Assembly (NCBI GenBank): GCA_024230435.1
Contig: JAAERL010000145.1
Coordinates: forward strand, 1-64,000
Origin: Desulfobacteraceae bacterium
GTDB lineage: Bacteria; Desulfobacterota; Desulfobacteria; Desulfobacterales; Desulfosarcinaceae
Direction: 5' to 3'
Length of the DNA: 64,000 nt
How positions within the stretch are numbered: position 1 is the first letter of the stretch; the number at the start of each line of letters is the position of its first letter. Below are positions 1 to 64,000 of this stretch, piece by piece. Both the position numbers and the translations under genes were made by a program. The notes under the pieces were generated by a model. The model saw nothing but the letters and a program-made list of their open reading frames with translations, was not told the DNA's origin and did no database searches.

Positions 1-20
1 ACCCAAGGACCAAACGCCAT
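1..20 (-). CDS. 5' end of a second copy of the small peptide gene (partial)
   Basis: The ATG at 20-18 on the minus strand opens a frame reading M-A-F-G-P-W and continuing past position 1. The same first residues begin the complete 52-residue frame at 428-270. It is therefore a paralogous or tandemly duplicated copy cut by the window edge. Its function is unknown. Confidence 0.4.
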
Positions 21-176
21 GTCTGCCCACCACCACGCACCGGCGCAGACCTTAACGATCCAAAACAAAACAGCGATCCAAGAAGGCCGGTTAATCTTCT
101 TCTTAGATCGCCGTTATTTATTGTTTCGTGCGGCCTTTTGTCGGCTTGATGGATCGTTAAGCCGACCTACGCCGCT
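1..176. repeat. Tandem repeat unit, copy 1 (partial at window edge)
   Basis: This segment recurs almost exactly at 409-586, so the unit period is about 408 bp. It contains two strong stem-loops. The first pairs 73-85 with 99-111 (13 bp, one G-U type mismatch). The second pairs GTCGGCTT at 140-147 with AAGCCGAC at 159-166. Both stems are kept in the second copy. On the minus strand, the segment carries the start of a small reading frame (MAFGPWV) that runs off the window edge. Confidence 0.9.
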
Positions 177-269
177 ATAGGTAAGACAGCGTTTTTTTCA
201 TGCGATTACCTTGCCCATGTTGACCATCTCTTTCAAGATAGTACTTTTAACGTTTTTTCTTTTTTAGTA

Positions 270-428
270 TTATAGCAATAAAGACATGCGGCCTTTTTTC
301 ATTACTGCACGAATAATTGGGCCTGCTTTCTCATTAGCCATTTGCAATAAATCATATTCAGCTTTAAGTAGGGCAGCTCCAGCAATTGAAATTTTAGCGC
401 CTATGCCAACCCAAGGACCAAACGCCAT
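270..428 (-). CDS. Small unrecognised peptide (52 aa), tandemly duplicated
   Basis: I do not recognise a family. The start is taken at the ATG at 428 because the tandem copy at the window edge conserves the residues after this Met. The N-terminal part is rich in Gly, Ala and Ile (GIGAKISIAGAALL), the middle is an amphipathic helix-like stretch, and the tail is basic (KKGR) followed by leucines. No clear Shine-Dalgarno is seen. The region upstream on the minus strand (429-586) carries the two conserved stem-loops of the repeat unit, which could be RNA structures in a leader. It could be a small membrane-active peptide or a decayed gene end; expression is unproven. Confidence 0.4.
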   Translation of the reverse strand: MAFGPWVGIGAKISIAGAALLKAEYDLLQMANEKAGPIIRAVMKKGRMSLLL

Positions 429-586
429 GCCAGCCCACCACCGGCGCACCAACACAGACCTTCACGATCCAAAACAAAAACAGCGATCCAAGAAGGCCGG
501 TTAATCTTCTTCTTAGATCGCCGTTATTTATTGTTTCGTGTGACCTTTTGTCGGCTTGATGGATCGTTAAGCCGACCTACGCCGCT
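409..586. repeat. Tandem repeat unit, copy 2
   Basis: Near-identical to 1-176 over its length. The same stem-loops are present, the second pairing GTCGGCTT at 550-557 with AAGCCGAC at 569-576. The small differences between copies lie mainly in the stretch around 430-455, while the hairpins are unchanged, which suggests the structures matter or that the duplication is recent. Confidence 0.9.
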
Positions 587-723
587 TTTACCTCCCAGTA
601 TTTTTTTCCTATATCTGATTAGGGGTATGGTGAATATTCGGGGATGGATCCCCTTTCCCCTTACGATTTGTGTTGTTCCCATATCGGGAGTTGTCATAAA
701 ATATCAGAATTTTCAGTTCACAA

Positions 724-764
724 AGTCAACAACCCTTCGGTCTTTAGCCGAGGGGTTGTTGACT
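724..764. repeat. Near-perfect 17-bp palindrome (IS200/IS605-type end hairpin?)
   Basis: AGTCAACAACCC at 724-735 pairs with GGGTTGTTGACT at 753-764. The stem continues with TTCGG/CCGAG, leaving a seven-base loop (TCTTTAG). A related sequence (AGTCAACAACCCC) begins at 61297 in front of the IscB remnant. Hairpins of this kind are typical subterminal structures of IS200/IS605-superfamily elements and derived non-autonomous elements. No transposase accompanies this copy. Confidence 0.6.
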
Positions 765-1486
765 AACGATAGAGCAGGCAGTTGCAAATCCTGTCCAATA
801 GGAGACAATTTTAAGTTAACGAAACCAAACGACATCAAAACATGAGAAAAAACGAGTCGCAAAACTCCAAACTATAGATATTATGCGTACAGTTGATGGT
901 GGAAAGTCGTTGTCAGAATCGGCTCCTACATTTTTTGCAAAACTTAATATTATAAATTTGAATTTGCACGTTAAAATTCTTAAAGTTTACATTTTATCGG
1001 ATAAATTAACTATTAATATATATCAACATTCTAATATTCTTAACTAACACAGTTTACAAAATTTCGGTAATTATAACCATTCTAATTGTTACCTTGGGTT
1101 AAAACGTAAAAAATTATCAAAAAGCCACGTGGGAAAGAGGCTTTTTGTCTTTATCGAGTGTAAAATTGGAATATCGCCTCCCCGGCATATCAATCAAATG
1201 GCTTAGGTAAAATTTATCACACGCCTTTTCATATATCTTGATTTTAAACGAATTTTCCTGTTTCATCAATGGACACTATCTTGGGCGCTCTTGTATGGCT
1301 GCGAAACTTTGGGATTGCATAAAGGCTATGTGATCCGGTATAGTATTTAGAATATTCAATAACAAAAGCCATCAAGTAAAGACAGGAGCAAATAAAACTC
1401 AGGTTTTGTAAAACGGGGACCGAAAGCGGGTTTTAAAGCGCCGCGCCGGATTCCGATCACATTTAGGGTCGCGGGGGGATAAAAAA
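765..1486. other. Intergenic stretch without recognised gene
   Basis: About 720 bp with no supported coding region apart from the hairpin at 1118-1147. The part from 940 to 1080 is very A+T rich. The last 100 bp before the kinase-like gene are G+C rich and end in GGGGGGAT, which serves as the ribosome binding site of that gene. Confidence 0.5.
1118..1147. terminator. Hairpin with flanking A/T tracts (bidirectional terminator)
   Basis: CAAAAAGCC at 1118-1126 pairs with GGCTTTTTG at 1139-1147 across a 12-base loop. The A run on the left and T run on the right fit an intrinsic terminator usable on both strands, but no gene ends immediately next to it. Confidence 0.55.
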
Positions 1487-2302
1487 ATGGCAATTATTAC
1501 TATTTCAAGGGGCTGCTACAGCCACGGCAAAGAAGTCGCTGAAAGGCTGGCCGAAAGACTAAATTATGAGTGTATTTCCAGGGAAGTGTTATTGGAGGCA
1601 TCGGAAGAATTTAATATTCCTGAGATTAAACTCGAACGAGCTATTCATGATGCGCCCTCAATTCTTGAAAGCTTTTTTTACGGAAAAGAGAAATATGTAG
1701 CTTATATTCGTTCGGCGTTGCTAAACCATATTAGAAAAGACAACGTTGTTTATCATGGATTGGCGGGACATTTTTTTGTTCAAAATATTCAACATGTATT
1801 GCATGTAAGAATTATTGCGGATTCAGAAGACCGAATCAAAGAGGAAATGAAAAGGGAAAACATCTCCTATGACCGGGCGCGCAACATGATAAGCAAAGAT
1901 GATGCCGAACGACGTAAATGGAGTCAAAATTTATATTTTACCGATCCTTGGGATCCAAATTTTTACGATGTGATACTGCAAATTAAGACCTTGTCCGTGG
2001 ATGATGCGGTAGATATCATTTGCGAATCAGTTAAAAAATCTTGCTTTAAAACAACGCCCGAGTCTCAGAAGGCTTTGGACGAGGTGGCGTTGGCAGCAAA
2101 AATAGAAGCATTGCTGGTTGAACACTATCCTAAACCTTGCGTTAACGTTAAAGGCAGAGCTATTAACATTCATATCCAAACATCAAAGAAACATGACAAG
2201 GTTGTTAGTGAGATTAAAAAAGTAGTAGGAGAAAATCAAGGTTACATGGTAGAAGTCCAGACCGATCCTCCGGTTTCGACTGCACCCTGGGGCCGGTTAT
2301 AA
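1487..2302 (+). CDS. Cytidylate kinase-like family protein with BON-like C-terminus
   Basis: 271 aa. The N-terminus has the P-loop of the cytidylate-kinase-like family (G9 to K15, GCYSHGK), in the context ISRG...GKEVAERLAERL that is typical of these proteins. The last residue of the usual GKS/T motif is Glu, so catalysis on CMP is uncertain. Residues about 205-265 form a small alpha/beta segment that resembles a BON domain. The start is the ATG at 1487, preceded by a G-rich ribosome binding site. Relatives of this family are common in Desulfobacterota and their substrate is mostly undefined. The gene stands alone and is followed directly by a MITE-like repeat. Confidence 0.8.
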   Translation: MAIITISRGCYSHGKEVAERLAERLNYECISREVLLEASEEFNIPEIKLERAIHDAPSILESFFYGKEKYVAYIRSALLNHIRKDNVVYHGLAGHFFVQNIQHVLHVRIIADSEDRIKEEMKRENISYDRARNMISKDDAERRKWSQNLYFTDPWDPNFYDVILQIKTLSVDDAVDIICESVKKSCFKTTPESQKALDEVALAAKIEALLVEHYPKPCVNVKGRAINIHIQTSKKHDKVVSEIKKVVGENQGYMVEVQTDPPVSTAPWGRL

Positions 2303-2303
2303 A

Positions 2304-2436
2304 ATATTAGATTTTTTTTCATCTTCAAGGCATGCCAAAGTTGACATACTATACGTATTCGCGCCTTTAGCATAACACACAAGACGGAAAAAAATCGAAG
2401 CTCAATCTGGTATATTCTTTTCCGCCATCGCCTTAA
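2304..2436. repeat. MITE-like repeat, copy A (left end missing)
   Basis: Shares the core TTTTTTTTC[A/G]TCTTCAAGGCATGCC, then CCTTTAGCATAACACACAAGACGG, and ends CCGCCATCGCCTTA. The left terminus found in other copies is absent, because the homology begins immediately after the stop codon of the kinase-like gene. (Core written as two separate segments; key parts at 2319-2345 and 2366-2390.). Confidence 0.85.
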
Positions 2437-2701
2437 TACTATTGTTAATACTATTATAGCGTGCCAGGAAAGGCCGATAAAATGTTTGAAGGCCGTATTT
2501 GCCCACCAGGCTGGCTGCTTGGTTCGATTGCGGTTTTTTTAGTTTATATCCTCTTAGAAGAACCGAGGTATTGATTAAAATAAAGTTAAATCAATTAGTT
2601 GAAATAATTAGAAACGGGCCGGATTAAAACAAAGATGAATATGAAGGAAGGATGAATATCAAGGAAGATAGAATAGACGCATAATTTTTTTTCCTGTTGC
2701 C

Positions 2702-2729
2702 TTGACATCAATTAATTCTACCTTAATTT
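2702..2729 (+). promoter_or_regulatory. Sigma-70-type promoter of the c-di-GMP riboswitch
   Basis: TTGACA at 2702-2707 is followed after 16 bp by TAATTT at 2724-2729. Transcription would begin just before the aptamer at about 2737. Confidence 0.6.
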
Positions 2730-2738
2730 TATAACAAG

Positions 2739-2826
2739 TGAAAAGCAAACCACCTGAAAAGGTGGGACGCAAAGCCGCTGGCCTAAATCTCTTAATCTGA
2801 TGGAGACAAGGTAGCAGGGCTACCTC
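2739..2826 (+). promoter_or_regulatory. Cyclic di-GMP-I (GEMM) riboswitch aptamer, orphan
   Basis: The segment has the class I hallmarks in order: AGCAAACC, a short hairpin CACCTGAAAAGGTG (2751-2764) with a GAAA-type tetraloop, GGGACGCAAAGCC, GGCCTAAA, and a 3' hairpin GGTAGCAGGGCTACC (2810-2824). A T7 tract follows four bases after that hairpin. No coding region follows closely: the next convincing start is at 3742, and a MITE-like repeat sits at 2903-3083 in between. The aptamer looks intact but seems cut off from its original target. Confidence 0.9.
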
Positions 2827-2902
2827 TGTTTTTTTATGCCCACAGAGTGCTAAATAAAAACGATCCTAAACATCCATAAAATCCTATCGGTTAGACCTTC
2901 CT

Positions 2903-3083
2903 ATAAGGCGATTGGCGGAAAAAAATTTAGCATCTTAACAGATACCATATTGGGTTTAGATTTTTTTTCGTCTTCAAGGCATGCCAAAGTTGACATACTT
3001 TACGTATTCGCACCTTTGGCATAACGCACATAGTGGAAAAAAAGCCATGCAAGATGGTATATTCTTTAACAGAAATCGCCTAA
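2903..3083. repeat. MITE-like repeat, copy B (complete, 181 bp)
   Basis: Begins TAAGGCGATTGGCGG and ends GAAATCGCCTA, so the termini are inverted repeats. The internal part carries the two arms found in all copies, around GGCATGCCAAAG and CCTTTGGCATAACGC. It is inserted between the c-di-GMP aptamer and the next gene downstream. Confidence 0.9.
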
Positions 3084-3127
3084 ACGCTTTTCTCAAAAAT
3101 AAATCAATTTTCTGATATATTAGCCAG

Positions 3128-3263
3128 GCAAGATTAAAACGATTTGGACGGATTGTTCACAAGCAAAGGCTTCTCAGAAGACAAAAGGTGTTGTCCCCAA
3201 GAAGCCTTATGATTTGCGCGAAGCTCCCATTTTTAAAAAAGTGGCCGTTGACTATTATAAATA
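3128..3263 (+). pseudogene. Coding-like remnant of an unrecognised protein C-terminus
   Basis: An open frame without a start codon, following an in-frame TAG, reads like real protein: ...WTDCSQAKASQ..., then KKPYDLREAPIFKKVAVDYYK before a TAG (the key residues are at about 3190-3263). It could be the 3' end of the gene once controlled by the riboswitch upstream, displaced by the repeat insertion. The family was not recognised. Confidence 0.3.
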
Positions 3264-3433
3264 GGTCTTGGCTTGCATTTTGGTGTTGAAGCTCGGCAAA
3301 TTCATACCTAGATAATAAGCACATATTTAAAAAATTAAAGATTTGTTACAACAAAATCAGGCTATTTGTTTTACGTTTTACAAAACGGGCAAATCATTTT
3401 AACCGATCCAGGTTATTGATGATATTCTCTCAA

Positions 3434-3457
3434 ATGCTGGTTACGCAGCATTTTTTT
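3434..3457 (+). terminator. Intrinsic terminator
   Basis: ATGCTG at 3434-3439 pairs with CAGCAT at 3446-3451 and runs into a T tract to 3457. It lies downstream of the riboswitch/remnant region and upstream of the YdjM-like gene, so it separates the two. Confidence 0.65.
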
Positions 3458-3741
3458 ATCCTATATGCCAGCAAGACTCCCAGTATAAAGGATAAAGGGT
3501 ATTGGGGGCAAATTGATGTTTATCTGAACAACCACTGCCGAGCCGATATCAGTTATGGCGTCTGACCTGAATGTATGGCAAAATATTATTCGGATTTATA
3601 AAATTAATTTTCAATTATTTCCCCCCCAAGGTTGATTTTTTATTTAAAATCAGATTATTAAGCACAGCTATTGGTTGTTGGCCGTTATTGTCGATCATAA
3701 GGCGTATGATGCCTTTTTGCATATCAGGAGCAGCAAAAGAA

Positions 3742-4191
3742 ATGTTGAAACAAACCCATCTGTTTGCCGGGACAGTTCTTGTTGAAGGATTCCTTCTCTA
3801 TAATAACCTTGACCTGGAAAATGTAGTGCATCCCAGGGTTTTCGCCGAAAACGCCCCAGCCATCGGGGCTGCAATGATAGGTTCGATTTTTCCTGATATT
3901 GATATAAAAATATCCGGCTTGTCTCACCGTACATTAACCCATTGGCCGCTGCTTTACGGTTTTGGTATTTTAGCTGCAAAATGGTCGTCAGATAAAATTG
4001 TTATGATGTTTTGTTTAGGGTGCCTGATGCATATTTTTCTGGACGCTTTTACGAAAAGAGGGGTTCCCGTTTTCCATCCGTTTGGTAAAAAATACGGTGT
4101 CAAATTAGTGCGTGTCGGAGGTATAAGCGAGATGTTTTTTTGTCTGGTGATTTTTATTGCCGCATTGGGGTTATGGCAATTTTGGCACTAA
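3742..4191 (+). CDS. YdjM-like membrane-bound metal-dependent hydrolase family protein
   Basis: 149 aa from the ATG at 3742, chosen because AGGAG lies at 3726-3730 and the longer frame (from 3571) adds an unlikely N-terminus. The family signature is present: FPDID after a small hydrophobic segment, then HRTLTHW, then a membrane helix with HIFLDAFTKRGV, and a final helix near the C-terminus (FFCLVIFIAALGL). The conserved His and Asp residues are those thought to bind metal in the DUF457/YdjM family. It is an inner membrane protein of unclear reaction. It stands alone. Confidence 0.8.
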   Translation: MLKQTHLFAGTVLVEGFLLYNNLDLENVVHPRVFAENAPAIGAAMIGSIFPDIDIKISGLSHRTLTHWPLLYGFGILAAKWSSDKIVMMFCLGCLMHIFLDAFTKRGVPVFHPFGKKYGVKLVRVGGISEMFFCLVIFIAALGLWQFWH

Positions 4192-4317
4192 AATCTCAGG
4201 AAAAAGACCTTTAAGGCTTCATCCGGTTTTTGATATAGATGGATTGTCTCAGGCGGCTGGTCTAAAACCGCCCCGAGAAAAGTTGCTGTATATGAACTGA
4301 AAAATGGCTAAAATCGA

Positions 4318-4521
4318 TTAAGCTTCTTTATCTTTTTCGATTTTATCCTGTTCCGGTTCGATTTTATCCTGTTCCGGTTTTTGCTCATCATTTGAGGCGG
4401 AACGGAAATTTTTTATGGCCTTGCCCAGGCCCCCGCCAATTTCCGGCAGCTTTCCCACTCCAAAAATAATAAGGATAATCACCAGGATAATAATCAGTTC
4501 AGGCATTCCAATACCAAACAT
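4318..4521 (-). CDS. tatA: Twin-arginine translocase subunit TatA/TatE
   Basis: 67 aa. It has one N-terminal transmembrane helix (residues about 7-22), the hinge and amphipathic helix motif [20 protein letters not shown], and an acidic/lysine tail. The tail contains a tandem PEQDKIE repeat, encoded by a 21-bp direct duplication near 4340-4380. TatA oligomers form the pore that passes folded proteins over the inner membrane. No tatB or tatC is adjacent, as is common in Desulfobacterota where tatA often stands alone. Confidence 0.93.
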
Positions 4522-4852
4522 ACGGTACTCCTTACGCTATAACGTTTACCTAAATTAGAAACGGGACTATACCATCGGGGCGGCGATAGTGTCAATTAAA
4601 GGTGTCTACAGATGCGGCAGTGGATACATTTTATTTCGCAAGGCCCTTAAAGGAAAACAAATTTGATTTTATGCCGTCTTGGATAAACTTTGCCTATAAG
4701 GATTGTGCCGGTCCGGGAAACGTGGGGCTGCCCCAATCCTATGTAATACTTGATACTTGTTAAAGATGATCTGCCGTGCTAACAACATCAGGACACGAAT
4801 TATGCATTGATCACTGCATTAGTGTGGTGTTTTCATATAAGGAGAATTTTTT
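4522..4852. other. Structured 5' leader of the MetE-like gene
   Basis: 330 bp without a gene. The stem GGATTG (4698-4703) / CAATCC (4734-4739) encloses TGCCGGTCCGGGAAAC and GGGGCTGCCCC, making a compact G+C-rich fold in an A+T-rich region. Pieces such as GTGCC, GGGAA and GCTGCCCC resemble parts of a cobalamin aptamer core, but the conserved 3' B12 box is not seen. It may be a degenerate or novel regulatory RNA for the downstream gene. A good Shine-Dalgarno (AAGGAG) lies at 4840-4845. Confidence 0.35.
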
Positions 4853-5920
4853 ATGAATCAATCTTTTAAACCTGCCGGCCGGGCCACGCTGATGGGAAGC
4901 CAGCCACTTGACAACCACGCTGAGGCGACTCGCCTGGCTTTAAATTATACACCGGATATTCCTGCCTGGGTATCATTGCCTGTTTTTGAACATGAGGACA
5001 TGGTACGGCAATTTGCCGCTGGGTTACCCGGCCTGGTGCAACAACAAGGGCGGTTTTATGTAAATCATGCCGCTGATGATTTTGATAATCAATTGGTATC
5101 GTTTTTTGAAGAATTTTTGGCGGTAAGCGAACAAGAAGAGCAATGGAGCAGCTCGCGTTTTGTTTTGGATAAGTACAACGCAACCGGTTTTTTTTCGCTG
5201 ATTGAAGAACTTTCCAGTTCGCGCCTTAAACCATTTGCGATTAAAGGGCAAATTACCGGTCCGTTTACTTTTTGCACGGCCCTGAAAGATCAGGACGGCA
5301 GGCCTGTTTTTTACCATGATGCTCTTAAGGATGCGGCGATAAAAATGATCGCCATGAAGGCCGCCTGGCAGGTTAAACAATTATCGCGGTTTGATGTTCC
5401 CGTTATTATTTTCCTTGATGAACCGGCCTTGGCGGGTTTTGGTTCTTCGGAGTTTATCAGCATTTCCCGAGAAGATATCCAGGCTTGCCTTCAGGAAGTT
5501 ATTGAGTCCATACACCGGCAAGGCGCTTTGGCAGGTCTTCATGTTTGCGCAAACACCGATTGGTCGTTGCTGCTCAAGTCAGAGTTGGACATAATTAATT
5601 TTGATGCTTTTGCCTATTTTGACAAGCTTATCCTTTATGATGAAGAATTAAAAGATTTCTTCAACTCCGGCGGCGTTTTGGCCTGGGGGATTGTGCCTAC
5701 CCTAAAGCCTGAGGTCATCGATGCCCTCACGCTCGATATCTTGTGGCGGGATTGGAAAATAAAAACTGAAAAGCTTAGCTCTTTGGGGATATCCATGGAC
5801 ACGATTCGGGATCAGGCCATAATTACTCCAAGTTGCGGTTGCGGACCGCTGACACCTGCCCGGAGTAAAAAGGTGCTGGAGCTTACCGGAGCGTTAGCTG
5901 AAAAAATAAGGGCTTCATAA
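4853..5920 (+). CDS. MetE/UroD-superfamily methyltransferase-like protein
   Basis: 355 aa. It matches the C-terminal barrel of cobalamin-independent methionine synthase and related corrinoid methyltransferases. The zinc ligands are visible as H230-x-C232 (GLHVCAN) and a Cys in SCGCGPL (328-330), with the substrate-side motif FLDEPAL at 187-193. It is about half the length of MetE and lacks the N-terminal barrel, like archaeal-type or corrinoid-protein-dependent relatives. The exact methyl donor and acceptor cannot be told from sequence. The start is the ATG at 4853 after AAGGAG. It precedes the MoxR/VWA pair by 44 bp, possibly in one transcript. Confidence 0.75.
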   Translation: MNQSFKPAGRATLMGSQPLDNHAEATRLALNYTPDIPAWVSLPVFEHEDMVRQFAAGLPGLVQQQGRFYVNHAADDFDNQLVSFFEEFLAVSEQEEQWSSSRFVLDKYNATGFFSLIEELSSSRLKPFAIKGQITGPFTFCTALKDQDGRPVFYHDALKDAAIKMIAMKAAWQVKQLSRFDVPVIIFLDEPALAGFGSSEFISISREDIQACLQEVIESIHRQGALAGLHVCANTDWSLLLKSELDIINFDAFAYFDKLILYDEELKDFFNSGGVLAWGIVPTLKPEVIDALTLDILWRDWKIKTEKLSSLGISMDTIRDQAIITPSCGCGPLTPARSKKVLELTGALAEKIRAS

Positions 5921-5964
5921 TTTGCCGGCTATAAGGACCGGCCATAAAGAATGGGAAATTAGTC

Positions 5965-6807
5965 ATGACTAAAGCACCCTTTACCGGCGCGACCCAGTAC
6001 GTGCTTGATGAAGAACTCGCCAAGATCGTCAATGTTTCGATGGCCTTGGAGATGCCGCTGCTGCTCAAGGGCGAACCGGGCACGGGAAAAACCATGCTGG
6101 CGCATGCCATTGCCGAAAGCCTTAAAATGCCATTGCTGATTTTGAATGTGAAATCAAGCATGAAGCTGGTCGAAGCGCTTTACCAGTACGATACTTTAAC
6201 CCGGCTCAATGACAGCCGGTTCGGAGACTCCACGCGCGATGTGAGTGATATCGAAGCCTATATCAGAATGGGCAAAATCGGTCAGGCTTTTACTTCCGAT
6301 CAGCGCACCGTGCTGCTGATTGACGAAATCGACAAGGCCGATACCGATTTTCAGGACGACATGCTTGATGTTCTTGATCAAATGGAGTTTGACATTATCG
6401 AGATCGATAAGACCATCCATGCCAAAAACCGTCCGGTGATCATCATTACATCCAATGCCAAAAAAGATCTTTCCGATCCTTTTCTGGGCCGTTGTAATTT
6501 TCACCATATCGCCTTTCCCGATCCGAAGATGATGAGCAAAATTATCCGGGTTCATTTTCCGGATTTGAATAAAACATTGGCACAGAACGCTATCCAGGCT
6601 TTTTACCAGTTGCGCCAGATAGAAAGCATCGAGAAGCGTCCGGCCACCCGTGAATTGATCAACTGGCTAAGGGCCCTGCAAACCGATCCGGATTTTAATC
6701 CCAAGCGATTGGCTAAATACGATTTGCCTTTCCTGGGGGTGCTGTTTAAAAAGAGTTCGGATTTTGTGCAGGCTAACCAGCATGTTCAGCGCCGTTCACG
6801 ATTTTAA
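5965..6807 (+). CDS. MoxR-family AAA+ ATPase
   Basis: 280 aa. Walker A is GEPGTGKT (36-43), Walker B is VLLIDEID with Asp119-Glu120, and sensor 1 lies in the IIITSNAKKDLSD segment. MoxR ATPases act as chaperones that insert metal cofactors or remodel complexes together with a von Willebrand factor A partner. Such a partner is encoded 39 bp downstream, as in CoxD/CoxE-type pairs. The ATP site is intact. Confidence 0.9.
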   Translation: MTKAPFTGATQYVLDEELAKIVNVSMALEMPLLLKGEPGTGKTMLAHAIAESLKMPLLILNVKSSMKLVEALYQYDTLTRLNDSRFGDSTRDVSDIEAYIRMGKIGQAFTSDQRTVLLIDEIDKADTDFQDDMLDVLDQMEFDIIEIDKTIHAKNRPVIIITSNAKKDLSDPFLGRCNFHHIAFPDPKMMSKIIRVHFPDLNKTLAQNAIQAFYQLRQIESIEKRPATRELINWLRALQTDPDFNPKRLAKYDLPFLGVLFKKSSDFVQANQHVQRRSRF

Positions 6808-6845
6808 AGAATCGTTTACGATTTAAAAAATGCAAAGATAAGTAA

Positions 6846-8036
6846 ATGTTTATTGATTTTTTCTTTAAACTTAAAGATCACGGCATACCGGTCAGTCCAA
6901 CGGCTTTTTTGACCTTGCACAAGGCCCTGTCCAACGGTCTGGTTAGTTCTTTGGATGACTTTTATACCGTTTCACGCTGCGTACTGGTGAAAAGCGAACG
7001 GTATTTTGATCTTTACGATCAAGTGTTTGCTCACCATTTTAAAGGTGCTGAACTGCCTGATGAAGAAGGGCTGCTTTTGGATGATATGGCAAGGGCCATG
7101 TTGGAGCAATGGCTTGCAGACCCTAAAACCCTGGCCGATGCCCTTGACATGGATGAACAGGATTTGCAGCGCCTGACGCCCGAAGAACTTATCGAATACT
7201 TCAAACAGCGCCTCAAGGACCAAACCGAACGTCATGACGGCGGCAACCGTTGGATCGGAACGGGCGGGACCTCGCCAGTGGGTCATTCGGGCTACCATCC
7301 GGGCGGAATGCGCGTGGGCGGGATTTCCCGAAACAAATCGGCGCTCAAAGTCGCCATGGAAAGGCGTTTCAAGGATTATTCGCTGCAAGGGCCGCTAACG
7401 CGTCCAATGGTGGGAGAAGCCTTAAAACGGTTGCGGTTTTTGCGTCCCGCCGGTCCAAAAGACCGAATTAACGTCGATAAAACCATTTACCAGACCATGA
7501 AAAACGCCGGTGAAATCGAAATCGTATTTGACCAAACCCTGAAAGACCGGCTCAAGGTCATGCTGGCCATTGACAATGGCGGTTGGTCCATGGACCCTTA
7601 CATACCGGTGGTGCAAACCGTTTTCGATTACGCCCGTGCCCAATTCAAGGAGGTGAAAACCTATTTTTTTCACAACACCATCTATGAAAACATCTGGGAA
7701 GATCCCAACCGTGTTCGCAAACCTCTGCGCATAAAAGAGCTTGTGCGCCGTGATCCCGACACGAGGCTGATACTGGTGGGAGACGCCAGTATGGCGCCCT
7801 ATGAATTGATGGCCCAGGACGGTTCGATTCATATTACCGATCGCAGCGGCCGTTCAAGTCTGGCTTGTCTTAAATTCATCGCTGAAACTTTTGCTCATGC
7901 CGTCTGGCTCAATCCGGTTCCGCGGCATTTATGGAACTATACACGGACCATCAAAGCCATCGGACAGATTTTCCCCATGTTCGAGCTTTCCATTGACGGA
8001 TTGGAAAAGGCCATCACGGAATTGATGAAGAATTGA
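6846..8036 (+). CDS. VWA domain protein, CoxE-like
   Basis: 396 aa. The N-terminal helical half (1-200) resembles CoxE-type proteins and carries a Gly-rich linker (about 131-160: GGNRWIGTGG...). The VWA-like domain starts near 235 with AIDNGGWSM. The canonical MIDAS DxSxS is replaced by D243-N-G-G-W-S248, so metal binding may differ or be weak; such DNGG variants occur in this subgroup. It follows the MoxR ATPase and most likely works with it. The target complex is not apparent in the neighbourhood. Confidence 0.85.
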   Translation: MFIDFFFKLKDHGIPVSPTAFLTLHKALSNGLVSSLDDFYTVSRCVLVKSERYFDLYDQVFAHHFKGAELPDEEGLLLDDMARAMLEQWLADPKTLADALDMDEQDLQRLTPEELIEYFKQRLKDQTERHDGGNRWIGTGGTSPVGHSGYHPGGMRVGGISRNKSALKVAMERRFKDYSLQGPLTRPMVGEALKRLRFLRPAGPKDRINVDKTIYQTMKNAGEIEIVFDQTLKDRLKVMLAIDNGGWSMDPYIPVVQTVFDYARAQFKEVKTYFFHNTIYENIWEDPNRVRKPLRIKELVRRDPDTRLILVGDASMAPYELMAQDGSIHITDRSGRSSLACLKFIAETFAHAVWLNPVPRHLWNYTRTIKAIGQIFPMFELSIDGLEKAITELMKN

Positions 8037-8100
8037 CGTGCTCCCATTTTGGGATTCTGGATTCTGGCAGGCATTGGCGCCATAGACGGTCTTATATCCC

Positions 8101-8136
8101 CTATTCCAAGAGAGGGCGCCCCCTCTCTATGAATAG
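8101..8136. terminator. Hairpin between convergent genes
   Basis: CTATTC at 8101-8106 and AGAGAGGG at 8109-8116 pair with CCCTCTCT at 8121-8128 and GAATAG at 8131-8136, around a CGCC loop. It lies exactly between the stop of the VWA gene and the stop of the ROK gene, so it probably ends both transcripts, although no T tract follows. Confidence 0.6.
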
Positions 8137-8146
8137 TAAAATTAGA

Positions 8147-9073
8147 TTATCTTCCGATCCAGGCAGCGCCGAAAACTCCTGCGGAATCACCCAAGCTGTT
8201 TTTCAGAATCGGCGTTTGCAAGTCACGGTGGTAGGCGTAATTGCGTATCTTTTCCACACCCAAGGTATAAAGCTCTTTAATATTAGACACGCCTCCGCCG
8301 ATCACTACCGCATCAGGGTCTAAAACGGAGATCAACCCGCCTGCACAGCGGCCGAAATCATCGATAAACTGCTCAAACGCCTTTACACAATCGGGCTTGC
8401 CATTGTGGTACCCCTGAACGATTTGCTCCAGGGTAAACTTTTTGCCGTATTGCGCCTCAAATGCCCTGGCCATACCGTTGCCGCTGATCTTGGTTTCCAC
8501 GCATCCCAGGTTGCCGCAATAGCAGCGCTCTCCCAAGGGATCTACGGAAAAATGTCCCCATTCACCGGCAATACTATGCTCGCCGGAATGGATTTGGCCG
8601 TTGATACACAGCCCTCCGCCGCAACCAGAGCCCATGATGATACCGAACACCATGTGAAATCCTTTGGCGGCGCCATTAATAGATTCAGCCAGGGCAAAGC
8701 AATTGGCGTCATTTTCCATTCCTATGGGACGGCCCAAAAGTTGTTCCAGCTCTTGCTGAAAAGGTTTTTTGTCCAAGCTCGTGATATTAGAATTTTGCAC
8801 CTTCCGGGTTTGCTTGTTGATGGTCCCCGGAATGCCGATGCCAATGGTGCACGTTTTGCCGCCGGGCAGTTTATCTAAGGTATGTTGAATCAAATCGAAA
8901 ACAGCTTTTCGAATTGAATCGTACTCGATTTGCAAATCGGAGTCTCTGGGGGTGGGTATGCGCTCCCGGTGTGTTGCAGACCCATCGGGGGCTAACAAAA
9001 CCGTTTCGATTTTAGTTCCCCCTAAATCAATTCCTATTTTCCAGTTTTTTTTATTTACTGTCATTTTGCACAC
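8147..9073 (-). CDS. ROK family sugar kinase (glucokinase/fructokinase-like)
   Basis: About 308 aa. The ATP-binding DLGGTK motif is at the N-terminus (GIDLGGTKIET), the catalytic region is MENDANCFALAE, and the ROK zinc site is GEWGH...CYCGNLGCVET. There is no N-terminal HTH, so this is a kinase and not a NagC-type repressor. It would phosphorylate glucose, mannose, fructose or N-acetyl sugars; the exact sugar is not decidable here. Two starts are possible, ATG at 9073 or 9064, neither with a strong ribosome binding site. It is convergent with the VWA gene. Confidence 0.88.
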   Translation of the reverse strand: MCKMTVNKKNWKIGIDLGGTKIETVLLAPDGSATHRERIPTPRDSDLQIEYDSIRKAVFDLIQHTLDKLPGGKTCTIGIGIPGTINKQTRKVQNSNITSLDKKPFQQELEQLLGRPIGMENDANCFALAESINGAAKGFHMVFGIIMGSGCGGGLCINGQIHSGEHSIAGEWGHFSVDPLGERCYCGNLGCVETKISGNGMARAFEAQYGKKFTLEQIVQGYHNGKPDCVKAFEQFIDDFGRCAGGLISVLDPDAVVIGGGVSNIKELYTLGVEKIRNYAYHRDLQTPILKNSLGDSAGVFGAAWIGR

Positions 9074-9318
9074 ATAATTTTTTGTAAAACTTTCTAATTA
9101 TTTAAAGACGGGGCAGTATTCGTTGTGTATAGCTGATTAGTATTGTAAATTATCTTTACCATCTTTCTATTATCCAGCGTTAGTTCTTTTTTTCACATGC
9201 GTAAACTCTTTTACCGCGGCTGAAGTAATCATGCGGCGACGGTGACGGCAATAGCCTGAAATTTAATGATTTTTCAGCCAAAGTAAATATATTGCCTGGA
9301 ATTAAGGAGGCCGCAATT

Positions 9319-10692
9319 ATGAGGCGTTTCCGGGTTCATATGGATGAACGTTTTTGGGGATTGCTTTTTACAATGGTATTGGTCATTACGGTGCAGACCC
9401 AAGTGATAGCTCAAGTAGCGCAGCCGTTGACCCTTAACGGCGCAATTGCCGTTGCTTTGAAACATAATCCTGATCTTCAGGCTGTCCGGCACCAGGTTGA
9501 CGCCGTTTCTTCGCAAATTGTTCAGGCCCGTTCAGGATTGTTGCCCCAGCTTAATCTTTCTGAAACATACAGCCGCACCAACAGCCCCCTGTGGGCTTTC
9601 GGCACAAAGTTGAACCAGCAAGCCATTGAATCTACAGATTTTATTCCAGGTAGTCTCAATGAGCCCGATTCGATAGATAATTTTAATACGGCGTTATCGC
9701 TTTCATGGAATATTTTTGATGGTGGTAAAACCTGGATTGGCTTACGGCAGGCGCAGCAGAACCATAAAGCCGCCGATCTGAATCTATCGCGTGCAGAACA
9801 GCAAGTCGTTGCTCAAACAGCCATTGCCTATGCGGGTATGATGCTTGCCATAGAAAACCGCGAAGTGGTGCTGCAATCCCTTGATACCGCCAAAGCGCAT
9901 TTAAAGGTTGTGCAAGACCGTTTCAGTGGTGGTTTGGCTGTTAAAAGTGATTTACTGCGTGCCCAGGTGCGCATCGCCGATCTGGAGCAACAGTTTTTCC
10001 AGGCTGGCAGTCAAATTCAGGTGACCCAGGCGATACTCAAGTCCTCTATGGGCCGTTGGGATGATACGCCCCTGAAACTGACCACTTCCTTTAGAAAGTG
10101 CATTCCCACTAAAGGCGATCTGAAGCTGTGGGTGAATCGGGCACTGAAGCAGCGGCCGGATTTGCAGCAGCTAACGATCGAGCGGCAAATTGCCAAAAAA
10201 CAAATCGGCCGCGCCAGGGCGGAGCATTGGCCCAGCCTGGCGCTGCAAGGTTCCTATGACTGGAATTGTGAAGACTTCAGTGATTCGGCCGAAAGCTACA
10301 ATGTAGGGGCCGTAATTCGTCTGAACCTGTTTAGCGGCCAGCGGATATCGGCCCAAATCGCTTCCGCAAAATCCATGCTGGCCCGCGTGCAAAGCCGTAC
10401 AAAAAGCGCCAAAAACGCTATCCGGGTTGAAACTGAACGGGCTTTTCATCAAGCCCGCAGCACATGGTTAAGTATTGATGTCGCCCAAAGCGCTGTAGAG
10501 CAGGCAGACGAAGCGCTTCGTATTGTGAGCAATCGTTACCGCGGCGGATTGCTGACCATTGTTAGTCTGCTTGATGCTCAGGAAGCCCTCCAACAGGCGC
10601 GGACACGGCATTTTACAGCCATGCACGATTATAAAGTGGCGCGTATTCAACTGGCTTTGGCAGTAGGCCGGATCAATAAGGACTGGGAATAA
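9319..10692 (+). CDS. TolC-family outer membrane efflux channel
   Basis: 457 aa from the ATG at 9319, selected by the AAGGAGG at 9304-9310. It has a signal peptide (residues about 12-32, hydrophobic, ending near VIAQVAQ). The mature part shows the two-fold repeat of long coiled-coil helices (such as SALKHNPDLQAVRHQ and the VEQADEALRIVSNRYRGG second-half motif). It is the outer membrane exit duct for the membrane fusion protein and RND pump encoded just downstream; the three genes form an operon. Confidence 0.92.
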   Translation: MRRFRVHMDERFWGLLFTMVLVITVQTQVIAQVAQPLTLNGAIAVALKHNPDLQAVRHQVDAVSSQIVQARSGLLPQLNLSETYSRTNSPLWAFGTKLNQQAIESTDFIPGSLNEPDSIDNFNTALSLSWNIFDGGKTWIGLRQAQQNHKAADLNLSRAEQQVVAQTAIAYAGMMLAIENREVVLQSLDTAKAHLKVVQDRFSGGLAVKSDLLRAQVRIADLEQQFFQAGSQIQVTQAILKSSMGRWDDTPLKLTTSFRKCIPTKGDLKLWVNRALKQRPDLQQLTIERQIAKKQIGRARAEHWPSLALQGSYDWNCEDFSDSAESYNVGAVIRLNLFSGQRISAQIASAKSMLARVQSRTKSAKNAIRVETERAFHQARSTWLSIDVAQSAVEQADEALRIVSNRYRGGLLTIVSLLDAQEALQQARTRHFTAMHDYKVARIQLALAVGRINKDWE

Positions 10693-10749
10693 AAGGGATT
10701 TAAAATAGATCCTAATAAAAGCCCTAAAGATAACCACATGGAGAGCAAC

Positions 10750-11916
10750 ATGAAACAAAAAAGACTTAAGTGTCTGATTTTGATGGCAGTGACCGTTGTG
10801 ATCGTAAGTTGTGGTGAAAAAATCGAGCCCGGCAATACAACCCGGCAAGAAGGTCCAAGCGTTAAAGTCCCTGTGGCAATGGCTGAAGTGATTCAGCACC
10901 CCTACCTGTACGAAGCTGTAGGAACCATTAATGCAAGTACTGCCAGCACGATTTCCGGTAAACTTATGGGTACGGTTTTATCTGTGCATGTTAACGAGGG
11001 TGATAAAGTCATTAGGAAAGATCTGCTGGTTACCCTGGACCCTCGCCAGGTGAAGGCCCAATTGGATAAGGCTCGGGCAGGCCGCAGGGAAGCAAAGCGG
11101 GCCCAGTCTTCAGCGGTTTCAGCCAGGGATGCGGCTAAAGCTTCAGCACAATTGGCCAAGGCGACTTTTTTACGCTACAAAAAATTATTGGAAGAAAATT
11201 CAGTTTCACAGCAGGAATTTGAAGAAGTCGAAGCGCGTCACCGTCAGGCCCAGGCCACTTTGGCCCAAACAGAGGCCATGCTGGAGGCGGCCCGTTCACG
11301 GATTCATCTGGCGCAGGCCGCAGAACGTGAAGCAGGTGTGGCTGAAAAGGACGCTCAAGTCCGGGCGCCCTATGACGGACGCATAGTCAACAAGTTGATT
11401 AACGAAGGTGATTTGGCATCACCGGGTATGCCTTTTTTAACTATTGAACAAGAGGGGCAGTATACCGCTGATCTTGTACTGCCCGAACGTCATATCCGGC
11501 ATGTTTACAACGCTCTGGAAGTAAAAGTGGTTGTTGACGCCCTGGATCATCTGGCTTTAATAGGCAAGGTAAGCCGTGTTATTCCTTCAGCGGATACACT
11601 CAGCCGTTCTTTTCAAATCAAGGTTGGGTTGCCCGAAACCCCGGAGTTAAAATCGGGTATGTTTGCACGGGTTTCTGTGCCAATCGGCGGCACTGGCATG
11701 CTGATGGTTCCTCAAACAGCGGTAAAAGCCGAAGGTCAGCTCAACGGCGTTTTCATTGTAGATGAAAATCAAACCGCCCGCTTTCGCCTTGTACGAACCG
11801 GGCAGGTTCTGGCAGATCGTGTACAAATTATTTCCGGGCTCAAGCAGGGGCAGAGGTATGTAACGGTGATTTCACCAAAGCTTGAAAACGGCTGCAAAGT
11901 GGAGGCAGGCAAATGA
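10750..11916 (+). CDS. RND efflux periplasmic adaptor (membrane fusion protein), lipoprotein
   Basis: 388 aa. The ATG at 10750 is preferred because GGAG precedes it at a good distance; a longer frame starts at 10738. The N-terminus is a lipoprotein signal with the lipobox VIVSC, so it is anchored to the inner membrane. The lipoyl/barrel-sandwich parts ([14 protein letters not shown] and [18 protein letters not shown]) flank a long alpha-helical hairpin (about 95-185). It links the inner membrane pump to TolC. It overlaps the pump gene by 4 bp (ATGA). Confidence 0.93.
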
Positions 11917-14900
11917 ATCCCGCAATCGGCATGGCGGGAAAATCCGCCCGTTTTTTTATCGATTCAAAGTTGACGCCGCTGGTGATCATTGCCTCCATTT
12001 TGCTTGGTATCGCTGCAGTCGTGGCTTTGCCCAGAGAAGAAGAGCCGCAGATTATCGTGCCGATGATAGATATCTTCGTGCAAATGCCGGGCGCAAACGC
12101 CAAGGAAGTAGAGCAGCGCATCACCAGCCCCATGGAAAAATTGCTTTGGGAAATACCTAACGTGGAATATGTTTATACGACGAGCATGCCGGGCATGGGC
12201 ATGGCGGTGGTGCGTTTTCTGGTGGGACAGGATGAAGAAGAGTCCATTGTGCGGCTGCAGTCCAAACTCATGGCCAATTATGACCGCATTCCCTGGGCGG
12301 CAAGTCCGCCTTTGATCAAACCGCGCTATATTGATGATGTTCCAATTCTGGCATTGACCCTCTGGAGTCCAGACACGGACAGCTACATGCTGCGGCGCGT
12401 GGCTGCCGAGCTGGAGACCGTAATCAAACGTGAGCCCAATGTTTCGATCACCTCCCTTATCGGTGGCTCGGCGCGGACGGTGCAAGTTCTTTTTGATGCG
12501 GTGCGCCTGGCGGCCGTGGGGCTGGATCTGGAGCACGCGGCCAAAATGATTCAGGCGGCCAACCAGGAGTCCGATGCAGGTTCTTATCCTTCGCAACAAG
12601 GGCAGGTTACCGTTCACGTGGGCGGATTTTTAAAAACCGTGGAAGATGTCAAACGTGTGGTTCTGGGCATCCATGGCGCACGGCCGGTTTACTTGGAAGA
12701 TGTGGCCGCCATTGTTGACGGCCCGGGTGAGCCGGATCAATATGTTTTTTTCGGCACGGGACCGGCGGCTTCGGATAAAAACATTCAGCGGCAAGGCGTT
12801 TTTCCGGCGGTGACCCTTACAGTGGCCAAACGCAAAGGCACAAATGCCATTGCCGTGGCCGAAAAGATCCTGGAACGTATCGAAGGTGTTCGAGGCTCTG
12901 TTATACCGGACAACATTCAAACAACCATTACCCGTCACTATGGAGAAACCGCCAAGGAAAAATCAGATGAATTGTTACTTCACATGGCTATTGCCGTGTT
13001 TAGCGTGACCCTTTTAATCTGGTTTACCCTGGGGCGCAGGGAGTCGGGTGTTGTGGCCATGGCCATACCCGTGACCCTGGCGCTGACCATGGCGGTCTTT
13101 TATCTGTACGGCTACACTTTAAATCGAATCACCTTGTTTGCCCTGATTTTTTCCATAGGCATTCTGGTCGATGACGCTATTGTGGTGGTGGAAAACGTGG
13201 TGCGCCACAATCACTTGCCTCAAAACAAAAACCGCACCCGGCACACCATTGCAATTGAAGCGGTGGACGAGGTGGGCAATCCAACTATTTTGGCCACCCT
13301 TACCGTTATCGCCGCCATATTGCCAATGGCTTTTGTGGGCGGGCTCATGGGGCCTTACATGCGGCCTATTCCGGTGGGTGCTTCAGCGGCCATGATTTTT
13401 TCCCTGCTGGTTGCTTTTATTGTTACTCCCTGGGCATCGGTCAGGTTGCTCAAATCAAACGGTTCAGGCCATGGAAACGGCCATGGCGGTGAATCACCAG
13501 AAGATTGGTCCACCCGTATTTATCGCAAGGTTATGGACCCCTTGATTCATAAGCCTGAATGGCGCAGGTTTTTTTTGGCAGGGGTCGCGGCTCTGCTGCT
13601 TATTGCCTGCGCCATGGTAGGCATTGGCCTGGTGCGGGTAAAGATGCTGCCTTTTGACAATAAAAGTGAATTTCAGGTAATCATCGACATGCCGGAAAAT
13701 GCTACTCTGGAAAGCACCGCGTTGGCAGCCCAGCAGATGGGCGAATATCTGGCAACAGTAAATGAGGTGACCGACTATCAAATTCACGTGGGAACCAGCG
13801 GGCCTTTTAATTTTAATGGCTTGGTGCGCCATTACTACTTGCGTAAACAATCCTGGCAGGCTGATATCCAGGTAAACCTGGCGGGCAAAGGCCGCCGCAA
13901 ACAACAAAGCCATGCTATTGCCAAAAGGGTCCGGCCAGAGTTAGTTAAAATTGCCGCACGTTACGGCGCGAGGATAAAAGTTGCCGAGGTTCCGCCAGGT
14001 CCGCCTGTGCTGTCTACTCTGGTGGCCGAGGTCTACGGACCGGATTACGGGAGGCAAAGGCAAATTGCAGCACGGATCATGGAAATTTTTGAGCAGACCC
14101 CAGGCGTAGTGGATGTGGACTGGTTTATGGAAGAAGAGCATCCACGCTATCATCTTAGCGTTGACCGGGAAAAAACCGCTTTGCACGGAATCAGCATGCA
14201 TCAGGTTTCGGAAACTCTCAAACTGGCCCTGGCAGGCCGGCAGGTCGGGCTGCTGCACCAGGGCCGGGAGCGCGAAGATGTGCCCCTGGTCATCCGGCTG
14301 CCCCTGGCTGACCGGGCTGATATTCAGCGTTTACAGGGAATAAAAATGCGCGGCGCAAGCGGCGGCCTGATCTCCTTGTCAACTCTGATACGGGCCAAAA
14401 AATCTACGCCGGATAAAAGCATTTATCATAAAAACCTGATGCCGGTGGTTTACGTTACCGGTGATGTCGCCGGGGTCAAGGAAAGCCCTGTTTACGCCAT
14501 CCTTGAAATGCGCAAAAAGATTAAAGCGCTGCAATTACCCGAAGGCTATGAAATTGCCCAGCACACGTCAGCGCTGCCTCACAGCGACAGAAAATTCGCC
14601 ATGAAGTGGGACGGTGAATGGCATATTACCTATGAAGTCTTCCGGGACCTGGCAATTGCCTTTGCGGTAGTGCTGGTGCTGATTTTTGTATTGGTTGTGG
14701 GATGGTTTCAAAGCTTTAGCACCCCTGCTGTTATTATGGTGGCCATTCCTTTTTCTTTGATCGGCATTTTACCGGCGCATTGGGCAATGGGAGCCTTTTT
14801 TACTGCTACCTCAATGATCGGCTTTATCGCCGGGGCGGGCATCGTGGTTCGCAACTCCATCATTTTAGTAGACTTTATCGAGCTGCGCGTCAAAGAAGGC

Positions 14901-15137
14901 ATGCCGTTGGATAAAGCCGTAATCGATGCTGGCGCTGTGCGGTTCCGGCCCATGATGCTCACAGCCGCCGCAGTTGTGGTGGGCGCATCCGTTATTTTGT
15001 TTGATCCCATCTTCCAGGGGCTGGCCATTTCCCTGATGGCAGGCGAAGTTGCTTCTTTGCTGTTTTCCCGCATGACGGTGCCCATTCTTTACTTCATGGA
15101 CAAACGCCGGGCAATGGAGCACGATCTTGAGCCATAA
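11913..15137 (+). CDS. RND-family efflux pump, inner membrane transporter (AcrB/HAE1-like)
   Basis: 1074 aa. It has the 12-helix RND layout: an N-terminal helix, a first periplasmic porter domain, helices 2-6 with the proton-relay motif [15 protein letters not shown], a second periplasmic domain, and helices 8-12 ([19 protein letters not shown]). The paired Asp residues of the proton relay (DD in LVDDAI) are present. A His/Gly-rich stretch ([10 protein letters not shown]) joins the two halves. The start overlaps the adaptor stop by 4 bp, indicating translational coupling. The substrate is not predictable; the family exports drugs, bile acids, solvents or lipids. Confidence 0.94.
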
Positions 15138-15293
15138 CGTCATTGCCTTTTCAAGTGTAAAATAATAAAATTTTTAGATCTTGACATTTTTTTAAAAAAA
15201 AATTATTGAAAGGACAAATTGCTCCAAAGATTCATCCCAATTGCTCCAGTCTTGAAAAACACGTATAAATTATAATTTAAAGGAGACTTTTTA

Positions 15294-15737
15294 ATGAAAA
15301 AAAGAGTGGTAGTACTATTTGGAATGATGTTGTTGGTATTTTGCGGTATTTGCTCAGCAGATGACAATGTCACTATACTGCAAGAAAAAGTTGAATTAAC
15401 GATTGAATTTCCGCTTACTTCAAGAGATGCCAGCAAAAATGCAACTGCAAAAGCAATTTGTGAGGAAAAGGCTGAATGGATTAGCGAACAACGTGAGGGA
15501 ACTCATGTTAAAAATTTAGAAGCCGCTGTTATTGATGTGGATGAACAAAGTCAGATTAGCAAGTTAAACTGTTCCTTTGAATTGGAGTACGGCGAGTCTT
15601 GTGGTTGCCGGGGACAAATTTGTGGCGATGGTACAGAAGTAAATTCATGTTCTGCTAATTGCGATAATGGTGAAACAGCAAATTGCGATTGTGGAAGCTG
15701 TGATGGGCTTCGTCATAGCACTTGCAGATGCTGGTAG
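15294..15737 (+). CDS. Secreted Cys-rich small protein of unknown family
   Basis: 147 aa. An N-terminal signal peptide (KKRVVVLFGMMLLVFCGIC, cleavage near SADD) is followed by an acidic/lysine segment, and the last 46 residues hold 13 Cys in short-spaced pairs (CGCRGQIC, CSANC, CDCGSC, CRCW at the very end). The start is the ATG at 15294 with AAAGGAG upstream. The Cys cluster could form disulfides or bind metal or an Fe-S cluster. I do not recognise the family. It follows the RND operon but is separated by 156 bp and is probably its own transcript. Confidence 0.7.
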   Translation: MKKRVVVLFGMMLLVFCGICSADDNVTILQEKVELTIEFPLTSRDASKNATAKAICEEKAEWISEQREGTHVKNLEAAVIDVDEQSQISKLNCSFELEYGESCGCRGQICGDGTEVNSCSANCDNGETANCDCGSCDGLRHSTCRCW

Positions 15738-15947
15738 GTTATATTTTTCATAATTGATGCGGGCTTGGTTATAACTTCGGCCATTGTGATTTAATCCGCA
15801 CGTCTTGATCAGATATGCTTAAATTATTAATATTGGTCTGAACGCTTCAGGCAAACAGTTCGATTGTTCGCTCAAGATCAATTCGAAGTGATAGCCTTTT
15901 TCCCATAATGCGAATCTTGAAAAACCAGAACCTCGCTCGTGCTTGGC

Positions 15948-16124
15948 TAAGGCGATTTGCAGTTAAAGAATATACCATCTTGCATGTCTTTTTTCCCGTC
16001 TTGTGCGTTATGCCAAAGGTGCGAATACGTTAAGTATGCAAACTGATCAGCAAACTTTGGCATGCCTTGAAGACGAAAAAAAATCGAAGCTCAATCTGGT
16101 ATATTCTTTTCCGCCAATCGCCTA
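15948..16124. repeat. MITE-like repeat, copy C
   Basis: Opposite orientation to copies A, B and E. Starts TAAGGCGATTTGC and ends CCGCCAATCGCCTA. Carries the inner arms TTATGCCAAAGGTGCG and CTTTGGCATGCC, which pair to make one long imperfect hairpin. Confidence 0.9.
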
Positions 16125-16246
16125 AAACAGTCTGATTTTTCGGCGATTCGTTTTAATAGCGAAAAATGCTGGTCATCCCCGGACCTGAACGACTTTGCTC
16201 GCAATGAACGGTTTGCCTTAGCGTTCCACCCGGTCCCTTATAGTTT

Positions 16247-16438
16247 TAAGGGGATTAACAGTTAAATAATATACCATCTTGCATGTCTTTTTTCCCGTCT
16301 TGTGTGTTATGCCAAAGGTGCGAATACTTTAAGTATGCAAACTGATCAGCAAACTTTGGCATGCCTTGAAGACGAAAAAAAATCTAAGCCCAATATAGTA
16401 TCTGTTAAGGCGCTAAATTTTTTCCGCCAATCGCCTTA
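16247..16438. repeat. MITE-like repeat, copy D
   Basis: 192 bp, 123 bp after copy C and in the same orientation. The core is nearly identical to copy F. The left end reads TAAGGGGATTAACAG (one terminal change) and the right end TTTCCGCCAATCGCCTTA. Confidence 0.9.
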
Positions 16439-16454
16439 TTATTTCGAGCATGCT

Positions 16455-16580
16455 AACCAACTAAAATTATAGCAAATATCATCCAGTATAAAAAACTATA
16501 GCTATGGATAAAAACAACATAAAATCAATCAGTTATCTATCATAATAATTTTGCAGGGCCCCAAAACACAACACGAGCCA
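16455..16580. repeat. Dispersed A+T-rich repeat, family 2, copy 1
   Basis: Similar to 34717-34842: both contain ACCAA, then TATA[G/A]CAAATATCA, then TAAAATCAATCAGTTATC, then TTTGCAGG and CC[C/T][C/G]AAAACA-type blocks in the same order and spacing. It is not coding and is unrelated to the MITE-like family. Confidence 0.6.
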
Positions 16581-16636
16581 AGATTCTATACTAAATCAAA
16601 CCGTTGCAGATATTGATTCTCCACGGCAACTGTATT

Positions 16637-17461
16637 TTACCCATAACGCAATTGCGTTTTCAGGCTTTTATTCAGGATGGCTTGCAGATCGGTTGCATGG
16701 TTGGTGAAAATCCAGTCAACGCCACGATTTAATTCCCGGTACAGGCAGTAGCGTGATTTGGGATAACCCGTGCCGATGGATTGGCGTCTGCCCCGATGGT
16801 GGCGTATCATCCGCGAAGACATCAAGGCATAGTGGGAGCACAAACCGCCCCAGTTGTGTTTTATGACCCATTGGCTGTAGCTGCATGGCAAATAGGATGA
16901 AACGGCCACAAGGGCCTTGGCGGGAATTTGCCGGATGGTCTGCAAAATGCCAGGATTCAGGGCCATGAGATGGTAGTCTTTTATGGGCTTGAGCGGTTCC
17001 AGGGCGTCGAATAAATTGCGATGGCACATTGCCGGTTCAGCCATGGGTTGTTTTTTTAGTTCAGCCATAAAATGCAGACGGCCTCCATACAAACGCACCA
17101 CTTCACTCAAACTGGGGATTGACGGGTATAGCTCACTAAGTTCTTCGTAGCAAATTTTGTGAATCAGGCGCGGTGACCTGTGCAGTCTTTTTAAATCCAT
17201 GTCATGATAGACTACCGGCACGCTGTCGGCGCTCCAGCGCACGTCAAACTCAATACCCCATATGCCAATATCTATAGCCTTTTCAAAAGCTGTCAGTGTG
17301 TTTTCTATGGTGCCCAAATTATCATGCACTCCGCGATGGGCGATGATTTTGCAGCTTTTGAGTTTTTCCGCAGAAGGTGATTTCTGGGGCCATTTGGCAC
17401 ATAGGGTGTCTGCCCAGTGCTGCAATGTGTTTTTATATCTTTTCAAAAAGCGTATGATCAT
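16637..17461 (-). CDS. Glycerophosphodiester phosphodiesterase family protein
   Basis: 274 aa. The GDPD signature is complete: HRG at 42-44 (AHRGVHDN), ENT at 53-55, E71-F-D73 and H86-D87. These residues bind the metal and carry out hydrolysis of glycerophosphodiesters to glycerol-3-phosphate plus an alcohol. The N-terminus is basic and no clear signal peptide is seen, so it is probably cytoplasmic. It is followed on the same strand, upstream, by the UspA gene (17480), 18 bp apart, so the two may be co-transcribed with uspA first. Confidence 0.87.
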   Translation of the reverse strand: MIIRFLKRYKNTLQHWADTLCAKWPQKSPSAEKLKSCKIIAHRGVHDNLGTIENTLTAFEKAIDIGIWGIEFDVRWSADSVPVVYHDMDLKRLHRSPRLIHKICYEELSELYPSIPSLSEVVRLYGGRLHFMAELKKQPMAEPAMCHRNLFDALEPLKPIKDYHLMALNPGILQTIRQIPAKALVAVSSYLPCSYSQWVIKHNWGGLCSHYALMSSRMIRHHRGRRQSIGTGYPKSRYCLYRELNRGVDWIFTNHATDLQAILNKSLKTQLRYG

Positions 17462-17479
17462 TTTTAATAAATTTTTAAG

Positions 17480-17950
17480 CTAATTGATAATCAGCACAGA
17501 GATATTTTTAGCACCGGTAAATACCTTATGGGATGTGCTGCCTAAAAAAAATTCCTTTACGGCCGACAATCCGCGCCGGCCCAAGACAATCACATCGTAG
17601 CCGTTTTGCGCTTCCGCCAGAATGTCCCGGGCGACCCCAAATGCTTTGTTTACAATCTTGAGGTGGACGTTTTGATCTTCAAAACCGGCTGAGTTTAAAA
17701 GGTTTTTGGCCTTTTGCATGGCTTCGTTCACCAGTTCGCGTTTTTTATCTTCCAAGGAGCAGAAACTGCTTTGCTGGGAGCGAAACAGCGGTGTCAATTC
17801 AGGGCTGTTCATTTTACATAGCGCCGCCGTATCAAGCATAATGTTTAGCAGGGTAATGTCATTTTGCGGGGAAAAGCTTTTGGCCACGAATTCCACTGCC
17901 CGGAAGGCATTTTTAGAATCATCAAATGCGATCAATATTTTTTGTGTCAT
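17480..17950 (-). CDS. Universal stress protein (UspA family)
   Basis: 156 aa. The start is the ATG at 17950, placed 7 bases after GGAGGG; a longer frame from 17986 is unlikely. It has the Usp fold pattern: KILIAFDDSKNAFRAV at the N-terminus, and the C-terminal nucleotide-binding motif VIVLGRRGLSAVKEFFLGSTSHKVF (G-x2-G-x9-G-S type). It probably binds ATP and acts in stress survival. It is the first gene of a pair with the GDPD gene. Confidence 0.88.
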   Translation of the reverse strand: MTQKILIAFDDSKNAFRAVEFVAKSFSPQNDITLLNIMLDTAALCKMNSPELTPLFRSQQSSFCSLEDKKRELVNEAMQKAKNLLNSAGFEDQNVHLKIVNKAFGVARDILAEAQNGYDVIVLGRRGLSAVKEFFLGSTSHKVFTGAKNISVLIIN

Positions 17951-18207
17951 TTGCATCCCTCCATTTATTAAGGGGTGTCCGGACATGACAAAGCCGGAGT
18001 GGAAATAATCTTTTACGATCCTTAACTGTTTTACTATAATTTTAGCCCAAAATATGCCGCTTAAAGAAAGTTTAATAATAGTTTACATATTTTTGTGGAC
18101 CCTTGCAAACAACTCACGTAAAAAGGGTCTGATTATGACGTAAAAGTATTACATCAACCTTGCTGAAAATTTAGCTTTGATTCGGGCCGTTTGATTTGGA
18201 AATAAAG

Positions 18208-19830
18208 ATGGATATCAAAGAATATTCAATAAAAGCAGTTCTTTTTGATTTTGATGGAACACTGACCAAACCCGGTGTTCTGGATTTTGATCTCATTCGC
18301 AAGACAATGAAATGTCCAGCGGATAAACCAATTCTTGAGTATATCGGCTCACTTGAGGACTCTGAAAAAAAACAGCAAGCAAAGTCATGCCTTGACCGGT
18401 TTGAACTCCAGGCCGCTGCCGAGTCATCACCCGGCACGGATGCTCAAAGGCTGATCCATTGGATCAAACAGCAGGGGCTGTCTGTGGGGATTCTGACACG
18501 AAACAGCAGGATGTCCGTTTTGCGGGCCCTTGAGAATTTTGATACCATCGGCCCCGGCGACTTTGAACTGATTTTGACTCGCGATGACCCCCTGGACCCC
18601 AAACCAAGCCCAGATGGTGTTTTGCATTTTTCCGGGCGCCTGGGCATCGATCCCGGTCAGGTGCTTGTGGTGGGCGATTTTTATTTTGATACGCAAGCCG
18701 GATTCGACGCCGGGGCTGTTACGGTTCTTTTAGATCCTGACGAAAAAGAAATATTAAAAGATGCGGTATGCGATTTTCGTTTGTCAGGGTTAGGGGATCT
18801 GGAAACTATTATTCGGGAAGGCTTGCCCCTGTGTTGCGGCAAATTGCCTAATGAGATGCTTCAGGTCTACTTGAAACAGTTTGATTTTCAAGATCCATCG
18901 GTAATAATCAATCCCGGCGTGGGCGAAGACATTGCGGCCGTGGATGTCCGGGACAACGAAGTTTTGATCTTAAAGTCCGACCCAATTACCTTTGCCACCG
19001 GCGCCATCGGCCGTTACTCGGTGCTGGTGAATGCTAACGACATCGCCACTTCGGGCGCTGAGCCCCGATGGTTTCTGACCACTTTGCTGCTACCGCCGCA
19101 AACTACGCCTTCGCGTGTCAGGCAGATTATGAGCGAACTTTCCGATGTTTCCAAACACTGGAATATCACCTTGTGCGGCGGCCATACCGAAATAACCGAT
19201 GCTGTTACCCGGCCGGTGGTTATTGGAATGATGGCTGGAACAGTGCGCCGCAAAGATTTAATTGACAAAAAACAAATGGCCGAAGGCGACTGTGTGCTGT
19301 TGACCAAAGCAATAGCTGTGGAGGGCACTGCTATCATTGCCCGTGAATTCGGTCCGCAATTATCTCAAAAGGGATTTTCCAGTGAGGATATCGCTATAAG
19401 CAAGGATTTTCTGAACCAAATCGGCATTCTTGAGGAAGCCCGCCTTGCAGCCCGTAATCGATTAGCAACAGCTATGCACGATGTTACCGAGGGTGGTTTG
19501 GCTACGGCCCTGGAAGAGCTGAGCATCGCCGGTGGTTATGGTATTGCTGTGGATATGGAAAAAATTTCTGTTTTCAGCCAGACTCGAAAGATATGTGATT
19601 TTTTTGGGCTCGATCCGCTGGGGCTGATCGGTTCGGGGAGCCTATTGATTAGTTGCCGTCCGGAAAATTGTCCTTTGCTGATTCAACGTATCAGCGCCGC
19701 TGGTATCAATGTCACCCAAATCGGACGTGTTATAGGGCCGGGAACCGGTATAAGGGCTTCAAAAAACGGAAAATCACTGCCATGGCCGAAATTTGAAGCA
19801 GATGAGATAACAAAGCTGTTTAAAGTTTAA
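18208..19830 (+). CDS. HAD-family hydrolase fused to an AIR synthase (PurM/HypE-like) domain
   Basis: 540 aa from the ATG at 18208; an in-frame TTG lies 12 bases upstream. Residues 1-215 are a HAD-IA phosphatase: DFDGTLT (14-20), a motif II region ILTRNS, a Lys in DPKPSP, and GDFYFDTQAG with the acidic motif. Residues about 230-540 are a PurM-like ATP-binding domain: GVGEDIAAVD, the K-S-D-P-I segment, VNANDIATSGAEP, GGHTEITD, and the glycine-rich MHDVTEGGLATALEEL. Similar domains occur in HypE, SelD, ThiL and PurM. The two activities in one chain suggest a phosphorylated intermediate made by one part and cleaved by the other, but the substrate is not apparent. Confidence 0.85.
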   Translation: MDIKEYSIKAVLFDFDGTLTKPGVLDFDLIRKTMKCPADKPILEYIGSLEDSEKKQQAKSCLDRFELQAAAESSPGTDAQRLIHWIKQQGLSVGILTRNSRMSVLRALENFDTIGPGDFELILTRDDPLDPKPSPDGVLHFSGRLGIDPGQVLVVGDFYFDTQAGFDAGAVTVLLDPDEKEILKDAVCDFRLSGLGDLETIIREGLPLCCGKLPNEMLQVYLKQFDFQDPSVIINPGVGEDIAAVDVRDNEVLILKSDPITFATGAIGRYSVLVNANDIATSGAEPRWFLTTLLLPPQTTPSRVRQIMSELSDVSKHWNITLCGGHTEITDAVTRPVVIGMMAGTVRRKDLIDKKQMAEGDCVLLTKAIAVEGTAIIAREFGPQLSQKGFSSEDIAISKDFLNQIGILEEARLAARNRLATAMHDVTEGGLATALEELSIAGGYGIAVDMEKISVFSQTRKICDFFGLDPLGLIGSGSLLISCRPENCPLLIQRISAAGINVTQIGRVIGPGTGIRASKNGKSLPWPKFEADEITKLFKV

Positions 19831-19847
19831 GGATTTGCTGGGAGCTG

Positions 19848-21998
19848 TCACTGCAGGACGCTGGTTATAAAGCATCCGCCACCGCCGCCACCGCCACCGC
19901 CGCTGGTACCGGCGCCGTAGTTTTTTGCGGCTTTATTTTCAATGACAGCGTCGATCTGCGGCGAATAGCCCCTTAGCCCGTTGGATGATGTTTTAATTTT
20001 CAACCGGTAATAATAAATCGTATTTTCGGACAGGCCATTGTCAGTATAGGTGGTGTTAGAGGCATCTGTGAAAGCGATGATTTCAAATTCGTTTTTCCCT
20101 GCGGCCCGGCGTTCAATTTGAACCTGATCGTTGAGATTAATTGCGGCTGACCATGAAAGCATTATGGTATTATTTTCCAAATTGCTCACTTTCAGGGAAA
20201 AATCACTGATCAATGTCAGAGAGTTATATGCGTTTGCCCGGCCTTCTGAAACAAGATTTTGCTTGAGATTCGGCCGTAAGTCCACGCTTTTTTCGATGAT
20301 ACTCTTGAGGTTGGAGATTTTTAGGTCTTCGTTTTCGGAACAAATCAGACCCGCAATGCCTGATATGAAACCGGCGGCCATGGAAGTGCCCTGCAAGTAT
20401 TGGTAAGTTTCAGAATCCGCGGCAGCCGTCACGGATACGTTATCTATAAAATAGCCGTCTCCTGTGCCGGTTTCATCCTCGTCGCTTATGAACCTGAATC
20501 GAAAATATAGCTGACTTTGATTTTCCCAGGCTCCTAAATCGACTGTTGCCGGTGTCCAATAGGGCAGTGTGCCGGAAATACCTTTTCTCATAAGAGTGCT
20601 GCCCAGCATTACCGGTCTGGATTTCCAGGCCTGACCATCAGTGGAAACTTCAACGTAAAGAAAATCAGCATTGTCTTGTGCGCTGCCGGTAATGATGAAA
20701 GATAGTCCCGGAGCGTGCTGGTTTTGCAGATCTATTGCCGGGGACATTGCCCAGGAATCGCTCTGGGCCGGGTAATCGTAATCCGGGCTGTTGGCAAGGG
20801 TTTCCGAACTGCCCGAATAAGGCGGATAAACAGCGTCCCAATCGGCGTTGTCACCTCCCAAAGTCCAGTTTGTCAGGGCTGCGGAATTAAAATCGTCCTC
20901 CCACACAACCTCCCTGCCGCTTGCAAGGCTAAGTATGATCGTGCCGGGCGCTGCAATATCCACGCTTTTTTTGCCAAAATTAGAAAACCAGGCCAATTCA
21001 TCGTTTTGATCTGTGGCGGCCACAGAGATGATATTAGTTAATTCATAGCTCGCGGGATAAAAAGGCTTGTAATCGTTGTTCGTACCATTATTGCCGGCGG
21101 CGCAAACAAACAACGCATCGGTTTTTTGAATGATCGATCTCATCGAAGCACTATATCCGGTACTGCCCCAACTGCAATTGATAATGCGCGCACCCTGGGC
21201 TGCAGCGTATTTAATGGCTTTAATGGCATCTGAGGTTGTACCACTGCCATTGGCATTCAAAAAACGCAGAGGCATAATGCCCGCTTGCCAGGTTACGCCG
21301 CTGATACCTGCTGCATTGGCGCCTTTTGCCGCGATAATACCCGATATATGGGTGCCATGTCCTGCAGCATCCTGGGCGATATTGTCACCGTCCACAAAAT
21401 CCCACCCGTGCACATCATCGATAAAGCCATTTTCGTCATCGTCAATTCCGTTATCGGGTATTTCATTGGGATTGGTCCACAGGTTGTTCTCAAGTTCAGG
21501 GTGTTTATGGTTAACGCCCGTATCTACAACGGCTATAACCACCCGGCTGCTGCCGGTGGTCATATCCCATGCCCGTAAGGCATCGATATCATTGCCTGAG
21601 GCGCCTGTTTTACCTCGAATGTTTTGGCCGGTGTTATGCAAAGCCCATTGCAATGCAAAACTCGGATCATTGAGTTCAGCCTGGGTGTGGATATAATAAT
21701 TGGGCTCGGCAAAGGCCACACGTTCATCCTTTGCATAGATTTTCAGGGCCTCTTGTACACTCAGATCCCGTGGAAGGGCTACATGCTGTATGCCGGTATT
21801 GCGCGGCATATTCAATGAGCGGATTTTCAGGCGATGTGCGTAATCTTTGGCGCCGGTTTGCCTTTGGCCGGGTTTGAAACGCACAAGCAATTCACCTGGT
21901 ACATAATCCTGGCGTCCGGCGTAGACTGTTGTTGTTCCCACAAGAGAGATGGTAACCGCAACGACACAAATCCCAATAATAGTGCGAGCCGAAAACAT
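19848..21998 (-). CDS. Secreted subtilisin-like serine protease (S8) with inserted jelly-roll and Gly-rich CFI tail
   Basis: 716 aa. The parts in order are: a signal peptide (about 1-28), an S8 pro-domain-like region (about 29-110, GELLVRFKPG), and a catalytic domain with Asp159 (VVDTG), His214 (GHGTH), Asn303 (AAGNN) and Ser539 (GTSMAAG). About 165 residues (363-527) are inserted between Asn303 and Ser539; they look like a MAM/immune-inhibitor-A type beta-sandwich (DDFNS..., DGYFIDNVSV). A fibronectin-III-like domain follows (about 600-690). The C-terminus is a run of nine Gly then CFITSVLQ. All catalytic residues are present. It is convergent with the HAD-AIR gene, with 17 bp between the stop codons. 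Confidence 0.92.
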   Translation of the reverse strand: MFSARTIIGICVVAVTISLVGTTTVYAGRQDYVPGELLVRFKPGQRQTGAKDYAHRLKIRSLNMPRNTGIQHVALPRDLSVQEALKIYAKDERVAFAEPNYYIHTQAELNDPSFALQWALHNTGQNIRGKTGASGNDIDALRAWDMTTGSSRVVIAVVDTGVNHKHPELENNLWTNPNEIPDNGIDDDENGFIDDVHGWDFVDGDNIAQDAAGHGTHISGIIAAKGANAAGISGVTWQAGIMPLRFLNANGSGTTSDAIKAIKYAAAQGARIINCSWGSTGYSASMRSIIQKTDALFVCAAGNNGTNNDYKPFYPASYELTNIISVAATDQNDELAWFSNFGKKSVDIAAPGTIILSLASGREVVWEDDFNSAALTNWTLGGDNADWDAVYPPYSGSSETLANSPDYDYPAQSDSWAMSPAIDLQNQHAPGLSFIITGSAQDNADFLYVEVSTDGQAWKSRPVMLGSTLMRKGISGTLPYWTPATVDLGAWENQSQLYFRFRFISDEDETGTGDGYFIDNVSVTAAADSETYQYLQGTSMAAGFISGIAGLICSENEDLKISNLKSIIEKSVDLRPNLKQNLVSEGRANAYNSLTLISDFSLKVSNLENNTIMLSWSAAINLNDQVQIERRAAGKNEFEIIAFTDASNTTYTDNGLSENTIYYYRLKIKTSSNGLRGYSPQIDAVIENKAAKNYGAGTSGGGGGGGGGCFITSVLQ

Positions 21999-22022
21999 AG
22001 TGTGCCTTTCCGTCGAGCAAGC

Positions 22023-22093
22023 GGCAGCGTGGCAGCGTGGCAGCGTGGCAGCGTTTGAGTGCTGAATGCTGAGTGCTGAGTGCTGAATGCTGT
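22023..22093. repeat. Two adjacent short tandem repeats
   Basis: Units of GGCAGCGTG repeat about 3.5 times (22023-22054), followed by GCTGA[G/A]T-type 7-mers repeated about five times (22059-22093). They lie directly upstream of the subtilase start (minus strand, 21998), in its likely promoter/leader, so slippage could alter expression. Confidence 0.85.
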
Positions 22094-22703
22094 GCTATGA
22101 CTTCAAATCCATAGATGCGATGATTTCATAACTATCGAATCTTACCGTATGATATCGGCCGGAATGAATTCGAACTTAAGGAGGGCGATAAAAATAACGT
22201 TACAATTCATCTGCTCCTTTTTACTTATTTAAAGGTCTTAACTGGTTAACTAACTGCTGATTTTTTCATCCGGCGTATTATCTTGAAAACATAGCAAATA
22301 TATGTTTTTTCCTGTTCCAAAAATGAACCGGTGAAAAAGGATGCTCCGATGACACGGTTTGCCGCAAAGCCAGTAAATACAAAGAGTTCGGTTCAACTCA
22401 ACGAAAATAAGTTTGAGCAATTTATCTTGCCTTGCTTCAAGTTTGAGCAATTTACCTTGCCTTGCTTATCGATGCCCAAAAAGGGGGGCCAGAGTGTAAA
22501 ATAAGGTATCTGACTGCTATATACTCAGAGCATCTTCGAGAATCCCGGCGCCGCCATAACAGCAAGCGTTTGACATCGCGATTGATGTTACTATTCTATA
22601 ATTATTCACCTGCCAATGCGATTGATCACACTATCTTGAATTTTATTCTCAAATTAATTTCCAAAAAACAGCCGTGAAAGGTTCCGGCAAAAAGGAGGAT
22701 GCC
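22094..22703. other. Intergenic region with tandem duplication, no supported gene
   Basis: About 600 bp upstream of the ABM gene. A 30-bp unit (AAGTTTGAGCAATTTATCTT...) is duplicated at 22409-22438 and 22439-22468 with one or two differences. An isolated ribosome-binding-like AAGGAGGG occurs at 22178. No coding region is convincing; small frames here look like decayed sequence. Confidence 0.5.
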
Positions 22704-23048
22704 ATGACTGTAAAAATATTGCTTGAGAGAAAATTTAAAGAAGAGCCAAGTTTGGAAGAAATAAAAATTATTAACGAGCTTAGAATGGGGGCAATGCTGC
22801 GCAAAGGTTATGTCAGCGGCGAGACTTTGGTTGATTTAAACGATCACCGGAGAATTGTCGTAATTTCTGTCTGGGCAAACAAAGAAGACTGGAAAGAATG
22901 GGAAAGTTCGGATCACAGGAGAAAGCTTGAGGCCAATCTTAATGAAACCCTTAAAAAAAGCGCTGTTGTCCGAACCTTTATGCTAGGGGCCGATTATTTG
23001 GGCGCTGTTTTTGAAGAAGTTGTACACGAATCGGAAGCAGGCTCTTAA
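22704..23048 (+). CDS. Antibiotic biosynthesis monooxygenase (ABM)-fold small protein
   Basis: 114 aa from the ATG at 22704 after AAAAAGGAGGAT. The fold is a dimeric alpha-beta barrel of the ABM type (EIKIINELRMGAM..., RIVVISVWANKEDWKEWESSDHR...). Members act as small oxygenases, dehalogenases or have no catalytic role, and the active site is not obvious here. The 3' part of the gene is contained in a 379-bp segment (22737-23115) repeated at 35361-35739, where the reading frame has a TAG stop. The tail of this copy (about 23060-23115) matches the 3' end of the ChaN gene, so this copy seems to have been copied from that site. Confidence 0.75.
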   Translation: MTVKILLERKFKEEPSLEEIKIINELRMGAMLRKGYVSGETLVDLNDHRRIVVISVWANKEDWKEWESSDHRRKLEANLNETLKKSAVVRTFMLGADYLGAVFEEVVHESEAGS

Positions 23049-23115
23049 TCCGGATTCAGGCTATTTTGGAACTCGCCTTGCGGGGACGGCAGATTTGGTT
23101 ACCCAAATATAATCG
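22737..23115 (+). repeat. 379-bp direct repeat, copy 1 (left border of island)
   Basis: Aligns without gaps to 35361-35739 with about ten mismatches, in the same orientation. It spans most of the ABM gene, the intergenic part and the last about 50 bp of the ChaN gene as it occurs at the other site. The two copies bracket about 12.2 kb. Confidence 0.95.
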
Positions 23116-23128
23116 ACGGATTTTAACG

Positions 23129-23497
23129 TCAACACGCGCAAGCCTTAGAAATTGGCCCTGACCAGCTTCCTGCGCTTAGGCGTAAATTAGCGAATCTTTT
23201 TGAATTTATACGGATATCAAAGTTAACTTTACCCGATATTACAACAAACGGCATCAGCGCCGTGGCTATTTTCTGGGTGACCGGTTTAAAAGTTTGATCG
23301 TTGAAAACGGTCAAACTCTGATTAACTGTCTGGCCTATATTGATCTGAACCCTCTGCGGGCAGGGATAGTCAAGCGGCCTGAAGAGTATCGCTGGAATTC
23401 TATAGGCTATCATATACAGACGGGCAATAAGGATAATCTGCTTTCCTTTGATTTTGGATTAAGGAAAGTTGGGGACATCCAAGATAAGTTGAGATAA
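23129..23497 (+). pseudogene. REP-associated tyrosine transposase (RAYT, Y1_Tnp) remnant
   Basis: The segment encodes the C-terminal part of a Y1 transposase: KLANLFEFI in one frame, then after a frameshift near 23217 NFTRYYNKRHQRRGYF, GDRFKSLIVENG, and CLAYIDLNPLRAGIVKRPEEYRW. The N-terminal half with the HUH motif is missing, and at least one frameshift separates the parts. It is non-functional. Confidence 0.85.
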
Positions 23498-23530
23498 TCC
23501 CGATTTAATCTGACACCCCACTTGAAAAAG

Positions 23531-23595
23531 TGAGGGTTACCGGTTTTGATGAAGGTGCATACCAAAACATCAAAACCTTAAGGAGGTAACCCTCA
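23531..23595. repeat. Long inverted repeat in front of an IS481-type remnant
   Basis: TGAGGGTTACC and GGTTTTGATG (23531-23551) pair with CATCAAAACC (23568-23577) and GGTAACCCTCA (23585-23595). It contains an AAGGAGGT ribosome binding site within its right arm, directly before ATGCTGCATGG. It is the left end/leader of a transposase gene. Confidence 0.7.
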
Positions 23596-23651
23596 TGCTG
23601 CATGGTACCCCCCCCTGTGGCAGGATAGTTGTCGCATGAACCAAAACCGTC

Positions 23652-23798
23652 ATTAAACACAAGATTGGATTGTTGAACCTAGCCGAGGAACTTGGCAACG
23701 TATCAAAAGCCTGCTGAATCATGGGCCTTTCGAGAGATACCTTTTATCGGTACCAAAAAGATCTGGATCTTTTGGCCAGACATCCATTTGCGGTATCA
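23652..23798 (+). pseudogene. IS481-type transposase N-terminal remnant
   Basis: KHKIGLLNLAEELGNVSKAC, an in-frame TGA, then IMGLSRDTFYRYQKDL is the helix-turn-helix head of IS481-family transposases. The stop and the absence of the DDE domain show decay. Confidence 0.8.
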
Positions 23799-24227
23799 GG
23801 TTAAACCATCACCGAAGCTTAAATTTGGGTAACCCGCCGGCCTCGAAACAGGTTGATAACGTTCTCTTTAAAACGGCTGTCAAACACCGCCTAAAATAAT
23901 CGGCGTCTATCCCTTCTTTCCATTTCGATATTGTTTTATAGTCATCAGCGTAGATAGCTTTGAAAACGATCCAAAAAAAAACTTTATAATGCCACGGTCT
24001 AATCCGAATCGTCATTTTCTATTGAGAACTGAAACTTTCTCTCTAACGAAAAGACTGGTTTGCACTACTTTTTTCTGTCTCCATAGACCTCCTATTTAAA
24101 TACATTCAAATGAATCATAAAAAATTCGTATATTTTTGGTTGTTCACATTAAGCACCTGTCCCAACAGTTTACCTTCCCCGTATAACTACATACAGTAAT
24201 CCCCAATACGGTTTGGCAAGCGCCTGA
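23799..24227. other. Decayed sequence between transposase remnant and propeller gene
   Basis: No supported gene. Positions 23816-23866 (TTAAATTTGGGTAACCCGCC...) resemble about 50 bp at 35283-35330 next to the IS256 remnant, so this is more duplicated mobile-element debris. A minus-strand open frame (24015-23809) is not convincing. Confidence 0.5.
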
Positions 24228-27074
24228 TCAATACGCCAAGGTTGAAATAAAACAACCGCTGCCGCTGCCGCTGTCGCTGGGGGTGCTGCTCGATGGCGTA
24301 TCCACCACAGTGCCGCTCAGTTGAATGTTCATTGTGGATTGCTCCGGATCATCGGAGTAAATGTCCAGGCTGCCGCTTTGGGATCCTATCGCTGTCCTTG
24401 CAAAATGGACGGAAACAGTACAATGTTCGCCGCTGGACAACTCAACGGCGGTATTTCCGCAAGGTGTGTCCCCACCGTTGACATTCAAAGAAAATAGGGA
24501 GCTTCCGGACAGATTCATATTCGAGATGGTCAGGTTTTCTTCTGATCCAAAATTGTAAATACTCACTGAAGATACCAACGGCGATGAGGCATTGATCCCT
24601 ATATTCCCAAAACTGATGGATTCAGGTATGGACTCAATATCCTGAAGGCCTTGCACACCGATGCCCTCAAGTTCCACGGCCGCTGAGCCGTAATCTGCCG
24701 TAATTTCAAGCCGGGTACTGAGAATTCCTTTTTCGCCGGGACTGAAAAGCACGCCCACCGTGCAACTTTCGCCGCCGGGCAGATCAATGGGCGCCGGTCC
24801 GCAGGGATCGCCGCCAACATTGAGATCCAACGTAAAATGAGTGTCTTCCTGAAAGGAAATGGCAGTGACAGTCAAACCGGTCGATTCAGTGTTGGACAGG
24901 GTGACCTCCAAGGCTTCTGAAGCAGCTCCGACATCTACACCAAAATCAAAATCATAGGCTGAGGGGGTGACAGAGAGAGTTCCCACTGAGCGAGCGTATC
25001 TTAAGCCCCGCCGGGTCATATCGTAATAGCTGATCCGGACTCTGCTTTCACTCGTAATTGCAATGGAGCTGTAAAGGCCGACGTTACCAATTGAGCTGAC
25101 GTTTTCAGGTTCTTCAAAGTCGCCCAAGGTTCCGTATACATACCTCAGATTACCGTAGCTTTCATTGTAATAACTGATATGGACCGTATCGGCTTCATCC
25201 GCGATGATAGATGTGTGGCTGCCAGTGTTGGCGGTACTGTCTACAACCTGAGGTGTTTGCCATCCCGTTTCATTTTGAAACGCATATTTGAGATCGCCCG
25301 AGGTAGCGTCATAATAGCTCACATGCGCCCTGTTCGAGCTGTCCAGGCAGATGTCGTTATATTCTCCTACGTCATTGGCATTGGCGCCATCAATACGTTC
25401 GGGGGTCGACCACGATTCCGAGGCGCCGGTCACATACCACAAATCCCCGTCGGTTTCGTCGTAGTAACTGATATGCACGTTGTCCGATCCATCAACGGCA
25501 ATTGAAGTATAACGGCCCACATCACCCGTACTGTCGATGGTTTCGGGTCCGGGGGTAGTCCAAGATCCGGCAGAGCCGGTGACATACATCAAATCCCCAT
25601 CGGTTTCGTCGTAGTAACTGATATGCACATTTGACGATCCATCAACGGCAATTGAAGTATAAAGACCCACATCATCCGTACTGTCAACGGCTTCTGGGGT
25701 GGACCAGTTTCCATACGTGCCCGTGACATACATCAGGTCCTTGTCGGTTTCGTTGTAGTAGCTGATATGGATGGTATCCCCGGCGTCGGTGGCAATCGAT
25801 GTATAACGACCCACCGATTCGGTGTTATCAACAACCTGCCTGCGCCATGAACCGGATGAATTGGTAGCGTAAAGCAAGGCCGACCGGTCGACATCATAAT
25901 AACTGATATGCAGATTGCCGTCGGAATCCACGGCCATCGAGGTATACAGGCCGATATCCTCCGAGCCGTCAATGACTTCAGCATCGCTCCAATCACCCCT
26001 TGTGCCCGTGGTGTACGATAAGTCGCCATCACTGCCGTAATAGATGATATGCGCCTCATCCGAAGCATCCATAGAAATGGAGGTGAACACGCTGACGGCA
26101 TCCGATGTGTAAACGCCTTCGGATTGCCAGGATCCGGCACTGCCAACGGCGTATTTTATCCTGGCATTGATTTGATCATAATAACTCAGGTGCGCTTGGC
26201 CCGAGGCGTCTAGCGCGATGGATGCAAACCGCCCCACGCCCGAGTCGTCATCCACGGTATCGAGGCTCCATTCCGACGTATAGTTGGCGTATTTCAGTGT
26301 GGCATTGCCTTCGTCATAATAGCCGATGTGAACATCACCAGAATCATCCACGGCTATGGAGCTGTATTGTCCCACCTCGCCTTCGTCATCCACTACTTCA
26401 TCGTCGGAAAACGTGCCATTGCCGGTACCCGTTACGTATTTGAGCTGCGTGTTGGTTGCGTCATAATAGCTGATATGGATATTTCCCGATGAATCGGTGG
26501 CAATGGAGGAAAATTGCCCCACATCCCCGGAACTGTCTACAGTTGTGCTGACCCAACTACCGGAAGCATTGGTGGCATATTTCAATGAGCTGTTATCAAC
26601 ATCGTAGTAGCTGATATGGGCATTGTTGGAAGTATCGGCAACAATACAGGTGTGTTGGCCAACGTTTCCGTCATCATCGACGGTCACACTTGACCACGAT
26701 CCCGAGATGTTGCTGATGTATTTGAGCTCCTCGTTGTCTCCATCGTAATAGCTGATGTGAATCGTACCGTTGCCGTCGATGGCGATGGCCGCATATTCAC
26801 CGGCGCCGTCAGAATCGTCCAGGTTTTCCACCTGCCACTGGCTGCCATCAAGGTAGGCATAGTAAAGATGATCCCCCCCATATACAACGTGAGGACTGCC
26901 GGATGCATCAACGGCCATGGAGCGAGAGGTTAAATTGGTAAAAAACTGATCCGGCAAATCAATGCTTACCCTTGTCCATGTTGCCGCTTCAGTTTGGCCG
27001 TTATTCATCAGCAGGACCGCCAGAATCAAAAAAAGCAAGTTTGGGAACATGAAGTGCTTCATAATTTTTTTCAT
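24228..27074 (-). CDS. Exported repeat protein: 14 propeller-like repeats, two choice-of-anchor-D domains, CFI tail
   Basis: 948 aa from the ATG at 27074, selected by GGAGGC 7 bases upstream. A signal peptide (about 8-30) is followed by 14 repeats of about 45 residues, each built around [I/V]DSSGN[V/I]HISYYD...LKYVT...GSW, a beta-propeller-like unit. Two Ig-like choice-of-anchor-D domains follow (each with FDFGVDVG or FGNIGINA and a C-rich turn ending in ESCTV or EHCTV), with paired Cys. The end is a Ser/Gly linker and CFISTLAY. It probably sits on the cell surface or is secreted, binding sugars or proteins. The neighbouring subtilase has the same type of tail. Confidence 0.85.
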   Translation of the reverse strand: MKKIMKHFMFPNLLFLILAVLLMNNGQTEAATWTRVSIDLPDQFFTNLTSRSMAVDASGSPHVVYGGDHLYYAYLDGSQWQVENLDDSDGAGEYAAIAIDGNGTIHISYYDGDNEELKYISNISGSWSSVTVDDDGNVGQHTCIVADTSNNAHISYYDVDNSSLKYATNASGSWVSTTVDSSGDVGQFSSIATDSSGNIHISYYDATNTQLKYVTGTGNGTFSDDEVVDDEGEVGQYSSIAVDDSGDVHIGYYDEGNATLKYANYTSEWSLDTVDDDSGVGRFASIALDASGQAHLSYYDQINARIKYAVGSAGSWQSEGVYTSDAVSVFTSISMDASDEAHIIYYGSDGDLSYTTGTRGDWSDAEVIDGSEDIGLYTSMAVDSDGNLHISYYDVDRSALLYATNSSGSWRRQVVDNTESVGRYTSIATDAGDTIHISYYNETDKDLMYVTGTYGNWSTPEAVDSTDDVGLYTSIAVDGSSNVHISYYDETDGDLMYVTGSAGSWTTPGPETIDSTGDVGRYTSIAVDGSDNVHISYYDETDGDLWYVTGASESWSTPERIDGANANDVGEYNDICLDSSNRAHVSYYDATSGDLKYAFQNETGWQTPQVVDSTANTGSHTSIIADEADTVHISYYNESYGNLRYVYGTLGDFEEPENVSSIGNVGLYSSIAITSESRVRISYYDMTRRGLRYARSVGTLSVTPSAYDFDFGVDVGAASEALEVTLSNTESTGLTVTAISFQEDTHFTLDLNVGGDPCGPAPIDLPGGESCTVGVLFSPGEKGILSTRLEITADYGSAAVELEGIGVQGLQDIESIPESISFGNIGINASSPLVSSVSIYNFGSEENLTISNMNLSGSSLFSLNVNGGDTPCGNTAVELSSGEHCTVSVHFARTAIGSQSGSLDIYSDDPEQSTMNIQLSGTVVDTPSSSTPSDSGSGSGCFISTLAY

Positions 27075-27227
27075 AACAATGCCTCCAATAAGTTCAAGGC
27101 CTAGCGTCAAAGCTTGGAAACAAGGTCTGACGTTAAACCTTGAATAGCTGTTTTATTTTGATATGAGGAATAAATAACAAACGGTAATGGTTAATATAGA
27201 AAAGGTTCGTTGTCAAAACTAAAAACA

Positions 27228-27253
27228 CGCATTGCCCGATACCGGGCAATGCG
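27228..27253. other. Perfect 11-bp hairpin between divergent genes
   Basis: CGCATTGCCCG at 27228-27238 pairs with CGGGCAATGCG at 27243-27253 around a 4-base loop. It lies between the start of the propeller gene and the IS5/IS1182-like remnant, so it is not a normal gene-end terminator. It may be an operator or a leftover of an inserted element. Confidence 0.6.
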
Positions 27254-27414
27254 CTTTATGATTTTACGGGTGTGTTCCACCTTTTATATAAGGTTTCCTG
27301 AACTACAGATAATATGTTGTAATTTCAGTCAAAATTTTGCAAATAGATTAATATAAAGTGTTTAAAAACCTTGTAAAATCAACAAAAACCTTTGCCCTTT
27401 TTACCAAGAAACTC

Positions 27415-27795
27415 ATGTATAAACACAATTTAAAACAGATGGAATTCGAAAATTTTGATCTTCCCTTTGATGGACGGTTGCGCAGCGATAATCGCCGGGT
27501 GAAACTGGCTAAGTTTATTCCTTGGGAAGAATTTGAAATAGCTTATGCCAAGAACTTTTCAAGTTCCGGAGTAGGTCCTCCCGCCATGTCAGTGCGAATT
27601 GCTATGGGTGCTCTGATCATAAAGGAAGAACTTGGGGCCTCCGATGAAGAAACGGTTGAGCAGATTCGTGAAAATCCTTATCTGCAATACTTTTTAGGCT
27701 TTACTGATTACTGCGATAAAAAACCGTTTCATCCAACAATGTTTGTTCATTTTAGAAAACGATTTGGCAAAAAAGCAATTTGCCGGATCACCGGA
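27415..27795 (+). pseudogene. IS5/IS1182-like transposase, N-terminal half only
   Basis: About 125 residues match the N-terminal DUF772-type region (FIPWEEFEIAYAKNF, AMSVRIAMGALIIKEELG, YLQYFLGF, FVHFRKRF). The DDE catalytic region is missing: similarity ends near 27790, after which the frame runs on through G-rich simple sequence to a stop near 28044. The apparent longer N-terminus from 27358 is not needed; the ATG at 27415 fits the family. Confidence 0.85.
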
Positions 27796-27826
27796 ACGGT
27801 GAACCAAAAAGCAAGAGTGACCAAAA

Positions 27827-27897
27827 GGGGGAAGTTGGGGAAGTTGGGGAAGTTGGGAAGAGAGAGGTACGGTCGTGGTTGGGCGGGGGAGGGGGGA
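27827..27897 (+). other. G-run tandem repeats with G-quadruplex motif
   Basis: GGGGG-AAGTT-GGGG-AAGTT-GGGG-AAGTT-GGG (27827-27857) is a canonical G-quadruplex pattern, and another G-rich stretch follows at 27881-27897. Complementary CCCAACTG and CCCCAACTG blocks lie at 27936-27955, so the region could also fold into long-range stems. It lies at the breakpoint of the transposase remnant. Confidence 0.8.
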
Positions 27898-28077
27898 GCT
27901 ATTGTTTTTTACTTGACAATACTTATCATGGATGTCCCAACTGTTTCCCCAACTGTTTTGTTTTCACCGTCTGCGGACATTGAATCGATTCTACTGCCGC
28001 AACCGTATGTGATGTCGATGTTGCCTTCAGCAGTCTATATCTGAATAAGTTCGCTTGCATCATATATTTCGCTTGCA

Positions 28078-29037
28078 TCATATATATTGACGATCTGATA
28101 GTGAATTCGATCCTCGGGAGGGGATATCTATAAACACCCATGCGAAAGAGTCTAAAGTATAATCATCGTGCACACTATTTGACCCGTCAAAACTCTTTTT
28201 TGAGCCATAATTGTCCATATATATCTCACCGTTGATCACATCGCAATAAAATGCATGACCGCTATCTGAAGAATGTTCCGTAAAAATAGCGTTTCCTTCC
28301 CTTAGAATAGTTGTCTTTGCCGTATCAGAAGAAAGATCCACTTTTATCGCATAGTCACTCAGTCCAAGCAAATGAATTGCGTTTCCAACCCAAAATCCAT
28401 CTCCCAAATCAGTTAAAGCATCACTAAAGGTTATATCACACTCGTCTGCCCGTCTTCTAGCCAATACCGCATAGGCTAAGACCGCCAAACTCATATCTCC
28501 ATCACTATCTTCAGACACATACCCAAAAAACCATGCCAATTCAGGACTAAGCAGTTCTTCATTATCCCGAAAATATCCAGATTCATATGCTTCTCGATAA
28601 TTATCTTCACTAATAAAGAGTTGTTCGTTATCGTGAGTGGTGACTAACCAACCTGAACCAGTCCAGTTAATCTCTTCAAACATATTCGAACCGAATTTAT
28701 CAATTGCCGCTTTTATAACGCCCACGCTGACGCAATTACCTTCAACAGTTTGTTCCCAATCGTCTATCTGGCCATCCCCAGAAGCAACATTTAATTCAGG
28801 ATGATCTGAATTCACAATATCAGTATTGAGAAAGCCGCAATCTACGTTTTCAGTTATAACACCAAAAACACCCAATGAAGGAGTTAAAACGTATTTTCTA
28901 AATCCACGCCCAAAATCAATTAAATCCTTATCAAAAGAATCTACTATACCCGACGTAATACCTCCGTCTCCATCCTTCGTAAAAAAATCAGGTATATCCT
29001 CCTTAAAAAAATTACCTATGTCATTAAAAATACCCAT
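28078..29037 (-). CDS. Candidate papain/calpain-fold cysteine protease, family unrecognised
   Basis: 319 aa from the ATG at 29037, selected by AAGGT nine bases upstream. I do not recognise a family. The pattern of a papain-like site is visible: Gln96 followed six residues later by Cys102 (EQTVEGNCVSVG), His261 in GHAFYCDV, and Asn276 15 residues after in MDNYGSKK. The Q-C spacing and H-N spacing are close to those of papain (19/25, 159/175). No signal peptide is seen. The N-terminal 60 residues are polar/acidic and helical (IFNDIGNFFKEDIPDFF), like some effector leaders. It stands alone in the island and could be a toxin or effector. No immunity gene is apparent. Confidence 0.5.
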   Translation of the reverse strand: MGIFNDIGNFFKEDIPDFFTKDGDGGITSGIVDSFDKDLIDFGRGFRKYVLTPSLGVFGVITENVDCGFLNTDIVNSDHPELNVASGDGQIDDWEQTVEGNCVSVGVIKAAIDKFGSNMFEEINWTGSGWLVTTHDNEQLFISEDNYREAYESGYFRDNEELLSPELAWFFGYVSEDSDGDMSLAVLAYAVLARRRADECDITFSDALTDLGDGFWVGNAIHLLGLSDYAIKVDLSSDTAKTTILREGNAIFTEHSSDSGHAFYCDVINGEIYMDNYGSKKSFDGSNSVHDDYTLDSFAWVFIDIPSRGSNSLSDRQYI

Positions 29038-29598
29038 AATAATCATACCTTCATGTGTGTGACAAAATATGTATTATTTTCGTTAGTTACCGTCTACTAT
29101 TATACCGATCAAGGCATAGATAATTATTACAACATATTATTCATGCGTTTACCTTATTTATAATTGAATCTAAATTAACAAAGGTAAACTTAAAGACATC
29201 AACCGTTGAACAACCGTTGCATAAATTATCAAAATTTTGAATCGGAATAATTATGATTTTTTAGTAGTGAATTTACCTATAACGGTGTTTGACATGCGGG
29301 CTGAGCCCAATGTAACCTTGCGATATCCGAATTCTATATGCAATTCTGAAGTTGTTTTTGATAGATGTGGTATGCAAGCATAGGTTTTGACAACGCATAT
29401 TTTTTGGGGATAATCTCAATTAATTGACGCTCAAACACCAGTTGATTGATTTCAGCCTATACGAACCGCGAAAGTGTAACAATCTATTGAATTCATAATA
29501 TAACCTTTGCATATCATCTATCCTGTTGCAGATTTTTCGAATAATGCAAGTAACCCACAGCGCTGTCGCCTATATTGGAGAGGATCTACGAGTATCTT
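29038..29598. other. Intergenic stretch without recognised gene
   Basis: 560 bp, A+T rich, with no supported coding region or RNA. Short frames have no plausible starts. Confidence 0.5.
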
Positions 29599-29952
29599 TT
29601 AGGGGTTTTTACCTAAAACCCCATATTTAAAATCCTGCTTTAATATTACCAGATGATCTGAGAAGACCTTGTGCATCTCCTCTTGTGTGACTTTTTCCAT
29701 GGGTTTGCCTTTCAGCGGTTCACCCTTTGTTTTTGAATTCCCTTGCATAGGTATGACGCTCACCGATTCGCCGGTTTTGGTGTTCCTGCCCGTGTAGCTC
29801 GGATACTCTTTGACCTTGAAAGCGCATAGACCACGGATCTCGACGCGGTCGCCCTGGGACAGGGTATCGGCCATGGCGTCGAAAAATAGCTCTACAAACT
29901 TTTGTGATTCGGCTTTTGATAGCCCGTTCAGTCTGCTTAGCTCAGAGATTAA
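29599..29952 (-). pseudogene. HU/IHF-type DNA-binding protein remnant with foreign C-terminus
   Basis: In frame from just after a TAA at 29955, the sequence reads LISELSRLNGLSKAESQKFVELFFDAMADTL..., the HU fold, and continues with RVEIRGLCAFKVKEYPSYTGRN, the DNA-binding arm. The start codon is lost. After about residue 68 the usual arm-end KKLPFF motif is missing and replaced by an unrelated Lys-rich tail (QGNSKTKGEPLKGKPMEKV...). A shorter frame could start at the ATG at 29874. It is probably non-functional, or a fusion with unknown function. Confidence 0.7.
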
Positions 29953-30115
29953 TTAATGCATATGGCAATGCCTTGGTATATTAAAAATCATTGAAGTGGT
30001 CGTAATTTGCGGCCACCTCTGCTTTTTCGTCCTTGGTAAGCTGGAAAACAAAATCCAAGGGAAATTAAAGATAGGAACTTGCTTTTTGCCCGAGCAAGTA
30101 TTTCAATGGGGACGG

Positions 30116-30157
30116 GAAGTTGTGCACGAATCGAAAACAGGCTCTTAATCCGGATTA
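30116..30157 (+). repeat. Third, short fragment of the ABM gene 3' end
   Basis: 42 bp match 23027-23068 (and 35651-35692) with three or four changes, covering the last codons and stop of the ABM gene. It shows that this segment moved or was copied at least twice. Confidence 0.7.
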
Positions 30158-30825
30158 TTTAACTCCAGCCTCCACCATCCTTTTCCTATAAATTCAAAAT
30201 ATTATAGTTTTAAAATTAGGGCAGCAAATGGTAGATAAAATCTCTCTTAGGTATTTTTAAAGGAATTTTATTTGCATAGAACTGTATTCAATTTTTTTTG
30301 CTCCAATACCACTATAACACCGCGTTTGATTTAAAAAATTCAAATTCCTGTCGTGGTTGATTATTGACGCAAAGGCGGAGCGGTTAATCCGTTCCCAATA
30401 ACCCTGACCCAAATCCCTCAATATATAAAAGGACTATATTTTAAAATATTCATATGACAGCCTGCCCCAAATCGAAGCCACCTATGACGAAATGTTCAGC
30501 GACAATTGGAGTTACCGAAATTTAAAAATTTAATAAATTTGGTAACATTACACAAATTGGACATAAAGCGGAGATGCTGAATGTTACGGACCAACAAGCC
30601 AGCAGGGTATTCAAATTGGTGCAGGCGCAAAAAAAACCCAATATAGCAGCAGGTGTTAGGGTAATGGAAAAACGAAAATTTTAATTGTCGTTGATCAGAT
30701 AATAAATGACAATTCCAAATCCTGATGAAATTTGGGCCAAGGCCCGATATAGAATGTCCCCAGAGAGAGGACCCAGAACAATCATTCAGTGCGTTGCAGA
30801 ATTCAAAGTAGGCGGGAACACAAAG
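30158..30825. other. Intergenic stretch without recognised gene
   Basis: About 670 bp. No convincing gene; a few short fragments look coding-like (for example 30470-30520 and 30590-30680) but cannot be assigned. It lies downstream of the subtilase of the defence operon. Confidence 0.4.
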
Positions 30826-33417
30826 TTATGTCCTAATCTCAACAGCAGGTGCAATTCGGTTGCGAACTTCATTGTAGATAGGCAAATCAACGCTTTCCGC
30901 CACCTCAAGTGATACAGCGAGCCCATATGCAATCGGATGTTCAATCTTTCGAGCATCTTTGCGACAGTTGACTTTTATTTTAAGAGTATCCCCATCGGAA
31001 ATCGCGACAGCGCTTTTACCTTCAAAGACTTCATGTTGAACAGTTCCTCTTCGAGTTGCATCACTATCACTGTCAACGCTGGTTACACGCAGTTTACCCT
31101 TCAGCTTTTCACGCGATTTCTTCCCATCCTCAAAATCAAACCAAAGTTGAGCTTCTCGATACCGCTGTGTTGTCGAAGCAACAGGTGAAAGCCAAGCAAG
31201 CGTAACAGTGAATTTACGCCACTCACGCTGGGCACTTAATGAAGGTGGCAACGGAAGATTATAAACGTGAGCTTCTCCATCGTTTAACTGGCCAAAACCA
31301 AGGATAGTAGCCCGCTGCTCGTTGCAGCCTAAAGTTTTTTCTATATCCGGCACACCGTAACCAAGCCATCTTAAAATCCAGTTTTTTATCTGCCTGCCGT
31401 TATCATCAGTTCTCAGTAACTTATCCAGCTTTTTTCCCAGTTCTTTCCAGCTACAGCCATGAACCAAAATGGCTTTAAGGATTGGAACTCCGAAAACGGA
31501 AAAATCGACATCCGGTGCTTGCTCAGCAAATATTGACGATAGGTAGTCAAAGCAGATGCTCGCAGTCCTGCTTGCAAGTGCTGCAGAATTACTGCTGCCG
31601 CAGCAAAACTTGCTTTTATTCAACTCACCGGCTTGGTCACTTGGGGCCGCCACTTGATTGCCGGGTGCGACTATTCTATTGCTGAATTGAAGTAAAGAAT
31701 TACCCGATTCTAAAGGTAGGCTGTATAGTACCCGGCCACCTGAAAACAAAAGATCCGGTTTGATTGATTTTCGATACCCAGAGCCAAATGCTGAAACTGG
31801 ACTTGGAAGAGGCGATTCAAAGACATCCACAACGGAACCGATCGAACCATTTTGAGAATTATCATGATGGAACGCTCCAACTGTCAGTCCATTGATACTC
31901 TCTGCAGGTGATAATAGCCTTCGGTGTCGAGCATCCTCATAGATTTTTTTAGCAATCAGAGCCTCACGTTCATTTGAGCCTAAGTCTTCGAAGTCACGGC
32001 CCGACATTCCTGTATCGATTGGTTCGGGATGGTTCCCGGAGCTAATAACAAACAGAATATTGTATTTTGCGCTTAACCAATCCAGTAACCGGGCAAGCGG
32101 GCTCATAACCTGAGAGAAATGTCGGGAGCGATCACCAATGGAAAGATTAATCACCCTCACTGTAGGTGCTATCGCCTCATCATCACCGTCGCCTTCCATT
32201 ATCCGTTTTACGGCCCTATGGATATAATCAACCAAAAGCGCATCTTCTGGAACACATTCTTCTCGTGGGCGGTTAAAGTCTGTTAGATTTGGTCTCATTA
32301 TTGGTCGGACATAGACAGGCCTGCTCAAAGGGGCTGAACCGTTGTTAAGATCTCCATGAATGATAAGCGAAGTCATTGCCGTACCATGCTGGCGATCAAT
32401 AGCGGGATATTCCGAAGCCCAATTGTCAGGGTCATCAACGATCAATCTCTCGGAAAGAAGTCTGTGGTTTTCAAGTGGAAGACCGTCAAGGACAGCCACT
32501 ATAGGATCACCTGTTGGCATCTCATCAGAAGCAACAGTACAATCAGAAACATCACCTTCGATAGGCTCTTTTCCTGTAGCCATTTGGCCGGTAGGTCTGA
32601 TAAACATGATGTTTTCACATTTGATCAGGTCCACTTCCGGCTGCTCAAGTATCTGCTGAGCTGCCTGAGCCGGGATTTCTCCTAAAACTGAGTGATAGGC
32701 AATAGAGGATATAACGCATTGAGAAATTACTATTCCATCAAGATCCTTAATCAACCCGGCAACAATGCTCTCACTTTCCCTGCGATTTTCATCATTTCCT
32801 CGATACCAAAGTTCTGCTTCGAAACGGACATTTCGCTGGGCGTCATGCTCAAGGTCCTCCTTCCAAATCTCAAAGACTTCCCGTTCTGCCAGACGATCTT
32901 CAACGCCCCATCTACGGATATCTTTTAGATGCCGGAATACATCACGAAATTTTGTCAGACCACGCTGAAACGTCATGGATGTATCTGCTTGATATTTAGT
33001 CCACAGTGACAGCATTTGTGTAAGAGCTGTCTGGTTGCTCATAATCAAATAGAGACGTCCGCTAAGCTCCTTTTCAGGTTTCTTATCATCATAAAAATCT
33101 TCATCAGGAGCAATCTCATCGGTCTCGATTTCTCCCATCCACTCGAGCCCAGGGATTTTCTTAACCGCATTGGCGAAGTTTTCTATGTTGCCAACTGTTT
33201 CAATAACGAGGACTTGTTCGGGATCAATACCGGACGGAGTCTGTTGCAGTTCGACACATCGAGCATTGAAAGATTCTTGTAATTGTTGAAAGACAGGTGA
33301 AAGGCGTTCCCCCTGTCGTCCAACAGAGGGTCTATGAACCTTTCCCGGAACCATTTTGCGCTTCGTTCGATCCGCAACCTCCGGCAAAGGGAAAAGTAAA
33401 AGAGGTAACTCTGCCAT
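30826..33417 (-). CDS. ietS: Subtilisin-like serine protease of an IetAS-type defence operon
   Basis: 863 aa. The start is the ATG at 33417, which shares one base with the TGA of the ATPase (TGATG), so translation is coupled. The N-terminal 300 residues are unlike secreted subtilases and there is no signal peptide, so the protein is cytoplasmic. The catalytic residues are Asp311 (AVLDGLP), His344 (RQHGTAMTS), Asn462 (ISSGNHPE) and Ser609 (CGSSNSAAL). The C-terminal domain (about 690-863) is beta-rich. This AAA+/subtilase pair is the IetAS defence arrangement; the homologous pair was first described as a plasmid-stability toxin-antitoxin pair. Known systems have two genes; here an XRE regulator also precedes them. 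Whether this copy is active against phage is inferred from family. Confidence 0.85.
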   Translation of the reverse strand: MAELPLLLFPLPEVADRTKRKMVPGKVHRPSVGRQGERLSPVFQQLQESFNARCVELQQTPSGIDPEQVLVIETVGNIENFANAVKKIPGLEWMGEIETDEIAPDEDFYDDKKPEKELSGRLYLIMSNQTALTQMLSLWTKYQADTSMTFQRGLTKFRDVFRHLKDIRRWGVEDRLAEREVFEIWKEDLEHDAQRNVRFEAELWYRGNDENRRESESIVAGLIKDLDGIVISQCVISSIAYHSVLGEIPAQAAQQILEQPEVDLIKCENIMFIRPTGQMATGKEPIEGDVSDCTVASDEMPTGDPIVAVLDGLPLENHRLLSERLIVDDPDNWASEYPAIDRQHGTAMTSLIIHGDLNNGSAPLSRPVYVRPIMRPNLTDFNRPREECVPEDALLVDYIHRAVKRIMEGDGDDEAIAPTVRVINLSIGDRSRHFSQVMSPLARLLDWLSAKYNILFVISSGNHPEPIDTGMSGRDFEDLGSNEREALIAKKIYEDARHRRLLSPAESINGLTVGAFHHDNSQNGSIGSVVDVFESPLPSPVSAFGSGYRKSIKPDLLFSGGRVLYSLPLESGNSLLQFSNRIVAPGNQVAAPSDQAGELNKSKFCCGSSNSAALASRTASICFDYLSSIFAEQAPDVDFSVFGVPILKAILVHGCSWKELGKKLDKLLRTDDNGRQIKNWILRWLGYGVPDIEKTLGCNEQRATILGFGQLNDGEAHVYNLPLPPSLSAQREWRKFTVTLAWLSPVASTTQRYREAQLWFDFEDGKKSREKLKGKLRVTSVDSDSDATRRGTVQHEVFEGKSAVAISDGDTLKIKVNCRKDARKIEHPIAYGLAVSLEVAESVDLPIYNEVRNRIAPAVEIRT

Positions 33418-34415
33418 CAATCAATTCCCATATTTTTTTGTTCAATTTTTACAGAACGGGCAGCCCAGTGCTTTAATGTACGACTGATGATTCCCTTCAT
33501 ATCCGCATTTGGTTGTTCCAAAACATATTGGCGGAAGACCGTTGCCCCGAATTCCTCGATTTCAGCAAAATTTAAACCATACAATTTTTTTGCCAGTGTG
33601 CCCGGAGTGTATCCAAGGTTAATGTCGAGTCTTCGATGGAAGCGTTCAAACCATTCTTCAAGGCGGACACGAGTCGGTTCTGGTAGATCCATTCTTACTT
33701 GAAAACGCCGCCAGACAGCTCGATCCAGTAATTCCGGATGGTTGGTTGCTCCGATCACCACAACATGGCTTGGCAACGCGTCAATTTGCATCAGTAAAGA
33801 GCTTACAACACGTTTGATTTCACCTGTTTCATGGGTGTCGCCTCGCTCTTTGCCCAGTGTTTCAAATTCATCAAAAAAGAGGACGCATTTACGGGTGCAG
33901 GCATGATCAACCAGTCGACGCAGCCTGACTGCCGTTTCACCAAGATAGGTGCCGACAACGCCTTCATACCGGACCACATAGAGCGGAACCATCAATGATT
34001 CCGCAATAGCTTCAGCAAGTGATGTTTTACCGTTTCCGGGAGGGCCGATCAGAAGAACCCGGTTCCGAGGCTCAAGGCCGTATGAACGCAATAAATCTGT
34101 CCGGTGATGTTCCTGCACCACTTCGCGACAGATTTGTTTCACCTCTTCTGAAAGTATAAGGTCATCCAGTTTTTTTTGAGGAGAGACTTCATGCAGGAGA
34201 TTATCAACCTGCTGCGTCAAAAGTGTTGAGAAGGTTCCGTTTGTCACCTGCTTAGGCTCTGAGTATAGAAGCAACTTCTCCAAATTGTCAGCCAGAACCG
34301 TATGCTGCTTGGCACGTTCTTCAGCGATAATAGTTTCAACCACTTTCCGGAAACGGGCATTATCACCATTGACGCCGAATTTTACTAAACTGGTTAATAG
34401 ATCAGCTCTCGCCAT
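33417..34415 (-). CDS. ietA: AAA+ ATPase of an IetAS-type defence operon
   Basis: 332 aa. Walker A is GPPGNGKT (124-131), Walker B is VLFFDEFE with Asp182-Glu183, sensor 1 Asn225 lies in IGATNHPE, and Arg-finger candidates are Arg236-Arg237 in the ELLDRAVWRRF segment. The N-terminal 90 residues are helical and the C-terminal domain is the small lid (about 240-320). It overlaps the end of the upstream XRE gene by 14 bp and is translationally coupled to the subtilase. In the two-gene system the ATPase is thought to control the protease. The ribosome binding site is within a run of nine G's just before the ATG at 34415. Confidence 0.9.
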   Translation of the reverse strand: MARADLLTSLVKFGVNGDNARFRKVVETIIAEERAKQHTVLADNLEKLLLYSEPKQVTNGTFSTLLTQQVDNLLHEVSPQKKLDDLILSEEVKQICREVVQEHHRTDLLRSYGLEPRNRVLLIGPPGNGKTSLAEAIAESLMVPLYVVRYEGVVGTYLGETAVRLRRLVDHACTRKCVLFFDEFETLGKERGDTHETGEIKRVVSSLLMQIDALPSHVVVIGATNHPELLDRAVWRRFQVRMDLPEPTRVRLEEWFERFHRRLDINLGYTPGTLAKKLYGLNFAEIEEFGATVFRQYVLEQPNADMKGIISRTLKHWAARSVKIEQKNMGID

Positions 34416-34635
34416 GCCCCCCCCCTACTGCGGAGGCTTTGTCGTTTTGTAACTTAGCGAGCAGATTATTGAATTGGTTTCTTGCTAGTTTAGAAGGATA
34501 GGTCTTCCCATTCTCCCACCGATTAACTGTGGCAAAACTGACCCCTATAGTGCGGGCAAGGTCTTCTTGGCTCAGGTTTAACTGTCTGCGAACCTTTTTA
34601 ACAAGTTCTGAAAAATTTTCCGACTCTGCGATCAT
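34402..34635 (-). CDS. XRE-family helix-turn-helix regulator
   Basis: 77 aa. It is a Cro/CI-type HTH (residues about 10-60: SQEDLARTIGVSFATVNRWENG). The last codons pass through a run of nine G's (Gly-Gly-Gly) and the gene ends 14 bp inside the ATPase gene. It is the first gene of the three-gene operon and probably represses it. Loss of one G from the run would remove the stop and join this frame to the ATPase frame. Confidence 0.88.
   Translation of the reverse strand: MIAESENFSELVKKVRRQLNLSQEDLARTIGVSFATVNRWENGKTYPSKLARNQFNNLLAKLQNDKASAVGGGHGES
34417..34425 (-). repeat. G9 homopolymer at the XRE/ATPase junction
   Basis: Nine C's on the plus strand (nine G's on the coding strand). The tract encodes Gly-Gly-Gly of the XRE protein and also lies in the ribosome binding region of the ATPase. 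The XRE and ATPase frames differ by one base, so G8 gives the continuous reading ...A-V-G-G-G-M-A-R-A-D..., an HTH-AAA fusion. Confidence 0.95.
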
Positions 34636-34716
34636 TGCATTACCTTAATTTCAAGAGACTTTATTATAAGTTTTGGCTCATGTTGGATTCCGGGGTCTTA
34701 TTATATTGACCATAAC

Positions 34717-34842
34717 AACCAATTGAATTTATAACAAATATCAGCCAAGGTAGAAAGCTGAGACCTTGATCAAAAACGATATAAAATCAATCAGTTATCA
34801 TGCACGATGAGTTTGCAGGACCCTGAAACATAATATAAGCCT
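34717..34842. repeat. Dispersed A+T-rich repeat, family 2, copy 2
   Basis: Shares with 16455-16580 the blocks ACCAA, TAACAAATATCA, TAAAATCAATCAGTTATC and TTTGCAGG in the same order. It lies upstream of the XRE gene, so it may hold or disturb its promoter. Confidence 0.6.
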
Positions 34843-34997
34843 TAGTTTTTATAGCACTTGCTATGTCATATGCAAATGTGTTTTGCAAGCTTAGTTATAA
34901 TTTCGACCAGAGCAACCGCATTTATAAATCATTAGAAACTACGGGGACGCCCCTTAAATTAGAGCTATAACCAAAAGTTGTGTTTAGAGAGTTAGGT
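34843..34997. other. Spacer between family-2 repeat and IS256 remnant
   Basis: No supported gene. The stretch TGCAAGCTTAGTTATAAT near 34884 resembles a piece at 15758-15790 (GGCTTGGTTATAACTTCGGCC), possibly a further part of the family-2 repeat. Confidence 0.4.
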
Positions 34998-35066
34998 GGT
35001 GTATCCACCGGTTGATTGTTTGCGAAGCAATTAACCGGACCAAAAAACAGGAAAGGATACACACAC
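34998..35066. repeat. IS256 left end/leader with nested palindrome
   Basis: GTGTATCC at about 34999-35006 pairs with GGATACAC at 35055-35062, and inside it CCGGTTGATTG (35008-35018) pairs with CAATTAACCGG (35028-35038). It is the structured leader just before the transposase ATG at 35068. Confidence 0.7.
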
Positions 35067-35067
35067 C

Positions 35068-35330
35068 ATGAGCAACGATAACGTAATCGATCTGAAACTT
35101 TTGTTGACGACCCAATTACCGGTATATTGCGGCAAGGAGCCAGAAAGTTGTTAGCTCAGGCATTGGAAGCCGAAATTGAGATTTTCATAAGTCAATATAG
35201 GGATTTGACCGATGAAATGGGACGGCAAAGAATTGTCCGAAACGGTCATCTTCCTGAGCGTGAAATTCAAACCGGCATCGGAGCTCAAATTTGGGTAACC
35301 CGCCGGCCTCGAGCCAGATTGATAGCGTTT
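35068..35330 (+). pseudogene. IS256-family transposase N-terminal remnant (frameshifted)
   Basis: Begins MSNDNVIDLK at 35068, then a frameshift near 35098 leads into DDPITGILRQGARKLLAQALEAEIEIFI and continues through REIQTGIG. The homology stops about 35280, where the sequence passes into unrelated bases and then the 379-bp repeat. The catalytic DDE part is missing. Confidence 0.85.
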
Positions 35331-35360
35331 CCTGTCCCACGTTCCCTGTCCCTGCCCCAC

Positions 35361-35672
35361 AAAGAAAAGCCAAGTTTGGAAGAAATAAAAATTATTAACG
35401 AGCTTAGAATGGGGGCAATGCAGCGCAAAGGTTATGTCAGCGGAGAGACTTTGGTTGATTTAAACGATCACCGGAGAATTGTCGTAATTTCTGTCTGGGC
35501 AAACAAAGAAGACTAGAAAGAATGGGAAAGTTCGGATCACAGGAGAAAGCTTGAGGCCAATCTTAATGAAACCCTTAAAAAAAGCGCTGTTGTCCGAACC
35601 TTTATGCTAGGGGCCGATTATTTGGGCGCAGTTTTTGAAGAAGTTGTGCATAAATCGGAAGCAGGCTCTTAA
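35361..35672 (+). pseudogene. ABM-fold protein, broken copy fused to IS256 debris
   Basis: Nearly identical to residues 12 onward of the gene at 22704-23048, but lacking the start and first 11 codons. The Trp codon of KEDWKEW is TAG at 35514-35516, cutting the frame. The 5' part is replaced by the IS256 remnant, with which it is in frame. The intact copy at 22704 appears to be the only functional one. Confidence 0.88.
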
Positions 35673-35739
35673 TCCGGATTCAGGCTATTTTGGAACTCGC
35701 CTTGCGGGGACGGCAGGTTTGGTTACCCAAATATAATCG
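35361..35739 (+). repeat. 379-bp direct repeat, copy 2 (right border of island)
   Basis: Gapless match to 22737-23115. Its last about 50 bp are the 3' end of the ChaN-like gene (encoding DYIWVTKPAVPARRVPK), so this is the ancestral position of the segment. The other copy carries the same ChaN end away from any ChaN gene. Confidence 0.95.
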
Positions 35740-36632
35740 GCGATGTCTTGCTTTACGGTTTCATGCACCGATGCCAGGTAAATGGTTTTATAGGATGCCC
35801 CGGTTCGCTTGAAGGCGCGTTCAGGGATGCCGAATTTGTGGATGATGTGGCCATTTCCCACAATTACAACCATTTTAGTATCCGCCATATTTTTGGAAAT
35901 GGCTTGTGCCATGCCGTCTTCCCAGGCGCATTGGGCTTCATAGAACGTCTCAAAGCTGCCGCGGCCCTTAAGACGTTTCATGTTAAGATGCATTTTGTAG
36001 ATGCTTTCAAGATAGGCACGGTGCTTTTTGCGGGAAGTATCGATTTGCTCCGGCAACATGGCTCTTTCATCTTCGGACAAGCTGCCAATGCCGCCTATGG
36101 CGATTTTGCGTGTAATATGAGAGGCGATATTCAGCCCGATAATGGGAATTCGATGCTCGCGGGCATACTTGAGGATACCTTCATATAAGCTGTCATCATA
36201 TCTCCAGTTGGCATACCAGTGAACCTGTTTGAGAAACGTTTGCCAATCCCAATTCCCGGAAACCCATTGATCGAGCTTTTGCTGATAGGTGCGGTCAAAC
36301 ATTTCCATGCCGAGGCTCAAGCACAAGCCTTTTTCCTGAAGGGCTTTGATGACGGCAAGCTGAATTTCGTGGTGGTGTATGTTGGTATGTTGTTCGCCGA
36401 TATAAATAATGTCCGTCTGGTGTAATTGGGCTACAAGTTCTTCAAAACTTATCGGGCGGTCCATAGCCGAGTCAAAAACGGCGCCGACTGGTAATGATTG
36501 TTTTACATTCTCTATTTTCAATACAGCAGGTTTTATCGTGCAGCCCGAACTGAAAAACAGCAATATAAGCGTTACTAGAATACACAATATGCCGGATGTT
36601 TTGCATGGATGAAACTGAGGTTTTTTTTTCAC
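35685..36632 (-). CDS. ChaN-like lipoprotein (haem-binding uptake family)
   Basis: 315 aa if started at the GTG at 36632, which puts a lipoprotein signal (CILVTLILLFFSSGC) at the N-terminus. The open frame extends to 36788, but that part lies inside a MITE-like repeat. The ChaN/Tiki-type motif is present: YIGEQHTNIHHHEIQ near the start of the domain, SLGMEMFDR, and VVIVGNGHIIHKFG near the end, with His and Glu residues that bind metal or haem. Such proteins sit in the outer membrane periplasmic face and help take up haem or iron. The last 17 residues are encoded by the 379-bp repeat. The gene runs toward, and its 3' end lies in, the repeat. Confidence 0.85.
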   Translation of the reverse strand: MKKKPQFHPCKTSGILCILVTLILLFFSSGCTIKPAVLKIENVKQSLPVGAVFDSAMDRPISFEELVAQLHQTDIIYIGEQHTNIHHHEIQLAVIKALQEKGLCLSLGMEMFDRTYQQKLDQWVSGNWDWQTFLKQVHWYANWRYDDSLYEGILKYAREHRIPIIGLNIASHITRKIAIGGIGSLSEDERAMLPEQIDTSRKKHRAYLESIYKMHLNMKRLKGRGSFETFYEAQCAWEDGMAQAISKNMADTKMVVIVGNGHIIHKFGIPERAFKRTGASYKTIYLASVHETVKQDIADYIWVTKPAVPARRVPK

Positions 36633-36679
36633 CGGTTGATTTTCAAGGGCTGGCAATGTTAGGAAAATGGTATTGGCGC

Positions 36680-36842
36680 TAAGGCGATTGGCGCAAAAGA
36701 ATATATCATATTGGACTGACTTTTTTTCGTCTTCAAGACGTGCAAAAGTTTGCATATTTAACATATTCGTACCTTTGGCATAACACACAAGACGGGAAAA
36801 AAGACATGCAAGCAGCTATATTCTTTGACACAAATCGTCTAA
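36680..36842. repeat. MITE-like repeat, copy E
   Basis: 163 bp, orientation as A and B, more diverged (left TAAGGCGATTGGCGC, right CAAATCGTCTAA). It lies between the ChaN gene and the divergent small membrane protein gene, so it may carry promoters for either or have displaced them. Confidence 0.85.
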
Positions 36843-36880
36843 CTAATTGAAACTGCCTTTCAAAGTATAGTAGGCATCTT

Positions 36881-37150
36881 ATGCGGCTTGATTCAAATCC
36901 GATGTTTCGGAAAATATTATCCCCCTGGTATGACAGCGACACAACCTGCTGGTTGATTCTTGCCGGTATGGCCGCTATTTGCATTTTTTGCATTAACGGT
37001 ATTTTAGTTGCAAGGCAGATACCTGCCTACAATAAGTTTGAATGGATACCCTGGACGCTAATGGGACTTTGCCTTTCGCTTTGCCTTTTTGCCGGCCTGC
37101 GCCTTCTCAATAGATACCTTCAGCGCCATTCACAGCATAAAGAACCTTGA
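36881..37150 (+). CDS. Small membrane protein of unknown family
   Basis: 89 aa, with two hydrophobic helices (WLILAGMAAICIFCINGILVA and the segment at residues 56-78, WTLMGLCLSLCLFAGLRLL). The C-terminal end is basic (NRYLQRHSQHKE). The ribosome binding site is weak. The family was not recognised. The gene is convergent with the thioredoxin gene downstream and is the first one after the repeat. Confidence 0.6.
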   Translation: MRLDSNPMFRKILSPWYDSDTTCWLILAGMAAICIFCINGILVARQIPAYNKFEWIPWTLMGLCLSLCLFAGLRLLNRYLQRHSQHKEP

Positions 37151-37180
37151 AGCCGTTGCCTGATTTTACGCGGCCGCCTA

Positions 37181-37654
37181 TCAGTGCTTTTTTTTAGAGA
37201 GGTTTTGATCGAATTGCTGAAAGTTCATTTTTTGGTAACTATCCGTATGAATGTATTTGAGCATTTTGATCAAATGATCGGCTTCAACGTAGCTTACCCA
37301 GTTTGCAATGGTTTCGCCCTGATCGGTTAAAAAATGCAGTGCGGGAACGCCATTGACTTTGTAGCGCGTTGCGATTTTCTGGTTTTCATTGACATCGATC
37401 ATCACTGGCGTGTAATTGGCGTTGATATAGTCGACAATTTCTTTGTCTTTAAAGGTTTTATTCTCCAGCATTCTACAGTAGCCGCAATGTTTACTGTTAA
37501 AATAGAGAAAATATTTTTTGGACTGTTTTCCCTCAGATATCCGCGCGGAGTCATAAGACAACCAGTCGATCTGATTGGCGCTGCTTTTAGCTGCCCAGGC
37601 CGGAGTGCAGAGTATCAACACAAGGGTTAACAGATGAATTTGTAATTTGCGCAT
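37181..37654 (-). CDS. Periplasmic thioredoxin-like protein
   Basis: 157 aa from the ATG at 37654, preceded by GTGAGG. A signal peptide (about 3-21, ending in PAWA) is followed by a thioredoxin fold with CGYC (HCGYCRML) and the cis-Pro in NGVPALHF. It follows the CcdA gene with a 5-bp overlap region, so it probably receives electrons from CcdA and reduces disulfides in the periplasm. Confidence 0.88.
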   Translation of the reverse strand: MRKLQIHLLTLVLILCTPAWAAKSSANQIDWLSYDSARISEGKQSKKYFLYFNSKHCGYCRMLENKTFKDKEIVDYINANYTPVMIDVNENQKIATRYKVNGVPALHFLTDQGETIANWVSYVEADHLIKMLKYIHTDSYQKMNFQQFDQNLSKKKH

Positions 37655-37658
37655 TATT

Positions 37659-38375
37659 TCATACCTCACTTAGCATAAAGGTCAGCCACCCGAATTTGTC
37701 CGAGATGAGCAAAACACCGGTTGCCAGGAGCAAGACTCCGGCGGCTGCGTTGATATAGGGAATCATTTTGGCGGATCGGCGGATAAATTTGATTAAATAA
37801 GTAATTGCCACCGATAAAACTATAAAGGGCAACGCTAATCCAAAAGAATAGGTTGCTAAAAGGCGCATGCCTTGGAATACGGTATCGTTATTCGATGCCA
37901 GGATTAAAATGGAACCCAACATTGGACCGATACATGGGCTCCAGCCAGCCCCGAAAGCCATACCCACAAAAAATACACCGATAATGTGAAGTGGTTTTTT
38001 AGAGATGTGAAGCCGTTTTTCGTAGTCCAATATGCGGATGCGGAAAAGCCCCAGAAGGTGCAGGCCAAAAATAATCACCAGCACACCGCCAAAGATGCGC
38101 AGGTAAGGTTTATAAGTAAACAGCAGCTCACTTAAGTAAAAGGCCGTAGCGCCCATAAGGATAAAAACGGTTGAGAATCCGAATACAAAGGCAAGGGTCG
38201 AAATGATGACCTTGCGGCGCGTAGCGGCATTGGGCGATGTTGTCAGCTCGTCCAGACTGGTACCGGTTATAAATGTAAAATAAACAGGGATCAGAGGCAG
38301 AACGCAGCCCGAAAAAAAGGACAACAATCCGTAGGCAAGGGCTGTAAAGTGTGTTATTTCCGAGTTTAGTTGCAT
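37659..38375 (-). CDS. CcdA-type cytochrome c biogenesis/thiol reductase membrane protein
   Basis: 238 aa, six transmembrane helices. It has the DsbD/CcdA motifs SGCVLPLIP in the first helix and GAGWSPCIGP in the fourth, each with the reactive Cys. It moves electrons from cytoplasmic thioredoxin to the periplasm. It lies between the MauE/DoxX-like gene (4 bp upstream) and the thioredoxin gene, forming a three-gene operon. Confidence 0.9.
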   Translation of the reverse strand: MQLNSEITHFTALAYGLLSFFSGCVLPLIPVYFTFITGTSLDELTTSPNAATRRKVIISTLAFVFGFSTVFILMGATAFYLSELLFTYKPYLRIFGGVLVIIFGLHLLGLFRIRILDYEKRLHISKKPLHIIGVFFVGMAFGAGWSPCIGPMLGSILILASNNDTVFQGMRLLATYSFGLALPFIVLSVAITYLIKFIRRSAKMIPYINAAAGVLLLATGVLLISDKFGWLTFMLSEV

Positions 38376-38379
38376 TTTT

Positions 38380-38868
38380 TTATCTTTGTGACGTTTCTTT
38401 TTTTGTTTTTAATTTTTGAAAATTGATGGTTTTAAATATATCCGGCCGCCAGACGATAGCCGCAGTCATAGCCAAAAGCGCTAAATCCAGCATAACTGCA
38501 AAAATCATTTGGTTCGAGCCTTTATCACTAAGGGAAAAGCAGCCGCAACTGATATCGAGCCCTCGAAACAGGTTGGTAACCATGGCTGCGATAAAAATGA
38601 TCAGCATTGCGCCAATAAGTAACGCGCTTCCGCGCACCAAATGACCTGCGATAAGGCATATTCCGCAGACCAATTCGATCCAGGGCAGCAACAGGGCGGT
38701 TGGATTTATCATAATAACCGGCAAAAGTTGATAATTTTCAATGGTTTTGGCAAAATCCTCGGGGTGGAAAATTTTATACCAGCTGGCATACACAAACACG
38801 CTTCCAAGAATTATCCGTAAGGTAAATTGCGCGGCCGCGGTGATAATTTTTTTTGCGCTTGTATTCAT
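38380..38868 (-). CDS. MauE/DoxX-family membrane protein
   Basis: 162 aa from the ATG at 38868; alternative starts lie a few codons upstream. It has four hydrophobic helices, with the motif YASWYKIFHPEDFAKTIENYQLLP at the end of helix 1 (a MauE-type signature) and a CGC in the loop after helix 3 (DISCGCFS). MauE-like proteins handle disulfides for redox enzymes. As first gene of the operon it probably feeds, or is fed by, CcdA and the thioredoxin. Confidence 0.85.
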   Translation of the reverse strand: MNTSAKKIITAAAQFTLRIILGSVFVYASWYKIFHPEDFAKTIENYQLLPVIMINPTALLLPWIELVCGICLIAGHLVRGSALLIGAMLIIFIAAMVTNLFRGLDISCGCFSLSDKGSNQMIFAVMLDLALLAMTAAIVWRPDIFKTINFQKLKTKKETSQR

Positions 38869-39120
38869 CACAACCAAACACCGTTAAGACTCCGGCATTA
38901 ATGCCGGGGGAACGGCGCCTTTCTTTCCCGCTAAAAATGTGTTTGCCGATTCTAGGGCGTTAAAAGCTTACGTGCCTATTCAACATATAAACACAGGTGC
39001 TTTTCAGGTCCTGTCCTGCCAGTGCCGTGGCAGTTAGGGCCGCATCGGGATTTTTTTTAAACCCTGCATACCAGCCCTCACCCCTTTTGCAACCGGGGGG
39101 GTGCTTCGGTAATTATTTTC

Positions 39121-39972
39121 TCATTCTTTTTTTTCCCCGTTAAACTTATCAACCATCATATCTCCGAGTTCTTGTGAACGTAAAGTCGCGGCTTCGATGG
39201 CATTAATGATTGTCGTGCGCAAACCGCCTTTTTCTAATGTATGAAGTCCTGCAATGGCTGTGCCACCCGGTGAGGTAACCATGTCTTTTAACTGTCCGGG
39301 ATGCGTTTTGGTTTCCAGGAGCATTTTTGCAGCTCCAAGAACGGTTTGTGCAGATAACAGCAAGGATTCTTGTCTGGATAGACCTACCTTGACACCTGCA
39401 TCGGCCATGGCGTCAACAATCATAAAAATATAGGCCGGACCACTTCCGCTCAAACCGGTAATGGCGTCCATTAAATTGTTTTCTTTAAGGAAAATACACC
39501 GGCCCACTGAGTTAAAAATAGCCTTGGCCAATTCGATATCTTCCTTTTTGCAATGATCTCCGGCGGCGATGGCTGTAGCCCCTTCATTTACAGCTACGCA
39601 TATATTGGGCATTGCCCGAATGAGCCTCAGGTTCTTTTTTAAAAGCGATTCAATAGCCGCCATGGGCACTCCGGCAGCGATAGATATAATGATTTTAGAC
39701 ATATCCAAACTGTCGGATGTTTCCGTCAGAACCTCGCCCATAATTTGAGGTTTAACGGCGTAAATAATGATATCCGCGCTTTGGATGACCTTGCTGTTAT
39801 CCGTGGTGGTGACAATTTTGTACTTATTTTCGAGCTCATCAAGCCGCTCTTGCCTGACATCCGAACATATGATTTTATCCGGTGTAGATTGTTTGGAACT
39901 GAGCAGGGATTTGAACAGCAATTCGCCCATATTTCCAGTTCCTATAAAACCGATACGCTTGTTGTTGAGCAT
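39121..39972 (-). CDS. proC: Pyrroline-5-carboxylate reductase
   Basis: 283 aa from the ATG at 39972 (an upstream ATG at 39996 is possible; GGGGG is near the first). The N-terminus has the NAD(P) binding fold GFIGTGNMGELLF, the substrate side has RAMPNICVAVNEGATA, and the C-terminal signature is GSGPAYIFMIVDAMADAGVKVG with SPGGTAIAGLHTLE. It catalyses the last step of proline synthesis. A MITE-like repeat ends just upstream, so its promoter must lie within or beyond that repeat. Confidence 0.95.
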   Translation of the reverse strand: MLNNKRIGFIGTGNMGELLFKSLLSSKQSTPDKIICSDVRQERLDELENKYKIVTTTDNSKVIQSADIIIYAVKPQIMGEVLTETSDSLDMSKIIISIAAGVPMAAIESLLKKNLRLIRAMPNICVAVNEGATAIAAGDHCKKEDIELAKAIFNSVGRCIFLKENNLMDAITGLSGSGPAYIFMIVDAMADAGVKVGLSRQESLLLSAQTVLGAAKMLLETKTHPGQLKDMVTSPGGTAIAGLHTLEKGGLRTTIINAIEAATLRSQELGDMMVDKFNGEKKE

Positions 39973-40008
39973 AAGGCCCCCATCCTGATTTGCCATGTTG
40001 TTTGTCTG

Positions 40009-40199
40009 TTTAGACGATTTTTGTTAAACAATATACCATCTTGCATGTCTTTTTTCCCGTCTTGTGTGCTATGCTAAAGGTGCGAATACTTTAAGTATGC
40101 AAACTGATCAGCAAACTTTGGCATGCCTTGAAGCCGAAAAAAATCTAAGCCTGATATGGTATCTGTTAAGATGCTATATTTTTTCCGCCAATCGCCTTA
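40009..40199. repeat. MITE-like repeat, copy F
   Basis: 191 bp, same orientation as C and D and nearly identical to D in the core. Ends with TTTCCGCCAATCGCCTTA. It lies between proC (transcribed away) and the FAD oxidoreductase gene (whose 3' end faces it). Confidence 0.9.
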
Positions 40200-40361
40200 A
40201 TTTACATTTTGAAGGGGTCTGAGAAACATCCCCTAAAAAAGGCTACTTTAAGATGTGAGGCTGGTTTGTCAAGAAGAAATAAGGCGGCAAAGGGGCCTTT
40301 TGAAGGTATTTCCTTTGCCGCCGGGTGGTTACAGCCACAGATGCGGCTATTTAGATGGGTG

Positions 40362-41522
40362 CTATTTAAATGCTTCTACACGGCATGACAAATCGCGCTC
40401 GAGCGAAAAACTTTCCAGTACGATTTGGTCATCCTTGTTATTGGTTTTGAGAATCATGCGCGCCAGGATTTCTCCTAATCCGGGGCCAAGCATGTAACCC
40501 TGGCCGCACATACCTATGGCGTGCAGCAATCCCTCAACTTGCGTGTTCCACCCCACTAAAGGAGAACCGTCTGCGGTCATGGGGTAAAGCCCGCGCCAAA
40601 CGCGGCGCACGCGTATGTTTTGAAGCCGGGGCATCAAGTTAACCATTCGTGCGCAAATTTGAGGCAGAAACGTCGAAGTTTCGTCATACAATTGGCCGAT
40701 GACCGGCGGGTCCGGTGTGATACAGAAAACAACCTGACCGTGTTTGTTTTGATAAAAATAATAGTTTTTAGAGCCCGCAACGCTTCGCAGATCCACCACC
40801 ATTGTTGGGCAAAACGGGGCCACCGGTTCGGTGATGCCTGCCTCATGGGCTTCGGAAATGACCAGTTCGTCACAACCAACGGCTTGGGTAAGCTCATTAG
40901 ACCCGGCTCCGGCAACATCGATCACCACAGGAGCACTGTAGAAATTGCCCTTGTTTGTCATAACGCCGTTGATCTTTGCGTTGCTGCAGTTCAATTTTGT
41001 GACTTTTTCATTAAAACGAAAAGTTACACCGGCTTCGCATGCCTTACGGTAAAAGGCGTTGATCGCCAGCAAGGGTGAGGCCGATCCGTCATCGGGCGAA
41101 AACGTACCGCCCATCAAACCTCCGGAATTGATTCCGGGCAGGATCTGCTGCATGCTTTGGGCATCGACAAAATCGATGTTGAGATTAAAACTTTTTTGAA
41201 CGGGCAAATGGGATTTGAGCAAATCGGCTTCTTGATTGCGGTATACCGGGAAGGCATATCCGCCTTTTTGCCATTCGATGTCGTCACCGTGCACCTGTTG
41301 CCAGGTTGAGAAAATTTCCAAAGAACGCTGTCCCGCAATTATTTTTGCAGGGTCCGAGTGGGTGGCGCGAATTCCTCCGATGGCATGCTTGTTTTCGCCC
41401 TGGCCCGGCGAAGGACGCATATCTATCACAAGTGTTTTTAAATCTTGCTTTCCAAGCGCCAGAGCAGTTGGTACCCCAACAGAACCGGCGCCGACGATTA
41501 TTACATCATAGCACGTCTGCAT
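40362..41522 (-). CDS. FAD-dependent oxidoreductase, DAO family (sarcosine oxidase beta/glycine oxidase-like)
   Basis: 386 aa. The N-terminal dinucleotide motif is VIIVGAGSVGVPTALALG, and the family features ending in GLLHAIGMCGQGYMLGPGLGE are present. This fold oxidises secondary or primary amines with FAD. The gene follows the larger Fe-S subunit by 3 bp and AAAGGA lies before the ATG, so the two form an amine dehydrogenase like the heterodimeric D-hydroxyproline/opine/sarcosine oxidases. The transcript continues from the start at 43601. Confidence 0.87.
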   Translation of the reverse strand: MQTCYDVIIVGAGSVGVPTALALGKQDLKTLVIDMRPSPGQGENKHAIGGIRATHSDPAKIIAGQRSLEIFSTWQQVHGDDIEWQKGGYAFPVYRNQEADLLKSHLPVQKSFNLNIDFVDAQSMQQILPGINSGGLMGGTFSPDDGSASPLLAINAFYRKACEAGVTFRFNEKVTKLNCSNAKINGVMTNKGNFYSAPVVIDVAGAGSNELTQAVGCDELVISEAHEAGITEPVAPFCPTMVVDLRSVAGSKNYYFYQNKHGQVVFCITPDPPVIGQLYDETSTFLPQICARMVNLMPRLQNIRVRRVWRGLYPMTADGSPLVGWNTQVEGLLHAIGMCGQGYMLGPGLGEILARMILKTNNKDDQIVLESFSLERDLSCRVEAFK

Positions 41523-41525
41523 TGC

Positions 41526-43601
41526 TTATCCTTTCTTAACTCCAGCAAAATAGCCCATTGGCACTTCCACGAAAAGGGGTCTGTCTACCCGGTCGGTCAC
41601 TTGGCCAAGATCAATTTTTTCTTCTTGAAATATCCGCCAGATCATGGGGCGGCAGGTTTTTGATCCGCACGAGCCCATACCCGCCCGGTTCAACGCTTTG
41701 AGCTGATTCATATCCCGGACGCCGCTACGGATAGCCTCCCGGATTTGACCAGCGGTAATGCGTTCACAACGGCAGATGATGGCTTCGTCCGGCAAGGGGG
41801 CTTTGGTGTAAATTTCTGCAGGCTCGCAAGCTTGCAGTTGAACGCGGATTCCAACGGCTTTTGGAGCGATTTGTTTTTCCATACGCACTTGCACGAGAAG
41901 TGTTTGCGGATATTTCTTTTTTTTCCGGATATTAACAACTTCATAATTGCCTAAAAGCGTTCCATCAACGTCCATAACCCCGATTTGCTGTCCTTTTTCA
42001 ACTGCGGCCCGGCCGACTTCGTAAGGCAAAGTTACGGTGGCAAGATCTTTATCCTTGCGGTAATCAATCAGGGTAATGGCAAGGCCCGGGCAAACCGCCA
42101 CACAATTTAGGCAGCCGTTGCAAGCTTCATCGCTTTGCCGGTAAGGCAATCCTGTAAGGGTGTTATTTTTTGTGAAAATTGCCTTTTGGGGACATACCGT
42201 GGTACAAGGATTGCACGGAACCTCTTGATAACAATGAAAAACAGGGACGATACCCTCCTGCTGCCGTGGTAATTCGCGCTGGACAGGAACGCCTGGGCGG
42301 GATTTTAAAATTTTGGCTTTGGCTTGCCAATCCTCTGGCATTTCGCCCACATCCAGCCCCAGAGACTGGGCAATGCGGTGGCCGGCCATGCGCCCAGTAA
42401 ACATAGCTGCTGATGCTTCGGCGATTTCCTGGGCATCGCCTGCGGTAAAGACATCAATGCCGAACTGTTTGGCTTTATAATAAAATTCATCGACTTGAGC
42501 CAGGCCGACGGCAATCAAAAGGGTGTCAACTTCATAGGTCTTTTCGGAACCCTTTATGATGTTCCAATTGTCATCAAGACGGGCAACGGTTACAGCCTCG
42601 AGGTGATCAGAGCCGTGGGCCGCCACAACGGTATGGCGGGTCAAAATCGGTACGCCCATTCTTTTGAGTTTGTCGGCGTGGACTTTATATCCGCCGGGCT
42701 CGGGCAAGGCTTCAATTAGCGCCGCCACTTGCATGTCGGCCTGGAGTGCATGATATCCTGCAATCAGCCCCACATTGCCGCCGCCAACGATAAGGATACG
42801 CTTGGACGATTTAATTAAATCACGGTTAACCAGTGTCTGAAATGCACCGGCTCCATAAACACCTGGCAGTGTGTTGCCTGGAAAAGCCAGCATCTTTTCA
42901 CGGGCTCCGGTTGCGACCAGCACTTTGTTTGGGCGGATAAGCCGATAGGAGTCCTTGGTCACTACGCCAATGACCCGGTCCGCAAAAACTCCAACAGCAG
43001 TGGCTTCGAGCCATACTCTTACAGAAAAAAAACCGGATAGTTGGCCGGCCAGGATATCACCGATTTCATAGCCGCGTGTTCCCGCATAAGAGTCGGCCTG
43101 TGAGCCGAAAAATTTATGGGTTTGCAGCACCAGCTTACCCCCCAGGCGATCTTTGTCATCGACCAGCAAAGTGGGAACATTCAAACGGCCCAGCTCTACG
43201 GCCGCGGCGAGCCCGGCGGGCCCGCCGCCAATGATCAAAACCTGGGTATTTTCTATTGGAACCTGTTCAAATCCATTGGCGGCTTTTAATAAAGGCAAAG
43301 CAGGCAAGCCGTCAGCACTTTGAATCTGCATGCCGGATTTCAAGGGGGTCATACAGGCCTTAACCGGCAGACCATCAGCAATGACAAGGCATTGCGAACA
43401 TTGTCCATTGGCGCAGTATATGCCTTGGGGACTTTTATCTTTAGGATGGTGGCCGAATACCTGAATGCCGTTTGCGATGAGAGTGGATGAAATCATTTCA
43501 CCGGCGTAGCCGGTCATAGTAACATTGTTCCATGTGAACGATACGGTTTCGCGTTCAGGGATGGACAAAATGGGATGTTCAGTTATACGGTTATATCCCA
43601 T
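41526..43601 (-). CDS. Fe-S/FAD oxidoreductase, sarcosine oxidase alpha/opine dehydrogenase-like
   Basis: 691 aa, a three-part electron carrier. Residues about 1-115 hold a [2Fe-2S] ferredoxin (GIYCANGQCSQC ... C). Residues about 120-460 hold a pyridine-nucleotide-disulfide oxidoreductase domain with two GGG/GxGxxG motifs (IIGGGPAGLAAA and LIVGGGNVGL). Residues about 468-525 hold two 4Fe-4S motifs (CNPCTTVCPQKA and CNGCLNCVAVCPG). The end has a BFD-type [2Fe-2S] motif (CRCERIT, GSCGSKTC). Electrons from the substrate probably pass through these to ferredoxin. The start follows GGAGG. It is the first gene of the left unit, with the operator at 43657. Confidence 0.88.
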   Translation of the reverse strand: MGYNRITEHPILSIPERETVSFTWNNVTMTGYAGEMISSTLIANGIQVFGHHPKDKSPQGIYCANGQCSQCLVIADGLPVKACMTPLKSGMQIQSADGLPALPLLKAANGFEQVPIENTQVLIIGGGPAGLAAAVELGRLNVPTLLVDDKDRLGGKLVLQTHKFFGSQADSYAGTRGYEIGDILAGQLSGFFSVRVWLEATAVGVFADRVIGVVTKDSYRLIRPNKVLVATGAREKMLAFPGNTLPGVYGAGAFQTLVNRDLIKSSKRILIVGGGNVGLIAGYHALQADMQVAALIEALPEPGGYKVHADKLKRMGVPILTRHTVVAAHGSDHLEAVTVARLDDNWNIIKGSEKTYEVDTLLIAVGLAQVDEFYYKAKQFGIDVFTAGDAQEIAEASAAMFTGRMAGHRIAQSLGLDVGEMPEDWQAKAKILKSRPGVPVQRELPRQQEGIVPVFHCYQEVPCNPCTTVCPQKAIFTKNNTLTGLPYRQSDEACNGCLNCVAVCPGLAITLIDYRKDKDLATVTLPYEVGRAAVEKGQQIGVMDVDGTLLGNYEVVNIRKKKKYPQTLLVQVRMEKQIAPKAVGIRVQLQACEPAEIYTKAPLPDEAIICRCERITAGQIREAIRSGVRDMNQLKALNRAGMGSCGSKTCRPMIWRIFQEEKIDLGQVTDRVDRPLFVEVPMGYFAGVKKG

Positions 43602-43656
43602 CTATAGCCTCCTATTGGTAAGTCGTTGTAATAGTATGATTTTTATGTCCTTGCCA

Positions 43657-43671
43657 AATGGTTTGACCATT
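43657..43671. promoter_or_regulatory. GntR operator 1, upstream of the dehydrogenase operon
   Basis: AATGGT-TTG-ACCATT, a perfect 15-bp palindrome with three-base spacer. It lies 56 bp upstream of the dehydrogenase operon start (minus strand, 43601). The half-sites match the TGGT...ACCA type bound by FadR-subfamily regulators. The same palindrome occurs at 43851-43865. Confidence 0.8.
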
Positions 43672-43822
43672 ATAATTAATCAATTTCGAAATGTCAAATG
43701 GAAATCAACAAACATGTATTGCACTGTTTTTATAGTATAAGCTTGACGGAAAAGTTGAAGTTAGTGTTATTTAGGGTTGGTATTGGTTAGTTTGAAAAAA
43801 ATGAGCGGGCTCAATCCTTGCT

Positions 43823-43865
43823 TGACAAACGTCATCTCAAACGGTTAATGAATGGTTAAACCATT
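43823..43865 (+). promoter_or_regulatory. gntR promoter with GntR operator 2
   Basis: TTGACA at 43823-43828 is the -35 box; the -10 element would be around 43846-43851. AATGGT-TAA-ACCATT at 43851-43865 is identical in half-sites to operator 1 and overlaps the expected start region. The regulator gene begins at 43934, so it is probably autoregulated. Confidence 0.8.
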
Positions 43866-43933
43866 AGTGGAATTGATTTATCCGGACAATGTTTGATAAA
43901 CAGGACAATTAACCTAAAAGTATAAGGTGATTA

Positions 43934-44674
43934 ATGTTTCGAGTAGCTGCTCAAAACCGTGTTTTTCAAGACGTCGTGAATCAGATCCAGGACGCCATTA
44001 TCGATGGAAAACTTGGCATTGGAGATACGTTGCCCCCGGAAAGAGATCTTAAAGAGATGTTCAATACCAGCCGGGGAACTTTGCGTGAGGCTCTTCGGGT
44101 TTTGGAGGAAAGGGGGCTCATACATATCAAACTTGGCGTTCATGGAGGCGCGATAGTCAAAGGCGTAAATAGTGATCAGGCCAGGAGTTCGTTAGCGCGT
44201 ATGGTGCGCTCGCGGCAAATAGATCTTAACCATCTGTCTGAATTCCGTGAAGGCGTGGAGGGCAATGTGGCTTCCCTGGCGGCCCAGAGGGCTTCAGATG
44301 AGGATAAGAAAAAATTGCTTACTATGGCTGAGGAGGCTAAGGGGTATGTGTTTCGGCAGGAGCCGGATCGTGACGCTTTTATCGAAGTGGACAAAAGATT
44401 CCACCAGGAACTTGCCGTTATCAGCCAGAATCCTGTCTACATTTTTGTTCTTGAAACGGTTCACGACAATATTCACCGGTATTATGACCGTTATCTGTCT
44501 ATGGAAAAAGGGGAATTGGAGGAAAATTGTCGGGATTTGCAGGACATTGCCCATGCTGTGGCAAATAGAAGGTCTGATGAGGCCCGTTTGTTAGCCCAAA
44601 GTCATGTTTTGCGTTTTTGCAAGCGTATGGCTAAACGCCAAAATATTAATCGAGTTGATAAAAATTCAAATTAG
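43934..44674 (+). CDS. GntR-family (FadR subfamily) transcriptional regulator
   Basis: 246 aa. The N-terminal winged helix (about 1-72: DTLPPERDLKEMFNTSRGTLREALRVLEERG) is followed by an all-helical FCD effector domain (about 85-235) with the metal-type D/H residues (RFHQELA; HDNIHRYY). It likely binds operators at 43657 and 43851 and is released by a carboxylate or related metabolite. It lies 12 bp upstream of the AOR gene, with which it forms one transcript. Confidence 0.92.
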   Translation: MFRVAAQNRVFQDVVNQIQDAIIDGKLGIGDTLPPERDLKEMFNTSRGTLREALRVLEERGLIHIKLGVHGGAIVKGVNSDQARSSLARMVRSRQIDLNHLSEFREGVEGNVASLAAQRASDEDKKKLLTMAEEAKGYVFRQEPDRDAFIEVDKRFHQELAVISQNPVYIFVLETVHDNIHRYYDRYLSMEKGELEENCRDLQDIAHAVANRRSDEARLLAQSHVLRFCKRMAKRQNINRVDKNSN

Positions 44675-44686
44675 GAGAAGCGGTTC

Positions 44687-46819
44687 ATGAAATTTACACA
44701 AAGGCAGACAATGCAATATCAACGGCCTGAAATTGATAAGGGCTATGCCAATCAGACACTGCATGTCGATGTTGGCGATTACAGCATTTCGGTTAAGCCG
44801 GTTCCGGAAAAAATGAAGGATACCTTTATAGGCGGAAAAGGTTTTGACCTGTGGCTGATGTGGCAGGCAGTAAAGTCCACAACACGTTGGAATGATCCGG
44901 AAAATGCGATATGCATTGCTTCAGGTCCAATGGGTGGCACGCCAGCCTATCCGGGATCTGGCAAGAGTATTGTTACCGCCTTGTCGCCGTTGACCGATTC
45001 TGTTGTTGATTCTAACGTTGGGGGATATTTTGGGCCATATCTGAAATTTGCCGGATTTGACGCTTTGGAAATCAAGGGTAAAAGCGATAAACCGGTTGTA
45101 GTTGTTATCGATGGTTTGGACGGTTATGTCGGTATAGAGCAAGCGCAGGACCTGCCTGATGACGCCTATGCTCTTAGCGCAGTGCTGACGGAAAAATTTG
45201 CACGGGGAAAAAAACGCAATATTTCAGTTGTTTCAGCAGGCCCTGGAGCTAAACACAGCTATTGGGGATGTTTAAATTTTTCCTGGTATGACACCAAACG
45301 GAAAATGGTTCGCTATAAGCAAGCTGGCCGCGGCGGCATCGGAACGGTTTTTGAAGATAAGAATATAAAGGCGCTGGTTGTGCGTTGGGATTCGGTTTCC
45401 CTGGACACCAACCGTCCGGCGGATAAGGATGCTCTGAGAAAAGTCGCCAAAAAACATTCAAAAGAAATTGTTACCCTGGACCCCAAACAAAATGAAATGG
45501 CCCGTATCGGAACCACCCATCTGGTTTCCATCATGAACGATTTCGATCTGCTGCCCACCAACAATTTTCGTTATGGCCGGGACCCTCGTTCCACACTTAT
45601 CGACCGGGATGTTTATGAAAAATTGTTTGATCCGGGTTTTGATGGTTGCTGGATGGGCTGCACCGTTGCCTGCGCTCATGGGGTGCGCGACTTTATTCCT
45701 ATGACTGGTCCCTACAAGGGAAAGTCAGTCTTTGTTGACGGGCCGGAGTATGAAACCATAGCCGGTTGTGGTTCGAACCTGGGTGTATTTGATCCTTACA
45801 CCATTTTGGAAATAAATTTTTATTGTGACGCCTATGGCCTTGATACCATTTCTGTCGGTACCGGCATTGCCTTTGTTATGGAATGCTATGAAATGGAGTT
45901 GATTAATCAAAAACACACGGGCGGGCTTGAACTCAATTTTGGTAACCGCACAGCAGCAATGCAATTGTTGCACCAGATAGCCTTAGGTGAAGGGTTCGGC
46001 AAAATAGTGGGCCTGGGTATCCGTAAAATGAAAAAAATCTTTGCCGGGGAATATGGCGCCGATGCCGCCATTTTAGAAGACATCGGAATGGAATCCAAAG
46101 GTCTGGAGTTTTCCGAGTATATGACTAAAGAGTCATTGGCCCAGCAAGGCGGTTACGGCATGGCGTTAAAAGGCGCCCAACACGATGAAGCCTGGCTGAT
46201 CTTTCTTGATATGGTTCATAATTTTATGCCTACGTTTGAGCAAAAAGCCGAAGCCCTGCATTGGTTTCCCATGTTCCGAACCTGGTTTGGGCTATGCGGG
46301 TTGTGCAAGCTGCCCTGGAATGACATTGTTCCCGAGGATAATAAAGATACCCCCGAACCGGCTAAGGTGATGAAGCATGTCCAGTGGTACGCGCAATATT
46401 TTACAGCAGTCACGGGGCGCAATCTTGAACCCAATGGTATAATTGAAATGAGCGAAGCGGTTTATAATTTCCAACGTGTATTCAACCTGCGGATGGGTCT
46501 GGGCCGCCGCGAACACGACAAGATTCCCTATCGTGCGGTGGGACCGGTTACCGTGGATGAATATGAATCGCGCAAGCAGCGTTATGATAAGCAGTTGATT
46601 CAAATTTTTGGTGATGGCGCAGCCGATGGAACCAGCGAAGAAAAAGTCGCCAAGTTGCGTAAATACCGGCAAGATCAGTACGAACAATTGAAAGATGCGG
46701 TTTATAAACGCCGGGGCTGGACTCCTGATGGTATTCCTACTGTTGCTACGGTTAAACGTTTGGGGATAGATTTTCCGGAGGTGTTGGAAGTTCTGAAAGC
46801 CAACGGAGTTACCGAATGA
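44687..46819 (+). CDS. Aldehyde:ferredoxin oxidoreductase (tungstopterin AOR family)
   Basis: 710 aa. The AOR layout is seen: an N-terminal domain (GGKGFDLWLMWQAV, SGPMGGTPAYPGSGKS), the Fe-S cluster Cys ligands C321-x3-C325-x3-C329 (CWMGCTVAC), and the C-terminal ligand region LCGLCKLPW. The start is the ATG at 44687 with AGGAG before it. AORs oxidise aldehydes to acids and reduce ferredoxin, using a W (or Mo) bis-pterin cofactor. Its 3' end overlaps the MoaD-like gene by 4 bp. Its regulator and the divergent amine dehydrogenase suggest the aldehyde is made by that dehydrogenase. Confidence 0.93.
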   Translation: MKFTQRQTMQYQRPEIDKGYANQTLHVDVGDYSISVKPVPEKMKDTFIGGKGFDLWLMWQAVKSTTRWNDPENAICIASGPMGGTPAYPGSGKSIVTALSPLTDSVVDSNVGGYFGPYLKFAGFDALEIKGKSDKPVVVVIDGLDGYVGIEQAQDLPDDAYALSAVLTEKFARGKKRNISVVSAGPGAKHSYWGCLNFSWYDTKRKMVRYKQAGRGGIGTVFEDKNIKALVVRWDSVSLDTNRPADKDALRKVAKKHSKEIVTLDPKQNEMARIGTTHLVSIMNDFDLLPTNNFRYGRDPRSTLIDRDVYEKLFDPGFDGCWMGCTVACAHGVRDFIPMTGPYKGKSVFVDGPEYETIAGCGSNLGVFDPYTILEINFYCDAYGLDTISVGTGIAFVMECYEMELINQKHTGGLELNFGNRTAAMQLLHQIALGEGFGKIVGLGIRKMKKIFAGEYGADAAILEDIGMESKGLEFSEYMTKESLAQQGGYGMALKGAQHDEAWLIFLDMVHNFMPTFEQKAEALHWFPMFRTWFGLCGLCKLPWNDIVPEDNKDTPEPAKVMKHVQWYAQYFTAVTGRNLEPNGIIEMSEAVYNFQRVFNLRMGLGRREHDKIPYRAVGPVTVDEYESRKQRYDKQLIQIFGDGAADGTSEEKVAKLRKYRQDQYEQLKDAVYKRRGWTPDGIPTVATVKRLGIDFPEVLEVLKANGVTE

Positions 46820-47013
46820 TTTGTGTACAGGACCAACGGCTTGCCTGGCATCCGGGGATGACCCTGGATCAGGTATTGGATGCCCTTGAAAAAGGGCATC
46901 TATATGCCGTTGTGCGTGTGAATGGCAAACTTATTTCCAAGCCGTTTTTTGCGGTTACTAAAGTTCCTGATGAATCAATAATAGAGCCTCTTCCGCTTAT
47001 TGCAGGTGGATAG
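46816..47013 (+). CDS. MoaD/ThiS-like sulfur carrier protein
   Basis: 65 aa, ending in -GG as needed for activation by adenylation and thiocarboxylation. The beta-grasp pattern is visible (LDQVLDALEKG, VRVNGKLIS, VIEPLPLIAGG-like end). It overlaps the AOR stop by 4 bp. Such small carriers next to AOR genes are thought to supply the dithiolene sulfur of tungstopterin. Confidence 0.85.
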   Translation: MICVQDQRLAWHPGMTLDQVLDALEKGHLYAVVRVNGKLISKPFFAVTKVPDESIIEPLPLIAGG

Positions 47014-47332
47014 GCGCACAATTAAGGTATTTGTTACGGCGTTATCAGTTGGCGAACCCCGTGAAAAATCTTGACTTATTCCAACCATTCATCTTATTCT
47101 TCTCATGTCTGATGAACTATGAGTACTGATAATACCGATTTAATGATATCTATTTTAAAATGGTATCTATTTTGAAAAAAATTAAATTTATTCGATATCA
47201 AAGCTTATGAAAAAATTTACCGCGGACATAGGATCTGTATTACGTGGATAAAATTTTTTACACTCTGTTGAGAGGGGGTAAATTTGTCATCTTTTGAATG
47301 GATACTAAAAAACGTTTAGGACTGCCTCAATT
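47014..47332. other. Intergenic region without recognised gene
   Basis: About 320 bp, A+T rich. No coding region supported. A poor TTGACTT-like element around 47070 could start transcription to the yggT gene, but this is weak. Confidence 0.4.
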
Positions 47333-47632
47333 ATGTGGATATTTGGAGATTTAATGGTAGGCTTGGGCAGGGTTCTACAACTTGTCCTGACTTTTTTATG
47401 GGTCACCATTTTGGTCAGGGCCATATTGAGCTGGGTGAACCCCGACCCTTATAATCCTATCGTAAGGTTTATTTACAATGTTACCGAGCCCATTCTTTAT
47501 CAGGTCAGAAAAAGATTACCGTCTCAATTCGGCGGCTTTGACTTTTCACCGATCATCGTATTTCTGATTATCATTTTTATTCAGGAAGTTCTTATTTACA
47601 GACTTCTCCTGTTGGGTCAGGCTTTACGATAG
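47333..47632 (+). CDS. YggT family membrane protein
   Basis: 99 aa. Two hydrophobic segments frame the family motif (ARAILSWVNPDPYNPIVRFIY in slightly different form; SWVNPDPYNP is fully conserved). The ATG at 47333 gives the length and N-terminus of the family; an internal ATG at 47354 has a better ribosome binding site. The family assists cell shape/osmotic functions at the membrane. It lies 23 bp before the DivIVA-like gene, which is the usual neighbour. Confidence 0.9.
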   Translation: MWIFGDLMVGLGRVLQLVLTFLWVTILVRAILSWVNPDPYNPIVRFIYNVTEPILYQVRKRLPSQFGGFDFSPIIVFLIIIFIQEVLIYRLLLLGQALR

Positions 47633-47655
47633 GCAACCACAAGGAGAAACAATCC

Positions 47656-48171
47656 ATGGCCCTTTCCTCGCGTGAGATTCAGCAAAAAAAATTTAAAATA
47701 AGTTTCAGGGGATTTGATATCCGTGAAGTGGGCCGCTTTCTTGAACAGCTTTCGGATTCCGTGACCACTTTGCAAAACGAAAATAAAACCCTTCGGGAGG
47801 AACTTCGGCAACTTAAGATTGAAACCCAAGGGTGCAAGGAACGTGAAGAAACCTTCAAACGGGCGATGCTTAATTCACAAAAAGTATTGGAACAGATGAA
47901 GGAAAATGCGCGTAAATCTTCGGAGATCATTATTGCAGATGCGGAAGTCAAGGCGGAAAAGACACTGAATCGCGCCCATAACCGTCTTGCACAATTGCAC
48001 GAGGATATAACTGAGCTGAAACGGCAGCGGATGCAGATAGAGGTCCAAATTCGATCAGTGCTGGAAGCCCATTCAAAATTGCTTGAAATCGGAAAAGAAG
48101 GCATGGATGCTCTGGATGAAATGGATGATAAAGTCGCTGTGCTGAAACATCCGCCAAGTACGTTGAGTTAG
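47656..48171 (+). CDS. DivIVA domain-containing protein
   Basis: 171 aa. The N-terminal membrane-binding motif is present (KKFKISFRGFDIREVGRFLEQL), and the rest is coiled coil (about 35-150). Such proteins bind curved membrane and recruit division or polar growth factors. The pair yggT-divIVA is conserved in many bacteria. The start has AAGGAGA upstream. Confidence 0.9.
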   Translation: MALSSREIQQKKFKISFRGFDIREVGRFLEQLSDSVTTLQNENKTLREELRQLKIETQGCKEREETFKRAMLNSQKVLEQMKENARKSSEIIIADAEVKAEKTLNRAHNRLAQLHEDITELKRQRMQIEVQIRSVLEAHSKLLEIGKEGMDALDEMDDKVAVLKHPPSTLS

Positions 48172-48548
48172 GGTGTATCCGGAAATTGACCGCATCCTGT
48201 GCCCATCATCGGGGGACGATTGTCACAGGTAAATAATGTATTAACGGTCTTGGAAACTGCAAATATATCGTTATTGCTTCTGATTTGGATTCGTTTTCAC
48301 AAAGCAAAGATTGGTGTATACTAATTGTCTGTACACATTGGCTTGTCTTTGTTCATTGGCGCAACATAACGACAACGAATCCAAAAGGCCATATATCAAG
48401 ACAGTCAAGAGGTGGGGCAATTGCAGCTTTTAAGGGCATAACTTACTTTTTTAATTATCTATCCGTATAATATTGAAAAGATACAAGCCTTGATGATACG
48501 AAATTGCTTAACGTGGCTTAGTATCCAACCAGGGGGAGGGAGCATTGA
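48172..48548. other. Intergenic region without recognised gene
   Basis: About 375 bp with no supported coding region or RNA. It ends in GGGGGAGGGAGC, the ribosome binding site of the first PilT gene. No obvious promoter class was identified. Confidence 0.45.
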
Positions 48549-49631
48549 ATGGCTAAAATTGATGCTTTTTTTAAATTGATGCATGAACAGAATGCTTCAG
48601 ACCTTCATTTGATGGCCGGGCAGCCGCCGGCGCTTCGCATTCATGGTGATGTCGAACGTGTAAAATACAAAGTTTTGGGAAACGATGAATTGCGGGCAAT
48701 GCTTTATGAAATTGCCAACGAGGAAAAGGTTAAAACGTTTGAAGAAACAGGCGATGTCGATTTCGGCTATGAAATTCCCGGACTGGCGCGTTACCGCGCT
48801 AATTTTTTTATGCAAAAAAATGGTGTTGCCGGTGTGTTTCGTGAAATTCCGAGCACTATCGTGAGTTGCCAGCAGCTTGGATTGCCACCAGTTATGGCCA
48901 AACTTGCCGGGTTGCCCCGGGGCCTGGTTATTGTAACGGGGCCCACCGGCAGTGGAAAATCTACCACATTGGCAGCCATTATTGACGAAGCCAACCGAAC
49001 CCGCACCGATCATATCATTACAATTGAAGATCCCATTGAATTTGTGCATAAAAGCCATGGATGCCTGGTAAACCAGAGAGAGGTCGGCCTTCATACCAAA
49101 TCTTTTTCATCCGCCCTCAGGGGGGCCTTGCGAGAAGATCCGGACATTATTCTTGTAGGTGAAATGCGTGATCTGGAAACCATGCGTCTGGCCATTGAAG
49201 CGGCCTCGACCGGGCACTTGGTGTTTTCAACCTTGCACACTACCAGTGCGCCGAAAACTGTGGATCGTATTGTGGAGGTTTTTCCCCATGAAGAACAAGG
49301 TCAAATACGCTCAACGTTGTCAGATGGGGTCCGGGCAATCATTTCGCAAGCCCTTTTTAAGCGCACTGATAGAAAAGGGCGTGTTCCGGCGCTGGAGATT
49401 TTAATTGCTACGCCTGCGGTGCGCAACTTGATCAGAGAAGGCAAATCCCACCAAATCCCTTCGGCAATCCAAACAGGCCGTAAGTTCGGCATGCTTCTAC
49501 TTGATGATGCTATCATGGATCTGTATAATAAAGGAAATATCAGCGGTGACGATGCATATATGAAGGCCAATGATAAAGGCAGGTTTAGACCGTTGCTCAA
49601 GGCTCCGCCTTCTGATTTCACCGAAGTATAA
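48549..49631 (+). CDS. pilT: Type IV pilus retraction ATPase, PilT
   Basis: 360 aa. It has the PilT motifs in order: the N-terminal PAS-like part (ASDLHLMAGQPPALRI), Walker A GPTGSGKST, the Asp box TIEDPIEF, Walker B ILVGEMRDLETM, and the His box STGHLVFSTLHT. It drives pilus depolymerisation. The second PilT-like gene follows 86 bp downstream. The start is the ATG at 48549 after a G-rich ribosome binding site. Confidence 0.95.
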   Translation: MAKIDAFFKLMHEQNASDLHLMAGQPPALRIHGDVERVKYKVLGNDELRAMLYEIANEEKVKTFEETGDVDFGYEIPGLARYRANFFMQKNGVAGVFREIPSTIVSCQQLGLPPVMAKLAGLPRGLVIVTGPTGSGKSTTLAAIIDEANRTRTDHIITIEDPIEFVHKSHGCLVNQREVGLHTKSFSSALRGALREDPDIILVGEMRDLETMRLAIEAASTGHLVFSTLHTTSAPKTVDRIVEVFPHEEQGQIRSTLSDGVRAIISQALFKRTDRKGRVPALEILIATPAVRNLIREGKSHQIPSAIQTGRKFGMLLLDDAIMDLYNKGNISGDDAYMKANDKGRFRPLLKAPPSDFTEV

Positions 49632-49717
49632 GCGGCGGCGTTAATTTTATATGAAAGCAACGTAATCGTATTGTTTAATATAATTCGGGCGCCTTTTTTC
49701 TGAAGGGGGGGATTTAT

Positions 49718-50884
49718 ATGAAAAAACAGGACCTTGACCATATCTTGACTCGCATGCTGGATTCCCACAGCAATGTTTCGGACCTGAACATTACCGTGGG
49801 GCGTCCTTTACAGGTCGAAAGCGCCGGTGAATTGCTGCCGGTGGACATCAATCCGGAGATTTTGAGTCTGACACGTTTTCAAACTGAAATACTGGCCTTG
49901 AATCTTATTGATGGAAATCGTCGTCTGACCGAATCGCTACTGAGCACAGGGTCCTGTGATTTGTCTTACTCTTTGCCGGGCAAAGCCCGCTTTCGTGTTA
50001 ATATTTTCGCTCAATCCGGCTGCTTATCCATTGTGTTAAGGCAGCTTGAATCTAAGGTGCCCACTGTGCGGGATATGATGCTGCCGGAGTCGTTTTTAGA
50101 GATGGCTCTGGAACTCAACGGTATCATTATTTTTACCGGAGCCACCGGTACGGGAAAAACTACTTCCCTTGCTGCTATCCTTGAGGAAATCAATGAAAAG
50201 CGGGCAGTTCATGTCGTGACTCTGGAAGATCCCATCGAGTATCAGCATCCTCATAAAAAAGCCACATTTAACCAAAGAGAGTTGGGAAAGGATTATGATA
50301 CCTTTGCCAATGGATTGCGGGCCGCTTTGCGTCAGGCGCCTAAAGTGATTCTGGTCGGTGAAATGCGTGACCGTGAAACGGTTGAAATTGGCTTAACCGC
50401 CGCTGAAACCGGCCACTTGGTATTTACTACCCTGCACACTGTCGATGCAGGGCAGACGTTGAACCGTGTTTTGGGTATGTTTGCCAATGAAGAGGAAAAA
50501 CAGGTTCGAATCCGGCTGGCGGATACCGTTCGCTGGGTTGTCAGTCAGCGGTTGTTGCCCAAAATCGGAGGTGGCAGGGTGGCGGCCTTTGAAGTTTTAC
50601 GCACCAATTTACGTGTCAAAGAAGCCATCCTCCAGGGCGAGTCCGAGGGCAAGACGTTTTATGAAATGATGCAAGCAGGAGCCCCCTTCGGCATGACAAC
50701 CTTTGATGACTTTATCGTGGGATTATATGAAAAAGGGGTAATTACCCAGGAAACGGCCCTATCATATGCATCCCGTAAAGCGGTTGCAGGCAGGGGAATT
50801 GACAAGGTCAAGAGTGCTCGTGGTGAGACGACCACGGATATCAAAGACCTGGAAATTGATCGCACCTATGGAAGGAGCTCATAG
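49718..50884 (+). CDS. PilT/PilU-like retraction ATPase
   Basis: 388 aa. Walker A is GATGTGKTTS, the Asp box TLEDPIEY, Walker B VILVGEMRDRETV and the His box ETGHLVFTTLHT. It is closer to PilU-type proteins than to the first PilT, as the tandem pair suggests, and probably assists retraction. The ATG at 49718 is preceded by AGGGGGGG. The next gene starts 9 bp after its stop, so it is the start of a translated run with the following two genes. Confidence 0.9.
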   Translation: MKKQDLDHILTRMLDSHSNVSDLNITVGRPLQVESAGELLPVDINPEILSLTRFQTEILALNLIDGNRRLTESLLSTGSCDLSYSLPGKARFRVNIFAQSGCLSIVLRQLESKVPTVRDMMLPESFLEMALELNGIIIFTGATGTGKTTSLAAILEEINEKRAVHVVTLEDPIEYQHPHKKATFNQRELGKDYDTFANGLRAALRQAPKVILVGEMRDRETVEIGLTAAETGHLVFTTLHTVDAGQTLNRVLGMFANEEEKQVRIRLADTVRWVVSQRLLPKIGGGRVAAFEVLRTNLRVKEAILQGESEGKTFYEMMQAGAPFGMTTFDDFIVGLYEKGVITQETALSYASRKAVAGRGIDKVKSARGETTTDIKDLEIDRTYGRSS

Positions 50885-50893
50885 GAAAAGGCC

Positions 50894-51550
50894 ATGGAGA
50901 TTATTTGCCAAAGCTGTCAGGGAAAACTAAAATTACAGGATGATAAAATCCCAGCGGGCAAAAGCGTAACCGTCAAGTGCCCGAATTGTAAAAATAAGCT
51001 GTCCATTTCCCGACCGGAAGAAGAAGAAGAAGAAAAGGAGCAATCCTCATTTGATGACCTGTTCGATGTTGAGGATGACAATTCCGAAGGTTATGACACC
51101 GAGGAACAACCCTTTGATTTTATTGAAGAAGAGGGCAGGTCAGCGTTAATTTGCGAATCCGAACCCATTATACGGTCCAAGATAAAACCGACATTGGATA
51201 TTTTAGAATACCATATCACCGAGGCCGCCAACAACCGCGAAGCTCTGAAGAAGATGCGCTACCATAATTATGATTTGATTATAGTGAATGAAAAGTTCGG
51301 TTCCAAAGATATTGACGCTAACCCGGTGTTTATCTATCTTGAGAGAATGGAAATGGCTATCCGCCGCGATATTTTTGTTGTCTTGGTGACTTCACGATAT
51401 CGCACAATGGATTCCTTGAGAGCTTTTCAAAAAAGTGTGAACATGATTGTTAATATTCGCAACATTGACGATTTTGATAAAATATTGCAGCGAGCAATGG
51501 CGGACTTCGGATTATTTTATAAAGTATACAAAGAGTCTGCAATTTCATGA
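50894..51550 (+). CDS. Zinc-ribbon protein with pseudo-receiver domain
   Basis: 218 aa. Residues 1-40 form a zinc ribbon (CQSC ... CPNC). An acidic stretch (EEEEEEK) is followed by a receiver-like domain (about 95-210). The usual phosphoacceptor Asp is replaced: the segment reads YDLIIVNEKFG, with Asn where Asp is expected. It may therefore be a phosphorylation-independent adaptor. It is overlapped by 4 bp by the metallo-beta-lactamase gene, and follows the PilU-like gene. A link to twitching motility control is inferred from position only. Confidence 0.75.
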   Translation: MEIICQSCQGKLKLQDDKIPAGKSVTVKCPNCKNKLSISRPEEEEEEKEQSSFDDLFDVEDDNSEGYDTEEQPFDFIEEEGRSALICESEPIIRSKIKPTLDILEYHITEAANNREALKKMRYHNYDLIIVNEKFGSKDIDANPVFIYLERMEMAIRRDIFVVLVTSRYRTMDSLRAFQKSVNMIVNIRNIDDFDKILQRAMADFGLFYKVYKESAIS

Positions 51551-52485
51551 TGAGCTTTAGTTCCGGATATCGAAAAATTGAACAGAATTTGTACCTTGTT
51601 ACCCTGCCGGTTCCAATCAATGGTTTTGAAAATTTTATTACATCCTGGATTTATACCGGCGGCCCAACCGTAGTTATCGATCCCGGGCCTGCCTGCGCAA
51701 CGGCCCATCTGCTTTCAGTCCTGGAGCAGATCAATGCAGGGCAACCCGGCCTGATTTTATTGACTCACATCCATATCGACCATGCGGGCGGCACTGGTGC
51801 TTTGGCTACGGCTTTTCCAGGTACGCCGGTGATCTGTCATCCGAAAGCTGTAAACCATCTGGTTGACCCGAAACGGTTGTGGCAAGGCTCGGTTCAAACA
51901 TTAGGTGATGTCGCTCTGGCATATGGCCCCATTGGTAAGGTTAGCCAGAGCCAGATAACGGCCTCGGATCAATTCAACCACCCAGCGGTGCAAGCCATCG
52001 AAACATTAGGGCATTCACCCCACCATGTCAGCTATAAAATCGGAAAATATCTTTTCCTCGGAGAAACTGGAGGTGTTTGCCTGACCCTGCCGGATGGTTC
52101 CTATTACTTAAGACCGGCAACGCCACCGCGTTTTTTTATGGAAACCTGCCTAAACAGCATCGACAAGCTTATCGACCTTTGTCCCGGCTTAATTTGCTAC
52201 GGCCACATGGGGCTGCGGTCAGATGGAATGGCTATGCTAAAAAAACACCGTGACCAACTGCTACACTGGTTAGATCTTATCCGGCCCTGGCATCAACACC
52301 AAGCCGACGATCAGGAGACGCAGATTCAAGCTTGCTGTGATCATTTACTTGCCAATGACCCACAGCTTACCGGGTTTCAAAAATTTTCGGAAGACCAGCA
52401 GGTGCGCGAACGCGGTTTTCTTATCAATAGCATAAAAGGGTATTGGGGGTATCTTGAAAGTTGCAATAACGGTATACTTGTTTAA
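51547..52485 (+). CDS. Metallo-beta-lactamase fold hydrolase
   Basis: 312 aa. The metal motif H74-x-H76-x-D78-H79 (THIHIDHAGG) is intact, with a later His in TLGHSPHHVSYKI and an Asp/Glu-rich segment (LFLGETGG). This places it in the MBL-fold superfamily (glyoxalase II-like or related). It overlaps the zinc-ribbon gene by 4 bp. The substrate is unknown. Confidence 0.85.
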   Translation: MMSFSSGYRKIEQNLYLVTLPVPINGFENFITSWIYTGGPTVVIDPGPACATAHLLSVLEQINAGQPGLILLTHIHIDHAGGTGALATAFPGTPVICHPKAVNHLVDPKRLWQGSVQTLGDVALAYGPIGKVSQSQITASDQFNHPAVQAIETLGHSPHHVSYKIGKYLFLGETGGVCLTLPDGSYYLRPATPPRFFMETCLNSIDKLIDLCPGLICYGHMGLRSDGMAMLKKHRDQLLHWLDLIRPWHQHQADDQETQIQACCDHLLANDPQLTGFQKFSEDQQVRERGFLINSIKGYWGYLESCNNGILV

Positions 52486-52572
52486 CGATTGTCTTTTACC
52501 GCAACAATGCAGGTTTGCCGGTTGCTGATAAGCGTGGGGCAAAAAATGGATAGATCAACCGCAAGGTTTGGA

Positions 52573-53337
52573 TCACAGGCTGTCGCTGATGATTTTCAGC
52601 CCTTCAAGTGTTAATTCCGGTTGTACTTCATCAATGCTTTTAGCCGTATCCATGATCAAGGGAGCCAGGCCGCCTGTTGCGATAACCTTTGGATTTGTGC
52701 CCATTTCAGCCTTCATTCTTTCCACAATACCATCGACTAACCCTGCATAGCCAAAAATAATGCCAGCCTGAATGCTGGAAATCGTGTCTTGACCAACAAC
52801 ATATTCCGGTGTCCGGAAAAGTTCAACACGTGGTAATTTGGAGGCTCGTGAAAACAAGGCTTCGGCGGCGACGCCGATTCCAGGACTTATGGCGCCGCCC
52901 AAATACTCACCCTCCCTTGAAACGGCATCAAAGGTTGTGGCAGTGCCGAAATCGATGATGATCATGCTGGTTTTATTTCTATTATAGGCCCCTACGGCGT
53001 TTACAATACGGTCAGCTCCGACTTCGTTGGGATTACCGTAGCGTATGGGCATTTTCGGGTAGGATTTAGCGTTGATCCAATGGGGAGTCTGGTTTAAGTA
53101 CTTTTTGCAAAAATCTTCTAGAATAGAAACCATCGGCGGTACTACACAACTGATGATGATTTTTTTTATCATTGAAAAGGTAAGATTTTCTTTGTTGAAA
53201 AGCCCTGCCGCCAAAACATGAAATTCATCTTCGGTGGTGTTACGTTCGGTTCGGATTCGCCAGTCTTGAACAAGGATATCGCCGTCAAAGATACCGATTA
53301 CCGTATTTGTGTTGCCTACATCAATTACCAATAGCAT
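52573..53337 (-). CDS. coaX: Type III pantothenate kinase
   Basis: 254 aa from the ATG at 53337, chosen by AAGGA before it; the longer open frame from 53394 is not needed. The ASKHA fold is shown by DVGNTNTVIGIFDG and GADRIVNAVGAYN, and the IDFGTATTFDAV loop. It phosphorylates pantothenate, the first step of CoA synthesis. It lies 27 bp downstream of folP on the same strand. Confidence 0.95.
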   Translation of the reverse strand: MLLVIDVGNTNTVIGIFDGDILVQDWRIRTERNTTEDEFHVLAAGLFNKENLTFSMIKKIIISCVVPPMVSILEDFCKKYLNQTPHWINAKSYPKMPIRYGNPNEVGADRIVNAVGAYNRNKTSMIIIDFGTATTFDAVSREGEYLGGAISPGIGVAAEALFSRASKLPRVELFRTPEYVVGQDTISSIQAGIIFGYAGLVDGIVERMKAEMGTNPKVIATGGLAPLIMDTAKSIDEVQPELTLEGLKIISDSL

Positions 53338-53363
53338 GTCCGGTTTCCTTAAATAATTTACAA

Positions 53364-54230
53364 TCAAGCAGATCGAATAGCATCGATTATACAAAGCGCT
53401 GCTTTGGTGTTCATCACGTCATGCACCCTCAGGATATGTGCGCCATAGATAGCCGCGGCGCAGACTGCAGCCTGAGTGCCGATTTGCACATCAGGGTGAT
53501 TCGCCGGTAAAGCGTCCTGTGAAGGCCCGCCTAACAATTTGCGGATAAAAGCTTTGCGGGACGGTCCTGCCAGCAGCGGCAGGTTCAGGTCTTCCAGGAC
53601 CTTTAAATGACGGATAAGCAACAGATTATGTTCAAGCGATTTTCCAAAGCCGATACCGGGGTCCAGAATCAGTTTGTTTTTCGCTATACCAGCGGCAATG
53701 GCTTTGTCCGCCGCCGCTTTCAGAAAATCCCGAACTTCGGTTACGACATTTTTATAGGACGGGTTAAGCTGCATGGTTCTTGGTTCGCCCTGCATGTGCA
53801 TCAGTATAACGGGTGCGTTATAGCGCACAGCCACCCCGGCCATGTCAGGGTCCATTTCAAGAGCGCTGATATCATTGATGATAGAAGCTCCTGCATCAAG
53901 GGCTGCTTGCGCCACGGCTGCTTTTGTGGTGTCTATTGATATGGGTACGCTGATTTTACCGGCCAATTTTTCAATGACCGGCACAACACGCTGCATTTCT
54001 ATATCGATTGACGCCGCTTCGGCGAAAGGCCTACTTGATTCTCCGCCGATATCGATAATGTCGGCTCCTTCTTTTACTAGCCGGTGCGCCTGTTCTACAG
54101 CCGTTTCAAGACTGTAGAACCGGCCTCCGTCAGAAAAACTGTCCGGCGTTACATTGACGATACCCATGATGGCAGTCCGGCGTCCGAGCTTCAGTTCGCC
54201 AGACTGCCAGTTTATTATGTGGGATTGCAT
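53364..54230 (-). CDS. folP: Dihydropteroate synthase
   Basis: 288 aa. Signature motifs are MGIVNVTPDSFSDGG, GADIIDIGGESSRP and a DPGIGFGKSLEHN near the middle, with SRKAFI. It joins p-aminobenzoate to the pterin in folate synthesis. It follows ftsH by 9 bp and precedes coaX, so these genes are co-transcribed. Confidence 0.96.
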   Translation of the reverse strand: MQSHIINWQSGELKLGRRTAIMGIVNVTPDSFSDGGRFYSLETAVEQAHRLVKEGADIIDIGGESSRPFAEAASIDIEMQRVVPVIEKLAGKISVPISIDTTKAAVAQAALDAGASIINDISALEMDPDMAGVAVRYNAPVILMHMQGEPRTMQLNPSYKNVVTEVRDFLKAAADKAIAAGIAKNKLILDPGIGFGKSLEHNLLLIRHLKVLEDLNLPLLAGPSRKAFIRKLLGGPSQDALPANHPDVQIGTQAAVCAAAIYGAHILRVHDVMNTKAALCIIDAIRSA

Positions 54231-54239
54231 AAGTGTTTC

Positions 54240-56132
54240 TTAGGCGCGTTTATCTTTAGCCTGTTCTTCAGTTGTAGTTTTATGATCAGATGACTCGGCT
54301 GATTCCGTTTCCGGATAATTGTCCGGTGGAGACGCCAGATTGGCATCCGGTTTAATAGACAAAATCAACTCATCCAGTTCTTTTCCCAATACCGTTTCTT
54401 GTTCAAGCAACATGTTAGCCAGGGCATGCAGGATTTCAATATTTTCATCAAGCACTTTTCTAGCATTGCCATAGGCTGATTTTATGAAATTAGTGATTTC
54501 CTGGTCTATTCTTTGGGCAGTGGCCTCGGAATAGTCTCTGTGCTGGGCGATTTCCCTGCCGAGAAAAATCTGGTCCTCGCCTTTAGCATAGGAAAGCGGT
54601 CCAAGTTCATCGCTCATACCCCAGGATCGCACCATTTGTTGCGCCAATTCGGTAGCTTGTTTGATATCATTTGAGGCTCCGGTACTTATGCGGCCAAACA
54701 CGATTTCTTCGGCAACCCGTCCGCCAAATGCAACGGAAAGATCACTTTCTAATTGGTCTTTATATTTAAAATCGCGCTCTTCAGGCAAAAACCAGGTGAC
54801 TCCGGCCGCCCGGCCGCGTGGGATAATTGTGATTTTATTAATGGAATCGGTATCAGGCAAAAAACGCGCTACCAGGGCATGACCTGCTTCATGGTATGCG
54901 GTTGTCTTGCGGTCCTCATCCTTAATCACCTTGGATTTGCGCTCCAGGCCCATGTAGACTTTGTCTTTGGCGTCTTCAAAGTCCGCCATTTCAAGTTTTT
55001 CCTTGCCTCTTTTGGCTGCGATCAGTGCCGCTTCATTTACCAGATTTTCCAGGTCGGCGCCTGAAAAACCAGGTGTGCCCTTGGCAAGGTTGATAACATG
55101 CACATCTTTGTCCACCGGGGTTTTTTTCATATGGACCCGCAGTATTTTTTCACGGCCGCGGATATCGGGCAAACTTACAATCACCTGGCGGTCGAAACGG
55201 CCTGGGCGAAGCAAGGCCGGATCTAAAACATCAGGCCGGTTGGTTGCTGATATCAGGATAACGCCTTCATTGGACTCGAATCCGTCCATTTCCACCAGCA
55301 ACTGATTAAGGGTCTGTTCGCGTTCGTCATGACCACCGCCCAATCCAGCGCCGCGATGGCGGCCCACGGCATCAATTTCATCGATAAAAATAATACACGG
55401 TGCGTTTTTTTTGCCTTGAACAAAAAGATCGCGAACCCTTGAAGCGCCGACGCCAACAAACATTTCAACAAAATCCGAGCCGCTGATGCTGAAAAACGGA
55501 ACACCGGCTTCGCCGGCAATGGCTCTTGCCAGCAAGGTTTTTCCAGTTCCTGGCGGCCCCATAAGAAGCACCCCTTTTGGAATTCGGCCCCCAAGCCTCG
55601 TGAATTTTTTTGGATCTCTTAAAAATTCAACAACTTCACTAAGTTCTTCCTTAGCCTCGTCAATGCCGGCCACATCTTCGAAAGTTACTTTTTCCTGGTT
55701 GTCTGACATCAGACGAGCGCGACTCTTTCCAAAAGACAAGGCCTTTCCACCGCCTGCCTGCATTTGGCGCATAAAAAATATCCATACGCCTATGAGTATG
55801 AGCATGGGAAACCAGGAAATCAGAATATTATACCAAGGCGAGTCCGAAGGAGGCTTGGCTTTGATCTGGATATCCTTGGACCTTAGAGTCTTAATCAATT
55901 CGAGATCATAGGGTGTATAGATTTTGAACTTTTTATTATTCGAATTGGTGTAAGTAAGCTCCTGACCCTGTATGATCACTTCCTCCACCTTTCCCTGATT
56001 TACCTCATTGAGAAAGTCGGAGTAACTTGGAGTGTTTTCGGCGAGATTCTGGGCGTTAAACATCTTGTAGAGCATAATCATCATTAATGTAATTACGCAC
56101 CACAAGGCGAGATTCTTGTAAAACGGGTTCAA
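54240..56132 (-). CDS. ftsH: ATP-dependent zinc metalloprotease FtsH
   Basis: 630 aa. Two N-terminal membrane helices (around residues 8-25 and 105-125), the AAA domain with GPPGTGKT and the second region of homology, and the zinc site HEAGH with its third ligand downstream are visible. It degrades membrane and misfolded proteins. It is the first gene of a run with folP and coaX. The start is the ATG at 56132, with GGAGG in front of it. Confidence 0.97.
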
Positions 56133-56324
56133 AAGACTGTTTCCTCCTTATTTTTTCCATGTTTCATCAGGAAAATGAACCTATTTCCAGACGAAGTATA
56201 CCATAATGCTCTTTAGTGGTTTTCGCAAGATTTATCACTTGTTTTCAACATGAAATAATTGGGATTTGTTCCAATTCATGGTTAAGTACCCTTAATCGAA
56301 TTCACACTTGCTGAATAGATACAA

Positions 56325-57797
56325 TTATTCGGCAAATATGGCTTGCTTATAATCACATATTTGCACACGCAGCAAACGAGTACTTTGTGCGGTTATCGGA
56401 GCCAGAGAGCCCCTCCGGATACCAGAAACCCATAACACATTGTTTTTACAAAATAAAATGGGAATACGGTTTCGTTGTTCGCTAGGAATTTTACGGTTGA
56501 TAAAGAATTTTTTGATTTTTTGGGTTCCTTTCATACCAAAAGGCTGAAACCTGTCGCCTTTTTGAAAAAATCGAATTGTTAAAGGAAATTGCAGAATGTC
56601 CAGATCAAACCATTCAATGTTAGGGCTTTTCTTTTTTATTAGTGAAAAATTTTCCGGGACGGCCAGGCTGAAATCCAAAATGCAACCGGCTTGGGGTAAG
56701 GCAATCTTTACAGGCAGTTGATCGCTGGATTTGATGCGCAAATCCAATGCAGTGGTCCGGGCGGCGCCGTCAAAATCGGGGGCGCCGATTGAAAAAACAA
56801 GCTTGCCGTTTGCGCAGGCAGCTCTCAAATTGTCCGGCAAGTGGATGGATCGATTAGTCCGCGGCGCCGGCTCTATAAGATCAAGGATTTTTTCGATATG
56901 AAGCGCTGAAATTCGCCGGAGATTTTTACGGAAACCACGCAGGATTTCTCTGATCAACCGGCGCTGGATGGCCTTATGGTGGACTGATAATTTGTTGATT
57001 GATATTTGCAGCCGGCGCGGTTCGGCCGTTGCGTCAAGTTCCGCCATAATCGGCCGTAAATAAGCCTCAAACCAGGTTTCTTCTTCGCGGTAAATCCTTG
57101 CCGTCCGATTCAGGGTTTCAACAATATTGGGATTGAACATCTCAGTTAAAAAAGGCAATAGCTTGTGCCGGATTCGATTGCGGCCAAAGCGGGGATCTTC
57201 ATTTGACTCGTCTATGACGTAAGGTATGTTTTGTTCATTGAGAAAATTAAGCAAGGTTTTGCCTCGAATACGGATAAGCGGCCGGATGATTTTACCCCGC
57301 ACCGGAGCAATGGCCGCCAGTCCCCGGTTGCCGCTGCCACGCAGCAGGTTAAGCAAAAAAGCCTCGGCGTTATCGTCTGCCTGATGCCCAACTGCAATTT
57401 TCGTAAAACCTTGGCTATCGGCAACACGGTTCAAAAAGGCGTACCGTAAATTACGGGCTTTTTCCTCAAGCGAGCCGGACCCATAATCCAGGGATACCTT
57501 TTCCTGATAAAAATTCAGATTATATTGTCTGGCCTGTTTTTCCACAAATACAGCTTCTTTGTCCGCTTTTTCCAGACGGATACCATGATTAAAATGGGCA
57601 ACGGCCACTTTTAAATCTGATTTGCGGGTTAGCGCCAGCAAAATGTGCAAAAGGGCCATCGAATCCGGTCCACCCGAAACAGCCACAAGGATTTTATCCA
57701 CCACACTAAACATGTCATAATCGAGTATGGTTTGCACTGCGCGTGTAATTAGTGGAGTTTGGTTTTTTCCGTTGAAGTTGAATACGTCAGAGCTCAT
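56325..57797 (-). CDS. tilS: tRNA(Ile)-lysidine synthase
   Basis: 490 aa. The PP-loop SGGPDS (AVSGGPDSMALL) is intact, and HQADDNAEAFLLNLLRGSG follows. The length is usual for TilS with its C-terminal tRNA-binding domains. It modifies C34 of tRNA-Ile2 (CAU). It lies upstream of ftsH on the same strand, a common arrangement. Confidence 0.95.
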   Translation of the reverse strand: MSSDVFNFNGKNQTPLITRAVQTILDYDMFSVVDKILVAVSGGPDSMALLHILLALTRKSDLKVAVAHFNHGIRLEKADKEAVFVEKQARQYNLNFYQEKVSLDYGSGSLEEKARNLRYAFLNRVADSQGFTKIAVGHQADDNAEAFLLNLLRGSGNRGLAAIAPVRGKIIRPLIRIRGKTLLNFLNEQNIPYVIDESNEDPRFGRNRIRHKLLPFLTEMFNPNIVETLNRTARIYREEETWFEAYLRPIMAELDATAEPRRLQISINKLSVHHKAIQRRLIREILRGFRKNLRRISALHIEKILDLIEPAPRTNRSIHLPDNLRAACANGKLVFSIGAPDFDGAARTTALDLRIKSSDQLPVKIALPQAGCILDFSLAVPENFSLIKKKSPNIEWFDLDILQFPLTIRFFQKGDRFQPFGMKGTQKIKKFFINRKIPSEQRNRIPILFCKNNVLWVSGIRRGSLAPITAQSTRLLRVQICDYKQAIFAE

Positions 57798-57962
57798 ATG
57801 TTTTCCTGTTGCCTGACCCTGGCCCCAAACCGGCTCAAAGTCAACCGCTATTTTGCCAATAATACTGATCTAAGTTTATAATAAAAAATGGAATCCTAAC
57901 AAATAAAAACGATTTTGTCTTGATAATCCAAAAAAGTATCTTTATAATTCCGATCTTGGTTG

Positions 57963-58158
57963 TGCTAGGTGGGGAGTTAGCGGTGCCCTTAACCCGAAAT
58001 CCGCTTATGCGGGGCCGAATCCCCTCCTGAGGGTTGCACTTGGAGCATGTTTGCCATGCCGACCGGCCGCTGCGTAACAGGCGGCTATGAACCTCGTCAG
58101 GTCCGGAAGGAAGCAGCGATAAGTGGCTTGATCTGTGTCGCGGGCCGTTCCCGGTCTA
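57963..58158 (+). ncRNA. ffs: Signal recognition particle RNA (medium-sized bacterial type)
   Basis: The 5' part has the conserved GCTAGGTGGGGAGTTAGCGG, TGCCC and CCGC...GCGG pieces. The tip of the Ffh-binding domain is the diagnostic GTCAGGTCCGGAAGGAAGCAGC (58096-58117). The size (about 195 nt) is that of deltaproteobacterial SRP RNA with the Alu-like 5' domain. Ends are estimated. It lies between tilS (divergent) and grpE. Confidence 0.92.
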
Positions 58159-58303
58159 TGCAAAGGCGAACAAGCTTTGGTCAATTCGATGGAGGGTGCA
58201 CAACCATTTTTTTAATGTGCTCTTTACCCTTTCACTTTCCCACCCCCCCATTTATTAGTTTTAGTTGGCGCCCAATAGGATTAAACAGCTTCCGCAAAGT
58301 GCC

Positions 58304-58369
58304 TTGACATCGAATGAACCCGTCTTATTTTTTTAACAATTTTTTGGCGCCGTAGTGATTGTTAAAAAA
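58304..58369 (+). promoter_or_regulatory. Promoter and palindrome upstream of grpE
   Basis: TTGACA at 58304-58309 is followed after 16 bp by TATTTT at 58326-58331. A perfect 12-bp inverted repeat, TTTTTTAACAAT at 58329-58340 and ATTGTTAAAAAA at 58358-58369, covers the expected start site. It is not CIRCE. It may be an operator or an intrinsic terminator of the SRP RNA; the flanking T/A tracts fit both. Confidence 0.5.
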
Positions 58370-58427
58370 TTTCAATCTAAATAGAAATCGTTATTAACTT
58401 ATTATAAAATGGTAGGTGAGTGTAGGA

Positions 58428-59123
58428 ATGAGTCAAAAAACACGTATTTCCATTAAGGATGATAAAAAATTAAAGCCTGGCAAATCGAAAAATAAGACAC
58501 ATGAACCTGCGGACCAAGAAGATGTGGTGAATATGAATGAGGAATCCGATCGGTACGTATTAGGGGAGCTGGACGATGAAAACGAAATAGACGATAAAAA
58601 CGAAATAAATGATTCGTCCAGCAAAAGTCAAGCAGACGATCAAAGTGAATTAAAGGAAAAACTGGCTGAGGCTGAGACCAAATCCAAAGACTACTATGAT
58701 CGGCTTTTACGGCTTTCAGCCGAGTTTGATAACTATAAAAAGAGAACTTCGCGGCAAACGCGTGATTTGGCAAAATATGCCAATGAAAAGCTGGTAAAGG
58801 AAATATTATCGGTCGTTGATAATTTAGAAAGGGCCATTGATGCCGTGTCCAAGGAAGATGCCGAAAACAATTCACTGCTTCAAGGGGTTCATCTCACTCT
58901 TGGTGAGGTGCTTAAAATTTTAGAAAGACATGATGTTAAACCCATTAAATCTTTAGGCCAGCCATTTGACCCGGCATACCATCAGGCCATGATGCAGGAA
59001 GAAGATGATGAAAAACCAGCCAATACGATTATCCGGGAGATGCAGAAAGGATACATGCTCCATGACAGATTGCTGCGTCCGGCAATGGTGGGTGTATCCA
59101 GATCTGCTGAAAACAAAAGTTAA
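58428..59123 (+). CDS. grpE: Nucleotide exchange factor GrpE
   Basis: 231 aa from the ATG at 58428, preceded by AGGTGA; a GTG 12 bases upstream is less likely. The first 75 residues are charged and low complexity, then the coiled-coil dimer helix and the beta-wing (VDNLERAID, PFDPAYHQAMMQEEDD, GYMLHDRLLRPAMVGVS). It releases ADP from DnaK. It lies 64 bp upstream of dnaK. Confidence 0.96.
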   Translation: MSQKTRISIKDDKKLKPGKSKNKTHEPADQEDVVNMNEESDRYVLGELDDENEIDDKNEINDSSSKSQADDQSELKEKLAEAETKSKDYYDRLLRLSAEFDNYKKRTSRQTRDLAKYANEKLVKEILSVVDNLERAIDAVSKEDAENNSLLQGVHLTLGEVLKILERHDVKPIKSLGQPFDPAYHQAMMQEEDDEKPANTIIREMQKGYMLHDRLLRPAMVGVSRSAENKS

Positions 59124-59187
59124 TAGAAATATTAAACTAACGATATTATTTAAATTATAGTTGTACATTATTCAAGGAGGAAACCAA

Positions 59188-61125
59188 ATGGGCAAGATTA
59201 TCGGAATCGATCTAGGTACTACTAACTCATGCGTAGCAGTAATGGAAGGGGGCGAGGCCAAGGTGATAACCAACCCTGACGGTGGGCGCACCACTCCATC
59301 GAGTGTTGCCGTTTCTGAAGGCGGAGAGCGGTTGGTAGGTCAGATTGCCAAGCGGCAGGCAATTACAAACCCGGAGAATACGATTTTTGGTGTAAAACGT
59401 CTCATTGGCCGTAAATTTGATTCAAAACCGATTCAGGATGATGTGAAAATCCTGCCTTATCATTTGAAGCGGGCTGAGAACGGAGACGTACGGATTGACC
59501 TGCGCGGCACACTCAATAGCCCTGCAGAGATTTCATCCTATATTTTGTCTTATATCAAAAAGTACTCTGAAGAGTACTTGGGAGAAACCGTAACCGATGC
59601 GGTTATTACCGTTCCGGCTTATTTTGATGACAGCCAGCGGCAAGCCACCAAAGACGCAGGAAAAATCGCAGGGTTGAATGTATTGAGAATCATTAATGAG
59701 CCAACGGCCGCCTCCTTAGCCTACGGTCTGGATAAAAGGAGCGAAGAAAAAATTGCCGTTTTCGACCTTGGCGGTGGCACTTTTGACATTTCCATTTTGG
59801 AAATCGGAGAAGGGGTTTTTGAAGTAAAGGCCACAAATGGTGATACCCATCTAGGGGGCGAGGATTTTGACCTGCGAATTATCGACTACCTGGCAACGGA
59901 ATTCCAAAAAGACCAGGGCATAAATTTGCGCAAGGATAAAATGGCTCTGCAAAGGCTAAAAGAAGCTGCTGAAAAAGCCAAAATGGAGCTGTCCAGCTCC
60001 AAGGAGACAGAAGTTAATCTTCCGTTCATCACTGCGGACAGCAGCGGTCCTAAGCATTTGAATATTAAACTTAACCGGGCAAAACTGGAATCCTTGGTTT
60101 CTGATTTGCTTGACAAGCTTGAGATCCCGTGCCGTACGTCCTTGAAAGACGCCGGATTTTCTCCATCGGACATTAAGGAGATAATTTTGGTTGGCGGTAT
60201 GACCCGTATGCCCGCTGTGCAGGAACGCGTTAAAAAGATTTTCGGTAAAGATCCCAACAAAAGTGTAAATCCGGATGAAGTCGTTGCTGTTGGAGCAGCG
60301 ATTCAAGGTGGCGTACTTAAAGGGGATGTCAAGGATGTTCTGCTTTTGGATGTTACGCCTCTTTCGTTAGGAATCGAAACATTGGGCGGTGTTATGACCC
60401 GTCTTATCGATAAAAACACAACCATTCCTACGCGTAAAAGCCAGGTTTTTTCAACTGCGGCTGATAATCAGCCTGCCGTATCCATTCATGTGCTGCAGGG
60501 TGAGCGCGAAATGGCTGCCAGCAACAAAACCCTCGGCCGTTTCGAGTTGGTAGGAATTACCCCGGCGCCGAGAGGTGTTCCTCAAATAGAGGTGACCTTT
60601 GATATTGACGCCAACGGCATTGTAAAGGTATCGGCTAAAGATAGCGCTACGGGTAAAGAGCAATCTATTCAAATAACGGCCTCAAGCGGTATGTCAAAAG
60701 AGGAAATAGATCAGGCCGTCAAAGATGCCGAACTGCATTCCGAAGAAGATAAAAAGAAAAGAGAAATTGTAGAAGCCTGTAACCATGCCGACAGCCTTGT
60801 TTATTCTACAGAAAAATCCCTTAAAGATCTGGGAGATAAGGTAGAGGCAGATACGCGCAGCAAAGTTGAGTCTGCTGTGGCCGATTTGAAAAAGGCTATG
60901 GAAACCGATAATATTGAAGATATCAAAGCCAAGAGTGAGGCTCTTACCCAATCCTCCCACAAGCTTGCCGAAGCTGTGTACCAGCAAGCCGCCCAAAGCG
61001 AACAGCCCGGAGCACAAGAAGGCGCTCAGCAGTCCGAAGGCGGCGAACAGGATACAGCAGACGCTTCCCAGGATGATGATGTCGTGGATGCTGATTTCGA
61101 AGAAGTCAAGGAAGACAAAAAATAA
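59188..61125 (+). CDS. dnaK: Chaperone protein DnaK (Hsp70)
   Basis: 645 aa from the ATG at 59188 with AAGGAGG upstream. Motifs include [13 protein letters not shown], the [21 protein letters not shown] region, [10 protein letters not shown], and [11 protein letters not shown], then the substrate domain with [16 protein letters not shown], and a C-terminal lid ending in [10 protein letters not shown]. dnaJ is not in this window. A strong intrinsic terminator follows at 61175. Confidence 0.98.
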
Positions 61126-61174
61126 TCCGCATGTTGAATCAAGTCTCTCATGTTGCAAGATTTGATAGAGTTTT

Positions 61175-61212
61175 AAAAGCCCACCGTGTTATAAAACACG
61201 ATGGGCTTTTTT
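61175..61212 (+). terminator. Intrinsic terminator of dnaK
   Basis: AAAAGCCCACCGTGTT pairs with AACACGATGGGCTTTT around a short ATAA loop (one mismatch) and the T run continues. It ends the grpE-dnaK transcript. Confidence 0.92.
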
Positions 61213-61296
61213 GAAGCATCTAAGATCCTAAAGTCTTATTTTTGGCAAAGCCCGCCTTGCGGGCAAAGTGTTTCAAGATAACATACGATTAGCCTG

Positions 61297-61585
61297 AGTC
61301 AACAACCCCTGGGCTTAAGCCCGAGGGGCTTGAGAGGTAACTATTAAGCCCGGTTGATTAGCCTAAGCTCTTTGAGAGCTACGTTACACTGGAATATATA
61401 GTCACCCTGGAATACTTAACACGTTCCAGGCGCTGAGGCCGGTGATTAAACATACCTGAGGGCAAGAGTAAGTGTTGCCGGTAAAAACCCTTTGTAACAT
61501 TTGCGAAGTGGATCACTCTCTTGTAAAGTGATGGCGGAACTTGAGAGTACCCGCCAAAATTCAAAATGGAAATCGAATTGGTTGC
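61297..61585 (+). ncRNA. HEARO/omega-RNA-like leader of the IscB remnant
   Basis: About 290 nt without coding potential directly before an IscB-type frame, the position in which HEARO (omega) RNA is encoded. It is rich in local stems, starting with the palindrome CCCCTGGGCTTAAGCCCGAGGGG split around 61306-61327, then GCTCTTTGAGAGC (61368-61380) and others around 61411-61450 (CCTGGAA...TTCCAGG). The exact ends and the guide portion cannot be set from this window. Its start resembles the hairpin at 724. Confidence 0.55.
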
Positions 61586-61861
61586 ATGTGTAAAAATATG
61601 AGAGGCAGACCGTTGATGCCTGCAAATTGCCGAAAAGCTCGATTATTGTTGAAACAAGGCAAAGCGGCGATTGTCTGCCACAGTCCGTTTACCATTCAAC
61701 TCAAATACCCTACTGGGCAAACAAAGCAGGAATTAATACTGGGAATCGATGCCGGATATTCAAATATCGGTTATTCGATTTGGAGTGATGGACATTTTCG
61801 TTGTTTGATTGGAAAATCGTCAATTGATACTGTAGGCCAATATATTGAATCACAAGGATAA
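61586..61861 (+). pseudogene. iscB: IscB remnant (PLMP domain and RuvC-I only)
   Basis: 91 residues from the ATG at 61586. The N-terminal PLMP domain is clear (GRPLMPANCRKARLLLKQGKA, FTIQLKYPTG), followed by RuvC-I (ELILGIDAGYSNIGYS) with its catalytic Asp. A stop follows after a short divergent tail. A complete IscB has 400-500 residues with bridge helix, HNH and RuvC-II/III, all absent here. The protein is thus inactive as a nuclease, though it might still bind RNA. Confidence 0.85.
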
Positions 61862-61963
61862 TTACACAGAGGCGATTCATAGATATTTGTTTGGACTTGA
61901 ACAGGGCATTTTTTTTTAATATAGCATTCCTTTATGCGCTCAACAAAAAGGAAAGGAATAAAA

Positions 61964-63547
61964 ATGATGAAGGTGCTGATAAGTGATAACTTAGGACAAA
62001 TCGGCATCCAGATGTTTCAGGAAACCGAGGGGATTGAGGTGGATGTTATTACAGGGCTTTCACCTAATGAACTCAAGGATATTATTGGAGCATACGATGC
62101 ATTGGTAATCCGCAGCTCAACCCGGGTTACCGAAGATTTACTTGAAGCTGCAACCAATCTTAAAGTTGTGGGCCGGGCAGGTATTGGCCTGGATAATGTG
62201 GACATTGCCGCCGCAACAAAACGCGGGGTAGCTGTAATGAATACACCTACAGGCAATGTCATTACAACTGCTGAACATGCCATTGCAATGATGCTGGCGC
62301 TTTCGCGCAATATCCCTAAGGGCACAAGCACGCTTAAACAGGGACAATGGGAAAAAAAACAATTACAGGGACGCGAGCTTTACCAAAAAACATTGGGCGT
62401 AATCGGCTATGGAAAAATTGGAGCCATTGTTGCGGATTTGGCGCGTGGTTTGAAAATGCGTGTAATTATTTACGATCCTTTTGTGTCTCCTGATAAAATT
62501 GTTAATGACGGTTTTGAAGCCGTAACGCTTGAAGAGCTTTATCGCCAATCCGATTATATCACCGTTCATGTACCCAAGTTGAAAAATACCCGAAACCTGA
62601 TTGACAAGAGCGCTTTTGAAAAAATGAAAGAAGGCGTTATGTTGATTAATTGCGCAAGAGGCGGAATCGTCAACGAAAAGGATCTTTATGACGCCATTGT
62701 ATCAGGTAAAGCCGGCGGTGCGGCTCTGGATGTCTTTGAAAATGAACCCCCTGTAAAAAACCCTCTGATCGACCTTGACCAAGTTATTTGTACGCCGCAT
62801 TTAGGAGCATCCACAAAAGAGGCTCAGACCAACGTAGCGGTTATGGTGGCGCAACAAATTATCAGTTATTTAAAAACCCATACCATTATTAACGCAGTTA
62901 ATGTGCCTTCCGTAACAGGTGAGACACTTGAAAAAGTAGGGCCATATATTACCTTGGCTGATCAAATGGGAACTTTGCAGGCCCAGCTTATCAGCGGGGC
63001 GCCCACACAGGTGGTTGTGGAATATTTCGGTGATTTTAAGGGGATTGACTTGTCGCCGGTAACCACCGCTTTGCTTAAAGGTATGTTGATGCCTATGGTA
63101 AATGAGGTGGTTAACTTTGTGAACGCCCGCGTATTGGCCAGCGAAAGGGGCATAAAGATAACCGAAACGACTAGTAGTGCTCATGATGAATATACTTATC
63201 TTATTACCATGAAGGTGTTGACCACCGAAGGCGAAAGCGTGGTGTCCGGAACAATTTTCGGAAAAAAAGCTACACGCATTGTACGTATTAACACCTTCCG
63301 GCTGGAAATGATCCCATTGGGTCATATGGCTCTGATTCACAATCTGGATGTTCCCGGTTCTATTGGCGAGATTGGGACAACTCTGGGCAAGCATAATATT
63401 AATATCGGACGCATGCAGGTGGGACAAGAAACAGGCGGAGACCGGAACATCATATTTCTCTGTACGGATACTCCAATCCCCGATGAGGTTGTAGACAAAT
63501 TGCGCTTGCTAAAAACCGTAAAGACGGTTATCCCTTTGGAGTTTTGA
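61964..63547 (+). CDS. serA: D-3-phosphoglycerate dehydrogenase
   Basis: 527 aa from the ATG at 61964 (AAAGGAAAGGAA upstream), the usual length for the long form. The NAD site is GVIGYGKIGAIVADLARG, the catalytic Arg/Glu/His lie in INCARGGIVNEKDL, the substrate region and CTPHLGASTKEAQ, and the C-terminal ACT domain includes DVPGSIGEIGTTLGKHNINIGRMQ. It starts serine synthesis and may be inhibited by serine via the ACT domain. Confidence 0.97.
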   Translation: MMKVLISDNLGQIGIQMFQETEGIEVDVITGLSPNELKDIIGAYDALVIRSSTRVTEDLLEAATNLKVVGRAGIGLDNVDIAAATKRGVAVMNTPTGNVITTAEHAIAMMLALSRNIPKGTSTLKQGQWEKKQLQGRELYQKTLGVIGYGKIGAIVADLARGLKMRVIIYDPFVSPDKIVNDGFEAVTLEELYRQSDYITVHVPKLKNTRNLIDKSAFEKMKEGVMLINCARGGIVNEKDLYDAIVSGKAGGAALDVFENEPPVKNPLIDLDQVICTPHLGASTKEAQTNVAVMVAQQIISYLKTHTIINAVNVPSVTGETLEKVGPYITLADQMGTLQAQLISGAPTQVVVEYFGDFKGIDLSPVTTALLKGMLMPMVNEVVNFVNARVLASERGIKITETTSSAHDEYTYLITMKVLTTEGESVVSGTIFGKKATRIVRINTFRLEMIPLGHMALIHNLDVPGSIGEIGTTLGKHNINIGRMQVGQETGGDRNIIFLCTDTPIPDEVVDKLRLLKTVKTVIPLEF

Positions 63548-63622
63548 AAATTAATGCCTATGTAAAATTTTTTTGCAAAATTTGCGGATAAACTCTGATT
63601 CCTTATCCGTCAGGAGCAACTT

Positions 63623-63949
63623 ATGACTGAAAGTAACGATCAAACGCGTTCCGCTGAAGGTGGCGAGGCGCATTCGAAAACTGATCAAGATAAAAAGTTT
63701 GCATTACCCAAGATCGATTTTTCAACTTTTGTGTTATCGATTAATTCATCGGCTCTGGTGCAGCTTGGCTTGATTGAAGATCCGGCCGGTGCTCAAAAGG
63801 CCAAAAATTTGCCCATGGCTAAGCAGACAATTGATATACTGGCGATGCTGGAAGAAAAAACCAAAGGCAATCTTACCAATGATGAAGAGAATATTCTTAA
63901 AAATATTCTTTATGAATTAAAAATGCTTTACGTCAAAGAAACGAGTTAG
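63623..63949 (+). CDS. DUF1844 domain-containing protein
   Basis: 108 aa. The family motif is FVLSINSSALVQLGLIEDP, with the later acidic helix (KQTIDILAMLEEKTKGNLTNDEENIL). A charged N-terminal 25 residues precede it. The family has no known role but is conserved in Desulfobacterota. AGGAGC lies before the ATG. It follows serA by 75 bp, probably in one transcript. Confidence 0.9.
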   Translation: MTESNDQTRSAEGGEAHSKTDQDKKFALPKIDFSTFVLSINSSALVQLGLIEDPAGAQKAKNLPMAKQTIDILAMLEEKTKGNLTNDEENILKNILYELKMLYVKETS

Positions 63950-64000
63950 TACATATTCGCAAATAGGCAAATTGTGTGATCGATGACCGGTTCGAATCAA

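Follow-up and report, generated by a model that had tools for sequence, protein, structure and literature searches.

An XRE regulator gene and a conserved palindrome accompany a divergent IetAS-type ATPase-protease pair in a Desulfobacteraceae bacterium

When a small regulator gene precedes an AAA+ ATPase and a subtilisin-like protease, is it part of the system, and what might the three proteins do together? This question arises from a stretch of 64,000 nucleotides from a Desulfobacteraceae bacterium (the window), which contains the following features:

34402..34635, minus strand: xre, a 77-aa HTH_3 (Cro/CI-type) regulator, the operon's first gene
33417..34415, minus strand: ietA, an AAA+ ATPase of 332 aa
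30826..33417, minus strand: ietS, an S8 (subtilisin) protease of 863 aa, counted from the ATG
34402..34415, minus strand: overlap between the 3' end of xre and the start of ietA, 14 bp, read from the sequence
34850..34865, no strand assigned: predicted XRE operator, TATAGCACTTGCTATG, located with a matrix built without the window's own sequence

An earlier note on this DNA had described xre, ietA, and ietS as one unit, and the three open reading frames do lie at these coordinates. The overlap is 14 bp between xre and ietA, whereas ietA and ietS share a single base, within TGATG. A TTG one codon 5' of the ATG is a possible alternative start for ietS.

The pair belongs to a divergent subfamily of IetAS

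A profile search of both proteins, which the earlier note had proposed, returned IetA and IetS. The ATPase matches PADLOC's IetA model PDLC04232 (502 bits, residues 1-325), and the protease matches the IetS model PDLC04233 (1118 bits, residues 1-861). As in the systems that PADLOC calls IetAS (IetA, PDLC04231/04232; IetS, PDLC04233/04234), the two genes are adjacent with the ATPase gene first, the matches are full-length, and the active sites (Walker A/B, and Ser-His-Asp with the oxyanion Asn) are intact. The tested pairs, however, fall in other subfamilies, and their proteases are only about 20% identical to the window's.

The pair also scores below the cut-offs of the NCBIfam equivalogs for IteA (NF042959, 213 bits against a cut-off of 510) and IteS (NF042956, 92.6 bits against 900). 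A pTi-type pair (from pTi1D1460, which we used as a proxy for the pTiC58 pair) likewise falls below these cut-offs, so the NCBIfam models describe a narrower group. The window's pair and the pTi-type pair are 37% identical in the ATPase (over 244 aa) and 21% identical in the protease, and the catalytic positions of the window's IetS align with those of pTi-type and Klebsiella IetS. Judged by sequence, the PADLOC matches, the shortfall against NCBIfam, and the low identity to the pTi-type pair make this a member of IetAS in PADLOC's sense (PDLC04231-04234), in a separate and divergent subfamily. The IetAS label in the earlier note thus holds at the level of full-length PADLOC matches, but the subfamily is distant from the tested pairs.

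SgiAT of Salmonella genomic island 1 (SGI1) and IetAS of the C58-type Ti plasmid also consist of an AAA+ ATPase and an S8 protease. Unlike the window's operon, the pTi-type pair (pTi1D1460) has no adjoining XRE gene, and IetAS as described in the literature that we searched has neither a third gene (XRE) nor an operator, whereas the window has the gene and a predicted operator. From the family, we infer a putative anti-phage role for the xre-ietA-ietS operon.

Both enzymes have intact active sites

The ATPase and protease motifs had been reported as intact, and they are conserved among relatives. Among 51 relatives of IetA, the Walker, sensor, and arginine positions (Walker A, GPPGNGKT at 124-131; D182-E183; N225; R236/R237) are invariant or nearly so. 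Asp311, His344, Asn462, and Ser609 of IetS do not vary among 52 relatives.

The AlphaFold2 model of IetA (pLDDT of 83.5) has an AAA fold by Foldseek, with a domain of the p97/FtsH/proteasomal type. In the model of IetS (pLDDT of 88.3, pTM of 0.90), residues 303-837 align with the subtilase KP-43 (1wmd; Z of 25.6, rmsd of 3.1 over 373 residues); this part of the model is a subtilisin domain with a C-terminal beta barrel. The same two parts make up KP-43 and Tk-SP (1wmd, 3afg), but those subtilases are secreted, while IetS lacks a signal peptide and has a longer N-terminal part. The absence of a signal peptide had been claimed before, and we agree that there is no obvious one, because the longest apolar run in the N-terminus (MAELPLLLFPLPEVADRTKRK) has only 9 residues.

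The comparison of IetS by VIA-align has minimal coverage before residue 293. In the predicted topology, the order strand-helix-strand-strand-helix-strand occurs twice in this part, at residues 68-169 and 197-275. This order of helices and strands suggests two propeptide-like folds of the subtilisin type. None of the 52 IetS proteins has a match to Pfam's Inhibitor_I9 domain, even at E = 1, and a sequence search of the PDB found no relative of IetS.

A conserved palindrome lies upstream of xre

Every XRE-IetAS locus that we examined has a 16-bp palindrome, about TATARCATATGYTATA, upstream of xre. Nine such loci besides the window's have one or two copies each, near TATARCATATGYTATA, and from these nine, with the window's sequence left out, we built a matrix for the operator. 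Its best hit in all 64 kb of the window is at 34850-34865 (TATAGCACTTGCTATG), with 14.4 bits; the runner-up has 5.1 bits. Within the 350-bp upstream region, P = 0.0018 for this hit. In a leave-one-out analysis of all ten loci (7-64 kb each), the top-scoring site or sites were always just upstream of xre. Across 1.7 Mb of loci, hits of at least 14 bits were all upstream of this type of xre; the next hits, at 12.1-13.2 bits, were scattered. We also scanned viral contigs for the exact palindrome, without using any protein information, and obtained 106 stretches. In one of these (L249), XRE and IetA are directly downstream of the palindrome; the remaining exact occurrences are without IetAS, which is expected for a short pattern. 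The palindrome's conservation ahead of xre, the leave-one-out results, and the recovery of L249 indicate that XRE is very probably the operon's autoregulator, acting via the predicted operator.

The window's own site is among the weakest of the set, and it is 215 bp from xre, compared to about 15-80 bp in the relatives. In the relatives, the operator is where a promoter would be expected; because of the 215-bp distance, the position of the promoter in the window is uncertain. A mismatch scan that was limited to the 170 bp upstream of xre gave a best site with 5 mismatches (P = 0.38); the predicted operator is farther out. Simple counting of mismatches gives the window's hit no significance of its own, because a match at 3 mismatches is present in 63 of 100 shuffled versions of the whole window; the weight of the hit comes from the matrix score and the position. 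Two direct copies of the half-site TGYTATR are nearer to xre (P = 0.017), which we set aside as post hoc.

A predicted repressor with a palindromic site suggests how a toxin-like IetAS pair is kept off. The conserved repressor and its defined 16-bp site also offer a direct handle on how IetAS is silenced and switched, and the site can be used to find more copies, as with L249.

Regulators of several kinds precede ietA

The XRE protein matches Pfam's HTH_3 (E = 6.7e-13) and is 76% identical over 58 columns to an XRE protein from Lentisphaera. To survey the gene upstream of ietA, we used 71 genome loci with related IetA; the search that collected them used peptide patterns taken from IetA of the window, which biases the frequencies among them. 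An XRE gene of the same type is directly upstream of ietA in 8 of the 71 loci (L014, L045, L047, L049, L054, L055, L067, and L075) and also in a viral contig (L102). The earlier note had suggested a check of gene neighborhoods for a linked XRE gene, and the gene turned up again in Bacillota, Actinomycetota, and Lentisphaerota. Relatives from three or more other phyla thus have both this type of XRE and the palindrome upstream of it. We define these loci as three-component XRE-regulated IetAS, with one type of XRE upstream and the conserved palindrome; the window's operon has both.

Other genes can occupy the same position. Seven loci from Bacteroidota (L040, L041, L044, L048, L050, L052, and L053) have a different HTH gene upstream of ietA, and L168 has an HTH_37 regulator. 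In L111, L115, L116, L118, and L163, the slot contains a small gene that we named ribbon-helix-helix-like (RHH-like) by eye; none of these five has a match in Pfam. The XRE gene had been called less usual, which is correct in that many relatives carry another regulator or a restriction-modification (RM) or BREX gene in its place; but it recurs and is no oddity.

Relatives are nested in other defense operons

BREX genes surround the pair in 12 of the 71 loci, typically in the order BrxC-PglXI-IetA-IetS-BrxH-PglZ (L015, L017, L018, L020, L023, L024, L029, and L036 have IetAS between PglXI and BrxH). Fourteen loci have one or more type I RM genes near the pair, and 4 have an HmaB-like methylase. 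In L006, L007, L012, L022, L026, L040, L041, L047, and L055, IetAS lies next to a type I RM operon or within it, and the gene order varies; in L006, for example, it is HsdM-HsdS-IetA-IetS-x-HsdR. Of roughly 20 such BREX loci sampled from the window's phylum, only 4 have IetA immediately after PglX, so IetAS is an optional insert in BREX. The subfamily is a modular plug-in, with relatives within BREX, type I RM, and Hma-like operons, and this nesting suggests that the protease can be a second line behind a defense that recognizes DNA. A 2026 survey of BREX does not mention subtilisin, subtilase, or IetA; there may be earlier reports of IetAS embedded in BREX.

On a tree of IetA plus IetS, the context changes 17 times, compared to 29 times with shuffled labels (minimum of 24). 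The RM contexts on this tree (7 loci) require 7 changes, that is, a separate origin each time, while the XRE type requires 3 changes for 7 loci.

The window's copy is not nested in BREX: there is no match to PglX in its genome, and its flanking genes are of other kinds. It stands alone. Directly 3' of XRE-IetAS in two other loci (L045:9813-12981 and L049:9961-12957) are large NTPases of the NACHT/AAA type, one with a weak hint of a Cap4 nuclease.

Proposed mechanism and alternatives

The most economical reading would be a putative autoregulated defense module of the toxin-antitoxin kind. XRE would bind the palindrome upstream of its own gene and repress the operon, which would keep the protease-ATPase pair at a low level. 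IetA would restrain IetS, as its homolog does in SgiAT, whose ATPase suppresses the toxicity of the protease to E. coli (PMC5006074). When a phage or a competing plasmid enters, IetA might sense or lose something, and IetS would then cleave cytoplasmic targets and thereby stop growth or the invader. We consider it reasonably likely that the window's operon is such a stand-alone autoregulated module, with repression by XRE, restraint of IetS by IetA, and cleavage by IetS upon invasion.

The SgiAT study left regulation open (PMC5006074), but RptR, from the RptR-RM-DarTG-M48 island of E. coli, sets a precedent: it is a small repressor whose gene precedes RM genes that have a toxin-antitoxin pair embedded among them (PMC12255303). 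As in the window's operon, the repressor gene is first and the operators are palindromic, and as with IetAS in L006, the toxin-antitoxin pair is between hsdS and hsdR. However, RptR is not an XRE protein, the toxin of its island is a DNA ADP-ribosyltransferase, and the window's copy of IetAS stands alone.

More tentatively, IetAS could serve as a general effector cassette, with couplings to quite different triggers. A stand-alone copy would answer to XRE or to another repressor of the HTH or RHH-like type, whereas a copy nested in a BREX, type I RM, or Hma-like operon would answer to the machinery by which that system discriminates between DNAs. Where the pair stands alone, repression may be lifted through cleavage of XRE by the protease itself.

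Alternatively, the operon could be mainly an addiction module that stabilizes a mobile segment, with IetS as the toxin, IetA as the antitoxin, and XRE as the autoregulator, in line with descriptions of pTiC58 and SGI1. Any role in phage defense would then be secondary or absent. SgiAT does act as a toxin-antitoxin pair and aids the retention of SGI1, although SgiAT expressed from its own promoter gave no postsegregational killing (PMC5006074). Relatives of the window's pair are found on plasmids and conjugative elements, and the operon itself is inside a segment bounded by a direct repeat, with transposase remains nearby. The embedding of many relatives in BREX, type I RM, and Hma-like operons fits defense better, however, and we consider addiction as the main role rather unlikely.

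The 382-bp direct repeat (22737-23118 and 35361-35742, about 97% identical) is the 3' part of a small gene at 22674-23048. A third copy, of 41 bp, is inside the bracketed 12.2-kb segment (30116-30156), and a 19-bp core of the repeat occurs just three times in the genome. The setting had been described as transposase-rich, which is fair but loose, as there are two features of this kind near the operon:

27358-28044: open reading frame for a DUF772 transposase
about 34990-35360: IS256-like fragment, judged by eye

Another alternative is that XRE has no part in regulating ietAS, its gene being a chance neighbor or the remnant of a different system that it once controlled. The nearest relatives of IetA (L006-L010, 81-90% identity) have no xre, so the gene is dispensable in the window's clade. 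Also, HsdS (in L006) and the RHH-like upstream genes end at the same place inside ietA (+13), so the 14-bp overlap belongs to the leader of ietA and does not, taken alone, point to coevolution with xre. But XRE recurs across several phyla, one operator is common to all of the XRE-IetAS loci and is found nowhere else in those loci, and the distances among XRE proteins are correlated with those among IetA proteins (r = 0.44, P = 0.022, n = 8). We consider this alternative quite improbable.

Finally, a decaying remnant of a larger defense locus that has lost expression would suit the flanks of degraded repeats and transposase pieces and the displaced, weakened operator, but the three reading frames are intact, every catalytic residue is kept, and the GC content of the operon equals that of the window (45.8% versus 45.5%), which makes decay very improbable.

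Other features of the window

Two copies of a dispersed repeat, at 36721-36842 and 40010-40143, form an inverted pair. The first 25-50 residues of a ChaN-like open reading frame (35685-36788) derive from the first of these copies, and they match more than 20 other places in the genome. The window also encodes a second, secreted-looking subtilisin (19848-21998), whose tail (GCFITSVLQ) is similar to that of a repeat protein at 24228-27110 (GCFISTLAY). The two tails are perhaps a common C-terminal sorting signal.
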